From Caldicellulosiruptor naganoensis (GTDB taxonomy: Bacteria > Bacillota > Thermoanaerobacteria > Caldicellulosiruptorales > Caldicellulosiruptoraceae): DNA of 64,000 nt. The first letter of the stretch is position 1; each line of letters begins with the position of its first letter. This document shows, one piece after another, positions 1 through 64,000 of this stretch. Made by a program: the position numbers and the translations under genes. The DNA is taken from assembly GCF_026914285.1 (NCBI RefSeq), contig NZ_CP113864.1:2077001-2141000 (forward strand), read 5' to 3'. The notes beneath the pieces are model-generated. The model saw only the letters and a program-made list of their open reading frames with translations. It had not been told where the DNA came from and made no database searches.

Positions 1-68
1 ATTTTATCAATAACACCTGTTGCAAAGGCTATTGAAAATATCATAAACAAGATTTTGCTCAGTTGCAT
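1..68 (-). CDS. N-terminal 22 codons of an unidentified membrane protein, cut by window edge
   Basis: An ATG at 68 on the minus strand opens a reading frame that runs off the left edge. Its first residues are MQLSKILFMIFSIAFATG, a hydrophobic stretch like a signal anchor or first membrane helix. A weak AAGTGAG ribosome site lies just upstream. The family cannot be told from 22 residues. It lies immediately downstream of the decayed GH127 gene on the same strand. Confidence 0.35.
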   Translation of the reverse strand, partial: MQLSKILFMIFSIAFATGVIDK

Positions 69-104
69 CTTTAAACTCACTTCTCAAACTTCATTTGTTT
101 AGAG

Positions 105-785
105 TTATTTTACCACAAGATCAAAAGTTTTGCTTAAAACAACAATCGCCACGTCCTGAGTCACTTCATAGAGCTTTACAAGCGCAAGTTCAATCTCCGG
201 ATGACCATCATACCCAGGGATTTTACCTTCTTCTTTGCCAAAAATGCTGTATATGTGGTCTGCAAGCTTTTTTACAATCTCCAAAAGGCTTGTTTTGCCA
301 GTTGCCAGAAAATGTGCAACACCAGGCTCTATCATGTGCCCTGCAGTGTAGAGTTCGTGACACTCTTTTAAATTTGTCCACCTTTTACCCTTTCCTTTGA
401 TGGTAAAATATGTATTGAGGTATTCTTCTTCCCACTGAGCCTTGCCAATAAGCTCTATAACCTCGTCAACCTTCTCTTCCAAATCAGGATTTGGATATTT
501 TTCAAGGACATATGAAGCTGCCTCAAGCCACTTTGCAACATCACTGTCTTGAAAAACAAATCCCTCAAATTCCCCATCTTCAAGTCCTGCTGCTATTCTG
601 AAATTCTTTATTGCATGGCTTTTGACCGGAATATCAACTAAATCATTTAATATCTCCCACTGATATGACACAACTACATCAGGAATAAGTTCTACATATC
701 TTCCTCAGAACAAGTCTTTAATAGTGACATCTTTTATTTCTATTTCTGACGATTTAAGGGAATTTGTGAAATGATTTTCGATCAT
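105..785 (-). pseudogene. Decayed, truncated GH127 beta-L-arabinofuranosidase-like gene
   Basis: The reading frame matches the N-terminal part of GH127 (DUF1680) proteins, which release beta-L-arabinofuranose from plant glycans. Recognisable pieces are CHELYTAGHMIEPGVAHFLA and GHPEIELALVKLYEVT. The original start is the ATG at 785, with AGGTGG upstream. Codon 27 is TGA (705-707) where the family has Trp after Phe, so a TGG to TGA change has stopped the frame. After the YEVT motif the sequence diverges and ends at 105. Only about 215 residues of a usual 600-650 remain. An internal ATG at 671 leaves 188 codons open, but no active enzyme is plausible. It lies downstream of the xylanase on the same strand, consistent with a former hemicellulose locus. 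Confidence 0.8.
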
Positions 786-896
786 ATTTTTTCACCACCT
801 AAATCCTTAGTTTTTTGCTTTACTTTTATTTTCTGACATCTTTCTTGATTTTTCAAGTTGAAAAAGTAGTAATTTGGGTAGAGAGATTTTAGGTAA

Positions 897-946
897 AAAA
901 TAAAAGTTGAGGTGAGGCTCTCTTTTACCCCACCTCAACTTTTTTG
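897..946 (-). terminator. Rho-independent terminator after the xylanase gene
   Basis: The arms AGTTGAGGTG (905-914) and CACCTCAACT (931-940) form a 10-bp stem. A T-rich tract follows in the minus direction, and an A/T tract on the other side makes it potentially bidirectional. Confidence 0.75.
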
Positions 947-967
947 TAAATTTTTCAAGAAGTTATC

Positions 968-3900
968 TTATTTTCTTAAGACATCCAATGCTCTCATAAT
1001 TAGTGCAATAAATTCTGCTCTTGTTATTGTGTTTTGTGGTCTGAAAGTCTTATCTGGATAACCTTTTACTATTCCTAAACTATATGCTTTTGCTAAGTAT
1101 TCTACATCGATTGAAGATTGTTCAAGAAGGTCTGTAAATTCAAGCTCTTTGGGTTCTATATCTACACCACTTTGTTCTAATAACTTCATTATAATTGCTA
1201 CAGCCTCAATTCTTGTAAGCGGTCTATTTGCATCATCAACCTCTGTAATAACTTCGTTGTCAAGCAATGCCTTGATTGCTTGGGCTGCCCATTGTGGTGT
1301 ATTCTTAACTGTGCCTTCTTGCTTCGGCGCAATTTCAAATGCTCTTTGTGCAACTACTGCCGCCTCTGCAAATGAAACTTGCTTTGTCGGTTTGAGTGTC
1401 ATATCTTCATATCCTACTATGAGTCCACTTGTAACAGCTTTCTTGAATGTGTCATATGCCCAATTATCTTTTGATATATCCTTATAAATCTCATCAAGTC
1501 TTGCAACAACTACTGCTACCGTACCTACTTTGTTTGTTGTAATGGTTACTGAAGAGACATCTTTCTTTGTTGCAACAGGCAGCCATTTGCCTTTTTGTTC
1601 GTCGTATGCAAATGCAACTGGGATATTATCATCTTTGAATACTTGCGGCTCAACCTTTACCTCTAACTTAACTGGCTTTACAACATTACCGTTCTCTATC
1701 GTAACCTTGATTGGTTTTTCAACAAGTGTCCCAAGCCCAATTTCTTTATCTAACTTCTCAATCTTTTCAACTTTGATTGTTGCATTTGCGCCCAAAACAG
1801 CACCCTGTGGTACAACAACCTTTATGTCGTTTCCTACATTAACAGTTGTTGCTGATGTTGGATTTATCTTTGTTGTAACAACACCCTCCTGTTGTTGTGT
1901 CTGCTGAGTTGTCTGCTGTTGTTGCTGTTGCTGAGCAGGTTGCTGGGTTGTTTGTTGCTGCTGTGTTTGCTGCTGAGTTTGTTGAGTTTGCTGCTGCGTC
2001 TGTGTTTGCTGGGAAGGTGTTGTCGAGGTTATAATATATGTTATTGTGGTTGATGTTGAAGGCGATGTTGATGGCTGCTGTACAGTTGGTTGTTGTACAG
2101 GTGCAGCAATAAGCTCTAAGCAACCGAACTTAGTCGTATCTCTCCAATTGTTACCAATCTTATCGTTCCATGTCAGAACGCCAACTCTTTTGCCCGTATT
2201 ATCTGCATCATTTACTTGGATATCAAATCCTATAACCATTCCTTCAGAGAGCTTAGTTGTTCTCATATAGACCTGTGCTTCTACAATATATCCATTTGGG
2301 ATTATCTTTGTTGCTGTAATAAAGTTTTTAGCCTCCCCATTTGTTCCAAATGTTTGGGTATTCTCATAGTTTACCCTGTACTGAACATCATCGTTTTCAT
2401 AGTAAGGCGTCTTATGATTGTTTTCATCAATAAATATTTCGATAGAATCCTGTTCCCAAGGATTTGTGTTTGCCTTGTTCAAAAGTGGATCGTACACAAC
2501 TGCATATACATAGATGCAATTTTCATCCCACATCATTCTTGCTTTTGCATATGCTGAGTCATATACTGTGCCTGTAACTGTCACCTTTGTGTCAGTTGTT
2601 ATCTCCTGTGCATTTTGCCATGCATCATCTAATTCTGCATCAATCTTTGGCGTTCCCTTCGGTGCTGAAGCAAATTTTACGCTATCTGCCATTGTTAAAA
2701 TACCATAGGTGTCTGTTCCGATAAGCTGTGAATTTGTCTTATCGTTCCAGCTATATTGTACTCCATTGTCAACAACTGCAATGTCAAATCCTATGCTTGA
2801 ATTTACTGCTAAGCTATTATTCAAAAGAAGTTTTACTTCTACTACATACCCACTTAGCTGTTGCAGTACTACATAATCTTTCACATAGCCAATCTTTGAC
2901 TCAGTCTTTGCACCTGTTCTTGAAATTGAAACCCAGTGGTCATCATCTTTTAGTTCTGGCAACTTTCCATTGTCTCGGTCAACGAAAATCATAACCTTGT
3001 CATTGTTAACATCTACACTTGTATCGTTTACTGTGATATAAAGGCTAAGCTCATTGCCATTCCACAATGACCTTACTTGAGCAATATCCTGCCCTGCATC
3101 ATTTTGAATGGTAACTGGGATAGTTCCTTTGTATTCTTTATCCATAAGACCATCAATTCTTGGCTGTGCATTGTTCGCATAAGCCTTGTTTATAGCGAGT
3201 GGTAGCACTGACGGTTCAACAATTGCCCAGTATGCATACTTTGCCTGGTAGTTGCTGTCAAACAGCAGCGGCCAGTTAGGTCCATTTTTTGATAGCCAAG
3301 AATAATCATCTTTCAAACCCCAGAATGTTACATTTGTGACAATGCCCTTGTATTTTTTCAACATCTCGAAAATATCTCTGAACTTCTGTGCCTGCTTGAT
3401 GGCTATATCCTGTGGTAGAGAATTATAGCTTTGGCTGCTGCTTGTATAAACGCTGATATCAAGCTCTGTAATTTGAACTTCAAGACCCGGAATTGTGCTG
3501 AAAAGTTTTATTGTATCCTCAATCTCTTTCACTGTTGGAGACTCAACATTTATGTGACCCTGCAAACCTACCCCGTCTATCAAGCCTCTTTCATGCAGAG
3601 CTTTAACCAGGTTGTAAATAAACTGTCTCTTCTTTGGATTTTCAGTGTTGTAGTCGTTGTAGAAAAGCTTTGCATTTGGATCAGCTTGTCGTGCATATTG
3701 GAATGCCAGGATGATATATTCAGGTATTCCGCCGGTTTCTGGAGTTGGTCCTAAAATCCTGTACCATTCACTTCTTCTGTATCCATCTGGTTGATTTTCG
3801 TCAATTGCTTCGTTGACAACGTCCCATGCATAAATCTTTCCAGCATATCTTCCAACAAGTGTTTGAATATGTGTTTTTAATCTATCTCTCAAAAGCTGCT

Positions 3901-5290
3901 TATCCTCTGGCTTATTAGGATCAAGTGCCGTCCCATCTGAACGTTTGAAGAACCAATCTGGAGTTTGTTGATGCCATACAAGAGTATGACCTCTTATTCC
4001 AATACCATTTTGCTGAGCAAAATTTACATACTCGTCAGCAACATTGAAAGTAAAGTTACCTTCTGTCTTCTGAATAGCATCTGGTTTCATTTCATTTTCT
4101 GCGGTTATACTATTAAAATGCTTCAAAACCATTTGAACCTCAACAGGATTTGTAAGAACCCTATAAGGAATCGCAACACCAATGCTAAAGTAGTTTTTGT
4201 ACTGTTCAAACAAAGATGGTATCTCCCATTCAGGCTGTCTCACTCCAGCTGTTCCAGGATTTGGATCAACTATTTTCAGGTCATCAATATAGAAGCTGAG
4301 AGTTGCATTCGGAGATTCTACATACAAAAGCAGCTGAATTGCTGTTGTTGGTACTGAATACGTGCCTTTGAGCTCTACCCATGTATTTGTCCCTACATCC
4401 TTCTGGTGTACAATCGAATCATAGTCGGTGCTACCATCCGCATTTTTTCTCTCCATCGTCAAAGTCAATTTCTGGGTACTTCCCGTGTCCTGATATACCC
4501 ATACAGATATCTCATAACTCTTTCCTTTCTCTAAAAGTGATGTCACATCAATCTGCGCACCATTCCAATTTTGAGTTCTTCCTGTTACATACAAGCTTTT
4601 CGAACCTGTATGCGTTACTGTGTCCACTACAGAAATCGATACACTGCTTCCTCTTGGCTGCCATCCTTCAAATATACCTGACTCAAATGTTGTGCTCTTG
4701 ACAACAGGGTTTATACCTGCTCTGTTTGGACCTGCTATCTCAATATTGTCAACGTAAAACTCGACTGTCTTGCTTGTTGGAACACATACCAGGAGCTGAA
4801 TCTTTTCAATTTGATTTGATGTGGTTATTGTGAATTTACCATTGATTTTCTTCCAGAAGTTTGGAACTGCTACCTTGTCAATGACCTGAATGTACTTTTC
4901 TCCAGCAGAGTCTTTGAGATATGCGTAAACTGAAAATCTTTGAGGTTTTGCATCATTGTGATATACATACATGGAAACTGTGTAAGTAACAGATGGAGCA
5001 AGCTCACTGGTCAGGTCAACAATTGCACCATCCCATGCAGAAGTTCTACCAGAGACTTTTAGTGAATAATCCCCCTCATAAACAACTTTGTATACGGTCT
5101 CAACAGTAGTTGAAGCCCCTCTTGCCATCCAGCCTTGAGTTCCATTTTCAAAATCGTATTTAGCGTAGTAATCTAAAGGATTCTGTGTCTGGGCAGAAAC
5201 CTTTTGACCAAAAGATGGGCTCAAAGCAGGTGCTATGATGCTTACCAAAAATACCAAAAGCACAAGTAATGCGAGAGTTTTTCTTCGCAT
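968..5290 (-). CDS. S-layer-anchored multidomain endo-1,4-beta-xylanase (CBM22-CBM22-GH10-CBM9-CBM9-SLH)
   Basis: A secreted enzyme of about 1440 residues that cleaves internal beta-1,4 bonds in xylan while tethered to the cell surface. Residue positions are counted from the ATG at 5290, chosen over the TTG at 5317 because purine-rich ribosome sites precede it. Residues 1-33 are a signal peptide. CBM22 modules lie at about 45-185 and 197-343, GH10 at 353-698, and CBM9-like modules at 703-863 and 864-1065. A Gln/Thr/Pro-rich linker covers 1066-1133, an unassigned beta-rich domain 1135-1262, and SLH repeats 1265-1440 (TRAE motif near the end). The acid/base is Glu494 in WDVVNEAI and the nucleophile Glu609 in ITELDIS, both intact. 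The GH127 remnant lies downstream and the esterase diverges upstream. Confidence 0.96.
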
Positions 5291-5530
5291 TCTTTTCCTT
5301 TCCCTCCTCGATTTCAAATTTTGAAAGCAGTTTTAAATGAAATAAAAAATCCAAATATAAACACCCCGTTGTCATTTGAGCGTTTTTTGCTACGAAATCT
5401 CTTAAAAAAAAACCCAACTGACAGAAAAGGTACGCAGAGCCACCTTAAACTGTTTTATTTTTTAAGGAAAATCACTAAGATTATGCCTATATCACATCAT
5501 ACAAAAAACTTCTATTTTAAAATTGTGCTT

Positions 5531-5560
5531 TTCAAATTTTTATTTTAATGGTATTATAAT
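5531..5560 (+). promoter_or_regulatory. Probable sigma-A promoter for the esterase
   Basis: TTCAAA (5531-5536) and TATAAT (5555-5560) are separated by 18 bases, upstream of the esterase start at 5603. The rest of the divergent intergenic region (5291-5530) is AT-rich and must also hold the xylanase promoter, which I could not pin down. Confidence 0.45.
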
Positions 5561-5602
5561 GCTGTAGTAGATTTTCGATTGCAAAAGGGTGAAAGCGGGT
5601 TC

Positions 5603-6400
5603 ATGATATTACTGTGGGAAAAGGATGTTCCACTTTCTGACCCTCAAAATGAATTCGTACCATATTTAGAACCGTACCTGCTTGAAAACGGCAAACAAAA
5701 TTCATGTATAATTGTCTTCCCGGGCGGAGGATATACACACAGGGCAGAACATGAAGGCGCTCCTGTTGCAATGTGGCTCAATAGCATTGGAATTTCAGCC
5801 CTTGTGCTACATTATAGGGTAGCTCCTTATAAGCATCCAGCACCTCTTCTTGATGCAAAAAGGGCTGTAAGGCTTGTGAGGTATAATGCAAAGAAGTGGA
5901 ATATAAATCCAAAAAAGATTGGTGTTTTGGGATTTTCAGCAGGGGGACACTTGGCATCTACAGTGGGAACTCATTTTGATGACGGAGACAAAAAAAGCAA
6001 AGACCCTGTTGAAAGGACGTCTTCTCGACCAGACTGTATGATTTTGTGCTATCCTGTCATTAGTATGGCAGAATTTACTCATGAGGGTTCAAAAAATGCT
6101 TTGCTGGGAAGCAACCCTGACACAGTTGTAGTTTGGACACTTTCCACACACAACATGGTAACAGAATACACACCACCAACTTTTATATGGCACACAAGTG
6201 ACGACAGTTCAGTCAGAGTTGAAAACTCTCTTTTGTTTGCAATGGCATTGAGTAAACATAATGTACCTTTTGAGCTTCACATTTTCCCCTATGGAAGACA
6301 TGGTCTGGGGCTTGCTCAGGATACACCTTATGTAGAGACTTGGACAAAGCTTTGTGAAAAGTGGCTTGAGAGTATTGGATTTATTGAGAAAACAAGTTGA
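5603..6400 (+). CDS. Alpha/beta-hydrolase esterase, probable xylan acetyl esterase
   Basis: A 265-residue cytoplasmic serine esterase with no signal peptide. The oxyanion-hole motif PGGGY and the nucleophile motif GFSAGGH (Ser112 from the ATG at 5603) are present. An Asp in HTSDDSSV and a His in GRHGLG complete the triad. The family (BD-FAE/Axe-like lipases) removes acetyl or similar acyl groups from short xylo-oligosaccharides after import. The frame is open from a TTG at 5579, but AGGGTG precedes the ATG at 5603. It diverges from the xylanase and is followed 49 bases later by the TIM-barrel gene. Substrate is inferred from this context. Confidence 0.85.
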   Translation: MILLWEKDVPLSDPQNEFVPYLEPYLLENGKQNSCIIVFPGGGYTHRAEHEGAPVAMWLNSIGISALVLHYRVAPYKHPAPLLDAKRAVRLVRYNAKKWNINPKKIGVLGFSAGGHLASTVGTHFDDGDKKSKDPVERTSSRPDCMILCYPVISMAEFTHEGSKNALLGSNPDTVVVWTLSTHNMVTEYTPPTFIWHTSDDSSVRVENSLLFAMALSKHNVPFELHIFPYGRHGLGLAQDTPYVETWTKLCEKWLESIGFIEKTS

Positions 6401-6449
6401 AATTTGGCAGTAATTTAAAAATTCATATAGATTAAGGGAGGTTTTAAGC

Positions 6450-7591
6450 ATGCTTGAGAACACAAGTTATCAGATGAAGAGAAGAAGTATTGATGAGTTA
6501 ATTCAGCACCTTAAGACATTTGAGCTTGACCTCAAATTCTCTGTTGGAATCTGGTATTTTTCTGACCATCCAAGTAGATTCCATGCACCACTTGGAGAGA
6601 AAAGGTCTATTGAAGAACGATTAGAAGTTATTGCAAAGCTAAAAGACTATGGAGTTTGTGCTTTAGAGGCTCACTATCCAAATGAAATAAACGAAGACAA
6701 CTTGGACCTTTACAAAAAGTTTTCAAAGGACACAGGAATAAAAGTTTTGTCAGTAATTCCAAACCTCTTCTACGAAAGCGATTTCGAATTTTCATCGCTC
6801 GCATCCCCTATTGAAGAGGTAAGAAAAAAGGCAATTGAGAGGCTCAAAACATCTCTGATGCTAAACAAGGAGCTTGACTGTGAATTCTGTATCATCTGGC
6901 CTGGTGGAGACGGATATGAAAACAATTTGGAATTGACTTTATAAGAATGAGAGATAGATTTGCTGAAGGTATTGCCGAGGCAATGGACGCAGTACCTGGG
7001 GTAAAGGTTGCAATTGAGCCAAAGCCATATGAGCCAAGAGGAAGAATTATTTACGGTCTTACTGGCGAAGGTATACTTCTTGCACAAAAAGTCGAAAAAC
7101 TCCTTCAGAATCCAGAAAACAGGAAGATTTTAGAAAACGACTCACTTGTTGGTCTTAATCCTGAGGTTGGGCATGTTCTGATGGGATTTGAAGATTTGGC
7201 ATATGCATTTTCGCTTGCTCTTGAGTATGGAAAGCTCTATCATACACACTGGAACAGCCAACCACTTGGAAACTATGACCAAGACTTAAACGTGGGTGTT
7301 GTCTCACCTGAGCAGGCTGAAGCAGCGCTCTATGTTATGAAGATGTATGGATACAGAGGATATTTTGGAATTGACATAAATCCTGAGAGAATGCCAGTTG
7401 AGAGAGCTGTTATAAATTGTATCGATGCAATAAAGGCAATGAATGACAGAATTAATAACCTGCCACATGAGGATATAATCGCATGCACAGAAAAGCCACA
7501 CAAGAACAGAGGTATTTTAGAGGCAATCTTAATAAGAGCAAGGGCAAACAATCCTTCAATTCTATCGCCTATGCCAAAGGTTGAAAGGTAA
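6450..7591 (+). pseudogene. Xylose-isomerase-like TIM-barrel sugar isomerase, frameshifted
   Basis: Two abutting frames (6450-6944 and from about 6935 to 7591) join into one protein of about 380 residues of the AP-endonuclease-2/xylose-isomerase-like TIM-barrel superfamily. Pieces include WPGGDGYEN, VAIEPKPYEPRGR and HTHWNSQPLG. The conserved acidic and His residues look like a divalent-metal sugar isomerase or epimerase site. The break is in AACAATTTGGAATTGAC (about 6920-6936): one more T would read N-N-F-G-I-D and restore the frame through RMRDRF. The start ATG at 6450 has a strong AGGGAGG site. It could be a real lesion or a homopolymer sequencing error. The exact sugar is unknown; its neighbour suggests a pentose. 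Confidence 0.75.
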
Positions 7592-7622
7592 TTTTTACCG
7601 ATTATGGAATTGGTGAAACCCC

Positions 7623-7658
7623 AGCTGCAAGGGAAAAAATTTCTCTTGCAGCTCTTTT
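7623..7658 (+). terminator. Rho-independent terminator after the TIM-barrel gene
   Basis: AGCTGCAAG (7623-7631) pairs with CTTGCAGCT (7644-7652), followed by CTTTTTATTT. Confidence 0.85.
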
Positions 7659-7844
7659 TATTTATTTCAATGTATTCATTCAAGCCATTTTTGAATAATA
7701 TACATACCCTTTGCGCCAAAAATTCTCAAGAACTTTTTCTTGATTTTTATTCACATAACCATTAACATAAAAATAAGTAGAAAATTTTAAAATGAAAAGG
7801 AAATCTAAAAAACCTGAGATTTTATAGAGGAGGCGAAAGACGGT

Positions 7845-9080
7845 ATGGAGAGTTTTATTCAAAACATGTTTGCTGAGCGAATTGGCGGAAGCAATTTTGG
7901 CAAAGAGACTGTCCTTTACAAGTTTGAAAAAATCAAAAGAGCAAAGGCAAAAGCAAGAGAACTTCATCCTGACATGGAGTTAATTGATATGGGCGTTGGT
8001 GAGCCTGATGAGAAGGCCGATATGGGTATAATCGGAACTTTGGCTTATGAAGCTGGGAAGGATGAAAACAGAGGATATGCTGACAATGGTATTTATGAAT
8101 TCAAAGTGGCAGCTGCAAAGTATTTAGAAAGAGTATTCGGAGTAAAAGGTATAAATCCAGATACGGAAGTAAACCATGCAATTGGTTCAAAGTCAGCTTT
8201 GGCACTTTTGCCATATGCATTTATAAATCCCGGTGATGTAACAATCATGACTGTGCCGGGCTATCCTGTTCTTGGCACAATCACAAAGTGGCTCGGTGGT
8301 GAGGTTTACAACGTCCCGCTTTTGAAAGAAAACAACTTCTTGCCAGACTTGTCTTCAATTCCAGAGGATATCAGAAAAAGAGCAAAGCTAATGTATTTGA
8401 ACTATCCAAACAACCCGTGCGGGGCTGTTGCAACAAAGGAGTTTTTTGAAGAGGTTGTTGAATTTGCCGCAAAGAATAACATCATAGTAGTACATGACGC
8501 CGCATATGCAGCTTTGGTGTTTGATGGCTATAAACCTTTGTCTTTCTTATCAGTTGATGGTGCAAAAGAGGTTGGAGTTGAGATTCACTCTCTTTCCAAA
8601 GCATACAACATGACAGGTTGGAGACTTGCATTTGTTGCTGGAAATGAGCTTGTTGTAAAGGCATTTGCAGCTGTCAAAGACAACAACGACTCTGGTCAGT
8701 TCAAGGCAATCCAAAAAGCAGGAATATACGCTTTAGAGCATCCTGAGATTACTGAGAGAATAAATGAAAAATACTCCCGCCGCCATGACCTTTTAGTAAA
8801 AACACTAAGAGAGCTTGGTTTTGATGCACAAAAGCCAAAAGGGTCATTTTACCTGTATGTTGAGATTCCAAAGGGAATAAAAGGTGGAAGAAGATTTGAA
8901 ACTGCTGAGGAGTTTTCTGAATATTTGATTACAGAAAAGTGTATCTCCACCGTACCATGGGACGATGCAGGCCATTTTGTAAGATTCTCAGTCACATTTG
9001 AGGCAAAGACACCAGAGGATGAAATTAGAGTCATGGAAGAGCTAAAAAGAAGGCTATCTGACGTTGAATTTGAATTTTAG
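7845..9080 (+). CDS. dapL: LL-diaminopimelate aminotransferase
   Basis: A 411-residue class I/II PLP aminotransferase that converts tetrahydrodipicolinate directly to LL-diaminopimelate in lysine and peptidoglycan precursor synthesis. The start (M-E-S-F-I-Q) has GAGGAGG upstream. DapL-type features are NFGKETVLYKFEKIKRAK, MGVGEPDE, YPNNPCGA (substrate-binding Asn-Pro-Cys) and the PLP-lysine region HSLSKAYNMTGWR. It is a cytoplasmic dimer. The UPF0145 gene follows after 12 bases and coaX after that, so the three probably share a transcript. No lysine riboswitch was seen upstream. Confidence 0.95.
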   Translation: MESFIQNMFAERIGGSNFGKETVLYKFEKIKRAKAKARELHPDMELIDMGVGEPDEKADMGIIGTLAYEAGKDENRGYADNGIYEFKVAAAKYLERVFGVKGINPDTEVNHAIGSKSALALLPYAFINPGDVTIMTVPGYPVLGTITKWLGGEVYNVPLLKENNFLPDLSSIPEDIRKRAKLMYLNYPNNPCGAVATKEFFEEVVEFAAKNNIIVVHDAAYAALVFDGYKPLSFLSVDGAKEVGVEIHSLSKAYNMTGWRLAFVAGNELVVKAFAAVKDNNDSGQFKAIQKAGIYALEHPEITERINEKYSRRHDLLVKTLRELGFDAQKPKGSFYLYVEIPKGIKGGRRFETAEEFSEYLITEKCISTVPWDDAGHFVRFSVTFEAKTPEDEIRVMEELKRRLSDVEFEF

Positions 9081-9092
9081 GAGGTTTGGAAA

Positions 9093-9413
9093 ATGATAAT
9101 CACAACAACTCCTTCAGTAGAAGGGAAAAGAATTGTTGAGTACAGAGGAATTGTAAGCAGCGAAGTGATTGTGGGAGTAAATCTTGTAAAGGATTTTATT
9201 GCATCCATCACAGATTTATTTGGCGGAAGGTCTGGCACTTATGAAAATGAACTTATACGTGCAAGAGAAGAAGCTTTGCAGGAGCTTCAAAACAGAGCTG
9301 CTATGCTCGGCGCAAACGCAGTTGTTGGAATTGACATCGACTATGAGGTTCTGGGTGCTAATGGCAGTATGCTTATGGTCTCTGTAACAGGTACCGCTGT
9401 TGTTGTAGAATAA
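9093..9413 (+). CDS. UPF0145 (YbjQ-family) protein
   Basis: A 106-residue protein starting at an ATG with AGGAGG seven bases upstream. It carries the family pattern: [17 protein letters not shown] near the start, [12 protein letters not shown] in the middle, and [14 protein letters not shown] followed by a hydrophobic end. The family forms small ring-shaped oligomers and has no firmly assigned function. It sits between dapL and coaX with short spacers. Neither signal peptide nor membrane segment is present. Confidence 0.9.
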
Positions 9414-9437
9414 AAATTTAAACTTAAGGTGAAAACC

Positions 9438-10229
9438 ATGGTGAAAGACAAACTTTTAGTAGTAGACATAGGCAATACAAACATTGTTTTTGGAGTTTAT
9501 AAAGGAAAGGACCTCCTTGCAAGCTATAGGATGAAGACAGATAAAGAAAAGGCTGCAGATGAGTTTGGAATCTTGATGACTCAGATGCTAAGTTACAATG
9601 GAATTTCGCCACAAGATATAATGGATGTGATAATCTCATCTGTTGTACCACCTATAATGTATTCATTCGAAAGAGCTATACAAAAGTATTTTGGCTGCAC
9701 ACCAATAGTTGTTGGACCGGGAATAAAAACCGGACTTAATATCAAAACTGAAAACCCCAAAGAGGTTGGATCGGACAGAATCGTTAATGCTGTTGCTGTA
9801 AATGAGCTTTATGGTGGGCCTGCTGTGATAATTGATTTTGGCACAGCAACAACATTTTGTGCTCTTTCTTCAAAATCAGAGTATCTTGGCGGTGCAATTG
9901 CACCGGGGATAAAAATCTCAGCTGAGGCGCTTTTTTCACATGCAAGCCGTCTTCACAGGATAGAACTTCAAAAACCGCCAACAGTAATCGGAAAAAATAC
10001 AGTCCATGCAATGCAATCAGGCATTATCTATGGTTATGTCGGACTTGTTGACTATATGGTGAATAAAATCAAGGAAGAGATGAACGAAAAGGATGCAAAA
10101 GTAGTTGCAACAGGTGGGCTTGCAAGGCTTATTGCTCAGGAGTCAAAAACAATCCAGATTGTAAATCCCACCTTGACCTTGGAGGGGTTGAGGATAATAT
10201 ACTATAAAAATAAACAGCTGAACATATAA
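9438..10229 (+). CDS. coaX: Type III pantothenate kinase
   Basis: A cytoplasmic kinase of about 263 residues for the first step of coenzyme A synthesis (pantothenate to 4'-phosphopantothenate). The N-terminal [14 protein letters not shown] is the phosphate-binding motif of the acetate/sugar-kinase fold. [23 protein letters not shown] and GGAIAPGI are the other CoaX signatures, and [11 protein letters not shown] lies near the end. The ATG at 9438 is preferred over the in-frame GTG at 9429 because TAAGGTGA precedes it. It ends at a strong hairpin shared with the convergent CotS gene. Confidence 0.95.
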
Positions 10230-10237
10230 AAACTAAA

Positions 10238-10281
10238 AAGGGCAGATAAACCAAAGTACTACAAATGGTTTATTTGCCCTT
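10238..10281. terminator. Bidirectional terminator between coaX and the first CotS-like gene
   Basis: AAGGGCAGATAAACCA (10238-10253) pairs perfectly with TGGTTTATTTGCCCTT (10266-10281). A- and T-rich flanks suit both directions. Confidence 0.85.
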
Positions 10282-10286
10282 TCTCT

Positions 10287-11278
10287 TTAAATCTGTTTTT
10301 CTAACCATTTTATAAAGTCAAGGTAAAATTCTCTTTCTGATATCACCTCGTTGAGCTTTGCTGTAAACACCTTTTCAGACCAGCTCTTTTTGCCATTGTA
10401 GTATCTGTTGCATGTCTTCCAGTACCTGTATGGAAAGAGAAGTATAATGTAAATCAGTTCAAGTTCATCTTTGCTCAGAGGTGAAATATTTGAATACCAG
10501 TTTAAGATACTCTCTCCTGTTTTTATATCCCAATGAATTCTTTTTAATACCTTTTGCATAAAGCTTGTGATGTCAATTACTCTCAAATCATATGTAAGAT
10601 TGTCAAAGTCAATTATATAAACATCTCCATCTTGTGTATAGAGGATGTTATGGTATGAATAGTCGCGGTGGATAAAACCTCTTTTTTGTCTTGCCTCTTC
10701 GCAAAGACTACTGTAGTTAGAGTTTTTGAGCTTCTCAAAAGCTTCTTTGGCAAGTTCATGGTAATATGAATATGTAAACAAGTACTCATAATCAAACATG
10801 CTTTTTCTTTTCTCTGCCATCTTTCTCATAAGCAAAAACTTGTTACACCTTTTCTCAAAGCGTGTCATTAGCTTTCCTACATTATCTCTTATCCTTGCCC
10901 CTTGCGGAACATTTGTATAACCATATGAAGCTTCGTGCATAAGTGTAAGCTTTTCTGTTGCAGCTTTTAGTTCAATGGGATTTTCAAGCTCACATTCTCT
11001 TGCATCAATCCAGTCGGTGAGAACATAAATATCGTCGTTTAATATAACATAAGGCTACCTCTTTTACTTAAGTTAAACCTGTCTATATCCAAAAACCCTC
11101 TTGAAACAAGATGTTCCTTACCTCCGTGGATAAAAAGAAGCGTTTCAACTGAGTAGTCAACTTTTTTAAAACACTTTAAACCACTGTCTGTTGAGAGCAC
11201 AAGGATGTCACAAATAGACATAAAATAAAAAACCTCTATATTAAAAAATTGAGTTATCTTATCTCTTAGCAAAATCAT
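10287..11278 (-). pseudogene. CotS-family kinase-fold gene, frameshifted (copy 1 of 3)
   Basis: This resembles the CotS/YsxE spore-coat protein family, which has an aminoglycoside-phosphotransferase-like kinase fold. The catalytic segments FIHRDYSYHN and VYIIDFDN are kept in the C-terminal half. The N-terminal half reads from the ATG at 11278 (GGAAGGTG upstream) to RFNLSKRGSLM. The frame must then shift near 11050-11060, after which it reads PYVILNDDIYVLTDWIDARE and on to the end. The total length of 992 nt is not a multiple of three, which supports a single-base lesion. It is the last of three tandem paralogues. Confidence 0.75.
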
Positions 11279-11321
11279 AAAAAACACCTTCCACTAAAAA
11301 CTATAAGAAAAGTTATGATAT

Positions 11322-12292
11322 TTAATGCAGGGAGGTGAGAATTTTATCCTTGTACTTATACTTTTCGCAAATTCTGTTTATCTTCTCTTCAAATCCTTCA
11401 GATGCCCAATCCAGATTTCCAAGCTTTAACACTTTTTTAACTGCACTAAAATACTCATAAGGAAGGATCATAATTGCTAATATAAGTTTTTGTCTGTACT
11501 CATCAAAAGAGGTGATGTAAAAACCCCTGATAATTTTGTCAAAGTCTAAATCCTTATTTCTTATTATAGTAAGCTCTTTACAAATGTTGCAATGTCTTTT
11601 TCGCGAATGTTCAGCTCAACATCAAACAAATTTATCAGCCTCAATTTATTATAGCTTTTTACTATATTGTGTATGGTAAGCTTTCCATGAACAAATCTAT
11701 TTTCCTGCATAGAACGTCTAATGAGGCTGAGGTATTTGTCGTCTTCCAATATCTTCATTGCTTTTTCAACATGCTCGATATTCTTATCAATTGTCCTCAA
11801 AATGGAGTTTCTTACCTTCTCATTTTTGATAAGATCTGGATTTTGCTTTATCTTTGTAAAAACTGAATACATATTCCTTGCGGCAATTCTGTCTTTGGCG
11901 TAAGAGGCTTTATACCTTGCACCAATTGTAGATAAAATATTAGTGGAAGCTGCATGGAAAGTGTTTATAAACTCTATACAATTTGAGATTTTTTTCTCAT
12001 TGATTTCTACAGGTTCTTTTTTGAAGTGTTCAATTAACACATAAAGTGATTTGTCAAACCTCAGGTAAGGGCAACCATCTTTTGTTGAGACAATCTTTTC
12101 AAAACTAACAAATTTATTTTCTTTCAAATGCTCTTGGCAATGATAAATAAAAACAATCTCTGCAGGAGAAAGTTTTATCTTTTTAGCAATATACTCTGCT
12201 TTTGTAGTTTTTATCAAAAATTCATTTTTCAGTTGTTTCATATTCTTTATATTCATCCCATATTGAATTGAGATAATATTTTTCAGTGCCAA
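11322..12292 (-). pseudogene. CotS-family gene, frameshifted and lacking catalytic residues (copy 2 of 3)
   Basis: The likely start is a TTG at 12292 with GGAAGGGAAG upstream, overlapping the stop of copy 3. That overlap suggests translational coupling. The frame is open to 11564. The natural C-terminus continues one frame over (TIIRNKDLDFDKIIRGFY, later MILPYEYFSAVKKVLKLGN) to a stop at 11322. In the kinase-fold core the usual HxD is HGKLTIHN and the metal-binding DFD is replaced by INLFDVEL. This copy had therefore probably lost catalysis before the frameshift. Confidence 0.7.
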
Positions 12293-13287
12293 ATCATCTT
12301 CCCTTCCACGATCTTACTTATTATCATCTCCTTTCTTGTCTGTGTTTCAATTGCACCTTTTAGTCTTTTGAGATAGTATTTCTCACTCCATGGCCATTTC
12401 TCAAAGTAGTACTGGAATCCAACCTGCCATACTTCTTGTGGGAAAAGCATCAAAATCTAAAATACTTCAAACCAAAATTTTTGAGGAATATTCATTTCTT
12501 TTAAAAGTTTCAGATAAAATTTAAAAATATTAATATCCCTGTCATTCGTTTTTAAAATCCTAATACCCAAGTTCACAAAATCGTGAACATCGTAATCAAA
12601 AACAGCATAATCAAAGTCTATAAGATAAACATTGCCGCAAGCGAAAATAAAATTATGATGAGCAGGGTCGTGGTGGACAAGCACTTTTTTGTTGAGCATA
12701 CTAAAATAAGAGCCTATCTTTTTCATATATAGCATATGCACTGAGCAAACCTGTCTTCAAATTTTTCACAAGCTTTTAAGAAATACTTATCAAATGTACT
12801 ACGTCCTTCTTTTTGATGTATAATATTCTTAATTGCCTTTATTTGTGAATATTTATTTTGAAAAATCTCCTCATAACAAGGAAGATGCATCCTGCTTTCC
12901 CTCTCTGCCAAAGACTTTGTCACTTCATGAAGATGGTGCAAGATTGCTACAACTACTTTCAAATCAGAAAATAGTTTGTAAGCAGCAGCCCTTCCATCAA
13001 TCCATTTACACAGAAGATAAACTATCCCAAATTCATCTAAAAAATAAAAGCCACCGTCTACTGTCTTTTCAAATTCAATCAGGTGGCCTTTAAATGATGT
13101 CCTTTTTCAGGTGTGAATATAAACTTAAGATAAAATCCACATGCCATTTGTCCACTTTACTCAGTTTCAAAAAATATTCTTTTTTATCCCTTGTTTGAAC
13201 AAAATATGCATGGGTTTTAATTGGCTCCACTTTCTTTATCCTGATAGAATAATTTTTCTCAACTAGCTTAAAATTTATACCCTCCAT
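12283..13287 (-). pseudogene. CotS-family gene with two frameshifts and a nonsense codon (copy 3 of 3)
   Basis: The gene reads from the ATG at 13287 through FFLKLSKVDKWHVDFIL-like sequence. It shifts frame near 13085 (then FYFLDEFGIVYLLCKWIDGR) and again near 12730-12740 (then KKVLVHHDPAHHNFIF and VYLIDFDYAVFDYDVHDF). It next meets an in-frame TAG at 12457-12459. Beyond the stop the same frame continues as ILMLFPQEVWQVGFQYYFEK to a TGA at 12283. The kinase-fold catalytic residues are present. It is the first of the three tandem genes in the direction of transcription and the most damaged. Confidence 0.75.
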
Positions 13288-13351
13288 GAAACTTTAGCTT
13301 TTTAAAATTATATAGTTTCAATTTCATTATATGGCTGGCTTTTTATTTTTG

Positions 13352-14248
13352 TTAATCAAAAAGCACTGTATACTTTTCAGCAAATCTATATGGATGATAA
13401 GACATCTTCGCTTTTCTTATTCCTTCTTTCCCCAAGTCCTCTTCTCTGTTGACAAATTCAAAGTCTTGCCAGAATTCTACTAAGAATTTATTGTTAATAA
13501 AAGCATAAAGTCCTTCTATGTCTGGGTCAGCTTTTTCGATGTGAATCACAACTGTATTTTGATTTAAAGGCTCACCAAATGTAAACGCCTTTATTCTTCC
13601 ATCAATAAAAATTACCATACCTTGATACGAAAGCCTATCAAAGTTCCTGATTGCTCTTTCAATTGCCAGCTTCTCGAATGTAAGACCAATATCATTTTGC
13701 CCGTTTTTCTTCTCATACCATTCACATTCAAAATCCCAGCAAAGCTTAACAATCTCATCATCAATCCTTTTCCACTCATAATTATTGCCGTAAAGACGTA
13801 AAAACTTGTTTATATGATTCTTTTTTGCATGATACTTTTTACCTTTAAGTTGTACCAAATCCTGGACTCTGTAGACATAGTCTGAAAGGTCTCTTTCGAA
13901 TATACTCTCAAACTTCATACCACACTGAGTCAGCATATCAATGGTCTTTTTAGATGCTCTTTTCAACATGAACTTATAACCTTGCTCCTCAAAATATCTC
14001 TTTACTTTTTCAATCACATTTGGAAGTTTATCAATGCTATTTCCAACAGGGCCATGTAAAAATGGTGGCTGGTTGTAGGGTTTTGCCATGATTAGTAAAA
14101 ACTCATCTTCTTCTGTAAAGTGAATATCGTAAAAAGGGTCCCACATAAAAAGGTTTGTAAATGTTAGGTCAGCAATTTCAGGTTGAAAAATTTTAAAATA
14201 TTCGTCAAAAATTTTTTTGTGGGAGATATCTATTTTATAAAATTTCAT
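13352..14248 (-). CDS. DUF2156 (LPG-synthase C-terminal-like, GNAT-fold) protein
   Basis: A 298-residue protein of the DUF2156 family, related to the acyltransferase domain of lysylphosphatidylglycerol synthases. Family-like segments are the N-terminal ADLTFTNLFMWDPFYDIHF, then KGKKYHAKKNHINKFLRLYG, the central IFIDGRIKAFTFGEPLN and the C-terminal VNREEDLGKEGIRKAKMSYH. It has no membrane segments, so it is probably a free-standing acyltransferase with unknown substrate. The ATG at 14248 is chosen because GGGGGT precedes it and the family starts there. It lies upstream of the CotS-like genes on the same strand and is divergent from the sensor pair. Confidence 0.85.
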   Translation of the reverse strand: MKFYKIDISHKKIFDEYFKIFQPEIADLTFTNLFMWDPFYDIHFTEEDEFLLIMAKPYNQPPFLHGPVGNSIDKLPNVIEKVKRYFEEQGYKFMLKRASKKTIDMLTQCGMKFESIFERDLSDYVYRVQDLVQLKGKKYHAKKNHINKFLRLYGNNYEWKRIDDEIVKLCWDFECEWYEKKNGQNDIGLTFEKLAIERAIRNFDRLSYQGMVIFIDGRIKAFTFGEPLNQNTVVIHIEKADPDIEGLYAFINNKFLVEFWQDFEFVNREEDLGKEGIRKAKMSYHPYRFAEKYTVLFD

Positions 14249-14345
14249 ACTTTTACCCCCATATCGATACAAAAATTTTGAATAAAATTCAAAGAGAATA
14301 TATAATATCATATAGAATACTTTTGTAAAACAGAGGATTCAAAAA

Positions 14346-14852
14346 ATGGTTACTTACATAGTGCTGTATCCACTTTATTTTTTAAAGGTGTTTTTCCTTG
14401 TAAGTTTGATACTAAGTCTGTTTGGCGTATGTTACAACCCCAAAAAGATATTAGTTGTAAGTTTTATACAGGCACTGTGGGATACCATTGTGTTTAACAA
14501 CGGAATCAATCTAATGCTGGGTTTAATCCTCATGACAGTTTGCTTGATACTTTTATATATCATATATCTAAAACTTCTACCCTTATATGGTATCATTTTA
14601 GGTCTACTTTCGCAATCATTATGTCTTGCATTAAAGTTTGGAGGATATTCAATAATTAGCACCATTGCTTATAATCTATCGCTCACACCATCTGTTCTTA
14701 TTTGTGATATTGTCACATTGGTAATAGAAATAATTATCATGAGTATTATGTTAGCAGTAGTTAAGAGTAAGAAATATTTCTTATTCGACATCTGCAAACT
14801 ACTTCCAATTACATCCGAAAAAGGGAATGAAGCTGGCTATGAAGAAAAATGA
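14346..14852 (+). CDS. Five-helix integral membrane protein, putative sensor partner of the next kinase
   Basis: A 168-residue protein with about five hydrophobic helices, at roughly 5-27, 33-50, 53-75, 77-95 and 113-140. It ends in a charged tail. I cannot assign it to a named family. Its composition and layout resemble the multi-helix N-terminal sensor halves of AgrC/GHKL-type histidine kinases. It overlaps the start of the downstream histidine kinase by 14-26 bases, so the two are almost certainly co-translated. A two-part membrane sensor is an inference from this coupling. Confidence 0.65.
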   Translation: MVTYIVLYPLYFLKVFFLVSLILSLFGVCYNPKKILVVSFIQALWDTIVFNNGINLMLGLILMTVCLILLYIIYLKLLPLYGIILGLLSQSLCLALKFGGYSIISTIAYNLSLTPSVLICDIVTLVIEIIIMSIMLAVVKSKKYFLFDICKLLPITSEKGNEAGYEEK

Positions 14853-15714
14853 GCAGACAAAATTTTTACTTGCAATTCTCTTTCTGCTATTTCTAATTAT
14901 ATTCCTGCTTATATACTCAATCTATTTTGTCAACACAGAACTTATAAAACACCTTAGAATCCCTCTATGGCAGAGAATACTTGTTATATACTCATTTACT
15001 TTGCTTGCAATCTTGAACTTATTCACCGTCAAAATTCTTTTTTCGGCACTGAGCACACTTAAGGCAACCCACATTTATAGAGACAATATAAAATCATTGG
15101 ACAACTTTATAAACATCTTAAGAGCTCAGCGGCATGAATTTAACAACCATCTTCAGATAATCTGGGGACTTATTTGTGTTGGAAAATACGATGACGCTGT
15201 GCGCTATATTGAGCAAATTAGCGAAAATCTCAAAAGTACATCAAAGTTTTATGGGCTTGGGTGTGCAGAGCTTTCGGCTTTGATATTCGCAAAAAGTTCT
15301 TTGGCTCAAAAATACGATATAAATTTTGAGTTTCATTACAATGTAGATTTTAGCAATCAAAAGTTTGACTCAATGGACCTCATAAATATCTGTGGTAACC
15401 TCATTGACAATGCTTTTTATTATGCCAAGTGCTCATTTTCAAAATATGTGCTTCTTGAGATAAATGATACAGGAAGTCAAATTGAAATTCTTATTACAAA
15501 CTCTGGTTCATACATTGATGATTGCAAAAAAGAAAAGATATTTGAGTTTGGATATTCAACAAAAAATTCAACTGGATTAGGACTTTTTATTGTAAAGTCT
15601 ACTGTTGAAAAATATGGTGGCCAGATCGAGGTCTTCTCAGAGTATAAAAACTACGATAAACATGAAAGAGAAGGATACACAACATTCAAAGTAATTTTGC
15701 CAAAAAAAATATAA
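14827..15714 (+). CDS. Membrane sensor histidine kinase with Spo0B-type phosphoacceptor domain
   Basis: A 295-residue kinase with two N-terminal membrane helices (about 12-35 and 48-70). A dimerisation/phosphoacceptor segment LRAQRHEFNNHLQIIWGL follows (His103), typical of the SpoOB_a/CitA/DcuS group. It ends in a GHKL ATPase with an N box (NICGNLIDNAFYYA) and a G box (STGLGLFIVKSTVEKYGG). There is no PAS or periplasmic domain, so input probably comes from the overlapping five-helix protein. No response regulator gene is adjacent. The start could be the ATG at 14827 or the one at 14839. Confidence 0.85.
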   Translation: MKLAMKKNEQTKFLLAILFLLFLIIFLLIYSIYFVNTELIKHLRIPLWQRILVIYSFTLLAILNLFTVKILFSALSTLKATHIYRDNIKSLDNFINILRAQRHEFNNHLQIIWGLICVGKYDDAVRYIEQISENLKSTSKFYGLGCAELSALIFAKSSLAQKYDINFEFHYNVDFSNQKFDSMDLINICGNLIDNAFYYAKCSFSKYVLLEINDTGSQIEILITNSGSYIDDCKKEKIFEFGYSTKNSTGLGLFIVKSTVEKYGGQIEVFSEYKNYDKHEREGYTTFKVILPKKI

Positions 15715-15750
15715 CCTCTTCTACTCATTTGAAGAGGTTATATTTTTTTA
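15713..15750 (+). terminator. Terminator after the histidine kinase
   Basis: AACCTCTTC (15713-15721) pairs with GAAGAGGTT (15731-15739), followed by a T-rich run. Confidence 0.85.
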
Positions 15751-15775
15751 TCTTTAAACTTTTATTGTTTTCAAC

Positions 15776-15867
15776 TGGCGGAGAAGGAGGGACTCGAACC
15801 CTCGCGTCGGTTTTACCCGACCTACGCCCTTAGCAGGGGCGCCTCTTCACCACTTGAGTACTTCTCC
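15776..15867 (-). tRNA. tRNA-Ser (GCT)
   Basis: A type II tRNA with a long variable arm. The acceptor stem GGAGAAG pairs with CTTCTCC, discriminator G precedes an encoded CCA, and the T loop is GGTTCGAACCC. The anticodon arm is CCCCT-GCT-AAGGG, so it reads AGC/AGU serine codons. It is about 92 nt including CCA. Confidence 0.97.
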
Positions 15868-15915
15868 GCGTGGCTCAATAGACATCTTTTATTATAGCCT
15901 AAATATTTTCTCTCG

Positions 15916-16890
15916 TCAAGGCTGAACAATCACTTTTAGCTGTTTTTCATACCTCTTGTTAAGAGCCTGAGAAAGCTCTTTTAAGGAAATTTTATGAGTT
16001 ATTAGATGCTTTAGATTAATTTTTTTGCTTTCAAGAAGTTCAATTGCTAACTTTTGCGTAAACGGATTTACAAACGACCAATAAACCTTTGCCTCTTTTT
16101 TGAACATCTCAAAGGGGTTTATTAAGACATTTGTCTTTGGTGATGGCACAGAAAATACAAGTAACTGTCCTCCTTTTTCAAGCTTTTCAAATGCCATCTC
16201 AATACTCTCTTTTGTTCCTGCACATTCAATTACAATGTCAAATCTTTCGTCAGTACTTTCTTCAATTATATCCTTTATACCCTGCCCTTTTGCAACCTCT
16301 TTTCTAAAGTCATCTATCTCATATCCATATAAATTGTAAACGCCATAAAGTTTCAAAATCTCAAGCATAATAAGACCAATTGGACCAAGACCAATTATCA
16401 GTACCTTATCAGTTGCCTTTATTTCAAGTTTTTCAATTCCATGGAGGCAGCAGGCAAGAGGTTCTGCCAATGCTGCCTCCTCAAAGCTTATGTCTTCAAA
16501 CACAATTGCTTGCTTTTCAGGAACAACAGCATACTCTGCAAATCCACCATTTAAGTTTACACCCAACGCTAATAAATTTTCACAAAGCTGAATCTTCCCA
16601 CTTCTACAGAATTTGCATACCCCACAGTAAATATTTGGGTCAATACTTACTTTATCGCCTATCTTAAAAAGAGAGCTTTTTGTCTCAACCACTTCCCCGC
16701 AAAACTCATGCCCTAAAATGACAGGGTGCGTGACTTTTGCAGAACCTTCTTCACCACTAAATATGTGCACATCTGTGCCACATATTCCACAAGCCTTGAC
16801 CTTTACCAAAATTTCTCCTTGCTTCAACGGTGGTAAATCAATCTCTTCTACTTTCAGATTCTTTTGACCATAAAATACCGCTGCCTTCAC
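15916..16890 (-). CDS. Zinc-dependent medium-chain alcohol/polyol dehydrogenase
   Basis: A 324-residue dehydrogenase of the GroES-like zinc family (sorbitol/threonine dehydrogenase group). Catalytic-zinc ligands are in KACGICGTDVHIF and GHEFCGEV. The structural-zinc cysteines are in CGVCKFCRSGKIQLC. The NAD-binding Rossmann motif is IIGLGPIGLIMLEI. The GTG at 16890 (M-K-A-A-V-F-Y-G) is preferred because GAAGGG precedes it; an earlier in-frame GTG at 16944 has no ribosome site. The GH130 gene lies just upstream on the same strand, so a role in sugar or polyol use is likely. The substrate is not determined. Confidence 0.85.
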   Translation of the reverse strand: MKAAVFYGQKNLKVEEIDLPPLKQGEILVKVKACGICGTDVHIFSGEEGSAKVTHPVILGHEFCGEVVETKSSLFKIGDKVSIDPNIYCGVCKFCRSGKIQLCENLLALGVNLNGGFAEYAVVPEKQAIVFEDISFEEAALAEPLACCLHGIEKLEIKATDKVLIIGLGPIGLIMLEILKLYGVYNLYGYEIDDFRKEVAKGQGIKDIIEESTDERFDIVIECAGTKESIEMAFEKLEKGGQLLVFSVPSPKTNVLINPFEMFKKEAKVYWSFVNPFTQKLAIELLESKKINLKHLITHKISLKELSQALNKRYEKQLKVIVQP

Positions 16891-16960
16891 TTTTTTACCC
16901 TTCTTTTTTGAGTAAAGAACTTTTTCTATTTTAGAGTTTAACACTTTTTACTCTAATTTT

Positions 16961-17854
16961 TCAATCGAATTTTATCTTTTCCTTATTGAACTTTGCAACG
17001 CCAATTACAGTGTCTGCCCCACCATAGTAGACCCAAACCTCATCGCCAACCTCTGCATGACCACAGCTAAAAACAACGTTTGGTATGTATCCATCAACTT
17101 CCCAAGAAAGTTCTGGCTCTAATATTGGCTCAGAAAGTCGTGATAGCACTTTTGTTGGGTCATTTGCGTCCAATAGTACCGCACCAAGCCTGTAAACATT
17201 TTTATTGTCAGCTGCATGGTATATAACAAGCCATCCAAACTTGACCTTGATTGGTGGTCCTGCAACGCCTATTCGGCTGCTCTCCCATGAATTTTCACGT
17301 ACTGTCAGTATTTCCACATGGTCTGTCCAGTGAATCAAATCATCTGAAAATGCAAGCCACATATTTGGATATCTTCTGTGGAACATCACATACCTGCCAT
17401 TTATCTTTTCTGGGAAAAGAGCTGCATCCTTGTTTGGCTCGTCAAGTGCAACTCCCATTCTCTCCCATTTAATTAGGTTGTTTGACTTTGCAATCATTAT
17501 CCTAAAATCGCCATCATACCTTCCACCAAAGCCGGTGTATGTCATGTAAAATGTCCCATCAATCTCCACAATCCTTGGGTCCTCTATCCCTCTTCTTTCT
17601 TGTTCATTCTCGGCAACCATCACTGGCTTGTCAAGCCTGTAAAAGTTAATACCATCTGTTGACACTGCATATCCAATTGTTGAGACATACTCTCCATAAT
17701 TCTCGTGAGGTGGAATGTTAGTTGCCCTGTAAATTAGATGAAATAGCCCTCTGTGATAGATGGCTGCTGCATTGAAAACTGCTGCCCTTTCCCATTCATT
17801 CTCCTCTTTTGGTCTTAGCACAGGTTTGTCTGTCACTCTTTGGAGTTTGAACAT
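16961..17854 (-). CDS. GH130 family glycoside phosphorylase
   Basis: A five-bladed beta-propeller enzyme of GH130, whose members phosphorolyse beta-mannosides and related links. The motifs are LIYRATN, RGIEDPRIVEIDGTFYMTYT (with the catalytic Asp), DAALFPEKINGRYVMFHRR and YHAADNKNVYRLGAVLLD. It is cytoplasmic, with no signal peptide. The frame is open up to a GTG at 17914, but the family-like N-terminus begins at the ATG at 17854 (M-F-K-L-Q-R-V-T-D-K-P-V-L). Neither start has an ideal ribosome site. It probably shares a transcript with the alcohol dehydrogenase downstream. Linkage specificity cannot be read from sequence. Confidence 0.88.
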   Translation of the reverse strand: MFKLQRVTDKPVLRPKEENEWERAAVFNAAAIYHRGLFHLIYRATNIPPHENYGEYVSTIGYAVSTDGINFYRLDKPVMVAENEQERRGIEDPRIVEIDGTFYMTYTGFGGRYDGDFRIMIAKSNNLIKWERMGVALDEPNKDAALFPEKINGRYVMFHRRYPNMWLAFSDDLIHWTDHVEILTVRENSWESSRIGVAGPPIKVKFGWLVIYHAADNKNVYRLGAVLLDANDPTKVLSRLSEPILEPELSWEVDGYIPNVVFSCGHAEVGDEVWVYYGGADTVIGVAKFNKEKIKFD

Positions 17855-18008
17855 AAAAGTGTCTTGCGCCCCCTTTTGTCTTTCAATCAATTTTTCTTTT
17901 GGATTTATCCTCACATAATTTTAATTGAACTCTTGAAAATTGCAATTGAAAAAAAATCCTGTCTTTCAATGAACTTTTTTTTGGAAATTGATTTGTCATG
18001 GATGAACA

Positions 18009-18040
18009 ATAAAAAGCCTCCTTGTTTGTCAAGGAGGCAA
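18009..18040 (-). terminator. Terminator after the 3D/G5 protein gene
   Basis: GCCTCCTTG (18016-18024) pairs with CAAGGAGGC (18030-18038). In the minus direction it is followed by TTTTTATT. Confidence 0.85.
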
Positions 18041-18060
18041 GGATATCTTTTACAGAGTTT

Positions 18061-19089
18061 TTAGTCCGCAAGCACATAAACTTTTACACGTCGCACACCA
18101 AACTTGTACGCATCTTTCTCTACAAATACGTCTATTCTGTTCCCCTTTATTGCCGAACCTGTATCAAGAGCTGTAGCAAATCCATAACCCTCAACATAAA
18201 GCCTTGTGCCAAGCGGAATTACACGCGGGTCAACCGCAACAACACCACGCCGAACTCTGTGTCCTGTTGCTGTTTTGCCATAGTCAGGATGTTTCGGGCT
18301 TTTTCCTGTGTCACTTGGCGAAAGAGTATAAGCTGTTGCAATCATAGTGTAAACCTTTTTGTACCTCACAATTTCGCCTCTTGAGGTCTTAAACCATCTT
18401 ATTGCTCCAACTTCAACAATTCTCGGCTTTGGACTTTTCACAATCTTTTGTCCAATTAGCTTTCTCTCAACCTCTTTACCATCTTCCATAACAACCCTGA
18501 ACCTTTTTTCAAGTACCCCATTTTGACCCTGTTGGACAATTCTATGCTTACCATAGTCCATACTATAATTTGTTTTCGTTATCGTAGGAAATGGTATATT
18601 TTGCTTTTCAACTACTATCTTTTCACTTACACGTGTAATTTTTATCACTGCGGGCTTTTCAAGCACCTGAGACAGCGGCAGATTTACCTTGTCTGCTTTC
18701 CCAATAGTTATACCTGCTTTTTTGATGGCATCTTCAACTGTACCAGCTGGGATATATACCACCTTTTCACTATCGTCTACCAAAATCTTTACTTCAAAAG
18801 CTCTTTTTATAACAATCTTAGTATTTTCATCAATCTTTGCATCTAAAGCCGGGCTAACATAGTCATCTTTTGTTACAGTAATTCCATTTTCTTCTAAAAC
18901 TTCTTTTACTGTTGATTTGATTGTTTTATAGTAAAAGGTCTTGCCGTCGATTGTCACACTTACCTCTTTTATCAGTGCCTGGGCTGTCATTGCGCCAAGC
19001 AGGATGGACAAGACAAATACAATGACAAAGGCAAGGATAAGCTTCTTTACGTCCCTTGGCTTTGCCACATGGCACTTGATTATACTCAT
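18061..19089 (-). CDS. Secreted DUF348-G5-3D domain protein (YabE/Rpf-like cell-wall protein)
   Basis: A 342-residue protein starting at the ATG at 19089 with AGGAGG upstream; a TTG two codons earlier is the longer alternative. A short basic stretch is followed by one membrane/signal helix (about 15-36). Then come ubiquitin-like DUF348 repeats, a G5 domain (region of EKRFRVVMEDGKEVERKLIG) and a C-terminal 3D domain. The 3D domain shows VVAVDPRVIPLGTRLYVEGYG and the DTGSAIKGNRIDVFV aspartates. Relatives are wall-remodelling factors with a lytic-transglycosylase-like barrel. It is monocistronic. Confidence 0.9.
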   Translation of the reverse strand: MSIIKCHVAKPRDVKKLILAFVIVFVLSILLGAMTAQALIKEVSVTIDGKTFYYKTIKSTVKEVLEENGITVTKDDYVSPALDAKIDENTKIVIKRAFEVKILVDDSEKVVYIPAGTVEDAIKKAGITIGKADKVNLPLSQVLEKPAVIKITRVSEKIVVEKQNIPFPTITKTNYSMDYGKHRIVQQGQNGVLEKRFRVVMEDGKEVERKLIGQKIVKSPKPRIVEVGAIRWFKTSRGEIVRYKKVYTMIATAYTLSPSDTGKSPKHPDYGKTATGHRVRRGVVAVDPRVIPLGTRLYVEGYGFATALDTGSAIKGNRIDVFVEKDAYKFGVRRVKVYVLAD

Positions 19090-19387
19090 AACCAACCTCC
19101 TATAAAATGGAGTTTTTTGTTCTAAACTTCTTTGTTATTTTAATTTAAAAAAATTTTTTTGTCAAATGACCTGAAAAGTCAAGAAATTTTCTTAACTTTC
19201 ACACCTTTCATATTTGAATTTTGTACCTTTTGACCACACATTATACACAAATTTTATTAAGTTTTACTCAATAAATTTCCTATTGATTGGCTGCCTCTAC
19301 AATTTTTTATTTTCTCTGTTTATTCTATGAAAAGAGGATTAAAATAGATATATGAAAAGAGTTTTTTCAAAAGAGATGATGTAGGTT

Positions 19388-19993
19388 ATGATTGGCCTTT
19401 TAAAATACCTTGTTGACAAATATGGCATTATCGGAATATTTTTGATTTTGCTGATTGAAGGGCTTGGAATACCTTTCCCAACCCAAATAGCCTACTTTGG
19501 GGCAGTTGCACTTTTAAACCTTAAAAAATACAACCCTTTTACATTGATTATGGTAATTTCTCTGGGAAATCTTTGTGGCAATCTCATAATAAATTTGCTT
19601 CTAAGAAGCGGCAGAAACTCCATCGTAAACCTTTTTGAAAAACTACTTAGAATAAAAAAAGAAACTCTGAGCTCTGTCAACAACTTCTTTGTAAAGTATG
19701 GAATATTTGCTGTGCCAATTGCAAGAATAATTGGTGTGCCGCGCACACCCGTAATTTTTTTGGCCGGAATTAGCAAAATGAATTTTTATGAATATGTCAT
19801 CTCCTCATTTATTGGTGATACAATCTGGGCTACCTTTTATGTTTATTTTTACTGGTACGGATTTAGCTTTTTTAAGCTTCTGTATGAAAGAGATATAAGC
19901 CTTTTCTGGGCTGCAATTTTTTTCTTGGTCGCCGTTGTAGTACTGGTGTGGACAATTGTTTTAAAAATTTTAGCAAAAAAGAAAAAGGTGTAA
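19388..19993 (+). CDS. DedA-family membrane protein
   Basis: A 201-residue integral membrane protein with about five hydrophobic segments. Features typical of DedA/SNARE-associated family members are IEGLGIPFPTQIAYFG, GNLCGNLIINLLLRSGR and the pair VPIARIIGVPRTPVIFLAGI. The family is implicated in lipid-carrier or phospholipid translocation and envelope homeostasis. Transcription is divergent from the 3D protein. The ribosome site is weak. Confidence 0.9.
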   Translation: MIGLLKYLVDKYGIIGIFLILLIEGLGIPFPTQIAYFGAVALLNLKKYNPFTLIMVISLGNLCGNLIINLLLRSGRNSIVNLFEKLLRIKKETLSSVNNFFVKYGIFAVPIARIIGVPRTPVIFLAGISKMNFYEYVISSFIGDTIWATFYVYFYWYGFSFFKLLYERDISLFWAAIFFLVAVVVLVWTIVLKILAKKKKV

Positions 19994-20014
19994 GGCTAAA
20001 AACCTCACACCTTT
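19983..20014. terminator. Bidirectional terminator between DedA and the reductase gene
   Basis: AAAAGGTGTAAGG and CCTCACACCTTTT form an imperfect stem directly at the ends of the two convergent genes. Confidence 0.7.
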
Positions 20015-20015
20015 T

Positions 20016-21678
20016 CTATTTCTCTTCAAGAAGTTCTGGAATTGTCACATTTGAGATTCCACCAGAGAGATTGTATACCTTTCTAAACCCGTTTTGCTGC
20101 AAAATATTTTGTGCTATGTTGGAACTAACACCACTGTTACAATAAACAATTATCTGTTTATCTTTTGGAAGCCGATTCATCTTTTGATATATCATTTCAA
20201 GCGGAATATTAATTGCACCTTTTATGTGCTTCTTCTGATACTGATCAGGTGTCCTTACATCAAGAACAACAAAGTCCTCACCGTTTTTCATCTTCTGAAG
20301 AAGCTTTTCCTGTGTGCAGTTAAACTTCCTTTTATCAAGAAAATTCGACATAACCATCCCCACATAGTGAACAGGGTCTTTTGCGGACGAAAACGGTGGT
20401 GCATATGCCAAATCAAGCTGAAATAGGTCATCCACTGTAAGACCAGAGTATATTGCAGTAGCCAATACGACAATCCTCTTGTCAACCCCTTTTGTACCTA
20501 CAATCTGGGCACCTATGATTTTTCGTGAACTTAGTTCTGCCAAAGCCTTTATAGTCATCTTTTCAGCACCAGGATAAGCTGTTGAGATGTGCGGCTTTGT
20601 AACGTGCCCAACCTCATATTCAATCTCCTCTTGTTGCGCCATTTTTTCTGTATACCCTGTCTGGCCAACTGTTAAATCAAACACCTTAAAAATAGAAGTT
20701 GCTAAGATCCCGTTGAACTTTAAACTTCCGCCTGTTGCGTTCTCCCCTGCAATTCTTCCCATTTTGTTAGCTGTTGAACCAAGAGGCATATACATGGTCT
20801 TACCATTTAGCTTGAATTGCACTGCTGCACAGTCACCCGCCGCAAAGATATCCTCTATGTTTGTTCTCATGTATTCATCCACTTTTATCGCACCATTTTG
20901 CAAAAGTTCAATGCCAGAGTCCTTTAAAAACTCTGTATTGGGCTGCACACCAACAGAAATTAAAACCAAAATCAGCAGGAACTTTTGAATTATCACTCAA
21001 ATAGGCTGCTTTTACCCTGTCATTCCCTTCTAATTGAACCACAGAAGTACCTTTTTTAATCCGAACTCCTTTTTGCAAAAGATACTCCTCAACAAGCCTT
21101 GCCATATCGCTATCAAGATTTGGCAAGATATTTTCTTGTTTTTCAACAATCAAAACTTCCATACTCAGGATAGAAAACGCCTCTGCCATCTCAAGTCCTA
21201 TATATCCCCCACCGACAATTAGGGCTTTTCTAGGTCTTGTTTTTTCAATATACTCCTTTATCCTGTCAGCATCTTTTACATTTCTGAGCACAAACACTCC
21301 ATTTAAATTTACACCTTCCACAGCTGGCAAAACAGGGCTTGCACCAGTTGCAATTATGAGCTTGTCAAACTTGTCTTCAAAGAGGATACCCGATGATAGG
21401 TCCTTTACAAATACTGACTTTGTCTTCGTATTCACTCTCAAGACTTCATGATTCGTCTTCACATCCACATTGAACTTCTTAAAATATTCTACATTTCTTG
21501 GAACAATACTTTTTCTATCTTTTATCACTCCTGAGATATAATAAGCCAAAGAGCAGCCAGAGTATGAGATGTCTGTGTCTTTGTCATAAACCACAATCTC
21601 AGCCTTGTCGTCATTTCGTCTTATTTTCATCGCAGCTGTCATTCCGCCTGCAACAGCACCAATTACAATATACCTCAT
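20016..21678 (-). pseudogene. CoA-disulfide reductase/NADH oxidase fused to rhodanese, frameshifted
   Basis: The gene encodes about 553 residues in two overlapping frames. The N-terminal part has the FAD motif VIGAVAGGMTAAMKIRR, redox Cys42 (ISYSGCS) and the NAD motif ALIVGGGYIGLEMAEA. The second frame has [13 protein letters not shown], the dimerisation domain, and a C-terminal rhodanese domain with [10 protein letters not shown]. The break is one extra base in the CC pair at 20966-20967: removing it reads [16 protein letters not shown] without interruption. Intact relatives reduce CoA disulfide, polysulfide or O2. Because every motif is intact, this may be a recent mutation or a sequencing error. 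Confidence 0.85.
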
Positions 21679-21874
21679 CTTTCAAAACGGCCCCTTTCAA
21701 AACTTCAATTTCAACTTTAATATACCCTTTTGAATTACAACCCAAAACAATTTTGATTGTAAATTTTTACCTTCAAAATATTTTTACAATTTCGCAACAG
21801 AAAACACCAATTTACGTGGGATAATATTAAATGAAAGAACCTAAATCAAAACAAAATAGAAAGAGGTGATAGGT

Positions 21875-22747
21875 GTGAAAAAATTTAAAGTCATTGTGGG
21901 AGTTGTGCTAATCGTAGCCTTAATCTTAAGTGTAAGCCTTGCATTTGCAGGAGGAAGCAAAGCTATAAAACCAGCCACTTTAAAAGCTTCCTTAACACAG
22001 CTCTGTTTTGGAGGGCAAGGCAAAGGTTTTGGTGTGGATCTTAATATCAGCAGCATCATTGAAAATATCTTGGGAATGAAAAAAGAGGACATTCAAAAGC
22101 AAATCCAAAGTGGAAAGACATTCTTGGACATCCTAAAAGACAAGGGATTGACACTTGAACAGTTCAAATCAAAACTTTTAGATGCAATCTATAGCAAAAT
22201 TGATGAGGCTGTAAAGAACAACAAGATTACAAGTGAACAAGCAAACACGCTCAAGCAAAATTTCAAACAAAAACTTGAGAGCTGGAATGGCACAACTCCA
22301 TTCTTCGGCTTTAAACCCAAAGCTTTTGGCAGAGGATTTGGAAAAGGATTTTTCGGGCTTGATATGATGAGCGACATTGCATCAGTGCTTGGTATGACAA
22401 AAGACAATCTTTTGAACGAACTCAAAAATGGAAAGACATTACAAGACATTCTAAAAGCAAAGAATATGTCAGAGCAAGATTTCAAAAATAAGCTAATTGC
22501 ACTTGAAAGCTCCAAGATAGATAAACTTGTGACAGATGGTAAAATAACAAAAGAGCAAGCTACTCAGATGAAAGAGGCTATCAAAAACAAGATTACAAAC
22601 TGGAATTTGTCAAAAGGATTTGGATTTAAAGGCATGGGTTTTGGGAAGATGCGCGGTTTTGGTGGCAAATTTAGAAGCTTTGGAGGTTGGCAAAATCATA
22701 ATCAGAACAATAACACAAATAGCTCAGCACAAAATCTCACTTTCTAA
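21875..22747 (+). CDS. Secreted protein with two ~75-residue repeats, function unknown
   Basis: About 290 residues beginning at the GTG at 21875 (GAGGTGAT upstream). Residues 1-27 are a signal peptide ending in ALA-like SLAFAGG. Two copies of a helical module follow, each with the pattern I-LGM-K-D--, NGKT--DILK-K-, a lysine-rich helix, and KIT-EQA. They are separated and followed by Gly/Phe/Met/Lys-rich low-complexity tails (GFGKGFF; GFGFKGMGFGKMRGFGG). The module resembles small helical domains common in Firmicutes exported proteins, but I cannot name a function. It stands alone, with its own terminator. Confidence 0.75.
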   Translation: MKKFKVIVGVVLIVALILSVSLAFAGGSKAIKPATLKASLTQLCFGGQGKGFGVDLNISSIIENILGMKKEDIQKQIQSGKTFLDILKDKGLTLEQFKSKLLDAIYSKIDEAVKNNKITSEQANTLKQNFKQKLESWNGTTPFFGFKPKAFGRGFGKGFFGLDMMSDIASVLGMTKDNLLNELKNGKTLQDILKAKNMSEQDFKNKLIALESSKIDKLVTDGKITKEQATQMKEAIKNKITNWNLSKGFGFKGMGFGKMRGFGGKFRSFGGWQNHNQNNNTNSSAQNLTF

Positions 22748-22764
22748 AACATAAAAAAAATATA

Positions 22765-22802
22765 AATGGTCTGGGAAGTTTGCTGTTCCCAGACCATTTT
22801 TT
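22765..22802. terminator. Bidirectional terminator
   Basis: AATGGTCTGGGAA (22765-22777) pairs with TTCCCAGACCATT (22786-22798), with a T run on one side and an A run on the other. It serves two convergent genes. Confidence 0.85.
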
Positions 22803-22803
22803 G

Positions 22804-24471
22804 TTAAAAATCATAAAAACAAGAACCACCAATAAACTCACGTATGATTGACTGTGGCGGAATCTCACGCTCATCATCAACAGAGAGTATAAAGCTCAAA
22901 AAATGTAGAAGTCTTTGTGCTTCAGAATACTCTTCATCTTCTTTTGTGATTGTTTTTAAAAGCGGCACAGCATATTTCTTTAAAACTGCAAGTTCATAAA
23001 TTAGTGCAGAGTTAAACATGCTATCGGCCATCTCCTGGTATGGAAAGATATTTTTCTCCTCACCATTTCGCACAGATGGCCACATTGAAATTGTCCTTTT
23101 TGCAGAAGCACCTCTTGTTCGTGCATCTCTTACAATTCTCCTAAGCAGTCTATAGTCAGTTGTCTGAATTCGGTTGTGCTTATCAAGGTTCAGATGGGTA
23201 AGTGCACTTACATATATCCTGAATTTGTTTTTATCATCAATCATAGGTGTAAGCCTGCTATTTAGCCCATGAATTCCTTCAATTATGATGATATCATTTT
23301 CCTCAAGTCTTACCCTTCTTTGGAAAGTACGTTTCCGGTTTATAAAATCAAATTTTGGCAAAATCACCTCTTTGCCTGAAATTAAGTCCTTTAGCTGCGC
23401 ATTGAAAAGTTCAATATCAATTGCTTCAATTGACTCATAGTCAGGCTTGCCATTTTCGTCAAGTGGCACTTTGTCTTCATAAAAATAATCATCGAGTCCA
23501 ATGTAGACTGGGTTCTTACCATTGACCTTAAGCTGTATTGCCAGTCTTTGTGCAAACGTCGTCTTTCCTGAAGATGACGGCCCGGCAATCAAAACCACTT
23601 TAATATCTGGATTTTGAGAAATCTCATCAGCAATGTATGCAATCTTCTTTTCATGAAGAGCTTCTGACACCCTTATAAACTCTCTAATTTTCCCGCTTGC
23701 AATCACTTCATTGAGTTCACCGACATCTGTTACTTTAAGTATTCTACCCCAATTCTTGTATTCGTTATATATTGCAAATAATTTCTTGTTCTCAACAAAC
23801 TCCTGGAATTTAAATGGATCAGACTTGTCAGGATAAAGCAAAACCATACCATCTTGGTATCGAATCAAATCAAAGATTTTTAAATATCCTGTTGATGGCA
23901 CCATGTGTCCATAAAAATAGTCAACAAAGTCGCCACAGTAGTAGATGTAAACATGTTCGTTTTCAGAAAATCTTATAGTTCTTGCCTTGTCTAAATATCC
24001 TATGCTTTCAAAAAGCTTTACTGCCTCTTCTTTTGTAACCTTTTCTCTTCTGAAAGGAATGTCTTTTTCAATTATCTCTTGCATCTTTTGCTTTATCAAA
24101 AGTACATCCTCATCACTCAGTTTCCTGTTTTCAACTTCACAATATAACCCTTTTGAAAGTGAATGCTGAACATTCACAGCTTCTTTAAAAAGAGTTCTTG
24201 TTGCCACAATCAAAACAAAAATGAGGCTTCTTCTGTAAATTCTTATTCCGTCTTCTTGTGTCATATCAATAAACCTTATTTTGCAGTCTTTTGAAATTAC
24301 ATACTTTAGTTCTTTTATCTCATTGTCAACCTTTGCAGCAACAATCGGTGATTTGAAAAGTCTTTGAAATTTTGGAACCAAATTAATAAGCATAGTACCA
24401 ATTGGAACTTCCTGATATTCATTTATATCTGCGAAAAATATCTTGGCGGTGTCTTTTCTTTCCTGCATCAT
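22804..24471 (-). CDS. Uridine-kinase-like nucleoside kinase with TGS/threonyl-tRNA-synthetase-like N-terminal region
   Basis: A 555-residue cytoplasmic protein. The N-terminal half resembles the N-terminal and editing-related domains seen in this kinase family. The C-terminal half is a phosphoribulokinase/uridine-kinase P-loop enzyme: VLIAGPSSSGKTTFAQRLA, then IGLDDYFYED, then IIIEGIHGLNSRLTP. The family is usually annotated as uridine kinase or nucleoside kinase. It overlaps the upstream diguanylate cyclase gene (ATGA), with GGGGAG ahead of its start, so the two are translationally coupled. Confidence 0.88.
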   Translation of the reverse strand: MMQERKDTAKIFFADINEYQEVPIGTMLINLVPKFQRLFKSPIVAAKVDNEIKELKYVISKDCKIRFIDMTQEDGIRIYRRSLIFVLIVATRTLFKEAVNVQHSLSKGLYCEVENRKLSDEDVLLIKQKMQEIIEKDIPFRREKVTKEEAVKLFESIGYLDKARTIRFSENEHVYIYYCGDFVDYFYGHMVPSTGYLKIFDLIRYQDGMVLLYPDKSDPFKFQEFVENKKLFAIYNEYKNWGRILKVTDVGELNEVIASGKIREFIRVSEALHEKKIAYIADEISQNPDIKVVLIAGPSSSGKTTFAQRLAIQLKVNGKNPVYIGLDDYFYEDKVPLDENGKPDYESIEAIDIELFNAQLKDLISGKEVILPKFDFINRKRTFQRRVRLEENDIIIIEGIHGLNSRLTPMIDDKNKFRIYVSALTHLNLDKHNRIQTTDYRLLRRIVRDARTRGASAKRTISMWPSVRNGEEKNIFPYQEMADSMFNSALIYELAVLKKYAVPLLKTITKEDEEYSEAQRLLHFLSFILSVDDEREIPPQSIIREFIGGSCFYDF

Positions 24472-26231
24472 TTAATCTCCCCTTTGTTTTTCAATTTTTC
24501 CTCATACATTCGCATATCTGCAATCTTCAATAGCTCATCAAGGCTTTGTGTATCATCAGGATAAACTGCAACACCACAGCTAACCTTTATTTTTATCGGA
24601 AGTTGATTCTCTGACTCTTCCTCGATTAGCTTTTTTATATTTTTAATTCTATCTTCTATAGCTTCTTTACTGCAGTTTTTAAATATCACTGCAAACTCAT
24701 CCCCACCAAACCTTGCCGGAACGTCAGTTTTTCTTATATTGTCTTTTATAATCCTTGCTATCATCTTTATTGCCTTGTCACCTACCGCATGACCATAAAA
24801 GTCATTAAGAAGCTTTAAATTGTCCATGTCAAAGAAAGCCAAACAAAACTTGCCACCATACCTGTCACATGAAAGTGACTCCATAATTAGTTCTTTTATA
24901 AAATACCGCCTGGTGTAAAGACCTGTAAGTTCATCCTCTGCTGATAGGTTTTTTATCTTCTCTATCCTCTCTATTTGTGCCAAAAGCGCCTGAGAAAAGT
25001 TCTTAAAAATCAAAAGTCCATCTTCAATCTCAGTATTTAGTTTAAATCTTTTAATGCTTGTATAGCAAATTAAAAGAGCAATAATTTGATTTTGCCTATA
25101 AACAGGAACAACTACAGCATTTTTGTATCTGTGCAAGAAGGAAAAATTTTTATCGTTCTCAAATTCACCAATCTCGTTTAATCTTGATATGCTCAAAACC
25201 TGAATGTTTTTTGCCATGTCAAAATACTCTCTATTTACTTTCAACTTTCTCTCTTTTTTATCAACTTTCTTGTCATCTTCACCTTTTGTGGTGACGAGAA
25301 TAAAATTGTCTTGGTCTTGGCAATAATAAAAACATATTTTGGAAAAAATCTTAGAGTATATTTCATATATAAAATCTACAAGAAGATCAAAACTCTTTTT
25401 TAGGTCCAGCTTTTCTTCCAAAACCTCTCTGCTGAACATAGAAAGCTGACGCAAAAATCTAAACTGGCGCAATGTAATGTTTAAAAATATTGCAATAAAT
25501 AGATACAAAAACGCCAAATTTTGTACTACTTCCACAAATACAATGCCGCTTCTCTTTGCCGCAGGCAATATCCCTTCACTAATTGCAAATAAAATGAGAA
25601 AAACTTTTAAACTTTTTAATTGCCTGAGGTTAGCATTTGTTATGAACAAAACAACAGAGATTATAATTCCTATTATAACTAAAATTCTACAAAACTTATA
25701 CAAAATTATACCAACAGTTGGAGATGTCAAAAACAGCTGCTCTTTTGAATTGTTTATACTCTCTAAAGCCCAAAGTCCAAATAACACTAATATAATATTA
25801 ATAGGAATTGAATACCTTGCCAATACATATTTTATTCTTTCTCCAAACAAAGAAGAGAAGATTAAAGAGTATACAATTAAAAGCTTTATAAATAAGTTCA
25901 AGAAAGCCATTCCCTGCAGAGAGTCTACATTATCTATAACCTCTCTACTCAAACTCAAGACATATATAAACTTTAAAGCAGTAAGCGAAAGAAATATCTT
26001 ACCAAAGTTATAAAGTAAAGTATTTTTAAGCTCATTGCCTAATGTAAGTGAGATTATAAATATCCCAGTTATTGCAACAAGTCCAACAATCTCAAAAGAT
26101 TTGTAGAGGTAAAACTTAACCATTTCTCTTGAAATTCTCACATTAGCAAAGGCAAACATAGGTGAAAAAACAAGACTAATTATAAAAACAAAGCCAAAAA
26201 TCCTTTTCATATCAAATACCCTCGTTAACAT
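24468..26231 (-). CDS. Membrane diguanylate cyclase (multi-helix sensor plus GGDEF)
   Basis: A 587-residue protein that should make cyclic di-GMP. It has a signal-like first helix, then about seven membrane helices to residue 250, then a GAF-like cytoplasmic region. The GGDEF domain (about 415-585) contains FCLAFFDMDNLKLLNDFYGH and ARFGGDEFAVIFK. The RKTD just before the active site fits an RxxD inhibitory site, so product inhibition is likely. The ATG at 26231 has AGGGGAAAG upstream. It is followed by the overlapping nucleoside kinase gene. Confidence 0.92.
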   Translation of the reverse strand: MLTRVFDMKRIFGFVFIISLVFSPMFAFANVRISREMVKFYLYKSFEIVGLVAITGIFIISLTLGNELKNTLLYNFGKIFLSLTALKFIYVLSLSREVIDNVDSLQGMAFLNLFIKLLIVYSLIFSSLFGERIKYVLARYSIPINIILVLFGLWALESINNSKEQLFLTSPTVGIILYKFCRILVIIGIIISVVLFITNANLRQLKSLKVFLILFAISEGILPAAKRSGIVFVEVVQNLAFLYLFIAIFLNITLRQFRFLRQLSMFSREVLEEKLDLKKSFDLLVDFIYEIYSKIFSKICFYYCQDQDNFILVTTKGEDDKKVDKKERKLKVNREYFDMAKNIQVLSISRLNEIGEFENDKNFSFLHRYKNAVVVPVYRQNQIIALLICYTSIKRFKLNTEIEDGLLIFKNFSQALLAQIERIEKIKNLSAEDELTGLYTRRYFIKELIMESLSCDRYGGKFCLAFFDMDNLKLLNDFYGHAVGDKAIKMIARIIKDNIRKTDVPARFGGDEFAVIFKNCSKEAIEDRIKNIKKLIEEESENQLPIKIKVSCGVAVYPDDTQSLDELLKIADMRMYEEKLKNKGEIK

Positions 26232-26349
26232 AAAACTTTCCCCTATATTATTTATTCCCTTGCAAGGTGCATGTGATTTAATTATACTTCATTTTATCGA
26301 AAATTTAAAAGGGAGACTTTTTAAAATCTCCCTCTTCTTTTCTCCTTCT

Positions 26350-26769
26350 TTACATTTTCTTTTCACTCTCACAAACATATATTGCATCATTTAGTAATAC
26401 ATAATTACAAATTTCAAATATGTGGTGCCCTTCTTTCAGAACATCATACAATAATATTTTTTTTGCAGCAGGTCAATGAATCAACCCAATCTTTGAATAG
26501 AAAATAATTCAAGAAATTCTTTTTCACTGAGCTCACATCAATGAACAAAACTTCGTAATCAGCCACGGAAAATGGATGCAAACGTTTGGAAAAAGAAGTT
26601 TTTTAAGCTTCAAGTAAGTTTTTTCGTCACCGAAAAATGAGAACTCTTCAAGTCTCATCAGATGGGGCAACACCAAAATACTTGAGACAAGATGAGCTTC
26701 GCCGATGTAAGGCTTCAGAACTGCTGTCATTTGGGAGGTCAAGAGTTGTTGCCCTTCTACAACTATCAT
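26350..26769 (-). pseudogene. Degraded ORF of unknown family
   Basis: An ATG at 26769 opens a frame reading LVSSILVLPHLMRLEEFSFF. Readable segments then continue in other frames, ADYEVLFIDVSSVKKNFLNY and KILLYDVLKEGHHIFEICNY, ending at a TAA at 26350. At least two frameshifts are needed. The last segment vaguely resembles the C-terminus of small MNT-type nucleotidyltransferases, but the resemblance is too weak to name it. The rest of the gap 26232-26894 is AT-rich and shows one GGGAGA/TCTCCC hairpin near 26310-26332. Confidence 0.3.
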
Positions 26770-26894
26770 TTGTAACTTATCTTCCCTGTGAAAACCTTCG
26801 CTATATTTTTCTATATTATATTCTATAAATAAGTATGTGTCAATAAAATTATTAACTTTTAGATTAATCTTCCTGAAAAAGAGAAATAATAAAT

Positions 26895-27171
26895 GGCTGT
26901 GCGGCCAGCTTCGATATAACCCTCCTGGTGATATAGTAAGCCAGACAGGCTCCTGTCATGCACCCCTGCGGCACACGCGAAAAAGCTGCTTACCGTTGCT
27001 TCCTTCCGGACCTGGCGGGGTTCACAGCCTTCGCGTTGCGCAGGACACAACCATCCTCGCCCCCGGCTTACCCTCAATGCCAACAGGGTTATACCTCATG
27101 CTGGCTATTCGACCCCGCTGTAGCGGATTGCGGGTTACAGGGCACCGCTACCTCCCCGTCATAGCACAGCC
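26895..27171 (-). ncRNA. ffs: Large (Bacillus-type) signal recognition particle RNA
   Basis: A GC-rich island of about 277 nt in AT-rich surroundings. Complementary ends GGCTGTGC and GCACAGCC (26895-26902 and 27164-27171) close the molecule. The conserved domain IV hairpin is present on the minus strand as CCAGGTCCGGAAGGAAGCA with its GGAA tetraloop. The length and 5' part fit the long scRNA type with an Alu-like domain found in Bacillus and clostridia. Confidence 0.95.
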
Positions 27172-27254
27172 AAATCTTTATTTTGAGTTTTTAAAAGGTT
27201 TCTCTACAAGGTAAATTATACTCTCAAAATGTATCAAAATCAACCGTAAAAAAT

Positions 27255-27575
27255 TTACTCACCGTTTGCTTGGGTCAGCCATACATGTGCAAGCTCAAGC
27301 GCTTTGTACAGGTTCTCTGCCTCACCTTTTTTAACAACTCTCTCTTTTACAGTAAGCTTTGGGTTGTTTATCTGAAGCTCAACAGAAAGTGGTGATGAGA
27401 TTTTATAACCCCTGTACTCTTCCGTTCCTAAAACCACAAGCACAGCAACAAATCTGTCGTTTGGTCGTCCATAGTGAATTAGGTTATTTTTTATCTTATA
27501 AACCTCTCTACCTCTATATTTAAAAACCTCAGGCAAATGCATGGCAAAATCATCTCCTAAATTTAGTTTTTTCAT
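27255..27575 (-). CDS. Conserved-looking hypothetical protein, 106 residues
   Basis: A small soluble protein with a GGGAG ribosome site before the ATG at 27575. It reads like a compact beta-rich domain (YRGREVYKIKNNLIHYGRPN; VVLGTEEYRGYKISSPLSVE) with a C-terminal helix. No motif I recognise is present. It lies between the SRP RNA and the cyanophycin-synthetase-like gene on the same strand, 53 bases after the latter, so it may be the last gene of that transcript. Confidence 0.65.
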   Translation of the reverse strand: MKKLNLGDDFAMHLPEVFKYRGREVYKIKNNLIHYGRPNDRFVAVLVVLGTEEYRGYKISSPLSVELQINNPKLTVKERVVKKGEAENLYKALELAHVWLTQANGE

Positions 27576-27627
27576 AAAACTCCCATAGTGGATATGATAC
27601 TAAACTTAAAGCTTTATTTCAAGCATT

Positions 27628-29845
27628 TTAGACAAAATTCTTTTTCCGCTTAACTAAGCTTTCCCGTATTTCATATGTCACATCTCTATTCAACGGCTCT
27701 GGAAGAATGATAAAAATCCCTTCACCTTTTTTAGCCCTATTCATTGCTGTTGAAAACAGTTCTACAACATCTTTAAACGTTTTTACCTCTTTGTATATAA
27801 TCCTCTCTCTGTCCTCTATAAAATCTACTACACCTTTCTTGCTTTGGTCACACACAAATAGCAGTTTATTAATACCTATTTTCTCAAGATTTTCAACCAA
27901 AATTTTAATATGCTCTTTCTTCTGAATATCGTCAATTACAACCTTAACACCATTGATATCAAAAATATTGAACTTGCCGGGGTTTTGATGAGAGTCATTT
28001 TTGTATTCAATTAAGTACCTGTATATAATCTCAGGATCAACACTGTAAAAATAAAGTGCTGCCACAACCTGTAAAATATTCTCAATTGCAAATTTTAGCC
28101 TTCCATCATATGAATATGGAATTTCTTTTATGCTGCAAAATCCAAATGTTTCATCCCCATCAAAGATTGTGATGGTATCATCTTCCAAATACACACAAGG
28201 CTTTCTTAGCTCAATATGAGCCAAAAGGTCTGGATTGTCTGACTTTGCAGAGGTAAATATAGTTTTACACTTTACTTTGTTACTGTAAAGATATTTGAAA
28301 GGATCAGTTGCATTTAAAACAAGATATCCATTTTCCTTTATGCTTCTTGAAAACAGTATATTTCTTTCAATTTGGCTATTATCCAATGTATTTGTAATTA
28401 TTCCTACAAAAGGCTCTATTTCTATTTCTTCAATTACAGATGTAGGATTGAATTCAATGAGTTTTATATCTGAGTTATCTGAGATACTTTTGAGATAAAA
28501 ATTTTCTATCTCAGAATCTATTGTAACCTCAACACCACATCTTTGAAAAATGTATCTTATAATCTGCAAAACCGTAGATTTACCGATTGTTCCTGATACA
28601 GCAATAATTGGCACACTCGGGTTTGGCATCTTTTCAAAGTATACATCCAGAATTGCGCCATACACATCTACATTGCAGTTTTGAGAAAATACTCTCAAAT
28701 CGCTATTTACCTCTAAATCTACGATATAGCCTCCGATAGCGGTATACGGTAGAGAGATATTCTTCTGTGACAAAATCTAAAACTGCAAACTGATATCCAA
28801 ATTTTTCTACAGCATTGCAAAAAAGTTGTTGATTTGGATATGCTACCTTCTCTGTTACGTCCTCCACAATACAGCCGTTTTTGAAGTTTGTTGCCTCTTT
28901 TAAATACACTTTCATTCCACGTGGCAAAATGCTATCGAGATTAAAACCCTGTTTAAGTATGTTTTTTTGAATCTGCTTATTCTGCCTCTCTGACTCACTT
29001 AAAAGCTCAAAAATCTTCTTTTTACCATCACCTATAATATATGGCGATGTTCTTTTTACAGCTGCAAGCATCTTCCCATTGACAACTAAAATTTTATACG
29101 CATTCCCTAGAACAAACCTTTCTACAATTACCCTGCTTTCAACATTTTTGACTGCATTGAAAGCCTCTATTGCCTGCTGGTTTGTTCTTATATTTACAAA
29201 ATTAGGTGAGTTTTTATTTGCTCCTTTTATTGAAAGTGGAAAGCCAAGTTCTTTTATAGCTTGTACAAGCTCACTTTGTGTGAATACAATACTGAAGCTT
29301 GGCGTGGGAAAACCATTTGTTAGTAAGATTCTTTTTTGAAGTTCCCTGTCAAAAGACAAATTCAATCTTGCAAAATCCTGATCGCTCAAAAGACCAGAGA
29401 AAACTTTTGCCCACTTTCCTTCACCCAAAATACACATATCTGTAAAGCTAACTCTTGTAAACCTTATACTTCTTTTTTGACATGCATTTTTCAAAAGTCT
29501 TGTGTTAGGACCAAGCTTAGTTTCAATGGTAAGCTTTTTGAGTCTTAATATTCTATCTTGGCAATCTTCAATCTTTAGATTGTTCTCTACAATCTCAGCA
29601 GCAAGTTCTATGACATGAGAGATTATCTTGGGATTGTCATGTTCAATAAGCACTCTTACTTTATCTGTCTCCTTTATACAATCATAGTAATCAATGAGGT
29701 TATACCCAATTAGATTTTGAATCTGGATACAGCAGCTTGCAAACCTCTTTGCTATATCAACATCACATTTTGCATCTATTACTGCTATTTTCTTGTCTGA
29801 ATAAATATTTCTATTGTTATAAATCTTTACATTCTCAATTTTCAT
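27628..29845 (-). pseudogene. Divergent cyanophycin-synthetase-like ATP-grasp/Mur-ligase gene, frameshifted
   Basis: Two overlapping frames (29845-28703 and 28773-27628) make one protein of about 740 residues with the domain order of CphA. The N-terminal region starts like CphA (MKIENVKIYNNRNIYS). An ATP-grasp domain follows (RVIVERFVLGNAYKILVVNG, IIGDGKKKIFELL). The Mur-ligase-like half has the P-loop VSGTIGKSTVLQIIRYIF. One extra base near 28745-28755 (CTCTCTACCG) breaks the frame; removing it gives TEEYLS-PYTAIGG. The ATP-grasp glycine loop is poorly kept, and the Mur P-loop is atypical (GTIGKS for GTNGKT). Substrates may differ from Asp/Arg, or the gene may be decaying. No cyanophycinase is nearby. 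Confidence 0.75.
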
Positions 29846-29935
29846 AGCCCTTAAAAATTCTATCCCCCTTTTTTGCATCAATTTCTATATTCAGTATTCT
29901 TCCCGCAAAAAAGGGGGATAAACCTCAAGAAAAAT

Positions 29936-29968
29936 AAAAAGCAGGGAACTTTATTTTACTTCCCTGCT
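29936..29968 (-). terminator. Terminator at the end of gntR
   Basis: AGCAGGGAA and TTCCCTGCT flank an AT loop, and TTTTTATTTTTC follows in the minus direction. The 3' arm lies inside the last codons of gntR. Confidence 0.8.
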
Positions 29969-30651
29969 AGAGACTTCTCTTCCTTCTTTTTTTGTTCAAT
30001 CAGGTTTTTTGCAGCGTTTTTTACATGAAGCTTCATATACTCCTCAGCCTTGTCAGGATCCTTGTTTACAATTGCTTCAAATATGAGTTTGTGCTCTTCC
30101 ATTGCTTCTTCAAGCCTGCCAGGTGTTTCAAATGATGTTGCTCTTGCTTTTATGATATAGCTGTGGAATGTTGACAAAACATGTTCTAAGGGTTTACTTT
30201 TAGATGCTTTGTAAATTAGCTGATGAAATTGGGAGTCTGTCTTCATCACTTTTGGAATATCCTTTTTTCTTGTATAAAGCTCCATGAGGGTTATTATTTC
30301 AGTCAGCTCATCTTCCTCTTCTTTTGTAATTTTCTGGGCTGCCCAGCGCGCAGCAAGTCCATCTAAAAGCATTCTTATTGTATATATATCTTCTATGTCC
30401 TGAGCAGTAACACCCGCAACAAAGGCCCCCTTGTGAGGTATGGAATACACAAGTCCTTCTAACTCAAGCTGCCTTAAGGCCTCTCTTATAGGTGTTCGCG
30501 AAACCCCAAGCTCTTCTGCAAGCTTTACCTCTACAAGCGGGTCCCCTGGTTTTAGAATGCCCATCAAAATCCTTTCTTTAATGATTTCAAATATCTTTTC
30601 ATAAAGAGGAGAATAACTTCTTTCCTTTTCGTCTGAATGATTGTAAACCAT
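29956..30651 (-). CDS. GntR-family (FadR/FCD) transcriptional regulator
   Basis: A 231-residue regulator. The N-terminal winged helix contains [20 protein letters not shown] and [20 protein letters not shown]. The C-terminal all-helical FCD domain (about 85-220) carries metal- or ligand-binding His/Asp residues ([19 protein letters not shown]). FCD regulators usually bind an organic acid. It sits 31 bases after the isocitrate dehydrogenase gene and probably belongs to the aconitase-isocitrate dehydrogenase transcript. Inference: it controls this operon and the separate citrate synthase gene through the GTATAC-rich sites reported below. Confidence 0.92.
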
Positions 30652-30682
30652 CCAAAATCACCTTCATAAAACATTTTAGGTT

Positions 30683-31690
30683 TTACAGTCTTTCCATCTC
30701 GCGGATAACAGCATCAGCAAACTCTTTTGTGCCAGTTGAACCGCCAAGGTCATATGTAACTTCTTTGCCCTCTTTTATAACTTTTGCCACTGCCTTTTCT
30801 ACCCTGTCTGCTGCCTCAAGCTCGCCCAAGTACCTCAGCATCATAACACCAGAGAGGATTGTTGCAGTTGGGTTTGCCATGTTCTGCCCTGCTCTTTTTG
30901 GCGCAGAACCATGGATTGGCTCAAACACAGCACCGTCCTCACCAATGTTAGCACCTGGGGCAATTCCTAAGCCACCTACCAAGCCCGCTGCCAAGTCAGA
31001 AAGAATGTCACCATACATGTTTGGCATAACTAAAACATCATAGTTTTCTGGGCTCTGGACAAGTTTCATGCTCATTGCATCAACAATCATTTCTTCAAAC
31101 TCTATGTCAGGATAATCCTGAGCAACTTTTCTTGCACACTCTAAAAAAAGCCCATCTGTCAGCTTTTGAATATTTGCTTTGTGGACAGCTGTAACTTTTC
31201 TTCTTTTTTCTCTTCTTGCAAGCTCAAAGGCATACCTTACAATTCTCTCACTTGCCTTTCTTGTTATGATTTTTACCCCAACTGCTGCATCATCACCTGC
31301 CATGTATTCGATCCCTGCATAGAGGTCTTCTGTGTTTTCTCTGACGATTATTAAATCCACATTTGTATACCTTGACGGAACACCCTCGTAGGATTTTACT
31401 GGTCTTACATTTGCGTAGAGGTTAAGAGCTTGGCGAAGTGCAACATTTACACTTCTAAAACCTGTCCCGACCGGTGTTGTAATTGGTCCTTTTAATGCAA
31501 CCTTGTTTTTCTTTATGCTCTCAAGGACATAGTCTGGAAGTGGTGTGCCATACTTTTCTATAACTTTTTCACCTGCTTCAACAATTTCCCATTCAATCTT
31601 CACACCAGATGCATCCAAAACTCTCCTTGCAGCTTCTGTGACCTCTGGTCCAATTCCATCGCCAGGTATAAGAGTAATTGTATAGCCCAT
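30683..31690 (-). CDS. icd: Isocitrate dehydrogenase (NAD-type, short form)
   Basis: A 335-residue beta-decarboxylating dehydrogenase that converts isocitrate to 2-oxoglutarate. The motifs are [11 protein letters not shown], the substrate loop [20 protein letters not shown] (the Ser-x-Asn pattern favours isocitrate over isopropylmalate), [13 protein letters not shown] and [21 protein letters not shown] precedes the ATG. It lies between aconitase (80 bases upstream) and gntR. Together with citrate synthase it supplies 2-oxoglutarate for glutamate in an anaerobe with an incomplete TCA cycle. Confidence 0.92.
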
Positions 31691-31770
31691 GTGTCATCCT
31701 CCTCAAAGCAAATTTTTAACTATATAGAGGGGACTTTGTGTCCCCTCTTTTCTAAATATTACTATATTTC

Positions 31771-33702
31771 TTAGTTCATCCCTTTTGCCTTTGTCAAGTT
31801 CAGAAGACCTCCATGTAAAATCATTTGACGCTGTCTTTCCGTGAGATTCAAAACCATTCTATACTTCAGGCCCTTTGTGACATTTTCTATTATCAGCACA
31901 TCACTCTTCTCAATCTGATCTCTTGCATTTTCAATCTTGAGTTCATCCATCTCTTCAATTGTATCATAATCGTTCGGATTTTCAAACACCATTGGGATAA
32001 TTCCATTGTTAATTAAATTCGCCATGTGAATTCTTGCAAAACTCTTTGCCAAAACACCTTTTATACCCAAATAAAGAGGTACAAGCGCTGCATGTTCTCT
32101 TGACGAACCCTGGCCGTAATTTACACCACCTACAATAAAGCCCCCTCCATTTTCGCGCGCCTTCTTTGGAAAGTCTGGATCGCACGGTGTCAAGCAATAG
32201 TCAGACAGATACGGAATATTAGATCTATATGGTAAAAGCTTTGCATTTGAAGGCATTATGTGATCAGTGGTGATATTGTCACCAAGTTTTATTAAAACCT
32301 TGCCTGTCACAACTTCTGGCAGTGGTTTTCCTTGCGGGAATGGCTTTATATTTGGTCCTCTTATTACTTCAACCTCATCTGGGTTTTCAGCAGGTGGTAT
32401 TATCAAATTGTCATTTATCAAAAAGCTTTTTGGCATCTCAACCTGTGGTTCATCACCCAAAGTTCTTGGGTCTGTAATGTAGCCTGTTATAGCTGATGCT
32501 GCAGCTGTCTCAGGTGATACAAGATAAACCTTTGCAGAAGGTGTTCCGCTTCGACCTTCAAAGTTTCTATTAAATGTTCTGAGTGAAATTCCATTTGTCC
32601 TTGGTGCTTGACCCATACCAATACATGGACCGCATGCACACTCTAAAATTCTTGCTCCAGCTGCAACCAGTGATGCTAAAGCCCCATTTTGAGCAAGCAT
32701 GTTCAGAACCTGTTTTGAACCTGGAGATATAACAAGCGATACATGCTCTGCAATGGTTTTCCCTTCCAAAATCTTTGCAACCTTCATGAGGTCTTTGTAA
32801 GATGAGTTTGTACAACTTCCAATTGCAACCTGGTCAACTTTTATACCTTTTAGCTCGCTCACAGGCACAACATTGTCAGGGCTGTGTGGGCATGCTGCAA
32901 GCGGTACCAAGCTCGATAAATCTATCTCAATCTCCTCATCATACTGGGCATCCGGATCTGGTAAAATCTCAACAAAGTCAGACTCTCTTCCCTGTGCTTT
33001 TAAAAATTCGTATGTCACCTCATCAGATGGGAATATAGAAGTTGTCGCTCCAAGTTCTGCCCCCATGTTTGTAATTGTAGCTCTCTCTGGTATAGATAAG
33101 GTTTTTACACCTTCACCAGTGTATTCAAAAATCTTGCCCACGCCACCTTTGACTGTGAGCCTTCTCAAAAGCTCCAAGATGACGTCCTTTGCAGAAACCC
33201 AAGGTTGAAGTCTTCCTTTGAGGTTTACTTTTACAATTTTTGGCATAATTAGGTAATATTCACCGCCACCCATTGCAACTGCAACATCCAAACCACCCGC
33301 ACCAATTGCAAGCATACCTATTCCGCCTGCTGTGGGTGTGTGGCTGTCTGATCCCAAAAGAGTTTGACCTGGTACTGCAAACCTTTCCAAATGAACCTGA
33401 TGGCAGATTCCATTTCCAGGCTTGGAAAAGTATATCCCATATTTTTTCGCAACTGTCTGTATGTACAGATGATCATCTGCATTCTCCGGGCCTGTCTGAA
33501 GAGTGTTGTGATCAATGTATGCAACAGACCTTTTAGTTTTTACTCTGTCAATACCCATTGCTTCAAACTGAAGATATGCCATGGTTCCTGTTGAATCTTG
33601 AGTAAGTGTCTGATCAATCCTGATTGCAATTTCTTTTCCGGGTATCATTTCGCCTTTGACAAGATGCTCTTTTATAATCTTTTGCGCAACTGTTAAACCC
33701 AT
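31771..33702 (-). CDS. Aconitate hydratase
   Basis: A 643-residue [4Fe-4S] enzyme of the aconitase/LeuC superfamily (single-chain, mitochondrial-like short form) that interconverts citrate and isocitrate. Cluster ligands are in AIGSCTNSSYKDL and ECACGPCIGMGQAP. Other motifs are LLGSDSHTPTAGGIGMLAIG and the swivel-domain GVNYGQGSSREHAALVPLYL. AGGAGG precedes the ATG at 33702. It is the first gene of an apparent acn-icd-gntR transcript. A hairpin (GAGGGGAC/GTCCCCTC, about 31724-31752) lies between it and icd and may lower downstream expression. Confidence 0.95.
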   Translation of the reverse strand: MGLTVAQKIIKEHLVKGEMIPGKEIAIRIDQTLTQDSTGTMAYLQFEAMGIDRVKTKRSVAYIDHNTLQTGPENADDHLYIQTVAKKYGIYFSKPGNGICHQVHLERFAVPGQTLLGSDSHTPTAGGIGMLAIGAGGLDVAVAMGGGEYYLIMPKIVKVNLKGRLQPWVSAKDVILELLRRLTVKGGVGKIFEYTGEGVKTLSIPERATITNMGAELGATTSIFPSDEVTYEFLKAQGRESDFVEILPDPDAQYDEEIEIDLSSLVPLAACPHSPDNVVPVSELKGIKVDQVAIGSCTNSSYKDLMKVAKILEGKTIAEHVSLVISPGSKQVLNMLAQNGALASLVAAGARILECACGPCIGMGQAPRTNGISLRTFNRNFEGRSGTPSAKVYLVSPETAAASAITGYITDPRTLGDEPQVEMPKSFLINDNLIIPPAENPDEVEVIRGPNIKPFPQGKPLPEVVTGKVLIKLGDNITTDHIMPSNAKLLPYRSNIPYLSDYCLTPCDPDFPKKARENGGGFIVGGVNYGQGSSREHAALVPLYLGIKGVLAKSFARIHMANLINNGIIPMVFENPNDYDTIEEMDELKIENARDQIEKSDVLIIENVTKGLKYRMVLNLTERQRQMILHGGLLNLTKAKGMN

Positions 33703-33760
33703 TAGCCCAATAACCTCCTAAACTTTTTGATTATGGTTATTGTTAAAAACACCTTAATAT

Positions 33761-33790
33761 ATTATAGCACTAAGGTATACCTGTATACAA
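33761..33790 (-). promoter_or_regulatory. Aconitase promoter overlapped by a GTATAC-type operator
   Basis: On the minus strand, TTGTAT (33785-33790) and TATAAT (33761-33766) are separated by 18 bases. The -35 box and spacer coincide with TTGTATACAGGTATACC (33774-33790), two GTATAC units two bases apart. It resembles the inverted repeat at the citrate synthase promoter. A GntR repressor bound here would block polymerase directly (inference). Confidence 0.65.
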
Positions 33791-33802
33791 GAGCGCAAAT
33801 TT

Positions 33803-33836
33803 AAAAATTCCCTTCCTGGCTTTATGCCAGAAGGGG
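33803..33836 (-). terminator. Terminator after livK
   Basis: CCCTTCCTGGC and GCCAGAAGGG form a stem around a TTTAT loop. In the minus direction AATTTTTAAATTT follows. Confidence 0.8.
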
Positions 33837-33847
33837 GACAAAACTTT

Positions 33848-35020
33848 TTAAGGATTTAGTTTCTGTTTGAATCTCTGAACACCATTTTTAATCTCGATTA
33901 TAACCGCAGACTTCTTTGCATTATGTTTTGAATCTATTGAGATAATTCCAGTAACTCCCACAAAGTCCTTGGTGTTTTCAAGAGCCCTTCTAAGTTTTTC
34001 TCTGTCAGTTGTAGAGTTTGCTCTTTTTATTGCATCTGCTATGAAGTAACCCAAATCATAACCCAGTACCGAAAGTGCGTTTGGTTCAATCTTATACTTT
34101 TGCCTGTATTTTTTTCTGAAATCTTGAACTTTTTTGTCGGTGTCCTGGGAGGAATAATGTGTTGAGAAAAAGATATTTGTTGCATATTTGTTTCCTGCTT
34201 TCTCTACAACCTTCGGATCGTCAAACCCGTCAGAACCTAAAATTGGTATCCATATCCCAAGTTCTCTCGCCTGTTTGATGATAAGTCCTGCCTCATCATA
34301 GTATACAGGGGTAAATATAGCCTGTGGTTTTTTGTCTCCTATCTTTGTCAAAATTCCATTGAAGTCTTGTTCGCCTTTTACGAAAGCCTCTTCAGCAACT
34401 ACTTTCCCGCCACCTTTGGTAAATGTCTCTTTGAAGTTCTTGTAAAGTTTTTTGCTGTAGTCTGATGAGGCATCATAGATAATTGCTGCTGTTTTTAGCT
34501 TTAACGTTTTTAGTGCAAAGTTTGCCATAACACCTCCTTGGAACGAATCATTAAAGCAAATTCTAAAAACGTATGCCTTTGTCTTACCAGTTCTTTCATC
34601 AATTGTAACCGAATCATCTGTAGCAGTAGCTGACACAAGCGGCACTCTGTATCTTGTAGCGGCAATTGAAGCAGATTTTGTTGCACCTGATGTCACAGGG
34701 CTTAACATTGCCAAAACTTTCTCTTTTGTCGCAAGCCTTGTGGCAATATTTAGCGCTTCTGTCTTGTCAGATTTGTTATCATATATAACAAGCTCAATCT
34801 TTTTGCCCAAAACGCCACCTTTACTATTGATTTCATCAATTGCTATTTTAAGTCATTCTAAGTGTCTTTGTCCAAACTGTGCAACACTGCCTGACAGCTC
34901 AAGATTTACACCAATTCGTATAGTTTTTGAGCTGGGCGATTGCGCATATGACACAAGTAAAAAGACAAATACCAAAACTATCATCATACCAAGAATCCTT
35001 TGAAATCTTAGTCTTTTCAT
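33848..35020 (-). pseudogene. Branched-chain amino acid ABC transporter substrate-binding protein (LivK family), nonsense codon
   Basis: A 390-codon gene starting at the ATG at 35020 with GGAGGA upstream. It has a signal peptide (about 1-27, ending LLVSYAQ) and the type I periplasmic-binding fold: RIGVNLELSGSVAQFGQ, then AIDEINSKGGVLGKKIELV, ATDDSVTIDERTGKTKAYV and VLGYDLGYFIADAI. Codon 56 is TGA (34853-34855) in QRHLE-stop-LKIAIDE, where relatives have Gly, so GGA to TGA is likely. No livHMGF permease or ATPase genes adjoin it. An internal start at 34810 lacks a signal peptide and would not be exported. Confidence 0.85.
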
Positions 35021-35065
35021 GTCCTACCGTCCTCCTTGTCCAAAATATTTTTTTGATAATCAAAA

Positions 35066-35109
35066 AAGGCAAAGGGAATAGTCTTTTAAAAGGCCCCTTT
35101 GCCTTTTTT
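35066..35109. terminator. Terminator-like hairpin in the livK leader
   Basis: GGCAAAGGG (35068-35076) pairs with CCCTTTGCC (35095-35103), with A6 and T6 runs outside the arms. On the minus strand it lies between a TAAAAT box (about 35135) and the livK ribosome site, so it could attenuate livK. It could equally end transcription arriving from either side. Confidence 0.55.
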
Positions 35110-35254
35110 GCCTTTATTAATTTGGTTGTTCAATATTTTAGCATAATACTTACTCGAATAGGTGTAGAGATATTTTCCACAACGAAAGAATGTGCGAAAA
35201 TAGTGGGAAAAAACTTATAAAAAGAATTGAGGCTGCCTCTATCCTGACATAAAT

Positions 35255-36140
35255 ATGAATATTATATCGTATCATGAACTCAAGAATCTGCCTGAAAAAG
35301 CTATAGAATTAATTCGGAAAGTATTTAAAAATAATAACAAAGACGTATCAAAAACTGCCAAAATGTTAGGTGTATCAAGACATACAGTCAGAAGAGCAAT
35401 ACATGGTCCTCTTGAGGATAAATCCAGAAGACCCAAGACTTGTTCTAAAAAACTTTTTTTATAAGCTCGAAAATCTTATTATTCTGGAGACCCAAAAAAA
35501 CAGGAGGAGAATATGGACGTCTTTTACTCTATTTGCTTAGAAAATATGGTATTAATTTTCCGAGTTTCAACTTGATACAAAACATCTAAAAGAACAAAGA
35601 TAGTCTTCCTAAAGAAGTATATGAACACATGATAAAATACAATCTACCATGTTATAAATGGAAATATGATAGATGTTGCTACAAGAACAAAATTTACAGC
35701 TTACTCATATGAACTTTCATCTACTTTTGGATTCATGCTTATATCCTTAGTAGCTTTATGGCTTAGGACACATAATGTGAGAAATCTAATAAAAGTTAGA
35801 TTAGACAATGAAGAAGAATTTTGCAGAGGAAGCGAGAAAAAGCTTAAGGAATAGAATGAGATGTTTTCACACTTTTAGGAGTAGAGCTAAATCCTATTCC
35901 ACCAAAAGCAAAGCACCTTATGGGGGTAATTGAAAACTCACTCAAGAAGCAGATGATGAGTATTTTTTTAATGATTTATGCTTGATACATGCAAAAATAA
36001 AGATAATTTCATTCAAAGATCTCAAAAATGGCAGGACACATGGAATTTTTTTAGACCTCATAATGGTAAAGGAATGAATGGTAGGGTACCATTAGAAAAG
36101 TTCACAGACTCTAAGACTTTGGTCTCCTACCATGTGTTTC
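35255..36140 (+). mobile_element. Decayed insertion sequence (IS481/IS3-like transposase remnant)
   Basis: The first frame (35255-35464) encodes a helix-turn-helix segment, KTAKMLGVSRHTVRRAIHGP, typical of transposase N-termini. Integrase-core remnants follow in shifting frames with several stops. The end reads FFRPHNGKGMNGRVPLEK, the usual C-terminal signature of IS481-type DDE integrases. No intact transposase remains, and I saw no clear terminal inverted repeats. Its position between livK and the citrate synthase gene suggests it helped disrupt this stretch. Confidence 0.7.
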
Positions 36141-36383
36141 AGTTTCCTACTTTATTTCTTGAGGACATACTGAAAAAGTTTGGGACCTTTTACTCTCTGT
36201 TTTGTAATGAACTAGGTTGTAAATGTGTCTTTACCACGTGTCAAAATTTGTATTTTATTTTATATTAAGGTAATTCGTAGCTGTTTTAGATTTAGTATAT
36301 AAAAAGCAAGACATAATTTGTATTATTTATATTTAGTTGGTTATAATTGCTAATAGGAGGAAAATAAAAAGGAGTTAACTGTG

Positions 36384-36719
36384 ATGGATATAGAAGCATT
36401 AGCCTCAGCAGGATATGAAATATGTAGAAATATCGCTAAAAGCAATTTGCAAAAAAATTTTACCTTGCAGGTGGCACTGCATTAGTATTACAACTTTAGC
36501 ACAGAAAATCATATGACTGGATTTTTTTCAAAAAGAAGTTGGCGAAAGATAGAATTTGAATATATTTACAATATCTTAACCAAGTTGTTTTCTAAAAAGG
36601 ATGTAAATATTATTATAAAGCAAGTTGACCAAATGACTTCTACTAGATGTGGAGTAAAGGTAAGCTTTATTGCATATCCTTTCCCTTTGATTGAGCCATT
36701 AGTCACCAAAAGTAGGTGA
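36384..36719 (+). pseudogene. Remnant of an AbiEii-type nucleotidyltransferase (type IV toxin-like)
   Basis: After an ATG at 36384 the frames together read FYLAGGTALVLQL, a stop, then HRKSYDWIFFSK, and later GVKVSFIAYPFPLIEPL. The FxLAGGTALxLQ...H...S-x-D-x-D-F-F pattern is the start of AbiEii/AbiGii toxin-family nucleotidyltransferases. The second catalytic Asp is already altered (YDWIFF). A frameshift near 36470, a stop near 36497 and loss of the C-terminal half show decay. No AbiEi antitoxin is present. Bases 36720-36855 hold an open frame fragment of unknown origin. Confidence 0.6.
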
Positions 36720-36837
36720 AATAGATTGGGGAAGTGTATTTCTTGATGAAAAAGAGTATTGGGAATATAGAAATATGAGAAGTAAGATGAACTTAGTAGA
36801 AAAGTGGAAACAGACAAGAAAGATACACAAGTCAAAA

Positions 36838-36868
36838 GCCAGCCCAACCTTTTAGGACTGGCTCTTTT
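36838..36868. terminator. Terminator after the citrate synthase gene
   Basis: AGCCAGCCC and GGACTGGCT flank an AACCTTTTA loop, with T runs on either side. Confidence 0.7.
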
Positions 36869-36882
36869 TATGTTGAGAAAAA

Positions 36883-38280
36883 CTATTTTACCCTGCTTTC
36901 ATGCATCTTGAAAAGCTCTGGCATGACTTCTCTTACAATCATTTCAAGCTCATCGTCGCCAATAACAGTTGTTCTTCCATTTTCGTACTCCTTGTCAACC
37001 CACTCTTTTATTTTAGCAACTCTTGGGTCGCGCTTGTCGATCCTCTGGTCGCCCTCAAGCCTAAAGTAGGTGTTAATCCATGCTGCAATACCAGCAAGCC
37101 CAGAGTGTGCATCAACTGCGATGACAATTGGCCTGTTTAAAATCTTCTTTGTATCAAAGATGTTGTAGATCTCCTCATCCTTCAAGATACCATCAGCATG
37201 AATTCCTGCCCTTGTTGCATTAAATGCTCTTCCTACAAACGGCGTCCTTGGTGGAATCTCATAGTCAAGCTCTTTTTCAAAGTAATCTGCAATCTCAGTG
37301 ATTACCTCAAGCCTCATATTCTTTGTTGTACCTCTAAGCTGAGCATATTCAATTACCATAGCCTCCAAAGGAGTATTGCCAGTCCTTTCACCAATACCCA
37401 AGAGCGAACAGTTGACCGCAGATGCACCATAAAGCCATGCAGTGCCTGAGTTGACAACAGCCTTGTAAAAATCGTTGTGACCATGCCACTCAAGCCATTC
37501 AGACGGTACCTCTGCGTAATGTCTTAGCCCGTAAATTATTCCTTGAACACTTCTTGGCAGAGCAACTCCCGGGTAAGACACACCAAGCCCGAGGGTATCG
37601 CATGCTCTTATTTTAACCGGCATGTTTGCCTGTTTGGCAAGTTTCATAAGCTCATTTGCAAACGGAACAACAAAGCCATAAAAGTCTGCTCTTGTGATAT
37701 CTTCAAAGTGGCAGCGCGGAATAATTCCATGTTCAAGTGCTGTTTCAACTATTGAAAGATACATCTCCATTGCCTGTTTTCTTGTCATGTTGAGCTTTTT
37801 GAATATGTGATAGTCAGAGCATGAAACAAGAATACCTGTTTCTTTGATACCCATTTCCTTTACAAGCTGGAAATCCTCTTTGCGTGCTCTAATCCATGCA
37901 GTAACCTCTGGATAGCGATATCCTCTTTCCATACACTTGACAACTGCTTCTCTGTCTTTTTTAGAGTACAGGAAAAACTCTGTCTGCCTAATGACACCAG
38001 ACTCATTGTCAAGCTCATGTAGATAGTCATAAAGCCTCACAATCTGCTCAACTGTATAAGGTGATCTTGCCTGCTGACCATCTCTGAAGGTTGTATCTGT
38101 TATCCATATCTCATCAGGCACAAACATAGGAACATGCCTGTGGTTGAATGCTATTTTGGGAATTTCTGTATACGGGAATATCTCTCTGTAAAGGTTCGGT
38201 TCTGACACATCCTGGAGTGTATATTTATACGCTGCCTGCTCAATCAGATTTGTCCTGGGGTTAAATTCTACTTTCGCCAT
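36883..38280 (-). CDS. Probable (Re)-type citrate synthase of the isopropylmalate/homocitrate synthase superfamily
   Basis: A 465-residue DRE-TIM acyltransferase. ITDTTFRDGQQARSPYT carries the divalent-metal/base motif, HFEDITRADFYGFV and WHGHNDFYKAVVNSGTAWL the metal-binding His-x-His, and GIGERTGNTPLEAM the signature loop. It lacks the C-terminal LeuA regulatory domain found in the window's leuA and cimA. Known Re-citrate synthases (for example in Clostridium kluyveri) belong to this superfamily, use acetyl-CoA plus oxaloacetate, and are often mis-annotated as isopropylmalate synthase. The nearby aconitase, isocitrate dehydrogenase and similar promoter site support that call. Homocitrate synthase is the main alternative. 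GGAGGG precedes the ATG. Confidence 0.7.
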   Translation of the reverse strand: MAKVEFNPRTNLIEQAAYKYTLQDVSEPNLYREIFPYTEIPKIAFNHRHVPMFVPDEIWITDTTFRDGQQARSPYTVEQIVRLYDYLHELDNESGVIRQTEFFLYSKKDREAVVKCMERGYRYPEVTAWIRARKEDFQLVKEMGIKETGILVSCSDYHIFKKLNMTRKQAMEMYLSIVETALEHGIIPRCHFEDITRADFYGFVVPFANELMKLAKQANMPVKIRACDTLGLGVSYPGVALPRSVQGIIYGLRHYAEVPSEWLEWHGHNDFYKAVVNSGTAWLYGASAVNCSLLGIGERTGNTPLEAMVIEYAQLRGTTKNMRLEVITEIADYFEKELDYEIPPRTPFVGRAFNATRAGIHADGILKDEEIYNIFDTKKILNRPIVIAVDAHSGLAGIAAWINTYFRLEGDQRIDKRDPRVAKIKEWVDKEYENGRTTVIGDDELEMIVREVMPELFKMHESRVK

Positions 38281-38295
38281 ATATTAACCCTCCAC

Positions 38296-38360
38296 ATTGT
38301 ATATATGTATACAATTCAGTTTATGAGATATATTATATTCTACTTTTGCATCTTTGACAA
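38296..38360 (-). promoter_or_regulatory. Citrate synthase promoter and palindromic operator
   Basis: On the minus strand, TTGTCA (38355-38360) and TATAAT (38332-38337) are separated by exactly 17 bases. Just downstream, 38296-38315 reads ATTGTATACATATATACAAT. Its arms ATTGTATA and TATACAAT are perfect inverted repeats. The position, past the likely start site and before the ribosome site, suits repression by roadblock. It is similar to the aconitase promoter site. Confidence 0.7.
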
Positions 38361-38463
38361 TACCATGCTGCAAAACTTTATTACACGCAAGAGTATATTT
38401 TAAGATATGAATCTGAATTTTGCAAGACGTCAATTTAGAGTCTTCACGAATGGAATTATTTTC

Positions 38464-39756
38464 TTATATCTCTTCCTCAACTTCGTCAGAATACAATATT
38501 TTCTGAGCAGCCTCATCAGAAGAAAGGTTTTCGACGCTTTTGAGCTTCTTTTCAATGGTCCTTGTCTTCTTTGCAGCAGTGTCTATTGTATCCTGCGCTT
38601 CAATGAGTTTCTTTTTGACCTTTTCCAAGACCTCTCCAAACTTTGAAAACTCGGTCTTGACAGCCGACAGAAGTTCCCATACCTCACTTGTTCTTTTTTC
38701 AATAGCAAGGGTCCTGAATCCAAGTGCAAGACTATTCAAAATTGCAGAAATTGTTGTAGGACCTGCAATTATCACTTTGTATTCTCTTTGCACATATTCA
38801 AAAAGTCCAGGAATTCGCAAAACCTCTGCATAAAGCCCTTCTGTTGGCAAAAACATGATTGCAAAGTCGGTTGTCTTTGGCGGGTCTATGTATTTTTCTT
38901 TAATTGTCTTTGCATTTTGCTTTATGCTGTTTTCAAGTTCTTTTGAAAACTTCAAAATCTCCTCAATATTGTTTCTCTCCTGTGCCTCAAGTAGCCGCTC
39001 ATAACTTTCAATGGGGAATTTGGAGTCTATAGGAAGGTATATAAATTCATCTTCTTTTGTATTTTTAGACGGAATTTTTATGGCAAACTCAACCTGTTCC
39101 TGGGTATGAGGTTTTATTCTAACATTTCTCTCATACTGGGAAGTATCTAAAATTTGGTCTATAATGTTTCCAAGTTGAATCTCACCTAAAACGCCTCGTA
39201 CCTTTACATTGCCCAAAATCCTCTTGAGGTCTCCAACACCATTTGCTAATGCTTGCATCTCGCCAAGTCCTCTGTGGACAAGCTCAAGTCGCTCTGATAC
39301 AAGTTTAAAAGATTCACCAAGCTTTGCTTCCAACGTCTGCTGTAGATGATTATCTACTGTTTGGCGAATCTGTTCAAGCTTTTTTTCGTTTTGTTCTTGG
39401 ATTTGGGAAAGTTTAAAATCTACTTCTTTTCTTATCGCTTCAAGTTTTTCCTGGCTTGTGGTTGTAAGGTTTAAAATTTGGTTTGAGAATGAATCAAACT
39501 GAGACTTTTGAAATGCTGAAAAGTCAGAAAACCTGCTCATCAAAAGATTTCCAAATGAGCTTATAGTGCTTTGCACATCGTTTCTATTTTGAGAAATCTG
39601 GTCTAAAGTAAGGCTTTGTAGCCTGTCAAGCATTCTTTCTATATTTTCAAACTTGTTTTCAAGTTTTGTTTGAATAGGTGAGTTTTTGAGACTTAGGATA
39701 AGTAGAATATTGACAATAAGCAAAATTACCACCAACGCCAAAAGAACAATTTCCAC
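38464..39756 (-). CDS. rmuC: RmuC-family protein
   Basis: A 430-residue protein with an N-terminal membrane helix (about 2-24) and a long coiled coil (about 30-180). The RmuC nuclease-like domain follows: VRGVLGEIQLGNIIDQIL, YLPIDSKFPIESYERLLEA, and FAIMFLPTEGLYAEVLR. Members limit inversions at short repeats and are distant PD-(D/E)XK nucleases. The GTG start at 39756 has GAGGGGGAT upstream. It follows the ricT terminator, so it is probably transcribed separately. Confidence 0.92.
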   Translation of the reverse strand: MEIVLLALVVILLIVNILLILSLKNSPIQTKLENKFENIERMLDRLQSLTLDQISQNRNDVQSTISSFGNLLMSRFSDFSAFQKSQFDSFSNQILNLTTTSQEKLEAIRKEVDFKLSQIQEQNEKKLEQIRQTVDNHLQQTLEAKLGESFKLVSERLELVHRGLGEMQALANGVGDLKRILGNVKVRGVLGEIQLGNIIDQILDTSQYERNVRIKPHTQEQVEFAIKIPSKNTKEDEFIYLPIDSKFPIESYERLLEAQERNNIEEILKFSKELENSIKQNAKTIKEKYIDPPKTTDFAIMFLPTEGLYAEVLRIPGLFEYVQREYKVIIAGPTTISAILNSLALGFRTLAIEKRTSEVWELLSAVKTEFSKFGEVLEKVKKKLIEAQDTIDTAAKKTRTIEKKLKSVENLSSDEAAQKILYSDEVEEEI

Positions 39757-39783
39757 TTCAAAATCCCCCTCAAACCAAATTTA

Positions 39784-39822
39784 AAAAACGGGCTGCTTTT
39801 TTAAAACTTCATAGCAGCCCAC
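39784..39822 (-). terminator. Terminator after ricT
   Basis: GGGCTGCT and AGCAGCCC form the stem. GTTTTTTAAATTT follows in the minus direction. Confidence 0.85.
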
Positions 39823-39846
39823 TCTTTTGCACAAACCCTTAAAAAT

Positions 39847-40734
39847 TTACTCTTCTAAATCCAAAAGCTCCTTCAGTTCATCGTCATCAAGCGCAACCTG
39901 CGGTTGTTGAATCTTTTTGGTGTCCTTTATAATCTCAAATTCGCCAACAGAATACTCTTTTACCTCAACATTTTGCTGATTGTCCTCAAATTTCACTTTA
40001 ATTTTCTCTTTTAAGACATTTACCTCAACAACCTCACCCTCGCCATCAGCAGTTCTTACAATCGCACCAATACCAGGAAGCTTTAGCATAGCTTCTTCAT
40101 AGAATTTTTGCTCATATGTCAGGCAACACATAAGCCTTCCACAAAGTCCAGAAATCTTCGCAGGGTTTAACACAAGTCCCTGCTGTTTTGCCATCTTAAT
40201 TGAAATTGGCTGAAATTCGCAAAGGTGCGTTGCACAGCACACCTCTCGCCCGCACGGCCCCAAACCGCCTCTGAATTTAGTGTCGTCTCTGACACCAATC
40301 TGCCTCAGTTCAATTCTTGTCCTAAAAACTGCTGCAAGGTCTTTTACAAGCTCCCTAAAATCAACCCTTCCCTCTGCAGTGAAATAGAAAAGTAGCTTGT
40401 TGTTGTCAAACGTATACTCTGCATGAAGTAGTTTCATAGGAAGGCCGTGTTTTTTGACCTTCTCTTTGCAAATCTCAAGAGCCCTTGCAGCCTTTTCAAT
40501 ATTTTCCTGAGCCTTTTTATAGTCCTCTTCAGTTGCCTTTCGCACAACTTTTTTTAGAGGCTGGACTATCTCTTCATCAGGCACTTCTCTTTTCTCAATC
40601 ATAACTTTGCCCATCTCAATCCCACGGACAGTCTCGACAATCACATCATCCCCTGCTTTTAAATCTATGTCATTTGGGTCAAACCAGTATATCTTGCCGG
40701 CTTTTTTAAATCTTACTCCGACAACTTCTGCCAT
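39847..40734 (-). CDS. ricT: RicT/YaaT, PSP1-domain regulatory protein
   Basis: A 295-residue PSP1-domain protein. The N-terminal VGVRFKKAGKIYWFDP is typical. A cysteine-rich centre (CGREVCCATHLC; SGLCGRLMCCLTYE) fits the iron-sulfur ligands described for the Bacillus RicA-RicF-RicT (Y) complex. That complex acts with RNase Y in mRNA processing and in phosphorelay-linked development. It is separated from holB by four bases, and GGGGG precedes the ATG. The C-terminal 60 residues are acidic and probably flexible. Confidence 0.93.
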   Translation of the reverse strand: MAEVVGVRFKKAGKIYWFDPNDIDLKAGDDVIVETVRGIEMGKVMIEKREVPDEEIVQPLKKVVRKATEEDYKKAQENIEKAARALEICKEKVKKHGLPMKLLHAEYTFDNNKLLFYFTAEGRVDFRELVKDLAAVFRTRIELRQIGVRDDTKFRGGLGPCGREVCCATHLCEFQPISIKMAKQQGLVLNPAKISGLCGRLMCCLTYEQKFYEEAMLKLPGIGAIVRTADGEGEVVEVNVLKEKIKVKFEDNQQNVEVKEYSVGEFEIIKDTKKIQQPQVALDDDELKELLDLEE

Positions 40735-40738
40735 TATT

Positions 40739-41701
40739 TTAGCCCCCTGATAGTTTTAAGAAAATCATATCAAGCACATTGTCTGAAATAACATTTGCAT
40801 CTGGATATTTATCTAAAATCATGAAATCTTGTAAAAGTTTGTATATATGAGTTATTGTATGTTTATTTGAAAATTCTATGATCTTCTCTAATTTGTCTGT
40901 ATTTGTAATAAGTTCAATGCTCTTTGTCTTTTTATACAAAAGTGCATCTCTCAAAAAGTATATGACGTTTTCAAATAAAAATTCAAAATCGTTTTTAAAC
41001 TTTTCAAAGTCACTTTCAAATTCTTTTATCAAATTAAAACTTGCTCCATCATACGAAAGGATCTTATCAAAAATATAGTCTCTTTTATTTTGAACTTCTT
41101 TGTTGTAAAAATCAAGAGCAATTTTAGGATTACCTTTGCAAAGCTTGAGTATATAATCCTTTGGCTCAAGATTATTTTGCTCTAAAATCTTTGCTATTTC
41201 AGAGGCAGAATATCTTTTAAAAGAAAGCACAATAGACCGTGACAGGACTGTTGGTAAAAGTCTTTCTATATTGTTACATGTGATTATAAAAAGCGCATAA
41301 GGTGGAGGTTCTTCTAATGTTTTTAAAAGAGCATTCTGAGCACTTATCGAAAGTTCTTCGCCTTCTTCAATTATAAATATCTTCTTATCAGAAAAAACAG
41401 GACCTCTTGATAAGTCCTTTATAATCTCTCGAATGCTCTCAACCGAAATCTCTTTCTTATCTTCCTGTCTTCTTATAATATTGAAATCTGGGTGTGAAGA
41501 AGCCTCAAAAAGATGGCAGGATTTACAAATCCTACATGAAGATTTACTCTCGCAAAGAATGTGCTTTGAAAATATCCTTGCCAAAAGCTTTTTGCCAAGA
41601 CCTTTTTCACCTTCAAATATATAAGCATGAAAAGGGTTTTTAAGTGCTTTTTTAAGTGTAAATACAATCTCTTTTTGACCCACAAACGTATCCAAGTTCA
41701 T
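40739..41701 (-). CDS. holB: DNA polymerase III delta' subunit
   Basis: A 320-residue clamp-loader subunit. The P-loop region is AYIFEGEKGLGKKLLARIFS, and the zinc-binding cysteines are CESKSSCRICKSC. Other motifs are IIEEGEELSISAQNALLKTLEEPP and the SRC-like LSRSIVLSF. The P-loop is non-canonical (GEKGLGKK), in keeping with delta' not hydrolysing ATP. It lies between yaaR and ricT in the conserved Firmicutes order, with AAGGTGAAGG upstream. Confidence 0.92.
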   Translation of the reverse strand: MNLDTFVGQKEIVFTLKKALKNPFHAYIFEGEKGLGKKLLARIFSKHILCESKSSCRICKSCHLFEASSHPDFNIIRRQEDKKEISVESIREIIKDLSRGPVFSDKKIFIIEEGEELSISAQNALLKTLEEPPPYALFIITCNNIERLLPTVLSRSIVLSFKRYSASEIAKILEQNNLEPKDYILKLCKGNPKIALDFYNKEVQNKRDYIFDKILSYDGASFNLIKEFESDFEKFKNDFEFLFENVIYFLRDALLYKKTKSIELITNTDKLEKIIEFSNKHTITHIYKLLQDFMILDKYPDANVISDNVLDMIFLKLSGG

Positions 41702-41717
41702 CTTTTGCCTTCACCTT

Positions 41718-42164
41718 CTACATAAATAAATCTATCAAAAGTCCTTTTATTTCGCCAATATATGATAAAACCTTTATATTATCAGTTTCTTTTTTGATAA
41801 TCTCCTGAGTCAGCAAATCCATTTTTTCATCAATCTTTTTTACAATCCCAAATACCTTGTGCCTGCCTTTTCTCGCAAAAAGGCTTTCTTTAAAATACTC
41901 ATGAGAAGAAAAGACTGTATATGACAAAAGTTCTTTGATGGATTTTTTGTACTCTTTTAAAGTTAACAAATCCATCTTCTGTGCAAGAGACTTTCCAAGT
42001 GAATCTATTTTTTCTATAAGTTCTTTTATTCTATTGATTATTTGCTGCCTTTCAAGTTGTTTAACATACCCTGAAAAAGACTCTTGCTTTTTTTCAACCT
42101 TTTTAGAGTCTTGAAAAAGCGTTACATTAGAGATATTGTTTCTTTTTACATCCTCTATTCTCAT
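41718..42164 (-). CDS. YaaR-family (DUF327) protein
   Basis: A 148-residue helical protein. Family features are a basic N-terminus, FSGYVKQLERQQIINRIKEL, then LTLKEYKKSIKELLSYTV, and a C-terminal IGEIKGLLIDLFM. The function is unknown, but the gene is part of the conserved tmk-darA-yaaR-holB-ricT string. AAGTGAGAG lies upstream of the ATG. Confidence 0.88.
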   Translation of the reverse strand: MRIEDVKRNNISNVTLFQDSKKVEKKQESFSGYVKQLERQQIINRIKELIEKIDSLGKSLAQKMDLLTLKEYKKSIKELLSYTVFSSHEYFKESLFARKGRHKVFGIVKKIDEKMDLLTQEIIKKETDNIKVLSYIGEIKGLLIDLFM

Positions 42165-42204
42165 CTTTTTCTCTCACTTCTTTAAAACTATATTTTTGAA
42201 ATTC

Positions 42205-42534
42205 CTAAACCTTTTCAAACCTCTCAATGTTGAGGACAAAAATCGTCGCACCACCTATTGTAATCTCTATCGGATATGGAATGTACGCACCCATTGAAGG
42301 ATTATTTGTAACAGGAGAGGAGACAATCTGTTTTCTCGTTTTGCACTTTTGAGATATTATGTCAATTACCTCGCCAACCCTGTCATCTTCAACACCAATT
42401 AGCAATGTGGTGTTCCCAGAGCGCAAAAATCCCCCTGACGTTGAAAGTTTTGTTGCCATTATTCCTTCTTTCTGAAGACTATCCAAAAGTCTTCCCACAT
42501 CCTCATTCTGGACTATCGCAACAACCAGCTTCAT
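42205..42534 (-). CDS. darA: Cyclic di-AMP receptor DarA/PstA
   Basis: A 109-residue PII-like trimeric protein that binds cyclic di-AMP. The start M-K-L-V-V-A-I-V-Q-N at 42534 gives exactly the usual family length; the frame extends upstream to 42588 into tmk without better support. Signature pieces are DVGRLLDSLQKEG, TKLSTSGGFLRSGNTTLLIG and the C-terminal ITIGGATIFVLNIERFEKV. It probably signals cyclic di-AMP status to potassium or osmolyte control through partners not visible here. Confidence 0.93.
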   Translation of the reverse strand: MKLVVAIVQNEDVGRLLDSLQKEGIMATKLSTSGGFLRSGNTTLLIGVEDDRVGEVIDIISQKCKTRKQIVSSPVTNNPSMGAYIPYPIEITIGGATIFVLNIERFEKV

Positions 42535-42571
42535 ACTCTTTCTTACTCTCCTCTCAAACCATTTTATCCCT

Positions 42572-43186
42572 TTATTCCAAAAGGTCATCTATCACCTTAC
42601 AAACCTTTTCAAATACCTCATCAACTGTACCCTCTGTTTCAATGTTTACACACCTTTCAAACCTCTTTGAAACCTCTTTAAAACCATTGTAGACTTTCGT
42701 ATGAAAGTCTACATCTTCAATGTCAAGCCTATCAGTTTTGCCTGCCATTTTGAGTCTATTTATTGCAACCTCCGGTCTTACTGTCAAGACAATGTATAAA
42801 TCAGGTTTTACCTTTTCTTCAAAGATAGAGTTAAGTTTCAAGATATTATCAATACCAATTCCTCGGACAATACCTTGATAGACAACACTACTTAGAATGT
42901 ACCTGTCACAAAGGACAATATACCCCTCTTCAATGGCAGGAATCAAAACATTTTTTACATGTTCGTTTCTGTCTGCTGCAAGAAGCAAAGCTTCTGTCAG
43001 ACCATCCATTTTGTACGCAGGGTCTAAAAGGAGTTTTCTTATTCTGTATCCTATCTCTGTTCCACCTGGCTCTCTCGTTGTGACAACCTTATAGCCCTTT
43101 TCTTTTAGGTATTTTTCCACTTTCAAAATCTGAGTGCTCTTGCCTGAACCGTCGTTTCCTTCAAATACAATAAACCTACCTTTCAT
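42572..43186 (-). CDS. tmk: Thymidylate kinase
   Basis: A 204-residue kinase converting dTMP to dTDP. The P-loop is FEGNDGSGKST, the DRY motif region is CDRYILSSVVYQG, and TTREPGGTEIG is the substrate-binding arginine loop. The ATG at 43186 is preferred to a TTG one codon earlier, with AGGTTGAT upstream. Its start overlaps the end of the decarboxylase gene and it abuts darA, so it lies within a tight operon. Confidence 0.95.
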   Translation of the reverse strand: MKGRFIVFEGNDGSGKSTQILKVEKYLKEKGYKVVTTREPGGTEIGYRIRKLLLDPAYKMDGLTEALLLAADRNEHVKNVLIPAIEEGYIVLCDRYILSSVVYQGIVRGIGIDNILKLNSIFEEKVKPDLYIVLTVRPEVAINRLKMAGKTDRLDIEDVDFHTKVYNGFKEVSKRFERCVNIETEGTVDEVFEKVCKVIDDLLE

Positions 43187-44567
43187 CAATTACATCAACC
43201 TCATTTTCTTCTATAAAGTGATTACCCAAGATTTCCGCTAAGTATTCTATTGTGTCTTTATCTATAATCTCACCCTCAACCACCACAGGACAGCCTGGTG
43301 GATAAGGAATGATCGCCTTTGCAGATATAAGCCCAACTGCGTCCTTTAGCTTTACCTTTGTCTTTTTATAATCATCTACCTCATAAATCCTAAAAATCTT
43401 TTTTGGTCTTGGCGGCAGAGAAAATCTTTTTCTCTCTATCTTCTCTTTTCTCTTTATTATATCACAAAAGAAGCTTTTTAAATTTTCAAAGTTAGAAAGG
43501 CTATCGATGAAGGAAAAATAAAACAAAATTCTTCTTCTGTCAATTGCCTCAGGTACAATGGAATACTTTGAAAGAAGCACTTTTATATCTTCAATCTCAA
43601 ATCCTAACTTGTCAAAGTTAAAAAGAAGCTTTAATATATCTATATTTTTGAAGTGGTAGTTTGTATACTCTAAAACTGGCAAAGAAAGTTCTCTTAACTT
43701 CTTTTCAAGGCTATAGTATAGATCTTCCCCAAATCTTTTTGAAAACTCTATACCATACTCGCTCCAAAGCAAAAGCACATATGACGGGCTTGATGTGTGA
43801 AGGCTTATGAGAATGTCATTTAGTTTACTATTGTCATTTAAATTCGACAAAAGCAAAGCTGACTGATTTGGGCAAGGCAAGGTTTTGTGAAGACTCATAA
43901 TACATATATCTGCACCTTCATCTAAAGCTGTTTCTTTTCCAACAAATTTATAATATCCACCATGCGCTTGGTCTACTATTAGTTTTTTGTTGTACTTTTT
44001 AGTGAGTGCAGAAATAGTTTTTATATCCTGATTTATCCCATAATATGAGGGTGAGGTTATTATTACAACCTCTGATTTTGTTTTTTTCAAAGTCTTTTCA
44101 AATTCTTTCTTGTCAATATATGTGTAAACTCCAAGTAGCGAATCATATTCAGGGTAAATATACTCTATATCAAGCTTCAAAATCCTTGCAATATTGTAAA
44201 TACTTTTGTGTGCATCCCTGTTTATAAGTATACTTCCAAATGGCTTTGAAAATGTTGCTATACAAGATTGTAGAAGGTGTGTTGAACCCTGAAGAGATAA
44301 AAAAGAGTACCTTGAGTTAAAAAAGCTATTTATGTTTTCTAAAAACTCTTTAAGAAAACTTGTAGGATTCAAAAGGTCATCTGTGTAGATTGTCTCTGTC
44401 ACATCAAAATATGGATAGGCATTTTTAATACTATTGGGAAAGATTTTTTCTATACCTTTATGCCCCGGCATATGAAAACGCTGATAATTGTAATTTTTGA
44501 GGCTGTTAAAAATCTTCAGGCTATTCAAAATTTCTTGCATACTTTCTTGGTCCAATCTCATATACAT
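43176..44567 (-). CDS. Orn/Lys/Arg decarboxylase family PLP enzyme (YaaO-like)
   Basis: A 463-residue PLP decarboxylase. It contains RFHMPGHKG near the N-terminus, LSLQGSTHLLQSCIA, the cofactor-Asp segment VDQAHGGYYKF, the PLP-lysine segment MSLHKTLPCPNQSALL, and the C-terminal PYPPGCPVVVEGE. The family decarboxylates lysine, ornithine or arginine, and arginine decarboxylation for polyamines is common in Firmicutes. It overlaps the fumarase-like gene upstream by 47 bases and tmk by 11. The first ATG is retained, though the internal ATG at 44540 is also possible. Confidence 0.88.
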   Translation of the reverse strand: MYMRLDQESMQEILNSLKIFNSLKNYNYQRFHMPGHKGIEKIFPNSIKNAYPYFDVTETIYTDDLLNPTSFLKEFLENINSFFNSRYSFLSLQGSTHLLQSCIATFSKPFGSILINRDAHKSIYNIARILKLDIEYIYPEYDSLLGVYTYIDKKEFEKTLKKTKSEVVIITSPSYYGINQDIKTISALTKKYNKKLIVDQAHGGYYKFVGKETALDEGADICIMSLHKTLPCPNQSALLLSNLNDNSKLNDILISLHTSSPSYVLLLWSEYGIEFSKRFGEDLYYSLEKKLRELSLPVLEYTNYHFKNIDILKLLFNFDKLGFEIEDIKVLLSKYSIVPEAIDRRRILFYFSFIDSLSNFENLKSFFCDIIKRKEKIERKRFSLPPRPKKIFRIYEVDDYKKTKVKLKDAVGLISAKAIIPYPPGCPVVVEGEIIDKDTIEYLAEILGNHFIEENEVDVIDER

Positions 44568-45132
44568 CTTCTCCCAGTGAATCTATTGCAACAATACATG
44601 GCAAATCCTCAACCTCAATCTCTCTTACTGCCTCTGCACCAAGGTCTTCAAACATAACAATCTTTTGAGATCTGACACAGCTTTGAACCAAAACTGCAGC
44701 ACCGCCAAAAGTAGCAAGATAAATGCTACCGTGTTTTTTAATTGCCTCTTTTACAGCCTCACTTCTTTTACCCTTCCCAATTAAAACTTTTATCCCAAAC
44801 TCAAGCATCATAGGAGTAAATATATCCATCCTGCCTGCTGTTGTCGGTCCACATGGTCCTATTATTTCACCCGGCTTTTCTGGACAGGGCCCCATGTAAT
44901 ATATCGCACCGTTTTTAAAATCTATTGGAATTTTACTACCGTTTTGAATCATCTCAAAAAGCCTTTTGTGAGCAGCGTCTCTTGCAACAAAAAGTTTGCC
45001 GCACACTAAAACTTCTTGACCACATTTTAGCTTTTGTATCTCCTCAGGATTTTGAACCGGAACATAAATTCTGTTCAATTTCTTTTTCGCACTTCCTTTC
45101 AACTGCGAAGATCTATCTAAATTTTGGTTCAT
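44521..45132 (-). CDS. Class I fumarase/tartrate dehydratase beta subunit
   Basis: A protein of 185-203 residues matching the C-terminal swivel domain of class I (iron-sulfur) fumarases. It shows GKLFVARDAAHKRLFEMI, YYMGPCPEKPGEIIGPCGPT and TFGGAAVLVQSCV. With an alpha subunit it should interconvert fumarate and malate. The alpha gene is not adjacent; upstream is a ferredoxin gene. The ATG at 45132 lacks a ribosome site. A TTG at 45078 has AAAGGAAG upstream and gives the family's usual N-terminus, so it may be the true start. Confidence 0.88.
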   Translation of the reverse strand: MNQNLDRSSQLKGSAKKKLNRIYVPVQNPEEIQKLKCGQEVLVCGKLFVARDAAHKRLFEMIQNGSKIPIDFKNGAIYYMGPCPEKPGEIIGPCGPTTAGRMDIFTPMMLEFGIKVLIGKGKRSEAVKEAIKKHGSIYLATFGGAAVLVQSCVRSQKIVMFEDLGAEAVREIEVEDLPCIVAIDSLGEDVYEIGPRKYARNFE

Positions 45133-45202
45133 TTTATAATTTAAAGACCGGGTGCTTGATTTTTCTACCCGGTCCTAAGCTATCTTGCAAAAATATTTAG
45201 AG

Positions 45203-45376
45203 CTACTCTCTTGGCTTTGGAGCATCAACAGGGCATACATTTGCGCATGCACCACAAGATATGCACTGCTCTTCATTAATAACATATTTCCCCTCGCCAG
45301 GGGATATACACTGAACAGGGCATTCACTCTCGCATGCGCCGCATGAAATACAATCGTTTGTGATGTAATATGCCAT
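45203..45376 (-). CDS. Clostridial-type 2[4Fe-4S] ferredoxin
   Basis: A 57-residue low-potential electron carrier. Two cluster-binding sets are present: CISCGACESECPVQCI and CISCGACANVCPVDAP. The second set keeps its distal Cys-Pro, and all eight ligand cysteines are visible. GGAGG precedes the ATG at 45376. It is the first gene upstream of the fumarase-tmk-holB string, with a 70-base gap. Confidence 0.95.
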   Translation of the reverse strand: MAYYITNDCISCGACESECPVQCISPGEGKYVINEEQCISCGACANVCPVDAPKPRE

Positions 45377-45683
45377 CTTATCTTTGCCTCCTTTTTTGAA
45401 ATTAAATTTACTTCTATAATAATACCACGATTTTGGAGTTTTTAAAATAGATTTTTTGAATAAATCCCAAGTTTGTAATTTTTATAGATACTCTTAGTAA
45501 CTCGGTTATGGAAGGTTTCTAACTGATTTTAAGGTTGTAAAGTATACAGAAAATTTGATCTTTTAAGCCTTTTCTTGTAACTGTTGGCTTATGATGCAAC
45601 TTTAATTTTAAATTGTCAAAATAAAAGTATATGGAAAGTTGTTTACTTTCTATAAATTATTGGTTAAAACTTTTTAAATAAAT
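45377..45683. other. Intergenic region, no gene seen
   Basis: About 307 AT-rich bases between the divergent ferredoxin and LysM-CAP genes. It must contain both promoters, but no convincing -35/-10 pair with proper spacing stands out. No RNA gene or repeat was recognised. Confidence 0.5.
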
Positions 45684-46295
45684 ATGAAAAAGACAATAGC
45701 AGTTATAACCACATTATTTTTCATGATTTTTTCAACAGCATTTGCCCAAACAAAAATTTATACAGTTCAGGCAGGAGATACTTTTTGGAGCATTGCTATC
45801 AAAAAACAAATTGGAATAAGTGAACTATTGAAAGCAAATCCTCAAATTAAAAATCCTAACCTCATATACCCTGGACAAAAGATAAATATTCCCAATAGCA
45901 ATAATTTAAAAGCCTTAGAAAATGAAGTGATTAAACTGACAAATCAAGAAAGGGCAAAGGTAGGACTTCCTGCTTTAAAAGTAAACTGGCAGCTATGTCG
46001 CGTAGCAAGGTTTAAATCTCAAGATATGGTAAGAGAAAAACTATTTTTGCATTACTCTCCCACTTATGGCTTACCTTTTAGAATGATGGAAAGTTTTGGA
46101 CTAAAGTTCATGGCTGCTGGTGAAAATATTGCATATGGTCAAAGGAGTGGTCAGGAAGTTGTAAGAGCATGGATGAACTCCCCAGGTCACAGAGCAAATA
46201 TCCTAAGCCCATCTTTTACTGGAATTGGTGTTGGGGTTGCAAAAAACAGCAAGGGAGTTTTGTACTAGACCCAGATGTTCATAAGACCATACTGA
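45684..46295 (+). pseudogene. Secreted LysM-CAP (SCP/PR-1-like) protein with a premature stop near the C-terminus
   Basis: A signal peptide (about 1-21, ending STAFAQ) is followed by one LysM peptidoglycan-binding domain (YTVQAGDTFWSIAIKKQIGI to PGQKINIP). A CAP domain then shows LTNQERAKVGLPALKVNW, HYSPTYGLPFRMMESFG, GENIAYGQRSGQEVV and SPGHRANILSPSF, as in YkwD-like proteins. The frame stops at TAG (46266-46268) in GVLY-stop-TQMFIRPY. The family has YWTQ there, so TGG to TAG is likely; the original end is TGA at 46293. Only nine residues are lost, but they include the last core strand. The ribosome site is poor. Confidence 0.85.
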
Positions 46296-46335
46296 AGGTT
46301 AATTTTGGGTTAGAATAAAATGCTTGAAAAGTAAT

Positions 46336-46386
46336 AACTGGGGACCAAAAAGAGTATATCTTTTAAAAATGGTCCCCAGTTTTTAT
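46336..46386. terminator. Bidirectional terminator
   Basis: AACTGGGGACCA (46336-46347) pairs with TGGTCCCCAGTT (46370-46381), followed by TTTATTTAT on the plus strand. It is shared by the two convergent secreted-protein genes. Confidence 0.85.
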
Positions 46387-46412
46387 TTATACAGTCTAAG
46401 AAAATTTACAAC

Positions 46413-48583
46413 TTATTTTAAAACATTTATTTCTACTCGTTCTACTTTCCCATTTGATATTTTGATCGTATGCGCCCCAACAATATTACCTTTTGCAATC
46501 GCGTTATACACAGTCTTGTACACAAGCTTGCCATTTGCGTCAAAACCACTTATTTGAATTTTTACGTTTTTGTTATTTCCAAAATTTGTGATAATAATAT
46601 ACAACTTCCTTCGTTCTCTATCAAATAACTTTTCGTGAATCTTAACACCATCTTGCTCAGGTAAAACTGATACATCAACTTTTTTAACATATGTAGGAAT
46701 ATTATTAACAATACAGGTGTCAATTGTTCCTTTTCGGACCCTAAAGTTTCTAGAACCCACCCAAATTTTTTGCCCTTTTTGGTCATAGCCTTCTATCTTT
46801 ACCCACAGGTTATCATCTCTTTCAGAATTATTTATGCCAACTATATACAAATTACCTTGCTTGTCCAAACACCAGTCAACTACAAATGATGGTATAGATT
46901 TATTTTGTACAATTTCAACCTGAAGATTTTTCAAATAAGTAGGTACACCTGAAATAACTTTTGTGTCAATATTCCGCGGTTTTAACCGGACATTTCTTGA
47001 GCTTGGGAATATTTTGTTTTTTTGTTGTCATAACCCTTTAACACAAAAAACTGCATATTGCTTTTTGTATTATTTACAGCTACAATGTATAAATTCCCCG
47101 TTTTATCTAAGCACCAGTCCACAACGTATGAAAAATCAGTCTTATTTTCGATGATTTTGACCTTTACATCCTTTATATTCGAAGGAATACCTGATATCAC
47201 GGTTGTATCAATTGTTTTACTCTGAATTTGCATATTTCTTGTTGTCAAAAATGCTTTATTTGACTCCTTATCATACCCTTCTATTACTAAATAAAGTATA
47301 TTAGCAACAGTATTGTTCACTGCCACAATATACAAATCCCTATTTTTACTTAAACACCAATCTACAATATATGAAGAGTCAGCCTTATCCGGAACAACCT
47401 CAACTTTAACATTTCTCACGTCCGAAGGAATATCTGGAATTATAGCTGTATCAATAGTTCCTCGTTGAATCCGCATATTTCTGGAGCTTAAAAACACTTT
47501 ATCCTGCTTGTCATCATATCCTTTTATAGCCAAAAACAGCTTATCTTCAGACGTAAAGTTAGTAGCAACTATAAATAGATCTCTTGTTTCTCTATTCAAA
47601 ACCCAGTCAAGAAAATTAATAGCTTCTTCACGTGTAAAACACCTAACCTCCCACTTTTCAGGCACAACAGTTTCTGGTAAGTTAAGTTGCGCAATACATG
47701 TGTCAATAGCATAACCTTCTGTACTAATTAGTTTCTTAATATCAAAAACCATGTTTCGTGAACTCAAAGCTATTTTTTTACCATTCAAGTCAAACCCATT
47801 AAATTCCAAATACAAATAGCGATCAAACATTTGATCCCTATCTATAACACCCCTTTTTTGTGAAATCTTTTCAAAATACGGTTCATAATACGTTGCCGTG
47901 ACATACACTCTCCTTTTAATCTTGTCGTAAGCCCAATCAACCACCCGAGTTGACTTGATGGTTGCATATTCAAGGTATGCTTCAATATATGTCAAGTCTG
48001 AAGGTGTATCAGTTCTAATATGAAGTTTATTCTCTCCTTTAGAAAGACCTGTAACATTCATTGATGAAACATAACACGGCTCATTTTCTTGAGTATATCC
48101 GCGGACAACTAAAAACGTTGGATTTACCTTAGACTTTGGTTCATTATAGACATTTACAAAAACAGCATCCTGTAAATTCGTAACAGCTATTATTGAAGTA
48201 CCTAACTTGTCTTTTAAAGTATGAGCTTCAAGTTTGATTACATCATCACCATCTATCTTGTACCTAAATATCTGATTATTAATTTGATAGATTGTCAAAT
48301 AATAATTCTCTGAAACTTTATTCTTTCGGTAAACTTTTAACTTAATATCAACACTTTTCTTTGAAAAATCTTGTGGAAGTTTGATATAAGCATAGTTTTT
48401 GTCAAAATAACATTGAAGTTTTTTATCAACTTTTAACTCATCAAGTTTTTTGGCAGGCGTATTAGTCTGTTGAATTGTGCTTTCTCCTTTCGCAATATCA
48501 TCCACAAAACAGAATTTTACAATAATTACCAAGAATAGGACTAACAAGCTAATAATTAACTTCTTTGTATTAATATTTTTCAC
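46413..48583 (-). pseudogene. Secreted protein with about six ~80-residue repeats, frameshifted in an A7 tract
   Basis: Start is GTG at 48583 with AAGGAGGA upstream, then a signal peptide or anchor (about 8-27). After an N-terminal region come about six repeats beginning near plus-strand positions 47950, 47610, 47370, 47125, 46885 and 46635. Each has the pattern VDWCLDK-GNLYIVAVNN, then a strand ending in GYD, then SSRNM-IQ--TIDT--I and IPS-IK-VKV. The frame breaks in repeat four at AACAAAAAAACAAAA (about 47010-47025); one extra A restores IFPSSRNVRLKP and the rest. The full protein would be about 723 residues. I recognise no family. The beta-rich repeat suggests an extracellular binding or structural role. 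Confidence 0.75.
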
Positions 48584-48913
48584 GTTTGTTTCCTCCTTCT
48601 AACGTGGCTTGGTAAGAGAGATTTTATAAAGTATGTGGTTATTTGGATCTTTGGTCTTTTTACATACTTTATACATTCTTTCCTAAATTTCCTTTTCCCA
48701 ACATTTGGGGATATTCAAATAGAAAACTTAATTAAATTTACAAACATAGGTAGGTATATTATCGAATACTTACATCCAACATACTTAGACAAAAAATATA
48801 GTTAGCACAAGGTACTACAATTATTAATAGCTTAATTAAGAAAAACGCTAATTCCTGTGACATCTATGCTTTGTTTATTAATATATGAAATTTCCTGCTT
48901 TTGGTGCGAAAAG
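48584..48913. other. Intergenic region, no gene seen
   Basis: About 330 AT-rich bases upstream of the repeat-protein gene and downstream of the cimA terminator. Many stops occur in all frames. No tRNA, known RNA or clear promoter was recognised. Confidence 0.5.
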
Positions 48914-48960
48914 TAAGCAAGGGCTGTCAAAAATTATTTGAGATGAACAGCCCTTGCTTT
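48914..48960 (-). terminator. Terminator after cimA, end of the branched-chain amino acid block
   Basis: AAGCAAGGGCTGT (48915-48927) pairs with ACAGCCCTTGCTT (48947-48959) around a 19-base loop. Confidence 0.8.
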
Positions 48961-48962
48961 AT

Positions 48963-50543
48963 TTATTTCCCCACTTTCTCCTTACAAAGCTTATACTCTA
49001 AGGAATCTACAAGCGCAATCCAGCTTGCATTGACAATGTCGGTAGAAACGCCTACAGTTGTCCATGTGTCCTTGCCATCTGTTGACTCAATCAGAACTCT
49101 TACCTTTGCAGCTGTTGCAGTCTCAGCATTCAGCACTCTCACTTTATAGTCAACAAGATGAACCTCTTTTAGCTCGGGATAGAACTTTTCTAAAGCTTTT
49201 CTCAAAGCACTATCTAAGGCATGGACAGGTCCATCACCTTCTGCAGCTGTAATTGCTGTAACACCATCTACCGCAATCTTGACAATTGCAGAGGAGCTGT
49301 ACTCAACAGCTGGCTCGTTAATCAGTACTTTAAACTCTTTGAGAGTAAAGAATGGCTGGTAAAGCCCAAGTTTTTTTCTAATTAGCATCTCAAATGAAGC
49401 CTCTGCAGATTCAAACTGATACCCTTCGTTCTCAAGCCGTTTAAGCTCGTCAATAATCTCTTTAGTGATTGGAGAGTCTTTTGTAACTGTCGGGTCAATC
49501 TCACGGATTTTATCAAGCACAGTTGACCTTCCTGCAACTTCAGACAAAACAATCCTTCTTGTATTACCAACAATCTCAGGGTCAATATGCTCAAAAGATG
49601 CAGGGTTTTTCTTAACAGCGTCAATGTGCATACCAGCCTTGTGTGTAAACGCATAAGCTCCAACGTAAGGTGCGCGCTCGTTTGGAATCATATTGGCAAT
49701 CTCAGCAACATACCTTGAAAGAGATGTCAGGTGTTTTATATTCTCATCAGGCACACATTTAAACCCAAGCTTTAGCTGAAGATTTGGAATGAGCGTGATA
49801 AGGTCTGCGTTTCCACATCTCTCACCATATCCGTTTATAGTTCCCTGTACCTGACGAGCTCCTGCCAAAACTGCCATGATTGAGTTTGCAACAGCCATAC
49901 CTGTGTCGTTGTGACAGTGAATTCCAATCAATGTCCCAGGAAACATCTCAACAACTTCTTTCGTGATGTTGTAAATATCCATTGGGAAGGTGCCACCGTT
50001 TGTATCGCACAGGTCCAAAGAATCTGCTCCTGCCTCATTTGCAACCTTTAAAGTTTCCAAAGCGTACTTTTTGTTGTTTTTGTACCCATCAAAAAAGTGC
50101 TCTGCGTCAAATACAACATATTTGCCCAAAGACTTTAGATATTTTATAGTGTCATAAATCATCTGAAGATTTTCGTCCTCTGTTGTTTTTAAGACTTCTT
50201 TGACATGAAAATCCCATGACTTGCCAAAGATTGCAACAGCTTCGGTATCAGCAGCAATTAATGACTGGATGTTAGGATCATCTTTTACACTTATTCCAAC
50301 CCTTCTTGTTGAACCAAAAGCTATAAGCTTTGCATTTTTCAATTTCATCTTTTTTACTCTTGCGAAAAACTCTTGGTCTTTAACATTAGAACCAGGATTG
50401 CCTGCCTCAATGAATTTGACCCCAAACTTGTCAAGCCTGTCAACAATCTTTAGTTTGTCCTCTAAGGTATACGAAATTCCACCTGCTTGAGCACCATCTC
50501 TTAGTGTTGAGTCATAGATGATGATTTCCTTGTTATCTACCAA
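48963..50543 (-). CDS. cimA: (R)-citramalate synthase
   Basis: A 526-residue enzyme condensing acetyl-CoA with pyruvate to citramalate, the entry to threonine-independent isoleucine synthesis. The catalytic barrel shows YDSTLRDGAQAGGISYTLED, GIHCHNDTGMAVANS, GTINGYGERCGNADL and KAGMHIDAV. The C-terminal part (about 390-520) is the LeuA dimerisation/allosteric domain, presumably binding isoleucine. The TTG at 50543 is the likely start, with AAAGGAGGG upstream; the frame stays open to 50570. The leader just upstream carries an Ile-rich peptide and an attenuator, which supports an isoleucine role over leucine or homocitrate. Confidence 0.92.
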   Translation of the reverse strand: MVDNKEIIIYDSTLRDGAQAGGISYTLEDKLKIVDRLDKFGVKFIEAGNPGSNVKDQEFFARVKKMKLKNAKLIAFGSTRRVGISVKDDPNIQSLIAADTEAVAIFGKSWDFHVKEVLKTTEDENLQMIYDTIKYLKSLGKYVVFDAEHFFDGYKNNKKYALETLKVANEAGADSLDLCDTNGGTFPMDIYNITKEVVEMFPGTLIGIHCHNDTGMAVANSIMAVLAGARQVQGTINGYGERCGNADLITLIPNLQLKLGFKCVPDENIKHLTSLSRYVAEIANMIPNERAPYVGAYAFTHKAGMHIDAVKKNPASFEHIDPEIVGNTRRIVLSEVAGRSTVLDKIREIDPTVTKDSPITKEIIDELKRLENEGYQFESAEASFEMLIRKKLGLYQPFFTLKEFKVLINEPAVEYSSSAIVKIAVDGVTAITAAEGDGPVHALDSALRKALEKFYPELKEVHLVDYKVRVLNAETATAAKVRVLIESTDGKDTWTTVGVSTDIVNASWIALVDSLEYKLCKEKVGK

Positions 50544-50567
50544 CGAAAATCCCTCCTTTTTAAATAT

Positions 50568-50602
50568 CAAAAAAGCCCAGCCTGTGTAATTTTGGCTGGG
50601 CT
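50568..50602 (-). terminator. Attenuator terminator in front of cimA
   Basis: On the minus strand AGCCCAGCC (50594-50602), loop AAAATTACACA, and GGCTGGGCT (50574-50582) form a 9-bp GC-rich stem followed by six T. It ends 25 bases before the cimA start. Its loop and first 3'-arm bases, TACACAGGC (50580-50588), are perfectly complementary to GCCTGTGTA (50683-50691) in the leader, giving an alternative antiterminator helix. Confidence 0.85.
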
Positions 50603-50639
50603 TGTAAAATTCAATTTAAATTTAAGTCTTGCTATCAAT

Positions 50640-50804
50640 TCAAAGATGCCCTAAGGGTCTTTTTAAAAACCCTACCTTAACATACACAGGCCAAAATGGG
50701 TGCAATGCGGCATATGAAATTTTATAAATCAACTTAATTATTCTTTTTCTAATTATTGAAATAATACCAACCATTGATATTATGCCGCATATTCGTATTA
50801 TCAT
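50640..50804 (-). CDS. Isoleucine-rich leader peptide (54 codons) of the cimA attenuator
   Basis: The ATG at 50804 has AAGGGGTG eight bases upstream, and TGA ends the frame at 50640. Residues 2, 3, 5, 8, 9, 14, 15, 17, 18, 22, 23, 26 and 29 are isoleucine, 13 of the first 29. Seven of these are ATA codons (2, 3, 5, 8, 9, 17, 22). The first residues read MIIRICGIISMVGIISII. The mRNA around it can fold: ATGCGGCAT (50782-50790) with ATGCCGCAT (50705-50713), and GGGTGCAA (50809-50816) with TTGCACCC (50698-50705). The peptide itself probably has no function. Ribosome stalling at Ile codons when Ile-tRNA is scarce should favour the antiterminator. That mechanism is inferred from classical amino-acid attenuators. 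Confidence 0.85.
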   Translation of the reverse strand: MIIRICGIISMVGIISIIRKRIIKLIYKISYAALHPFWPVYVKVGFLKRPLGHL

Positions 50805-50846
50805 TCTCTTGCACCCCTTTGACCCTTTAATTTTTATTTGGTAATT

Positions 50847-50875
50847 ATTTTAACCCCAATTTAAAAATTTGTAAA
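50847..50875 (-). promoter_or_regulatory. Promoter for the cimA leader
   Basis: TTTACA (50870-50875) and TAAAAT (50847-50852) lie 17 bases apart on the minus strand, directly after the leuA stop. cimA can therefore be transcribed separately from ilvBNC-leuA as well as by read-through. Confidence 0.75.
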
Positions 50876-50884
50876 GAGTCAATT

Positions 50885-52408
50885 TTACTCTTCTGAAATT
50901 TTATACAGCATCTTGTTTATCGCATTTATATATGCCTTTGCACTTGCCTCTAAAATGTCGGTAGAAAGTCCTCGACCCAAGAAAGCCTTACCGTCTTTCT
51001 TGATTCTAACAGTTACCTCACCAAGAGCATCTTTTCCTTGGGTAACAGCCTTTATACTATAATCATCAAGTTCAACCTGAAGACCTGTGATTCTGTCAAT
51101 CGCTTTGAAGATTGCATCAACAGGACCATCACCTGTTGCTGCCTCTTCATACTCTTCTTCACCTGATTTTATCTTGACAGATGCTGTTGAAATCAAATCA
51201 TTTCCACTTATAATTTGGAACTTGACAAGCTCGTATGTCTCTGGGATGTTGAGAGATTTTTGCTCCAAGAGCGCTTCTATATCCTTGTCAAGTACAATTT
51301 TCTTCTTGTCTGCCAGAATCTTGAACTTTTCAAATGCAGCATCAATTTCTTCTTTTGTAAGGTCTGTATATCCAAGCTCTTTGAGTCTTTCTTCAAATGC
51401 ATGGCGACCAGAGTGCTTGCCAAGTACCATCCTATTTCTCGGAAGACCAATTGACACAGGGTCAATAATCTCATAGGTCGAGCGCTCTGACAACACACCA
51501 TGCTGGTGAATACCAGATTCGTGCGCAAATGCATTTGCACCAACAATTGCCTTGTTTGGCTGAACAAATACACCAGTGAGTGAAGATACAAGCTTGCTTG
51601 TTCGATAAATCTGTGTTGTGTCAATCAATACATCGACATCATAAAAGTCCTTCCTTGTCTTGAGTGCCATGACAATCTCTTCTAAAGCAGCGTTTCCAGC
51701 TCTTTCTCCAAGTCCGTTTATCGTGCACTCAACCTGATGAACACCTTCTTCAATAGCTGCAAGTGAGTTTGCAACAGCAAGGCCAAGGTCGTTGTGGCAG
51801 TGAACAGAAATCTGCACCTTGTCAATATCAGGAATTCCTTCTTTTATAGCTCTTATAATCCTCTTCATCTCCTCAGGTGTTGTGTAGCCAACTGTATCGG
51901 GAATGTTTATAACTGTTGCACCAGCTTTTATAACAGCATCAAACACCTTTATCAAAAACTCTATTCTTGACCTTGTGGCGTCCTCGCATGAAAACTCAAC
52001 ATCAGAAACATATTTTTTTGCATACTTTACCATTGCAACAGCTCGCTCTAAAACCTCGTCTTCTGTCATCTTGAGCTTATATTTCATGTGGATATCGCTT
52101 GTTGCAATGAATGTGTGGATTCTCGGCGATGAAGCCTTTTTGAGCGCTTCATAAGCTCTATCTATGTCCTTTTCAACTGCTCGCGCCAAAGATACTATAA
52201 CAGCATCTTTTATGTTTTCTGATATAACCTTTATAGCCTCAAAATCACCTGGAGAAGCTACGGCAAACCCTGCTTCTATCACATCAACTTTGAGCTTTTC
52301 AAGCTGCCTTGCAATCTCAAGCTTTTCATTGACGTTGAGCGACACACCTGGTGTTTGCTCACCGTCTCTCAAAGTTGTGTCAAAAATCTTTATAACTCTT
52401 TTCCCCAT
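50885..52408 (-). CDS. leuA: 2-Isopropylmalate synthase
   Basis: A 507-residue enzyme of leucine synthesis (acetyl-CoA plus 2-oxoisovalerate). The barrel motifs are [53 protein letters not shown] and [14 protein letters not shown]. The C-terminal LeuA regulatory domain (about 375-500) should bind leucine. The ATG at 52408 has GAGGGG upstream. It follows ilvC after 16 bases and precedes the cimA leader. Confidence 0.95.
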
Positions 52409-52424
52409 CAAAACCCCTCACTCT

Positions 52425-53941
<1,517 letters not shown>

Positions 53942-54012
53942 CTTGCACATCCCCCTATCAAAAAGTATTTTTCTCCTCTCTCTGATGACCTCTTATTACT
54001 CCCAACTTCTGA

Positions 54013-55626
54013 TTACTGCGGGATAGTTGGTTCATCAGGACTTATTACAACTTCTAACAAAAATGGTCCTTTGTGATTTTTCAAAGTCTCAACGGCTTCT
54101 CTCACCTGATCCTTCTTGTCAATGCGCATTGATTGAATATCGTAAGCTTTTGCTAAAATCATAAAGTCAGGATTCCCGTCAAGACAGGTTGCAATGAACC
54201 TGCCACTACACCTTCTTTTTTGAAGCTCATATACCATTCCAAGTCTTGTGTTATTAAAAAGCACAATCTTCACCGGCACCTGCTCTCTTTTTATTGTCGC
54301 AAGCTCCTGCAGAAGCATCTGAAAACTCCCATCACCAGTAATGCTAATCACTTCTTTGTCTGGTCTTCCAAACTTTGCACCAATTGCCGCAGGAACTCCA
54401 TATCCCATTGTGCCAAGTCCACCTGAAGTTATAAAGGTTCCTGGTTCTTTGATATATAGATTATGAGCTGCCCAAATCTGATGCTGCCCAACATCTGTTG
54501 TGATTATATAATCACCATTGTATGCCCTTGAAATTTCTCTTAGTACATCATAAGGATGAAGCTTGTCATCATCTGGAAGAACTTTCTTCTGTGCTTTAAT
54601 CTCATGAGCCCAAAAATCTTTTCTTTCTGAAATTCTCTTATTAATCTCTGAAAGCACCTGTTTTGCATCGCCAACAATTGGCACATTTGTATCAACATTT
54701 TTTCCTATCTCAGCAGGATCAATGTCGATATGAATAATCTTCATATTATCAGTAATTTTTGTATCACCCAGCGCCCTGTCTGCAAGCCGCGCACCTATCA
54801 CAATTAAAAGGTCTGCCTGCCTGAGCGCTAAATTTGCCTCTTTCTGACCATGTGAGCCTATCATGCCAAGATAGTAAGGATGGTCTGTTGGAATACAGCC
54901 AATTCCCATCAAAGTTGAAATTACAGGAATCTTTTGCTTTTCTACTAAAATTCGAAGCTCTTCTGATGCCCCTGATGCAATAACTCCACCACCGCTGCAT
55001 ACAACAGGTCTTTTTGAATTTTCTATTGCTTCTACCGCTCTTTTTATCTGTAGAGGATGTCCTTTTTCTTTCGGCTTGTAGCCAGGAATATCAATCTCTT
55101 TTGGAATTTCAAATTCAATCTCCTGCATCTGTACATCTATTGGAACATCTATCAAAACAGGTCCTCGTCTTCCTGTTGAGGCTATATAGAATGCTTCTTT
55201 TAAAATCCTTACAATTTTTTTAGGATCTTTTACAAGATAGTTATGCTTGGTAAACGGAGCTGTTGCCCCTGTTATATCCACTTCTTGAAACACATCTTTT
55301 CCAATTAAACTTGAATTTACCTGACCTGTGATAGCCACAATAGGAACTGAATCCATATAAGCAGTTGCAATGCCAGTTATAAGATTTGTAGCACCAGGCC
55401 CAGAGGTTGCAACGCACACACCTACTTTACCTGTTGTGCGCGCATATCCACTTGCCTCATGAACTGCTGCCTGTTCTGTGCGTACTAAGACATGCTTTAT
55501 ATCAGAGCTATAGAGCGCATCATAAAATGGATATATTGCCGCACCTGGAATGCCAAAGATAATCTCTACACCTTCGCTTTTTAAAACCTCTACCATTGCC
55601 CGTGCTACCGTCATCTTTACCTTCAT
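54013..55626 (-). CDS. ilvB: Acetolactate synthase large (catalytic) subunit
   Basis: A 537-residue thiamine-diphosphate enzyme making acetolactate (valine, leucine) and acetohydroxybutyrate (isoleucine). It shows FGIPGAAIYPFYDAL, the catalytic Glu in VRTEQAAVHEASGYARTTG, GPGATNLITGIATAYMDS, and the metal motif GDGSFQMLLQELATI with a downstream NN. The ATG at 55626 is chosen because AAGGGTGGG precedes it; the frame remains open to 55716 with no ribosome site. It is the first gene of ilvB-ilvN-ilvC-leuA(-cimA), with 62 bases to ilvN. Confidence 0.95.
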   Translation of the reverse strand: MKVKMTVARAMVEVLKSEGVEIIFGIPGAAIYPFYDALYSSDIKHVLVRTEQAAVHEASGYARTTGKVGVCVATSGPGATNLITGIATAYMDSVPIVAITGQVNSSLIGKDVFQEVDITGATAPFTKHNYLVKDPKKIVRILKEAFYIASTGRRGPVLIDVPIDVQMQEIEFEIPKEIDIPGYKPKEKGHPLQIKRAVEAIENSKRPVVCSGGGVIASGASEELRILVEKQKIPVISTLMGIGCIPTDHPYYLGMIGSHGQKEANLALRQADLLIVIGARLADRALGDTKITDNMKIIHIDIDPAEIGKNVDTNVPIVGDAKQVLSEINKRISERKDFWAHEIKAQKKVLPDDDKLHPYDVLREISRAYNGDYIITTDVGQHQIWAAHNLYIKEPGTFITSGGLGTMGYGVPAAIGAKFGRPDKEVISITGDGSFQMLLQELATIKREQVPVKIVLFNNTRLGMVYELQKRRCSGRFIATCLDGNPDFMILAKAYDIQSMRIDKKDQVREAVETLKNHKGPFLLEVVISPDEPTIPQ

Positions 55627-55649
55627 TAAAACCCACCCTTTATATATGA

Positions 55650-55681
55650 AAAGTCCGACCGTGCTACTTGAGTTTGTCGGA
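55650..55681 (-). promoter_or_regulatory. Hairpin in the ilvB leader
   Basis: On the minus strand GTCCGAC and GTCGGAC form a stem around a 16-18-base loop, followed by TTTTCAT and then the ilvB ribosome site. It could be a weak attenuator. It is too short for a T-box, and no T-box conserved sequence is present. Confidence 0.5.
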
Positions 55682-55731
55682 CAATTGCTTTTCCAATGAC
55701 TTCTTGCTATTTTCAAATTAAATTTTGAAAT

Positions 55732-55760
55732 ATTTTAGCACGTATTTTTATTCGTGTCAA
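55732..55760 (-). promoter_or_regulatory. Promoter of the ilvBNC-leuA operon
   Basis: A consensus TTGACA (55755-55760) and TAAAAT (55732-55737) lie exactly 17 bases apart on the minus strand. They are about 105 bases before the ilvB start codon and leave a leader of about 100 nt. Confidence 0.85.
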
Positions 55761-55781
55761 GAAATTTAGGTGCAAAGGCTA

Positions 55782-56588
55782 TTACAATCTTTTTAACCTC
55801 TTTTCAAACACTTTTTCTACGATAAAATCTGAAAGGTGTGGAAAAAGGCGGGTAAAAAGCACAAATATATAGTCTTTTTTAGATGTGTATATCTCTTTTC
55901 TGTTCTTCTCTATACCTTTGATAATTCTTCCTGCAGCAACATCCGGCGAAAGCCTTGAAAGCCGAACTTCATCTTCTGGATATGGCTTTCCTAAAGCTTT
56001 TTTTCTAAAGCTTGTTGAAATAGAACCTGGATATGCATTTAAAACATTTATGTTATATTTTTTAAGCTCCATTCTTGCAACATCAGCTATAGCTGAAAGT
56101 GCTGCCTTTGATGCTGTATATCCGCTTGTGAATGGCACAGGTCTTTTTACACCAAGCGAACAAACATTCACAATTGTGCCTCCTCCTTGTTCTTTAAAAA
56201 AGGCTATTCCATACTTCATCATGTAAAAAGCACCAAAAAAGTTAGTATCAAATACCTTTTTAAGATCAAGAACATCTATTTCTTCCACTTCACATCTCAA
56301 GCCAATTCCTGCGTTGTTAATTAAGAAATCTGCCGTTTTTAGCTTATCTTTTATGGTCTTAAAAGCATCTTCACAATCTTTTTTAAAGCGCACATCAGCC
56401 TTTATTAAAAAGAGATTTTTCGAAAACATTATGAGTTCATTCTGAAGCCCTTTTAAAGACTCTTCTGACCTTGAAATGGCAACAACTTTTGCACCTTTTT
56501 CAAGTAAAATCTTTGTCATTTCCTTCCCAAGACCAGATGTTGCCCCTGTAATGATGATGGTCTTATCTTTCCAAAAGTCTTTTCTCAT
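55782..56588 (-). CDS. Short-chain dehydrogenase/reductase (SDR)
   Basis: A 268-residue NAD(P)-dependent Rossmann oxidoreductase. The cofactor motif is TGATSGLGKEM, with NNAG in the central strand. The catalytic triad is the Ser in VNVCSLGV followed by YTASKAA (Tyr-x-x-x-Lys). The basic C-terminus and overall pattern fit classical SDRs acting on lipid-like or keto substrates. GGTGGA precedes the ATG. It begins 26 bases after the metallo-hydrolase gene, so the two probably share a transcript. Substrate is unknown. Confidence 0.88.
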   Translation of the reverse strand: MRKDFWKDKTIIITGATSGLGKEMTKILLEKGAKVVAISRSEESLKGLQNELIMFSKNLFLIKADVRFKKDCEDAFKTIKDKLKTADFLINNAGIGLRCEVEEIDVLDLKKVFDTNFFGAFYMMKYGIAFFKEQGGGTIVNVCSLGVKRPVPFTSGYTASKAALSAIADVARMELKKYNINVLNAYPGSISTSFRKKALGKPYPEDEVRLSRLSPDVAAGRIIKGIEKNRKEIYTSKKDYIFVLFTRLFPHLSDFIVEKVFEKRLKRL

Positions 56589-56614
56589 GCGACATTTCCA
56601 CCTTTTTAGAATGA

Positions 56615-57403
56615 TTATATTTCAAACACATCTCCCACACCACAAACCTTTAACTTATTTGCTATTTTGTTACCAAAATAAATCAATGCTTCTGCGCCAG
56701 AGCAGTGAAGAGGTACAAGTTTATAGATTCTCTTTTCCCTGAAAAACTCACAAAGTCTTTGCAAATCATCTTGTTGAAAGTCCTTTGAATGAAATCCACC
56801 GATAACTGCAAAGATACTTTTAGAAAAGCATTTTTCCACTTTTTCTATAATATTCTCAATTCCATTATGACTGCAGCCAACAATAAGTATAAGTTTGTTA
56901 TCTTCCTTAACTACAAGAGATTGTTCTTCTAAAAACAAATCGCTTTGAAACCGACCATCTTTGAGAATATAAAACTCATTAGATTCTTTACCTGAGGTAA
57001 CATTCACCACAAAAATACCATCAAACATCTCATAGACATCTTCATTGACAATCTTAAACCTTGCCATGTCAAGCGCTTCAAAATTTTCACCTATAAATTT
57101 ATACTCCCCTTCTCTTTTGGCAAACTTTTTCTCAAAAAATCCATTGTGCACCCAAATATTACAATCTGTTCTTTCAATAAGAAATTTAAGACCACCTGTG
57201 TGGTCATAATGCGCATGGCTAAGGACTACAGCATCAAAATCAAAGCCCACACCCATCTTTTCAATGTTTTTCACAATGGCATTTGTCTGCCCACAGTCAA
57301 ACAAAATCTTTTTGTCATCTTTTATAACCAAAATTGAAAGACCATGCTCTGCTAAATACCCACCTTTGAACGTCCAGTTGTTGACAAGAATTTTGGCTCT
57401 CAA
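56615..57403 (-). CDS. Metallo-beta-lactamase-fold hydrolase
   Basis: A 262-residue MBL-fold protein with VLSHAHYDHTGGLKFL (the H-x-H-x-D-H metal motif), LIVGCSHNGIENI and VIGGFHSKDF. This is the set typical of the group annotated as dihydropterin-linked RFAP-synthase-like or general MBL hydrolases. The start is probably TTG at 57403 with AGAGG upstream. It lies 54 bases after the amidohydrolase gene and 26 before the SDR gene, suggesting a three-gene unit. The actual substrate is unknown. Confidence 0.88.
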   Translation of the reverse strand: MRAKILVNNWTFKGGYLAEHGLSILVIKDDKKILFDCGQTNAIVKNIEKMGVGFDFDAVVLSHAHYDHTGGLKFLIERTDCNIWVHNGFFEKKFAKREGEYKFIGENFEALDMARFKIVNEDVYEMFDGIFVVNVTSGKESNEFYILKDGRFQSDLFLEEQSLVVKEDNKLILIVGCSHNGIENIIEKVEKCFSKSIFAVIGGFHSKDFQQDDLQRLCEFFREKRIYKLVPLHCSGAEALIYFGNKIANKLKVCGVGDVFEI

Positions 57404-57457
57404 TTTTTAAAAACCTCTCTTTCTAATTGCCATTTACTAATCTATACACATAACATC

Positions 57458-58273
57458 TTAGCTTGCCCTATGAACAATTTTGAGTCCAAGTAGCTGCTGT
57501 GCATTCTTCCAGAAAATCTTTTCTTTCTCTTCTTCAGAAAGTCTTAAGCTATTTACATACTCAACTTCTCTTTTCTGGTCTTTCCATGGAGAGTCTGTTG
57601 CAAACAAAATCTTATCTATCCCATGACTTCTGAAAACCTCTTCGGGATTTTGTATATCAACTTCACCAAAGAAAAAGGATGTATCAAGATAAACATCTTC
57701 ACCTATCAAATACTCAAGCGTCTCACCAAAAAACCTATATCCACCCATATGCGCTGCAACTATCTTTGCGCCCGAAAAATCTTTTAGAACCTTATGAAGC
57801 TTTTTTGGTGTACAATGGTAAGGTGGCATAAAAACCGGGTCAACTCCGCAGTGAAAAAGTATAATCATATTGTTTTTTGCAATAGCATCATAGATTGGAT
57901 ACATCTTTTTATCATCCACAAAAAAATCCTGATAATCAGGGTGAAATTTTACTCCCTTAAAACCTTTTGATTTTAACCATTCAATTTCTTGCTGCCACTC
58001 ATCAAACTCAGGATGAACTGTGCCAAAACAAATTATGTCCTCATTTTCTTCCATCACAGACAAAGCCCATCTGTTTATTGTTCTTGTTTGCTGAGGTTTT
58101 GTTGCAATGGGCAAAACCACACATATGTCAACTCCAGCTTTTTTAGCAAACTTTTTCAAACCTGACAAAGTACCGTTGTGATAATATGGCATACCAGAAA
58201 TTTGTGAAAGCTTTGACATTGCTCTTGGTGCCAAGTCATCTGGAAAACAGTGGGTGTGAAAGTCAATAATCAT
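57458..58273 (-). CDS. Amidohydrolase-2 family metal hydrolase
   Basis: A 271-residue TIM-barrel protein starting IIDFHTHCFPDDLAPRA (the His-x-His metal site). GVKFHPDYQDFFVDD, ILFHCGVDPVF, KIVAAHMGGYRFFG and ILFATDSPWKD carry the remaining ligands. The family includes decarboxylases and amidohydrolases. The DSPW ending resembles ACMS-decarboxylase-type members, but no specific substrate can be named. TAGGAGGG precedes the ATG. It heads the probable unit with the MBL hydrolase and SDR. Confidence 0.88.
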   Translation of the reverse strand: MIIDFHTHCFPDDLAPRAMSKLSQISGMPYYHNGTLSGLKKFAKKAGVDICVVLPIATKPQQTRTINRWALSVMEENEDIICFGTVHPEFDEWQQEIEWLKSKGFKGVKFHPDYQDFFVDDKKMYPIYDAIAKNNMIILFHCGVDPVFMPPYHCTPKKLHKVLKDFSGAKIVAAHMGGYRFFGETLEYLIGEDVYLDTSFFFGEVDIQNPEEVFRSHGIDKILFATDSPWKDQKREVEYVNSLRLSEEEKEKIFWKNAQQLLGLKIVHRAS

Positions 58274-58696
58274 ACCCTCCTACTCTCCTTTTTTCTTTTC
58301 TAAACTTTTCATTTGATTATTACAAGTATTTTTCATTTTCAGGTGACTGGAGAAAAAATTTTTTAAAACTTATCTTCTTGCTTTAATATTTTACCATAGT
58401 TTCCTTATTAGTTATTAACAAAATTTCTTTATTGTCTTCATCTAAAACTTTATTTAAAATGCTAATTGTTTTTTGCTAATATTAAAGTATATAATTAACT
58501 TGAGAGGTAACAACAGTTTGCACAGTATTAAAACTTTAATATGATATTTTAATGTCATTATTACTATTTCATTTAATTGTTTTTTGTATATAGAATTCTT
58601 CGCTTCTTATCACTTTTTGTTTAAAATCACTATTGTTTTTACCTGTATTTTTCGATATACTTTTGTATTATAATTCCATAATAAACAAAAAAACAA
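58274..58696. other. Intergenic region containing the first leader-repeat copy
   Basis: About 420 very AT-rich bases. The only structure seen is the leader-repeat copy at 58469-58510 and, just before it, CATCTAAAACTTT (about 58439-58451). A related ATCTAAAACTTTT occurs inside the other two copies. No gene or structured RNA was recognised. Confidence 0.5.
58469..58510 (+). repeat. Leader repeat, copy 1 (partial)
   Basis: Contains GCTAATATTAAAGTATATAA followed by TTAACTTGAGAGGTAA. This shares about 35 bases with copies at 60191 and 62376. TATAAT occurs within it and TTGTTT lies 18 bases upstream, so it may act as a promoter. Confidence 0.7.
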
Positions 58697-59604
58697 ATGA
58701 AAATATGGGGTTATGAGGAAATGAAAAGTATTGTATTAACTTCTAATAATTTTAATTTGATTCTTAAAAATAGCTCTTGCCTTCAAAACCTGTCAGCCCA
58801 AAAAAGTACTGCAGAGCAAATTTCAAAAAGCTATCTCTCACCTTCAAACCAAAATACAGCCCAAAACAACTCTAAAATTTCGCCTGCCTATGTTTATGAA
58901 AAAGGTTTTCCTGCTGATTGGATCTTCAACTATTCCATCTGTTTTTAGAAAATTAGAAAATCTTACAAATAATATTAGGGAGAAAATTTCAGATTCATTG
59001 AAGAAAACTGAAATAAATGCTATAAGAACAGAAATGAAAGTAGGGTTAGAAGCTTTGAGGCGTGTTACAGACAATAATCTGAAATATGCAATAAATTTTT
59101 TCGAGCATGCTTTGCAGGACAAGCCGTCTAAAATAACAATTTCAAATGAAAAAAGCGAATTGTCTCAAAAAATAAAGAAGAATGTAGATTATAAAACAGC
59201 CAGGAAGCATATTATTTCTGTAGCTGAAGAATTACTCCCTACAATGAAAGTCGGAGAGATAATAGGACTAAGTAAAAACGAAAAATAGAAATAAATATAA
59301 ATTTCCTGTAACATTTCGTAAAAATCATGATTTAGACCTCTATTTAGCAATAAACAACGCTAACCTGTATTTTAAAAAAGAGAGTGAAAATACCATAAGT
59401 ATATGGCTTCACGATACTTATAACTTTGATAACCATATTAAAAAACAAAGTTCAATAGAACAAATACCGGACTTAATAAAAGGAAAAATGAGCTTTGGGG
59501 AATGGTTAAATGAATTTGGAGAAGATTTGCAGAATATTGGGGTTGTCAAATCATATGAAATTTTTATCAAAATAGAAACAGTTAAGGTCAACGTTCTTTT
59601 ATAA
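58697..59604 (+). pseudogene. Hypothetical protein gene with two frameshifts
   Basis: Three consecutive frames combine into about 300 residues: SIVLTSNNFNLILKNSSCLQ, then RKLENLTNNIREKISDSLKK and ARKHIISVAEELLPTMKVGE, then YKFPVTFRKNHDLDLYLAIN and MSFGEWLNEFGEDLQNIGVV, ending at TAA near 59604. Breaks are in the T5 run near 58942 and the A5 run near 59280. The middle part is helical and charged. No family is recognised. The true start may be the ATG at 58721. It follows leader-repeat copy 1. Confidence 0.5.
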
Positions 59605-59626
59605 ATAAAGAAGGGAGTAATACCAT

Positions 59627-60216
59627 GTGGTGGTAGGCAAAAAAATTTTGAGAGGATGTTTAATAATTGTTTTATTGGTCATTGTGTTTTTAGTTTTTAT
59701 TATTGGTTCAACAGCATTTTTGATTTATGTTGTTCCTCACGAACCAATAAAGCGTGTGAAAAGCCGTGCTGAGTGGATTAGATTGTATAAGATATTTGAT
59801 ACAGAGTTTCCTGAACCAATAAAAGAAGAGAAAATAGTAAAATGTGAAGGCCAATTTCTTGACCTATTAATTTTTGACAAAAAAGCCAAACCTGAATTAG
59901 AAAAGCTAACTTCAAATTGGCTTTATGTAAAAGATAATAAAATGCTATATGATTTAGATATAAAAAAGCAATATGAAATTGAAGCAGTTTTAGGTACTGT
60001 AGAAGAGTTATCTTTAGGAAAAAAAATCTTCCTGAAGAGTTAAAACCGTGGTTTTTCAGTGAAAATGGAGAAGAATATGATAGTTCAATTTTGAATGAGA
60101 AATTAGCTCAAAATATGCTTTCTGAAATGAAAGAAGGATATAAATCTTTTAGATACGAAAGATACAGGAAAGACGGAATAGGACGTGTACTTTTTTTTTT
60201 GCTAATATTTAAGTAA
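59627..60216 (+). pseudogene. Hypothetical single-pass membrane protein, frameshifted and 3'-truncated
   Basis: A GTG at 59627 with AAGGGAG upstream opens a frame with one strong membrane helix (ILRGCLIIVLLVIVFLVFII). A soluble domain follows (RAEWIRLYKIFDTEFPEP). Near 60022 an A run shifts the frame; the other frame continues with ELKPWFFSENGEEYDSSILN to a stop at 60216. Its last codons lie inside leader-repeat copy 2, so the natural C-terminus was probably lost when the repeat arrived. No family is recognised. Confidence 0.5.
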
Positions 60217-60304
60217 ATAATTAACTTGAAAGGTAATTTCATCATCTAAAACTTTTGCCTTCTAATTCAACAACTATACCAAAGAGTCGAGGGGTGATTT
60301 ACTT
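60191..60304 (+). repeat. Leader repeat, copy 2, directly before the amidase gene
   Basis: About 110 bases: a T10 run, GCTAATATTTAAGTAAATAA, TTAACTTGAAAGGTAATTTC, CATCTAAAACTTTTGCCTTC, AATTCAACAAC, then CCAAAGAGTCGAGGGGTGAT. It ends at the amidase ATG. The final GAGGGGTGAT serves as ribosome site, so the unit looks like a mobile promoter-to-ribosome-site cassette. Confidence 0.75.
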
Positions 60305-61375
60305 ATGAGAAGGATTTTTCAAAAAGTTGTTACCAAACTTCTAATTCCTTTAATTGCTTTTTCATTGATTTTATGGTATAATGAAAATGCGTTTGCTGCT
60401 GTTTATGTTGAGTCAGAAAATAACAACAGTTTTTCCACCGCTAACTCAATAAGCTGCAGTGATATCATCAAAGGTTTAATTTATCAGTCTACCAATCCTT
60501 CTCAAGATAAAGACTACTTTAAAATCTACTTTAATGCAGGCGAAATTGTTGCCATCAATTTTATAAACCCTCATCCAAATGTTAACTATAATATTTCTCT
60601 ATACAGTCCTTCACAGCAGCTGGTTGCTTCTTCAACTAACTCAACTGGCAAAAATGAGTTTATTCGATACTCTGTGGCAAACAGTGGGTATTTTTATATC
60701 TTAGTCTCAAGCTCTTATGGACATTCTGGTTCTCATTACTACAGCCTTCAAGTTCTGAAATCTAACTATACAAACTCAAACTCTTTAAATACTAACTACA
60801 ATAGAAGCGCTGCAAGAAGTTATACTCTGAAATATGCTGAAAAACCAAACGCAACATACGCTGATTTCTCAAATTACGGCGGGGATTGCACAAACTTCGC
60901 ATCACAGGTTCTTTATGCTGGTTCTATGCCTATGATTAAATCAGCAACATCAGGTATAGAATCTAATACAGATTACTGGTTTTACAACACATCAACAAAT
61001 AGATCAACTTCTTGGACTGGTGCTGAAGAATTCAGAAGACACTGGGGTAACTCTAATGGATATGGTAGAAAACGTTCTTACCAGATTAAAATTTTGCCTG
61101 TCTGGTATGCTCTTGAAAACTTCAAAACTGAAGTTTATGATTTCTTAAAAGAAGGCGATATAGTTCAGCATATAAACGCTTATAGTTCTACTTATGGTCG
61201 TGATGCTTCTTATCATTCTCAGATCGTTCATGATAAAACTAGTGCAAATGGTATCTATGATGTATTAGTTGCTCCGCATACTTCTAACGATTATAATATT
61301 AGCTTGTATAATTACCTTTTTTACAAGTGTCTTAAAGAAAATTGGATTATTCTCTACAAAATGAGTATTAATTAA
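60305..61375 (+). CDS. Secreted PPC-like domain plus amidase_6 (cysteine amidase/peptidase-like) protein
   Basis: A 356-residue exported protein. Signal peptide at about 1-31 (ends NAFAA). A PPC-like beta-sandwich follows (about 33-155; ESENNNSFSTANSI, DKDYFKIYFNAGEIVAINFI, GYFYILVSSSYGHSG). The C-terminal domain (about 167-356) matches amidase_6: RSAARSYTLKYAEKPN, YGGDCTNFASQVLYAGSMP (Cys nucleophile) and a later YHSQIVHD His. Such domains occur in wall- or spore-associated hydrolases of Firmicutes. The target bond is unknown. It is transcribed with the following membrane protein gene. Confidence 0.8.
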   Translation: MRRIFQKVVTKLLIPLIAFSLILWYNENAFAAVYVESENNNSFSTANSISCSDIIKGLIYQSTNPSQDKDYFKIYFNAGEIVAINFINPHPNVNYNISLYSPSQQLVASSTNSTGKNEFIRYSVANSGYFYILVSSSYGHSGSHYYSLQVLKSNYTNSNSLNTNYNRSAARSYTLKYAEKPNATYADFSNYGGDCTNFASQVLYAGSMPMIKSATSGIESNTDYWFYNTSTNRSTSWTGAEEFRRHWGNSNGYGRKRSYQIKILPVWYALENFKTEVYDFLKEGDIVQHINAYSSTYGRDASYHSQIVHDKTSANGIYDVLVAPHTSNDYNISLYNYLFYKCLKENWIILYKMSIN

Positions 61376-61404
61376 AATTTGTTAATGTAGAAAGGATGAT
61401 AGCA

Positions 61405-62196
61405 ATGAATAGAAAAAACAAATTATTAATTTATCTTTTTTTGATATTTTTTCTTTTGTTATCAGCAGTAAGTATAAAATTTTACTTTTTGAATAATAAT
61501 TCTTCCTTACCTAATTCAAATCTTGTATACGCAAATATTGAAACAAACAAAAATTGGAGTGAACAGACTCAAAACTTATTAGATGAAAATCTCAAAGAAA
61601 GTTTTGATATTCTTTTGAAAACAGAAAATATAAGACTAAATTACAACATTCCTTCTGAAATTTCAACTCTTGACTATGAAAAATACTTTTCCGATGAAAA
61701 AGCCAAATATCTCTACAAGTTTATAAAGGATTACTTTTATAGTATTTATACAGATATGTACATCAAGCTTGATTTTGAAACAAAGCAAAAATTCAAAAAG
61801 GGTTATGAAGAATACTTAAAAGAAAATCAAAATAATATATTTAACATAGAAAGATATGCTGAATATAAAATTGATAAAGTTGCTATTTACTATTACGAGA
61901 AATTTCTCAAAGAGTTAATCAAAAAACCTTATGATTGGCAAAATATTTGGAAAGAATTTCGAACAATAGCTATTGAACATAAAGCAAGAAAAGATATTTA
62001 TATGATTGATCCAGATTTTAAAAAGAGTTTGCTCTTTTTAACTCCTGCAGGTAAAGAAATAGCAAAGCAAAATAACATAACAGAAGAGCAGATAGAAAAA
62101 GAACGAGAAGAATACCAAAAGATATTAGAACAAAAGAAACAAGAAATAGCAGAACAACTTGATAAATGGGCAAGACAAAATGGAATTATTGAATAG
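61405..62196 (+). CDS. Exported or membrane-anchored hypothetical protein, charged and helical
   Basis: About 263 residues. The ATG at 61405 is preferred over the one at 61396 because AGAAAGGAT lies at proper distance. An N-terminal helix (LLIYLFLIFFLLLSAVSIKF) is a signal anchor. The remainder is Lys/Glu/Tyr-rich, and the last 50 residues look like a coiled coil (TEEQIEKEREEYQKILEQKK). It follows the amidase gene by 29 bases and could be its partner. The Lys/Asn-rich composition fits the local AT richness. No family is recognised. Confidence 0.65.
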   Translation: MNRKNKLLIYLFLIFFLLLSAVSIKFYFLNNNSSLPNSNLVYANIETNKNWSEQTQNLLDENLKESFDILLKTENIRLNYNIPSEISTLDYEKYFSDEKAKYLYKFIKDYFYSIYTDMYIKLDFETKQKFKKGYEEYLKENQNNIFNIERYAEYKIDKVAIYYYEKFLKELIKKPYDWQNIWKEFRTIAIEHKARKDIYMIDPDFKKSLLFLTPAGKEIAKQNNITEEQIEKEREEYQKILEQKKQEIAEQLDKWARQNGIIE

Positions 62197-62228
62197 TCTT
62201 TAATTTGAAATAAATCATAAATAACCTC

Positions 62229-62270
62229 AAAGGCTATCCAAAAGTTTGATCGGATAGCCTTTTGCTTTAT
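62229..62270 (+). terminator. Terminator after the exported helical protein gene
   Basis: AAGGCTATCC (62230-62239) pairs with GGATAGCCTT (62252-62261), followed by TTGCTTTAT. Confidence 0.8.
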
Positions 62271-62375
62271 CTTCCTTCATCACTATCCTTCTCCGATACT
62301 TTTTTTTAACAATATTAACAATATCAGAGCCATAATTTTGTATGTATAATCCGACTATTGCTTTTTTCTTTATTT

Positions 62376-62506
62376 TACTAATATTAAAGTAAATAATTAA
62401 CTTGAGAGGTGATTTCAATATCTAAAACTTTTGCCTTCTAATTCAACAACTTTGTTCTTCTTATACTATTTTCAAATATACCAAAGAGTCGAAGGGTGAT
62501 TTACTA
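62376..62506 (+). repeat. Leader repeat, copy 3, without a gene behind it
   Basis: Contains CTAATATTAAAGTAAATAAT, TAACTTGAGAGGTGATTTC, ATCTAAAACTTTTGCCTTC, AATTCAACAAC, a 24-base insertion relative to copy 2, then ATACCAAAGAGTCGAAGGGT and GATTTACT. No start codon follows; the sequence behind it is closed in all frames. Confidence 0.75.
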
Positions 62507-62862
62507 AGGATTTCTAATAGACTAAAAACTATAAAAGCACAAAGTACAACTTTATAGCATTCTATATTGCCATGGCATCTATAGGTTAAGTTATACAAAA
62601 GTACAGAAGAAAGAAACATTAAAGGAAAAACTTTTTATGTAGCAGCAAAAAATTATGTGCAGAAAAAATAAAAATTGGTTTTTGTCTTTGCTAAAAGTTC
62701 TTTGGCATCTTCTGCTTTCTGAAGTTTATTTAATTGTATGTGCCATGCAGCGCAGAACTAGAACAGTACTTATATCAGATTCTGAAAAAAATATAAAGTA
62801 AAAAAGGTTTCTTTAAATTATGAATTGCAGATAAAAATACTCGAATAATGGGAGGGGAATAA
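62507..62862. other. Non-coding or decayed stretch after leader-repeat copy 3
   Basis: About 355 AT-rich bases with frequent stops in every frame. A gene that once followed the leader repeat has probably been deleted or has decayed beyond recognition. The last 20 bases hold GGGAGGGG, the ribosome site of the acetyltransferase pseudogene. Confidence 0.5.
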
Positions 62863-63363
62863 TTGAGTTATATAAGGTTAGCTAAAATTGAAGATGTAGC
62901 TATTATGAGTAGAATACACGCTTTAACGTGGAAAGAAGCTTATAAAGGTTTGATACCGCAAGATTATCTAAATGGGATTTCGGAAGATAAGTGGATCAAG
63001 CCATTTATCGATGCGTTATCTAATAAATTGCATTAAGCGGCGATAATAAATAATGGAGAAACTGATACTGGATGTGTTTGTTTTGGTAAATCGCGTGATG
63101 GAGAAGCTGGATATGGAGAGATCATATCTCTATATGTTTTACCAGCATATTGGTCAACCAGGCAAGGTTATGAATTAATGAATTTTGCTTTAAATAGATT
63201 GAAAAAGCAAAATTTTGATTACTGTCACCTTTAGGTTTTGGAAGGCAATACGAGAGCTTTGAATTTTTATGAAAGGTATGGGTTCAGAAGTGATAATAAA
63301 GTAAGAATAATTAATATTGCAGGGGTAAATTTGAGAGAATCAAGGTATTCTATTAAATTATAA
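62863..63363 (+). pseudogene. GNAT N-acetyltransferase with two in-frame stops
   Basis: One continuous frame from a TTG at 62863 (GGGAGGGG upstream) to TAA at 63361 would encode 166 residues. It matches GNAT acetyltransferases: IRLAKIEDVAIMSRIHALTW, EIISLYVLPAYWSTRQGYEL (acetyl-CoA loop, altered from the usual Q/RxxGxG/A) and VLEGNTRALNFYERYGF. In-frame stops are TAA at 63034-63036 and TAG at 63232-63234. The second sits where the family has Trp (LWVLEGN), so TGG to TAG. Substrate is unknown. Confidence 0.8.
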
Positions 63364-63396
63364 TATTAGTCTGTCAAATAAAGAAGATAAAGAATT

Positions 63397-63437
63397 TAAA
63401 AAGGCTATAGGATAGGAACAGAAAATAGCCTTTTGAA
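63397..63437 (+). terminator. Terminator after the acetyltransferase pseudogene
   Basis: AAAAGGCTAT (63399-63408) pairs with ATAGCCTTTT (63425-63434). Confidence 0.7.
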
Positions 63438-63536
63438 TCATTTATATTTTTCGATATGATTTATGTTAAGTTTTTAATACAAGCTTTTGGGTATAAATAT
63501 TTTTGAGAAAAAAATCTTATTAAAAGGAGAGACATT

Positions 63537-64000
63537 ATGATGAGCAAAAAGATCGAGAACATATTGAGGTTTGGAATGAAGATGGAGAAAAATGCGCAAG
63601 ACTTTTATTCGTTCTATGCAAATAGCTTGCAAGATGAAGGGCTAAAAAAACTTTTTGAAGAGTTTGTAAAGATTGAGCAGGAACATTATAAGTATCTTGA
63701 GAATATTCTAAAAAGTCTGGGCAGCCAAGAACCACCAATTTCAATTTCATGGGTTGTAGATGACCAGAACAAAATGGTAGATCCGCATATATTAGTTGAT
63801 AACTCCAAAATTTTGGAAGCTGACTTTTCAGACCTTACAATTTTAAGGCTTGCATACCTGATTGAAAGCGATTTTGCAGCATTTTATAAACACGCTGCTG
63901 AAAAAGTTGAAGATGGCAATGTAAAAGGTTTGCTTCTACATCTTGCCAAGTGGGAAGAGGAACATGAAAAATATTTCAAAGAAAGGTACCATAGCCTTAT
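63537..64000 (+). CDS. Ferritin-like (rubrerythrin-related) protein, cut by window edge
   Basis: An ATG at 63537 (AAAGGAGAG upstream; a second ATG follows at once) opens a frame running off the right edge, about 154 codons visible. It reads as a four-helix diiron protein: ILRFGMKMEKNAQDFYSFYA with Glu, KIEQEHYKYLENIL (E-x-x-H), LAYLIESDFAAFYKHAAEKV, and AKWEEEHEKYFKERY (E-x-x-H). This is the ferritin/rubrerythrin metal pattern, suggesting peroxide or oxygen defence or iron handling in an anaerobe. Whether a rubredoxin domain follows cannot be seen. Confidence 0.85.
   Translation, partial: MMSKKIENILRFGMKMEKNAQDFYSFYANSLQDEGLKKLFEEFVKIEQEHYKYLENILKSLGSQEPPISISWVVDDQNKMVDPHILVDNSKILEADFSDLTILRLAYLIESDFAAFYKHAAEKVEDGNVKGLLLHLAKWEEEHEKYFKERYHSL

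Follow-up and report, generated by a model that had tools for sequence, protein, structure and literature searches.

The trp and ilv attenuators of Escherichia coli place codons for the end product in a leader peptide and rely on three mutually exclusive RNA pairings, and the leader that we describe here upstream of cimA, the citramalate synthase gene of Caldicellulosiruptor, has the same layout. However, the E. coli antiterminator takes up the 5' arm of the terminator, whereas that of the cimA leader would take the loop and the 3' arm, and the predicted anti-antiterminator strand of the cimA leader, unlike its E. coli counterparts, includes the leader's own Shine-Dalgarno sequence (SD). Among Firmicutes, the Rli60 leader of ilvD in Listeria monocytogenes is a ribosome-mediated attenuator that has been tested with start-codon, ribosome-binding-site and terminator mutants (PMC5864092). 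Both it and the cimA leader combine a leader peptide, a terminator and an antiterminator ahead of branched-chain amino acid genes, but Rli60 controls the whole ilv-leu operon through a 13-aa peptide, whereas the immediate target of the cimA leader is cimA and its peptide is specific for isoleucine (PMC5864092). The Leu-rich attenuator of Staphylococcus aureus ilvD, with a 26-aa peptide, a terminator 52 nt past the stop codon and genus-wide conservation, shares with the cimA leader the peptide, the position of the terminator after the stop codon and the conservation across a genus (PMC5794164). It differs in responding mainly to leucine, in acting on ilv-leu and in its antiterminator, which is reported to pair with the poly-U tail of the terminator rather than with the loop and 3' arm (PMC5794164). 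The ilvBNC uORF or ilvB-II motif of Corynebacterium likewise consists of an Ile/Leu/Val-rich uORF, a terminator and a complementary antiterminator, but it is actinobacterial, uses mixed branched-chain codons and targets ilvB (PMC10272879, PMC11857589). Attenuators of the His type have also been predicted in Firmicutes (PMC9413887). Given the examples from Listeria, Staphylococcus and Corynebacterium, branched-chain attenuators are therefore neither a new kind of device nor new to Firmicutes; in the open-access literature, we found no description of a cimA attenuator or of any attenuator in Caldicellulosiruptor. T-box leaders (RF00230) serve the same purpose as the cimA leader, but they read uncharged tRNA directly and without an ORF, whereas the cimA leader contains a peptide ORF.

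The leader is located on the minus strand of the window, that is, the whole stretch of 64,000 nucleotides that was analyzed, between leuA (2-isopropylmalate synthase; 50885-52411) and cimA (48963-50543), which has a TTG start codon with AAAGGAGGG upstream. The gene identities proposed in the initial annotation were upheld by matches to TIGR00973 / NF002086 for leuA and to TIGR00977 for cimA, the latter at 772.8 bits (cut-off 450). A sigma-70-type promoter, TTTACA-N17-TAAAAT (50847-50875; boxes at 50875-50870 and 50852-50847, separated by a 17-nt spacer), begins about 10 nt past the leuA stop codon and was recovered both by reading the sequence and by a promoter scan. It is followed by an ORF (50640-50804) of 54 codons and a TGA stop, which encodes the peptide MIIRICGIISMVGIISIIRKRIIKLIYKISYAALHPFWPVYVKVGFLKRPLGHL and is preceded by the SD AAAGGGGTG. 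As had been annotated, 13 of the first 29 residues of the peptide are Ile (7 ATA and 6 ATT codons). An intrinsic terminator, AAGCCCAGCC - 11-nt loop - GGCTGGGCTT - T-run, with a 10-bp GC-rich stem (50603-50569), ends 25 nt short of the cimA start codon, just where the annotation had placed it; it was missed by our pattern scan because the scan allows loops of only 3-8 nt.

Four strands could connect the ORF to the terminator. Strand 1 (GGGTCAAAGGGGTGCAA, or GGGUCAAAGGGGUGCAA in RNA form; 50809-50825), within which the leader SD lies, is complementary to strands 2 and 3 and is the anti-antiterminator strand of the predicted fold. Strand 2, the partner of strand 1, is TTGCACCC (UUGCACCC in RNA form; 50705-50698), which pairs with GGGTGCAA (50816-50809), and all Ile codons of the leader fall between strands 1 and 2. 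The antiterminator strand 3, GCCTGTGTA (50691-50683), is situated within the ORF and is the exact complement of strand 4, TACACAGGC (50588-50580), which takes in the second half of the terminator loop and the beginning of the 3' arm. The annotation had also proposed a second pair of 5' helices overlapping the Ile codons; the pairings were found, although it is the SD, not the Ile codons, that the outer helix overlaps. The inner of these helices, ATGCGGCAT:ATGCCGCAT, is present here, but ten congeners have it in a shortened form of 7 bp, and it has been lost in L021, the relative from another genus described below.

Both the Ile content and the complementarity are difficult to attribute to chance. 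We used 444 kb of the same genome as the null sample for Ile content, including 380 kb from outside stretches; in this sample, Ile accounts for 8.7% of the codons in long ORFs. The only one of 22,163 start codons followed by at least 12 Ile in residues 2-30 was that of the leader ORF, and the same held when the 1,407 SD-bearing starts were considered (1/1,407), the runner-up having 8. The leader-terminator complementarity noted in the annotation is exact over 9 bases, a length matched between strand 3 and the terminator loop plus 3' arm in 3 of 2,000 shuffles. Two relatives were tested in the same way; their complement extends over 7 bases, a length reached in 90 and 41 of 2,000 shuffles. It is thus less striking there on its own, and the weight in these relatives rests on conservation. 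The folding z-score of the leader RNA is -4.85.

To assess conservation, we compared the locus with those of 11 congeners, in which cimA is 97-98% identical, and of one genome of another genus in the same family (L021, 86%). The Ile leader device is found before cimA in all 13 family genomes, once per genome, and the SD, in-frame stop, helix arms and Ile-rich ORF are kept in 11 of 11 congeners as well as in the sister-genus genome. The promoter is conserved throughout the family (13/13), including the genome that lacks leuA upstream. In the 12 genus genomes, the leader has 52 or 54 codons with 12-14 Ile, and ten alignment columns are always Ile. The start codon is kept as ATG or GTG (the latter together with a 6-nt in-frame gap in L020), and the position of the stop is kept, although three stop codons are used (TGA, TAG and TAA). 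To judge from the alignment, the leader ORF is thus selected as a reading frame, its start, frame, stop and Ile columns being kept despite codon change. Furthermore, leader codons 26-41, which include strands 2 and 3, are invariant at 48 of 48 nucleotides in the 12 species. In cimA of the same species, by contrast, no fully invariant stretch exceeds 6 codons, and 27% of codons are invariant. Invariance extends to the whole family (13/13) for TGCACCC of strand 2 and for the 7-base core of the antiterminator, GCCTGTG / CACAGGC, including the CACA half of the otherwise variable terminator loop.

A comparison of the leuA-cimA gap in relatives had been suggested for conserved Ile codons and covarying helix arms. 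The former were found in 13 of 13 genomes, whereas covariation is thin: a single two-sided change, from G-C to A-U in the terminator of L021, with a G-U intermediate in L017. Support from covariation is slight because the helices hardly vary within the genus. The extension of strand 1 was considered as further covariation evidence and rejected, since the helix is kept in L021 through a one-base register shift and no compensatory change could be counted.

Allowing up to 2 mismatches, TGCACCCANTTNGGCCTGTG has one match in each family genome (13/13) and none in 24 class genomes from outside the family. When the own genome was searched at the DNA level for a second copy of the leader, only short weak matches were returned besides the leader itself. 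Ile-rich leaders ahead of cimA were recognised in none of 17 further class genomes and, at the threshold used, in none of 55 wider cimA loci. The class contains a second large family (L022-L038), whose cimA genes have a conserved palindrome-like element, TTATCA-N8-TGATAA or similar, upstream; it overlaps the promoter and is perhaps a repressor site.

The sister-genus relative is particularly informative. In L021 (genome G012), the leader peptide MIIIRICKSIILKISVIKFINNIIYKCTQLGL has 32 residues, 11 of them Ile, and the promoter, AAAGGGGTGCAA, TGCACCCANTTNGGCCTGTG and a terminator with CACA in its loop are all retained. Although leuA is not upstream of cimA in L021 / L151, the device is still positioned before cimA, so that an upstream leuA is apparently not required for it. 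These features bear on the best-surviving alternative, namely, that the product of the ORF is a small peptide with a function of its own, perhaps in the membrane, that the terminator merely ends the ilvBNC-leuA transcript and that cimA is driven by a separate promoter. The N-terminus of the peptide is hydrophobic and basic, and the C-terminal residues GFLKRPLGHL (50643-50672, minus strand) are kept through synonymous changes across the genus, a conservation that the attenuation model does not need and that counts against it. However, the peptide has no match in Pfam or NCBIfam, GFLKRPLGHL is absent from the sister genus, and L021 lacks the C-terminal half altogether, with the rest rewritten, whereas the RNA strands, the Ile richness and the terminator are kept. 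Moreover, L021 keeps the terminator without leuA upstream, and the sole promoter-like site found by the promoter scan on this strand of the gap precedes the ORF; transcripts of cimA starting from that site must therefore cross the terminator. We accordingly consider this alternative very unlikely. The hairpin formed by the C-terminal region of the long ORFs (GGGTTTTT / AAAAGACCC) is also absent from L021 and was therefore left out of the core attenuation model.

We next consider how the strands would act. In the predicted fold, strand 1 pairs with strand 2, and the helix continues as GGUCAAA:UUUGGCC into the beginning of strand 3; the upstream strand GGTCAAAGGGGTGCAA, SD included, thus extends over the antiterminator strand and is likely an anti-antiterminator. 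We calculated the cost of opening strand 3 at the point just before the terminator is made, with assumed values for the ribosome footprint, the growth temperature and the transcription start. At 70 C, the cost is 1.1-2.3 kcal/mol when the ribosome occupies the Ile codons and rises to 4.7-5.1 kcal/mol when it has reached the stop codon, a difference seen in 12 of 12 species; in L021, a ribosome that has reached the stop directly masks strand 3. When four bases of the strand-1 extension (GGUC) were scrambled in four species, the stop-codon cost fell to 1.6-2.2 kcal/mol, and shuffled 5' regions attained the natural stop-codon cost in 0-2 of 60 trials (four species). Without a ribosome, the cost at 70 C is 2.1-4.7 kcal/mol in the genus and 0.8 in L021; strong super-attenuation is not predicted, because strand 3 is less sequestered in this state than with the ribosome at the stop codon.

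When the RNA was folded at increasing lengths, the 3:4 pairing appeared as soon as CACAGGC had emerged, and the terminator displaced it after a further 3-4 nt. For the full RNA at equilibrium, the terminator is favoured in nearly every ribosome position; the sole case in which the antiterminator prevails is L009 when the ribosome stalls near codon 31. Thus, the model needs kinetic capture. Given the accessibility pattern of strand 3 and the timing of the 3:4 pairing, we expect read-through when Ile-tRNA is low and termination when it is high.

The reaction of citramalate synthase commits pyruvate to isoleucine; Ile, not Leu or Val, is the residue in which the leader peptide is rich. We conclude that the leader is very probably a ribosome-mediated transcription attenuator of cimA responding to isoleucine, a reading which the initial annotation had put forward and which the comparison of relatives supports; translation of the leader ORF, stalling, kinetic capture and the isoleucine response, and with them the switching itself, are what we infer. 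For the exact order of strands in the switch, we favour the following scheme by a small measure. RNA polymerase would start at the intergenic promoter, and a ribosome would begin on the Ile-rich ORF. With scarce Ile-tRNA, the ribosome would stall in codons 2-29, between strands 1 and 2, and hold them apart; strand 3 (GCCUGUG) would then be free to capture the emerging CACAGGC ahead of the remainder of the terminator 3' arm, so that the terminator would be pre-empted and cimA read. With ample Ile-tRNA, the ribosome would move on and, in its wake, strand 1 would again pair with strand 2 and, by GGUCAAA:UUUGGCC, with the beginning of strand 3, whereas in the short-ORF relative L021 the ribosome at the stop codon would itself mask strand 3. 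In both cases strand 3 would be unavailable, the terminator would form and cimA would be off.

Another possibility is that the RNA itself is the sensor, as a riboswitch or a protein-binding leader (TRAP-like or a new aptamer), with the ORF being incidental. Long conserved RNA strands would suit such a leader, and a TRAP gene together with a triplet-repeat leader (see below) suggests that protein-bound leaders are in use elsewhere in the genome. However, no Rfam family matches the leader; when other Rfam cis-regulatory families were tried, the best match scored 23.7 bits against a cut-off of 90. Moreover, no conserved domain precedes the ORF, what is conserved amounts to plain complementary strands, and the ORF, its Ile codons retained, has the look of a frame under selection. 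This renders the idea improbable, slightly more so than that of a functional peptide. Least probable of all is a TnaC-like arrest peptide that, from within the ribosome tunnel, would sense isoleucine itself or some related metabolite instead of a lack of charged tRNA. The high amino-acid conservation of the ORF in the genus, which extends to codons 30-41 and the C-terminus, would suit such a peptide. Against it stand the middle of the ORF, conserved down to each single nucleotide as RNA strands would be, and L021, which lacks the C-terminus and keeps the Ile density instead.

The attenuator reading also has to be viewed against the distribution of T-boxes. As a candidate for the leader itself, the T-box (RF00230) was rejected: none was present in the window at the gathering score and none in the leader among matches up to E 10. 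None was found in the own genome, and none was detected in any of the 12 genus genomes (G000-G011), whereas each of 24 class genomes from outside the family has 8-13 matches and the sister genus 1. In 10 wider loci from Clostridia and unclassified Bacillota, cimA is the last gene of an ilv-leuA-cimA-type cluster (leuA is missing in two), and in 9 of the 10 a T-box is present upstream of the cluster, often directly before ilvB. Most simply, T-boxes were lost in the genus and cimA acquired an isoleucine-only peptide attenuator, an order of events that we infer. A more specific combination with an unusual layout, in which a lineage-specific attenuator replaces the lost T-box, the antiterminator strand is captured by way of the terminator loop as a toehold ahead of the 3' arm and the leader SD strand serves as the anti-antiterminator, is offered tentatively, as a possibility that falls somewhat short of even. 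If the SD strand is the anti-antiterminator, a ribosome parked on the Ile codons would sit inside the controlling hairpin.

Other leaders in the same genomes were also inspected. Upstream of ilvB (window 55620-55760, minus strand), a hairpin resembling a terminator, GTCCGAC...GTCGGACTTTT, lies immediately ahead of the gene and downstream of a promoter-like site of the TTGACA type. Neither a T-box nor an obvious leader peptide accompanies it, and ilvBNC-leuA may thus be under an attenuator of its own. The leaders before ilvD and two chorismate-binding-enzyme genes yielded no Ile- or Trp-rich peptide. In L153 (~890-990), upstream of and into a candidate chorismate-binding-enzyme ORF, closely spaced GAG/UAG triplets precede a terminator, CCCCGATAGCTCATCGGGG-CTTTTT. 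By its repeats, this region looks like a TRAP-controlled leader, and a TRAP gene is present in the genome (PF02081). Within the repeat region, GATGAGCTA is the complement of TAGCTCATC, which takes in the loop and 3' arm; the cimA leader is arranged in the same manner.

One amino-acid sensor has thus apparently replaced another: relatives have a T-box on their ilv-leuA-cimA clusters, whereas the genus has no detectable T-box and appears to have equipped just the gene that commits to isoleucine with a peptide sensor for this one amino acid. Such a sensor would also suggest that, in an organism likely growing near 70 C, transcription and translation are coupled closely enough for attenuation.
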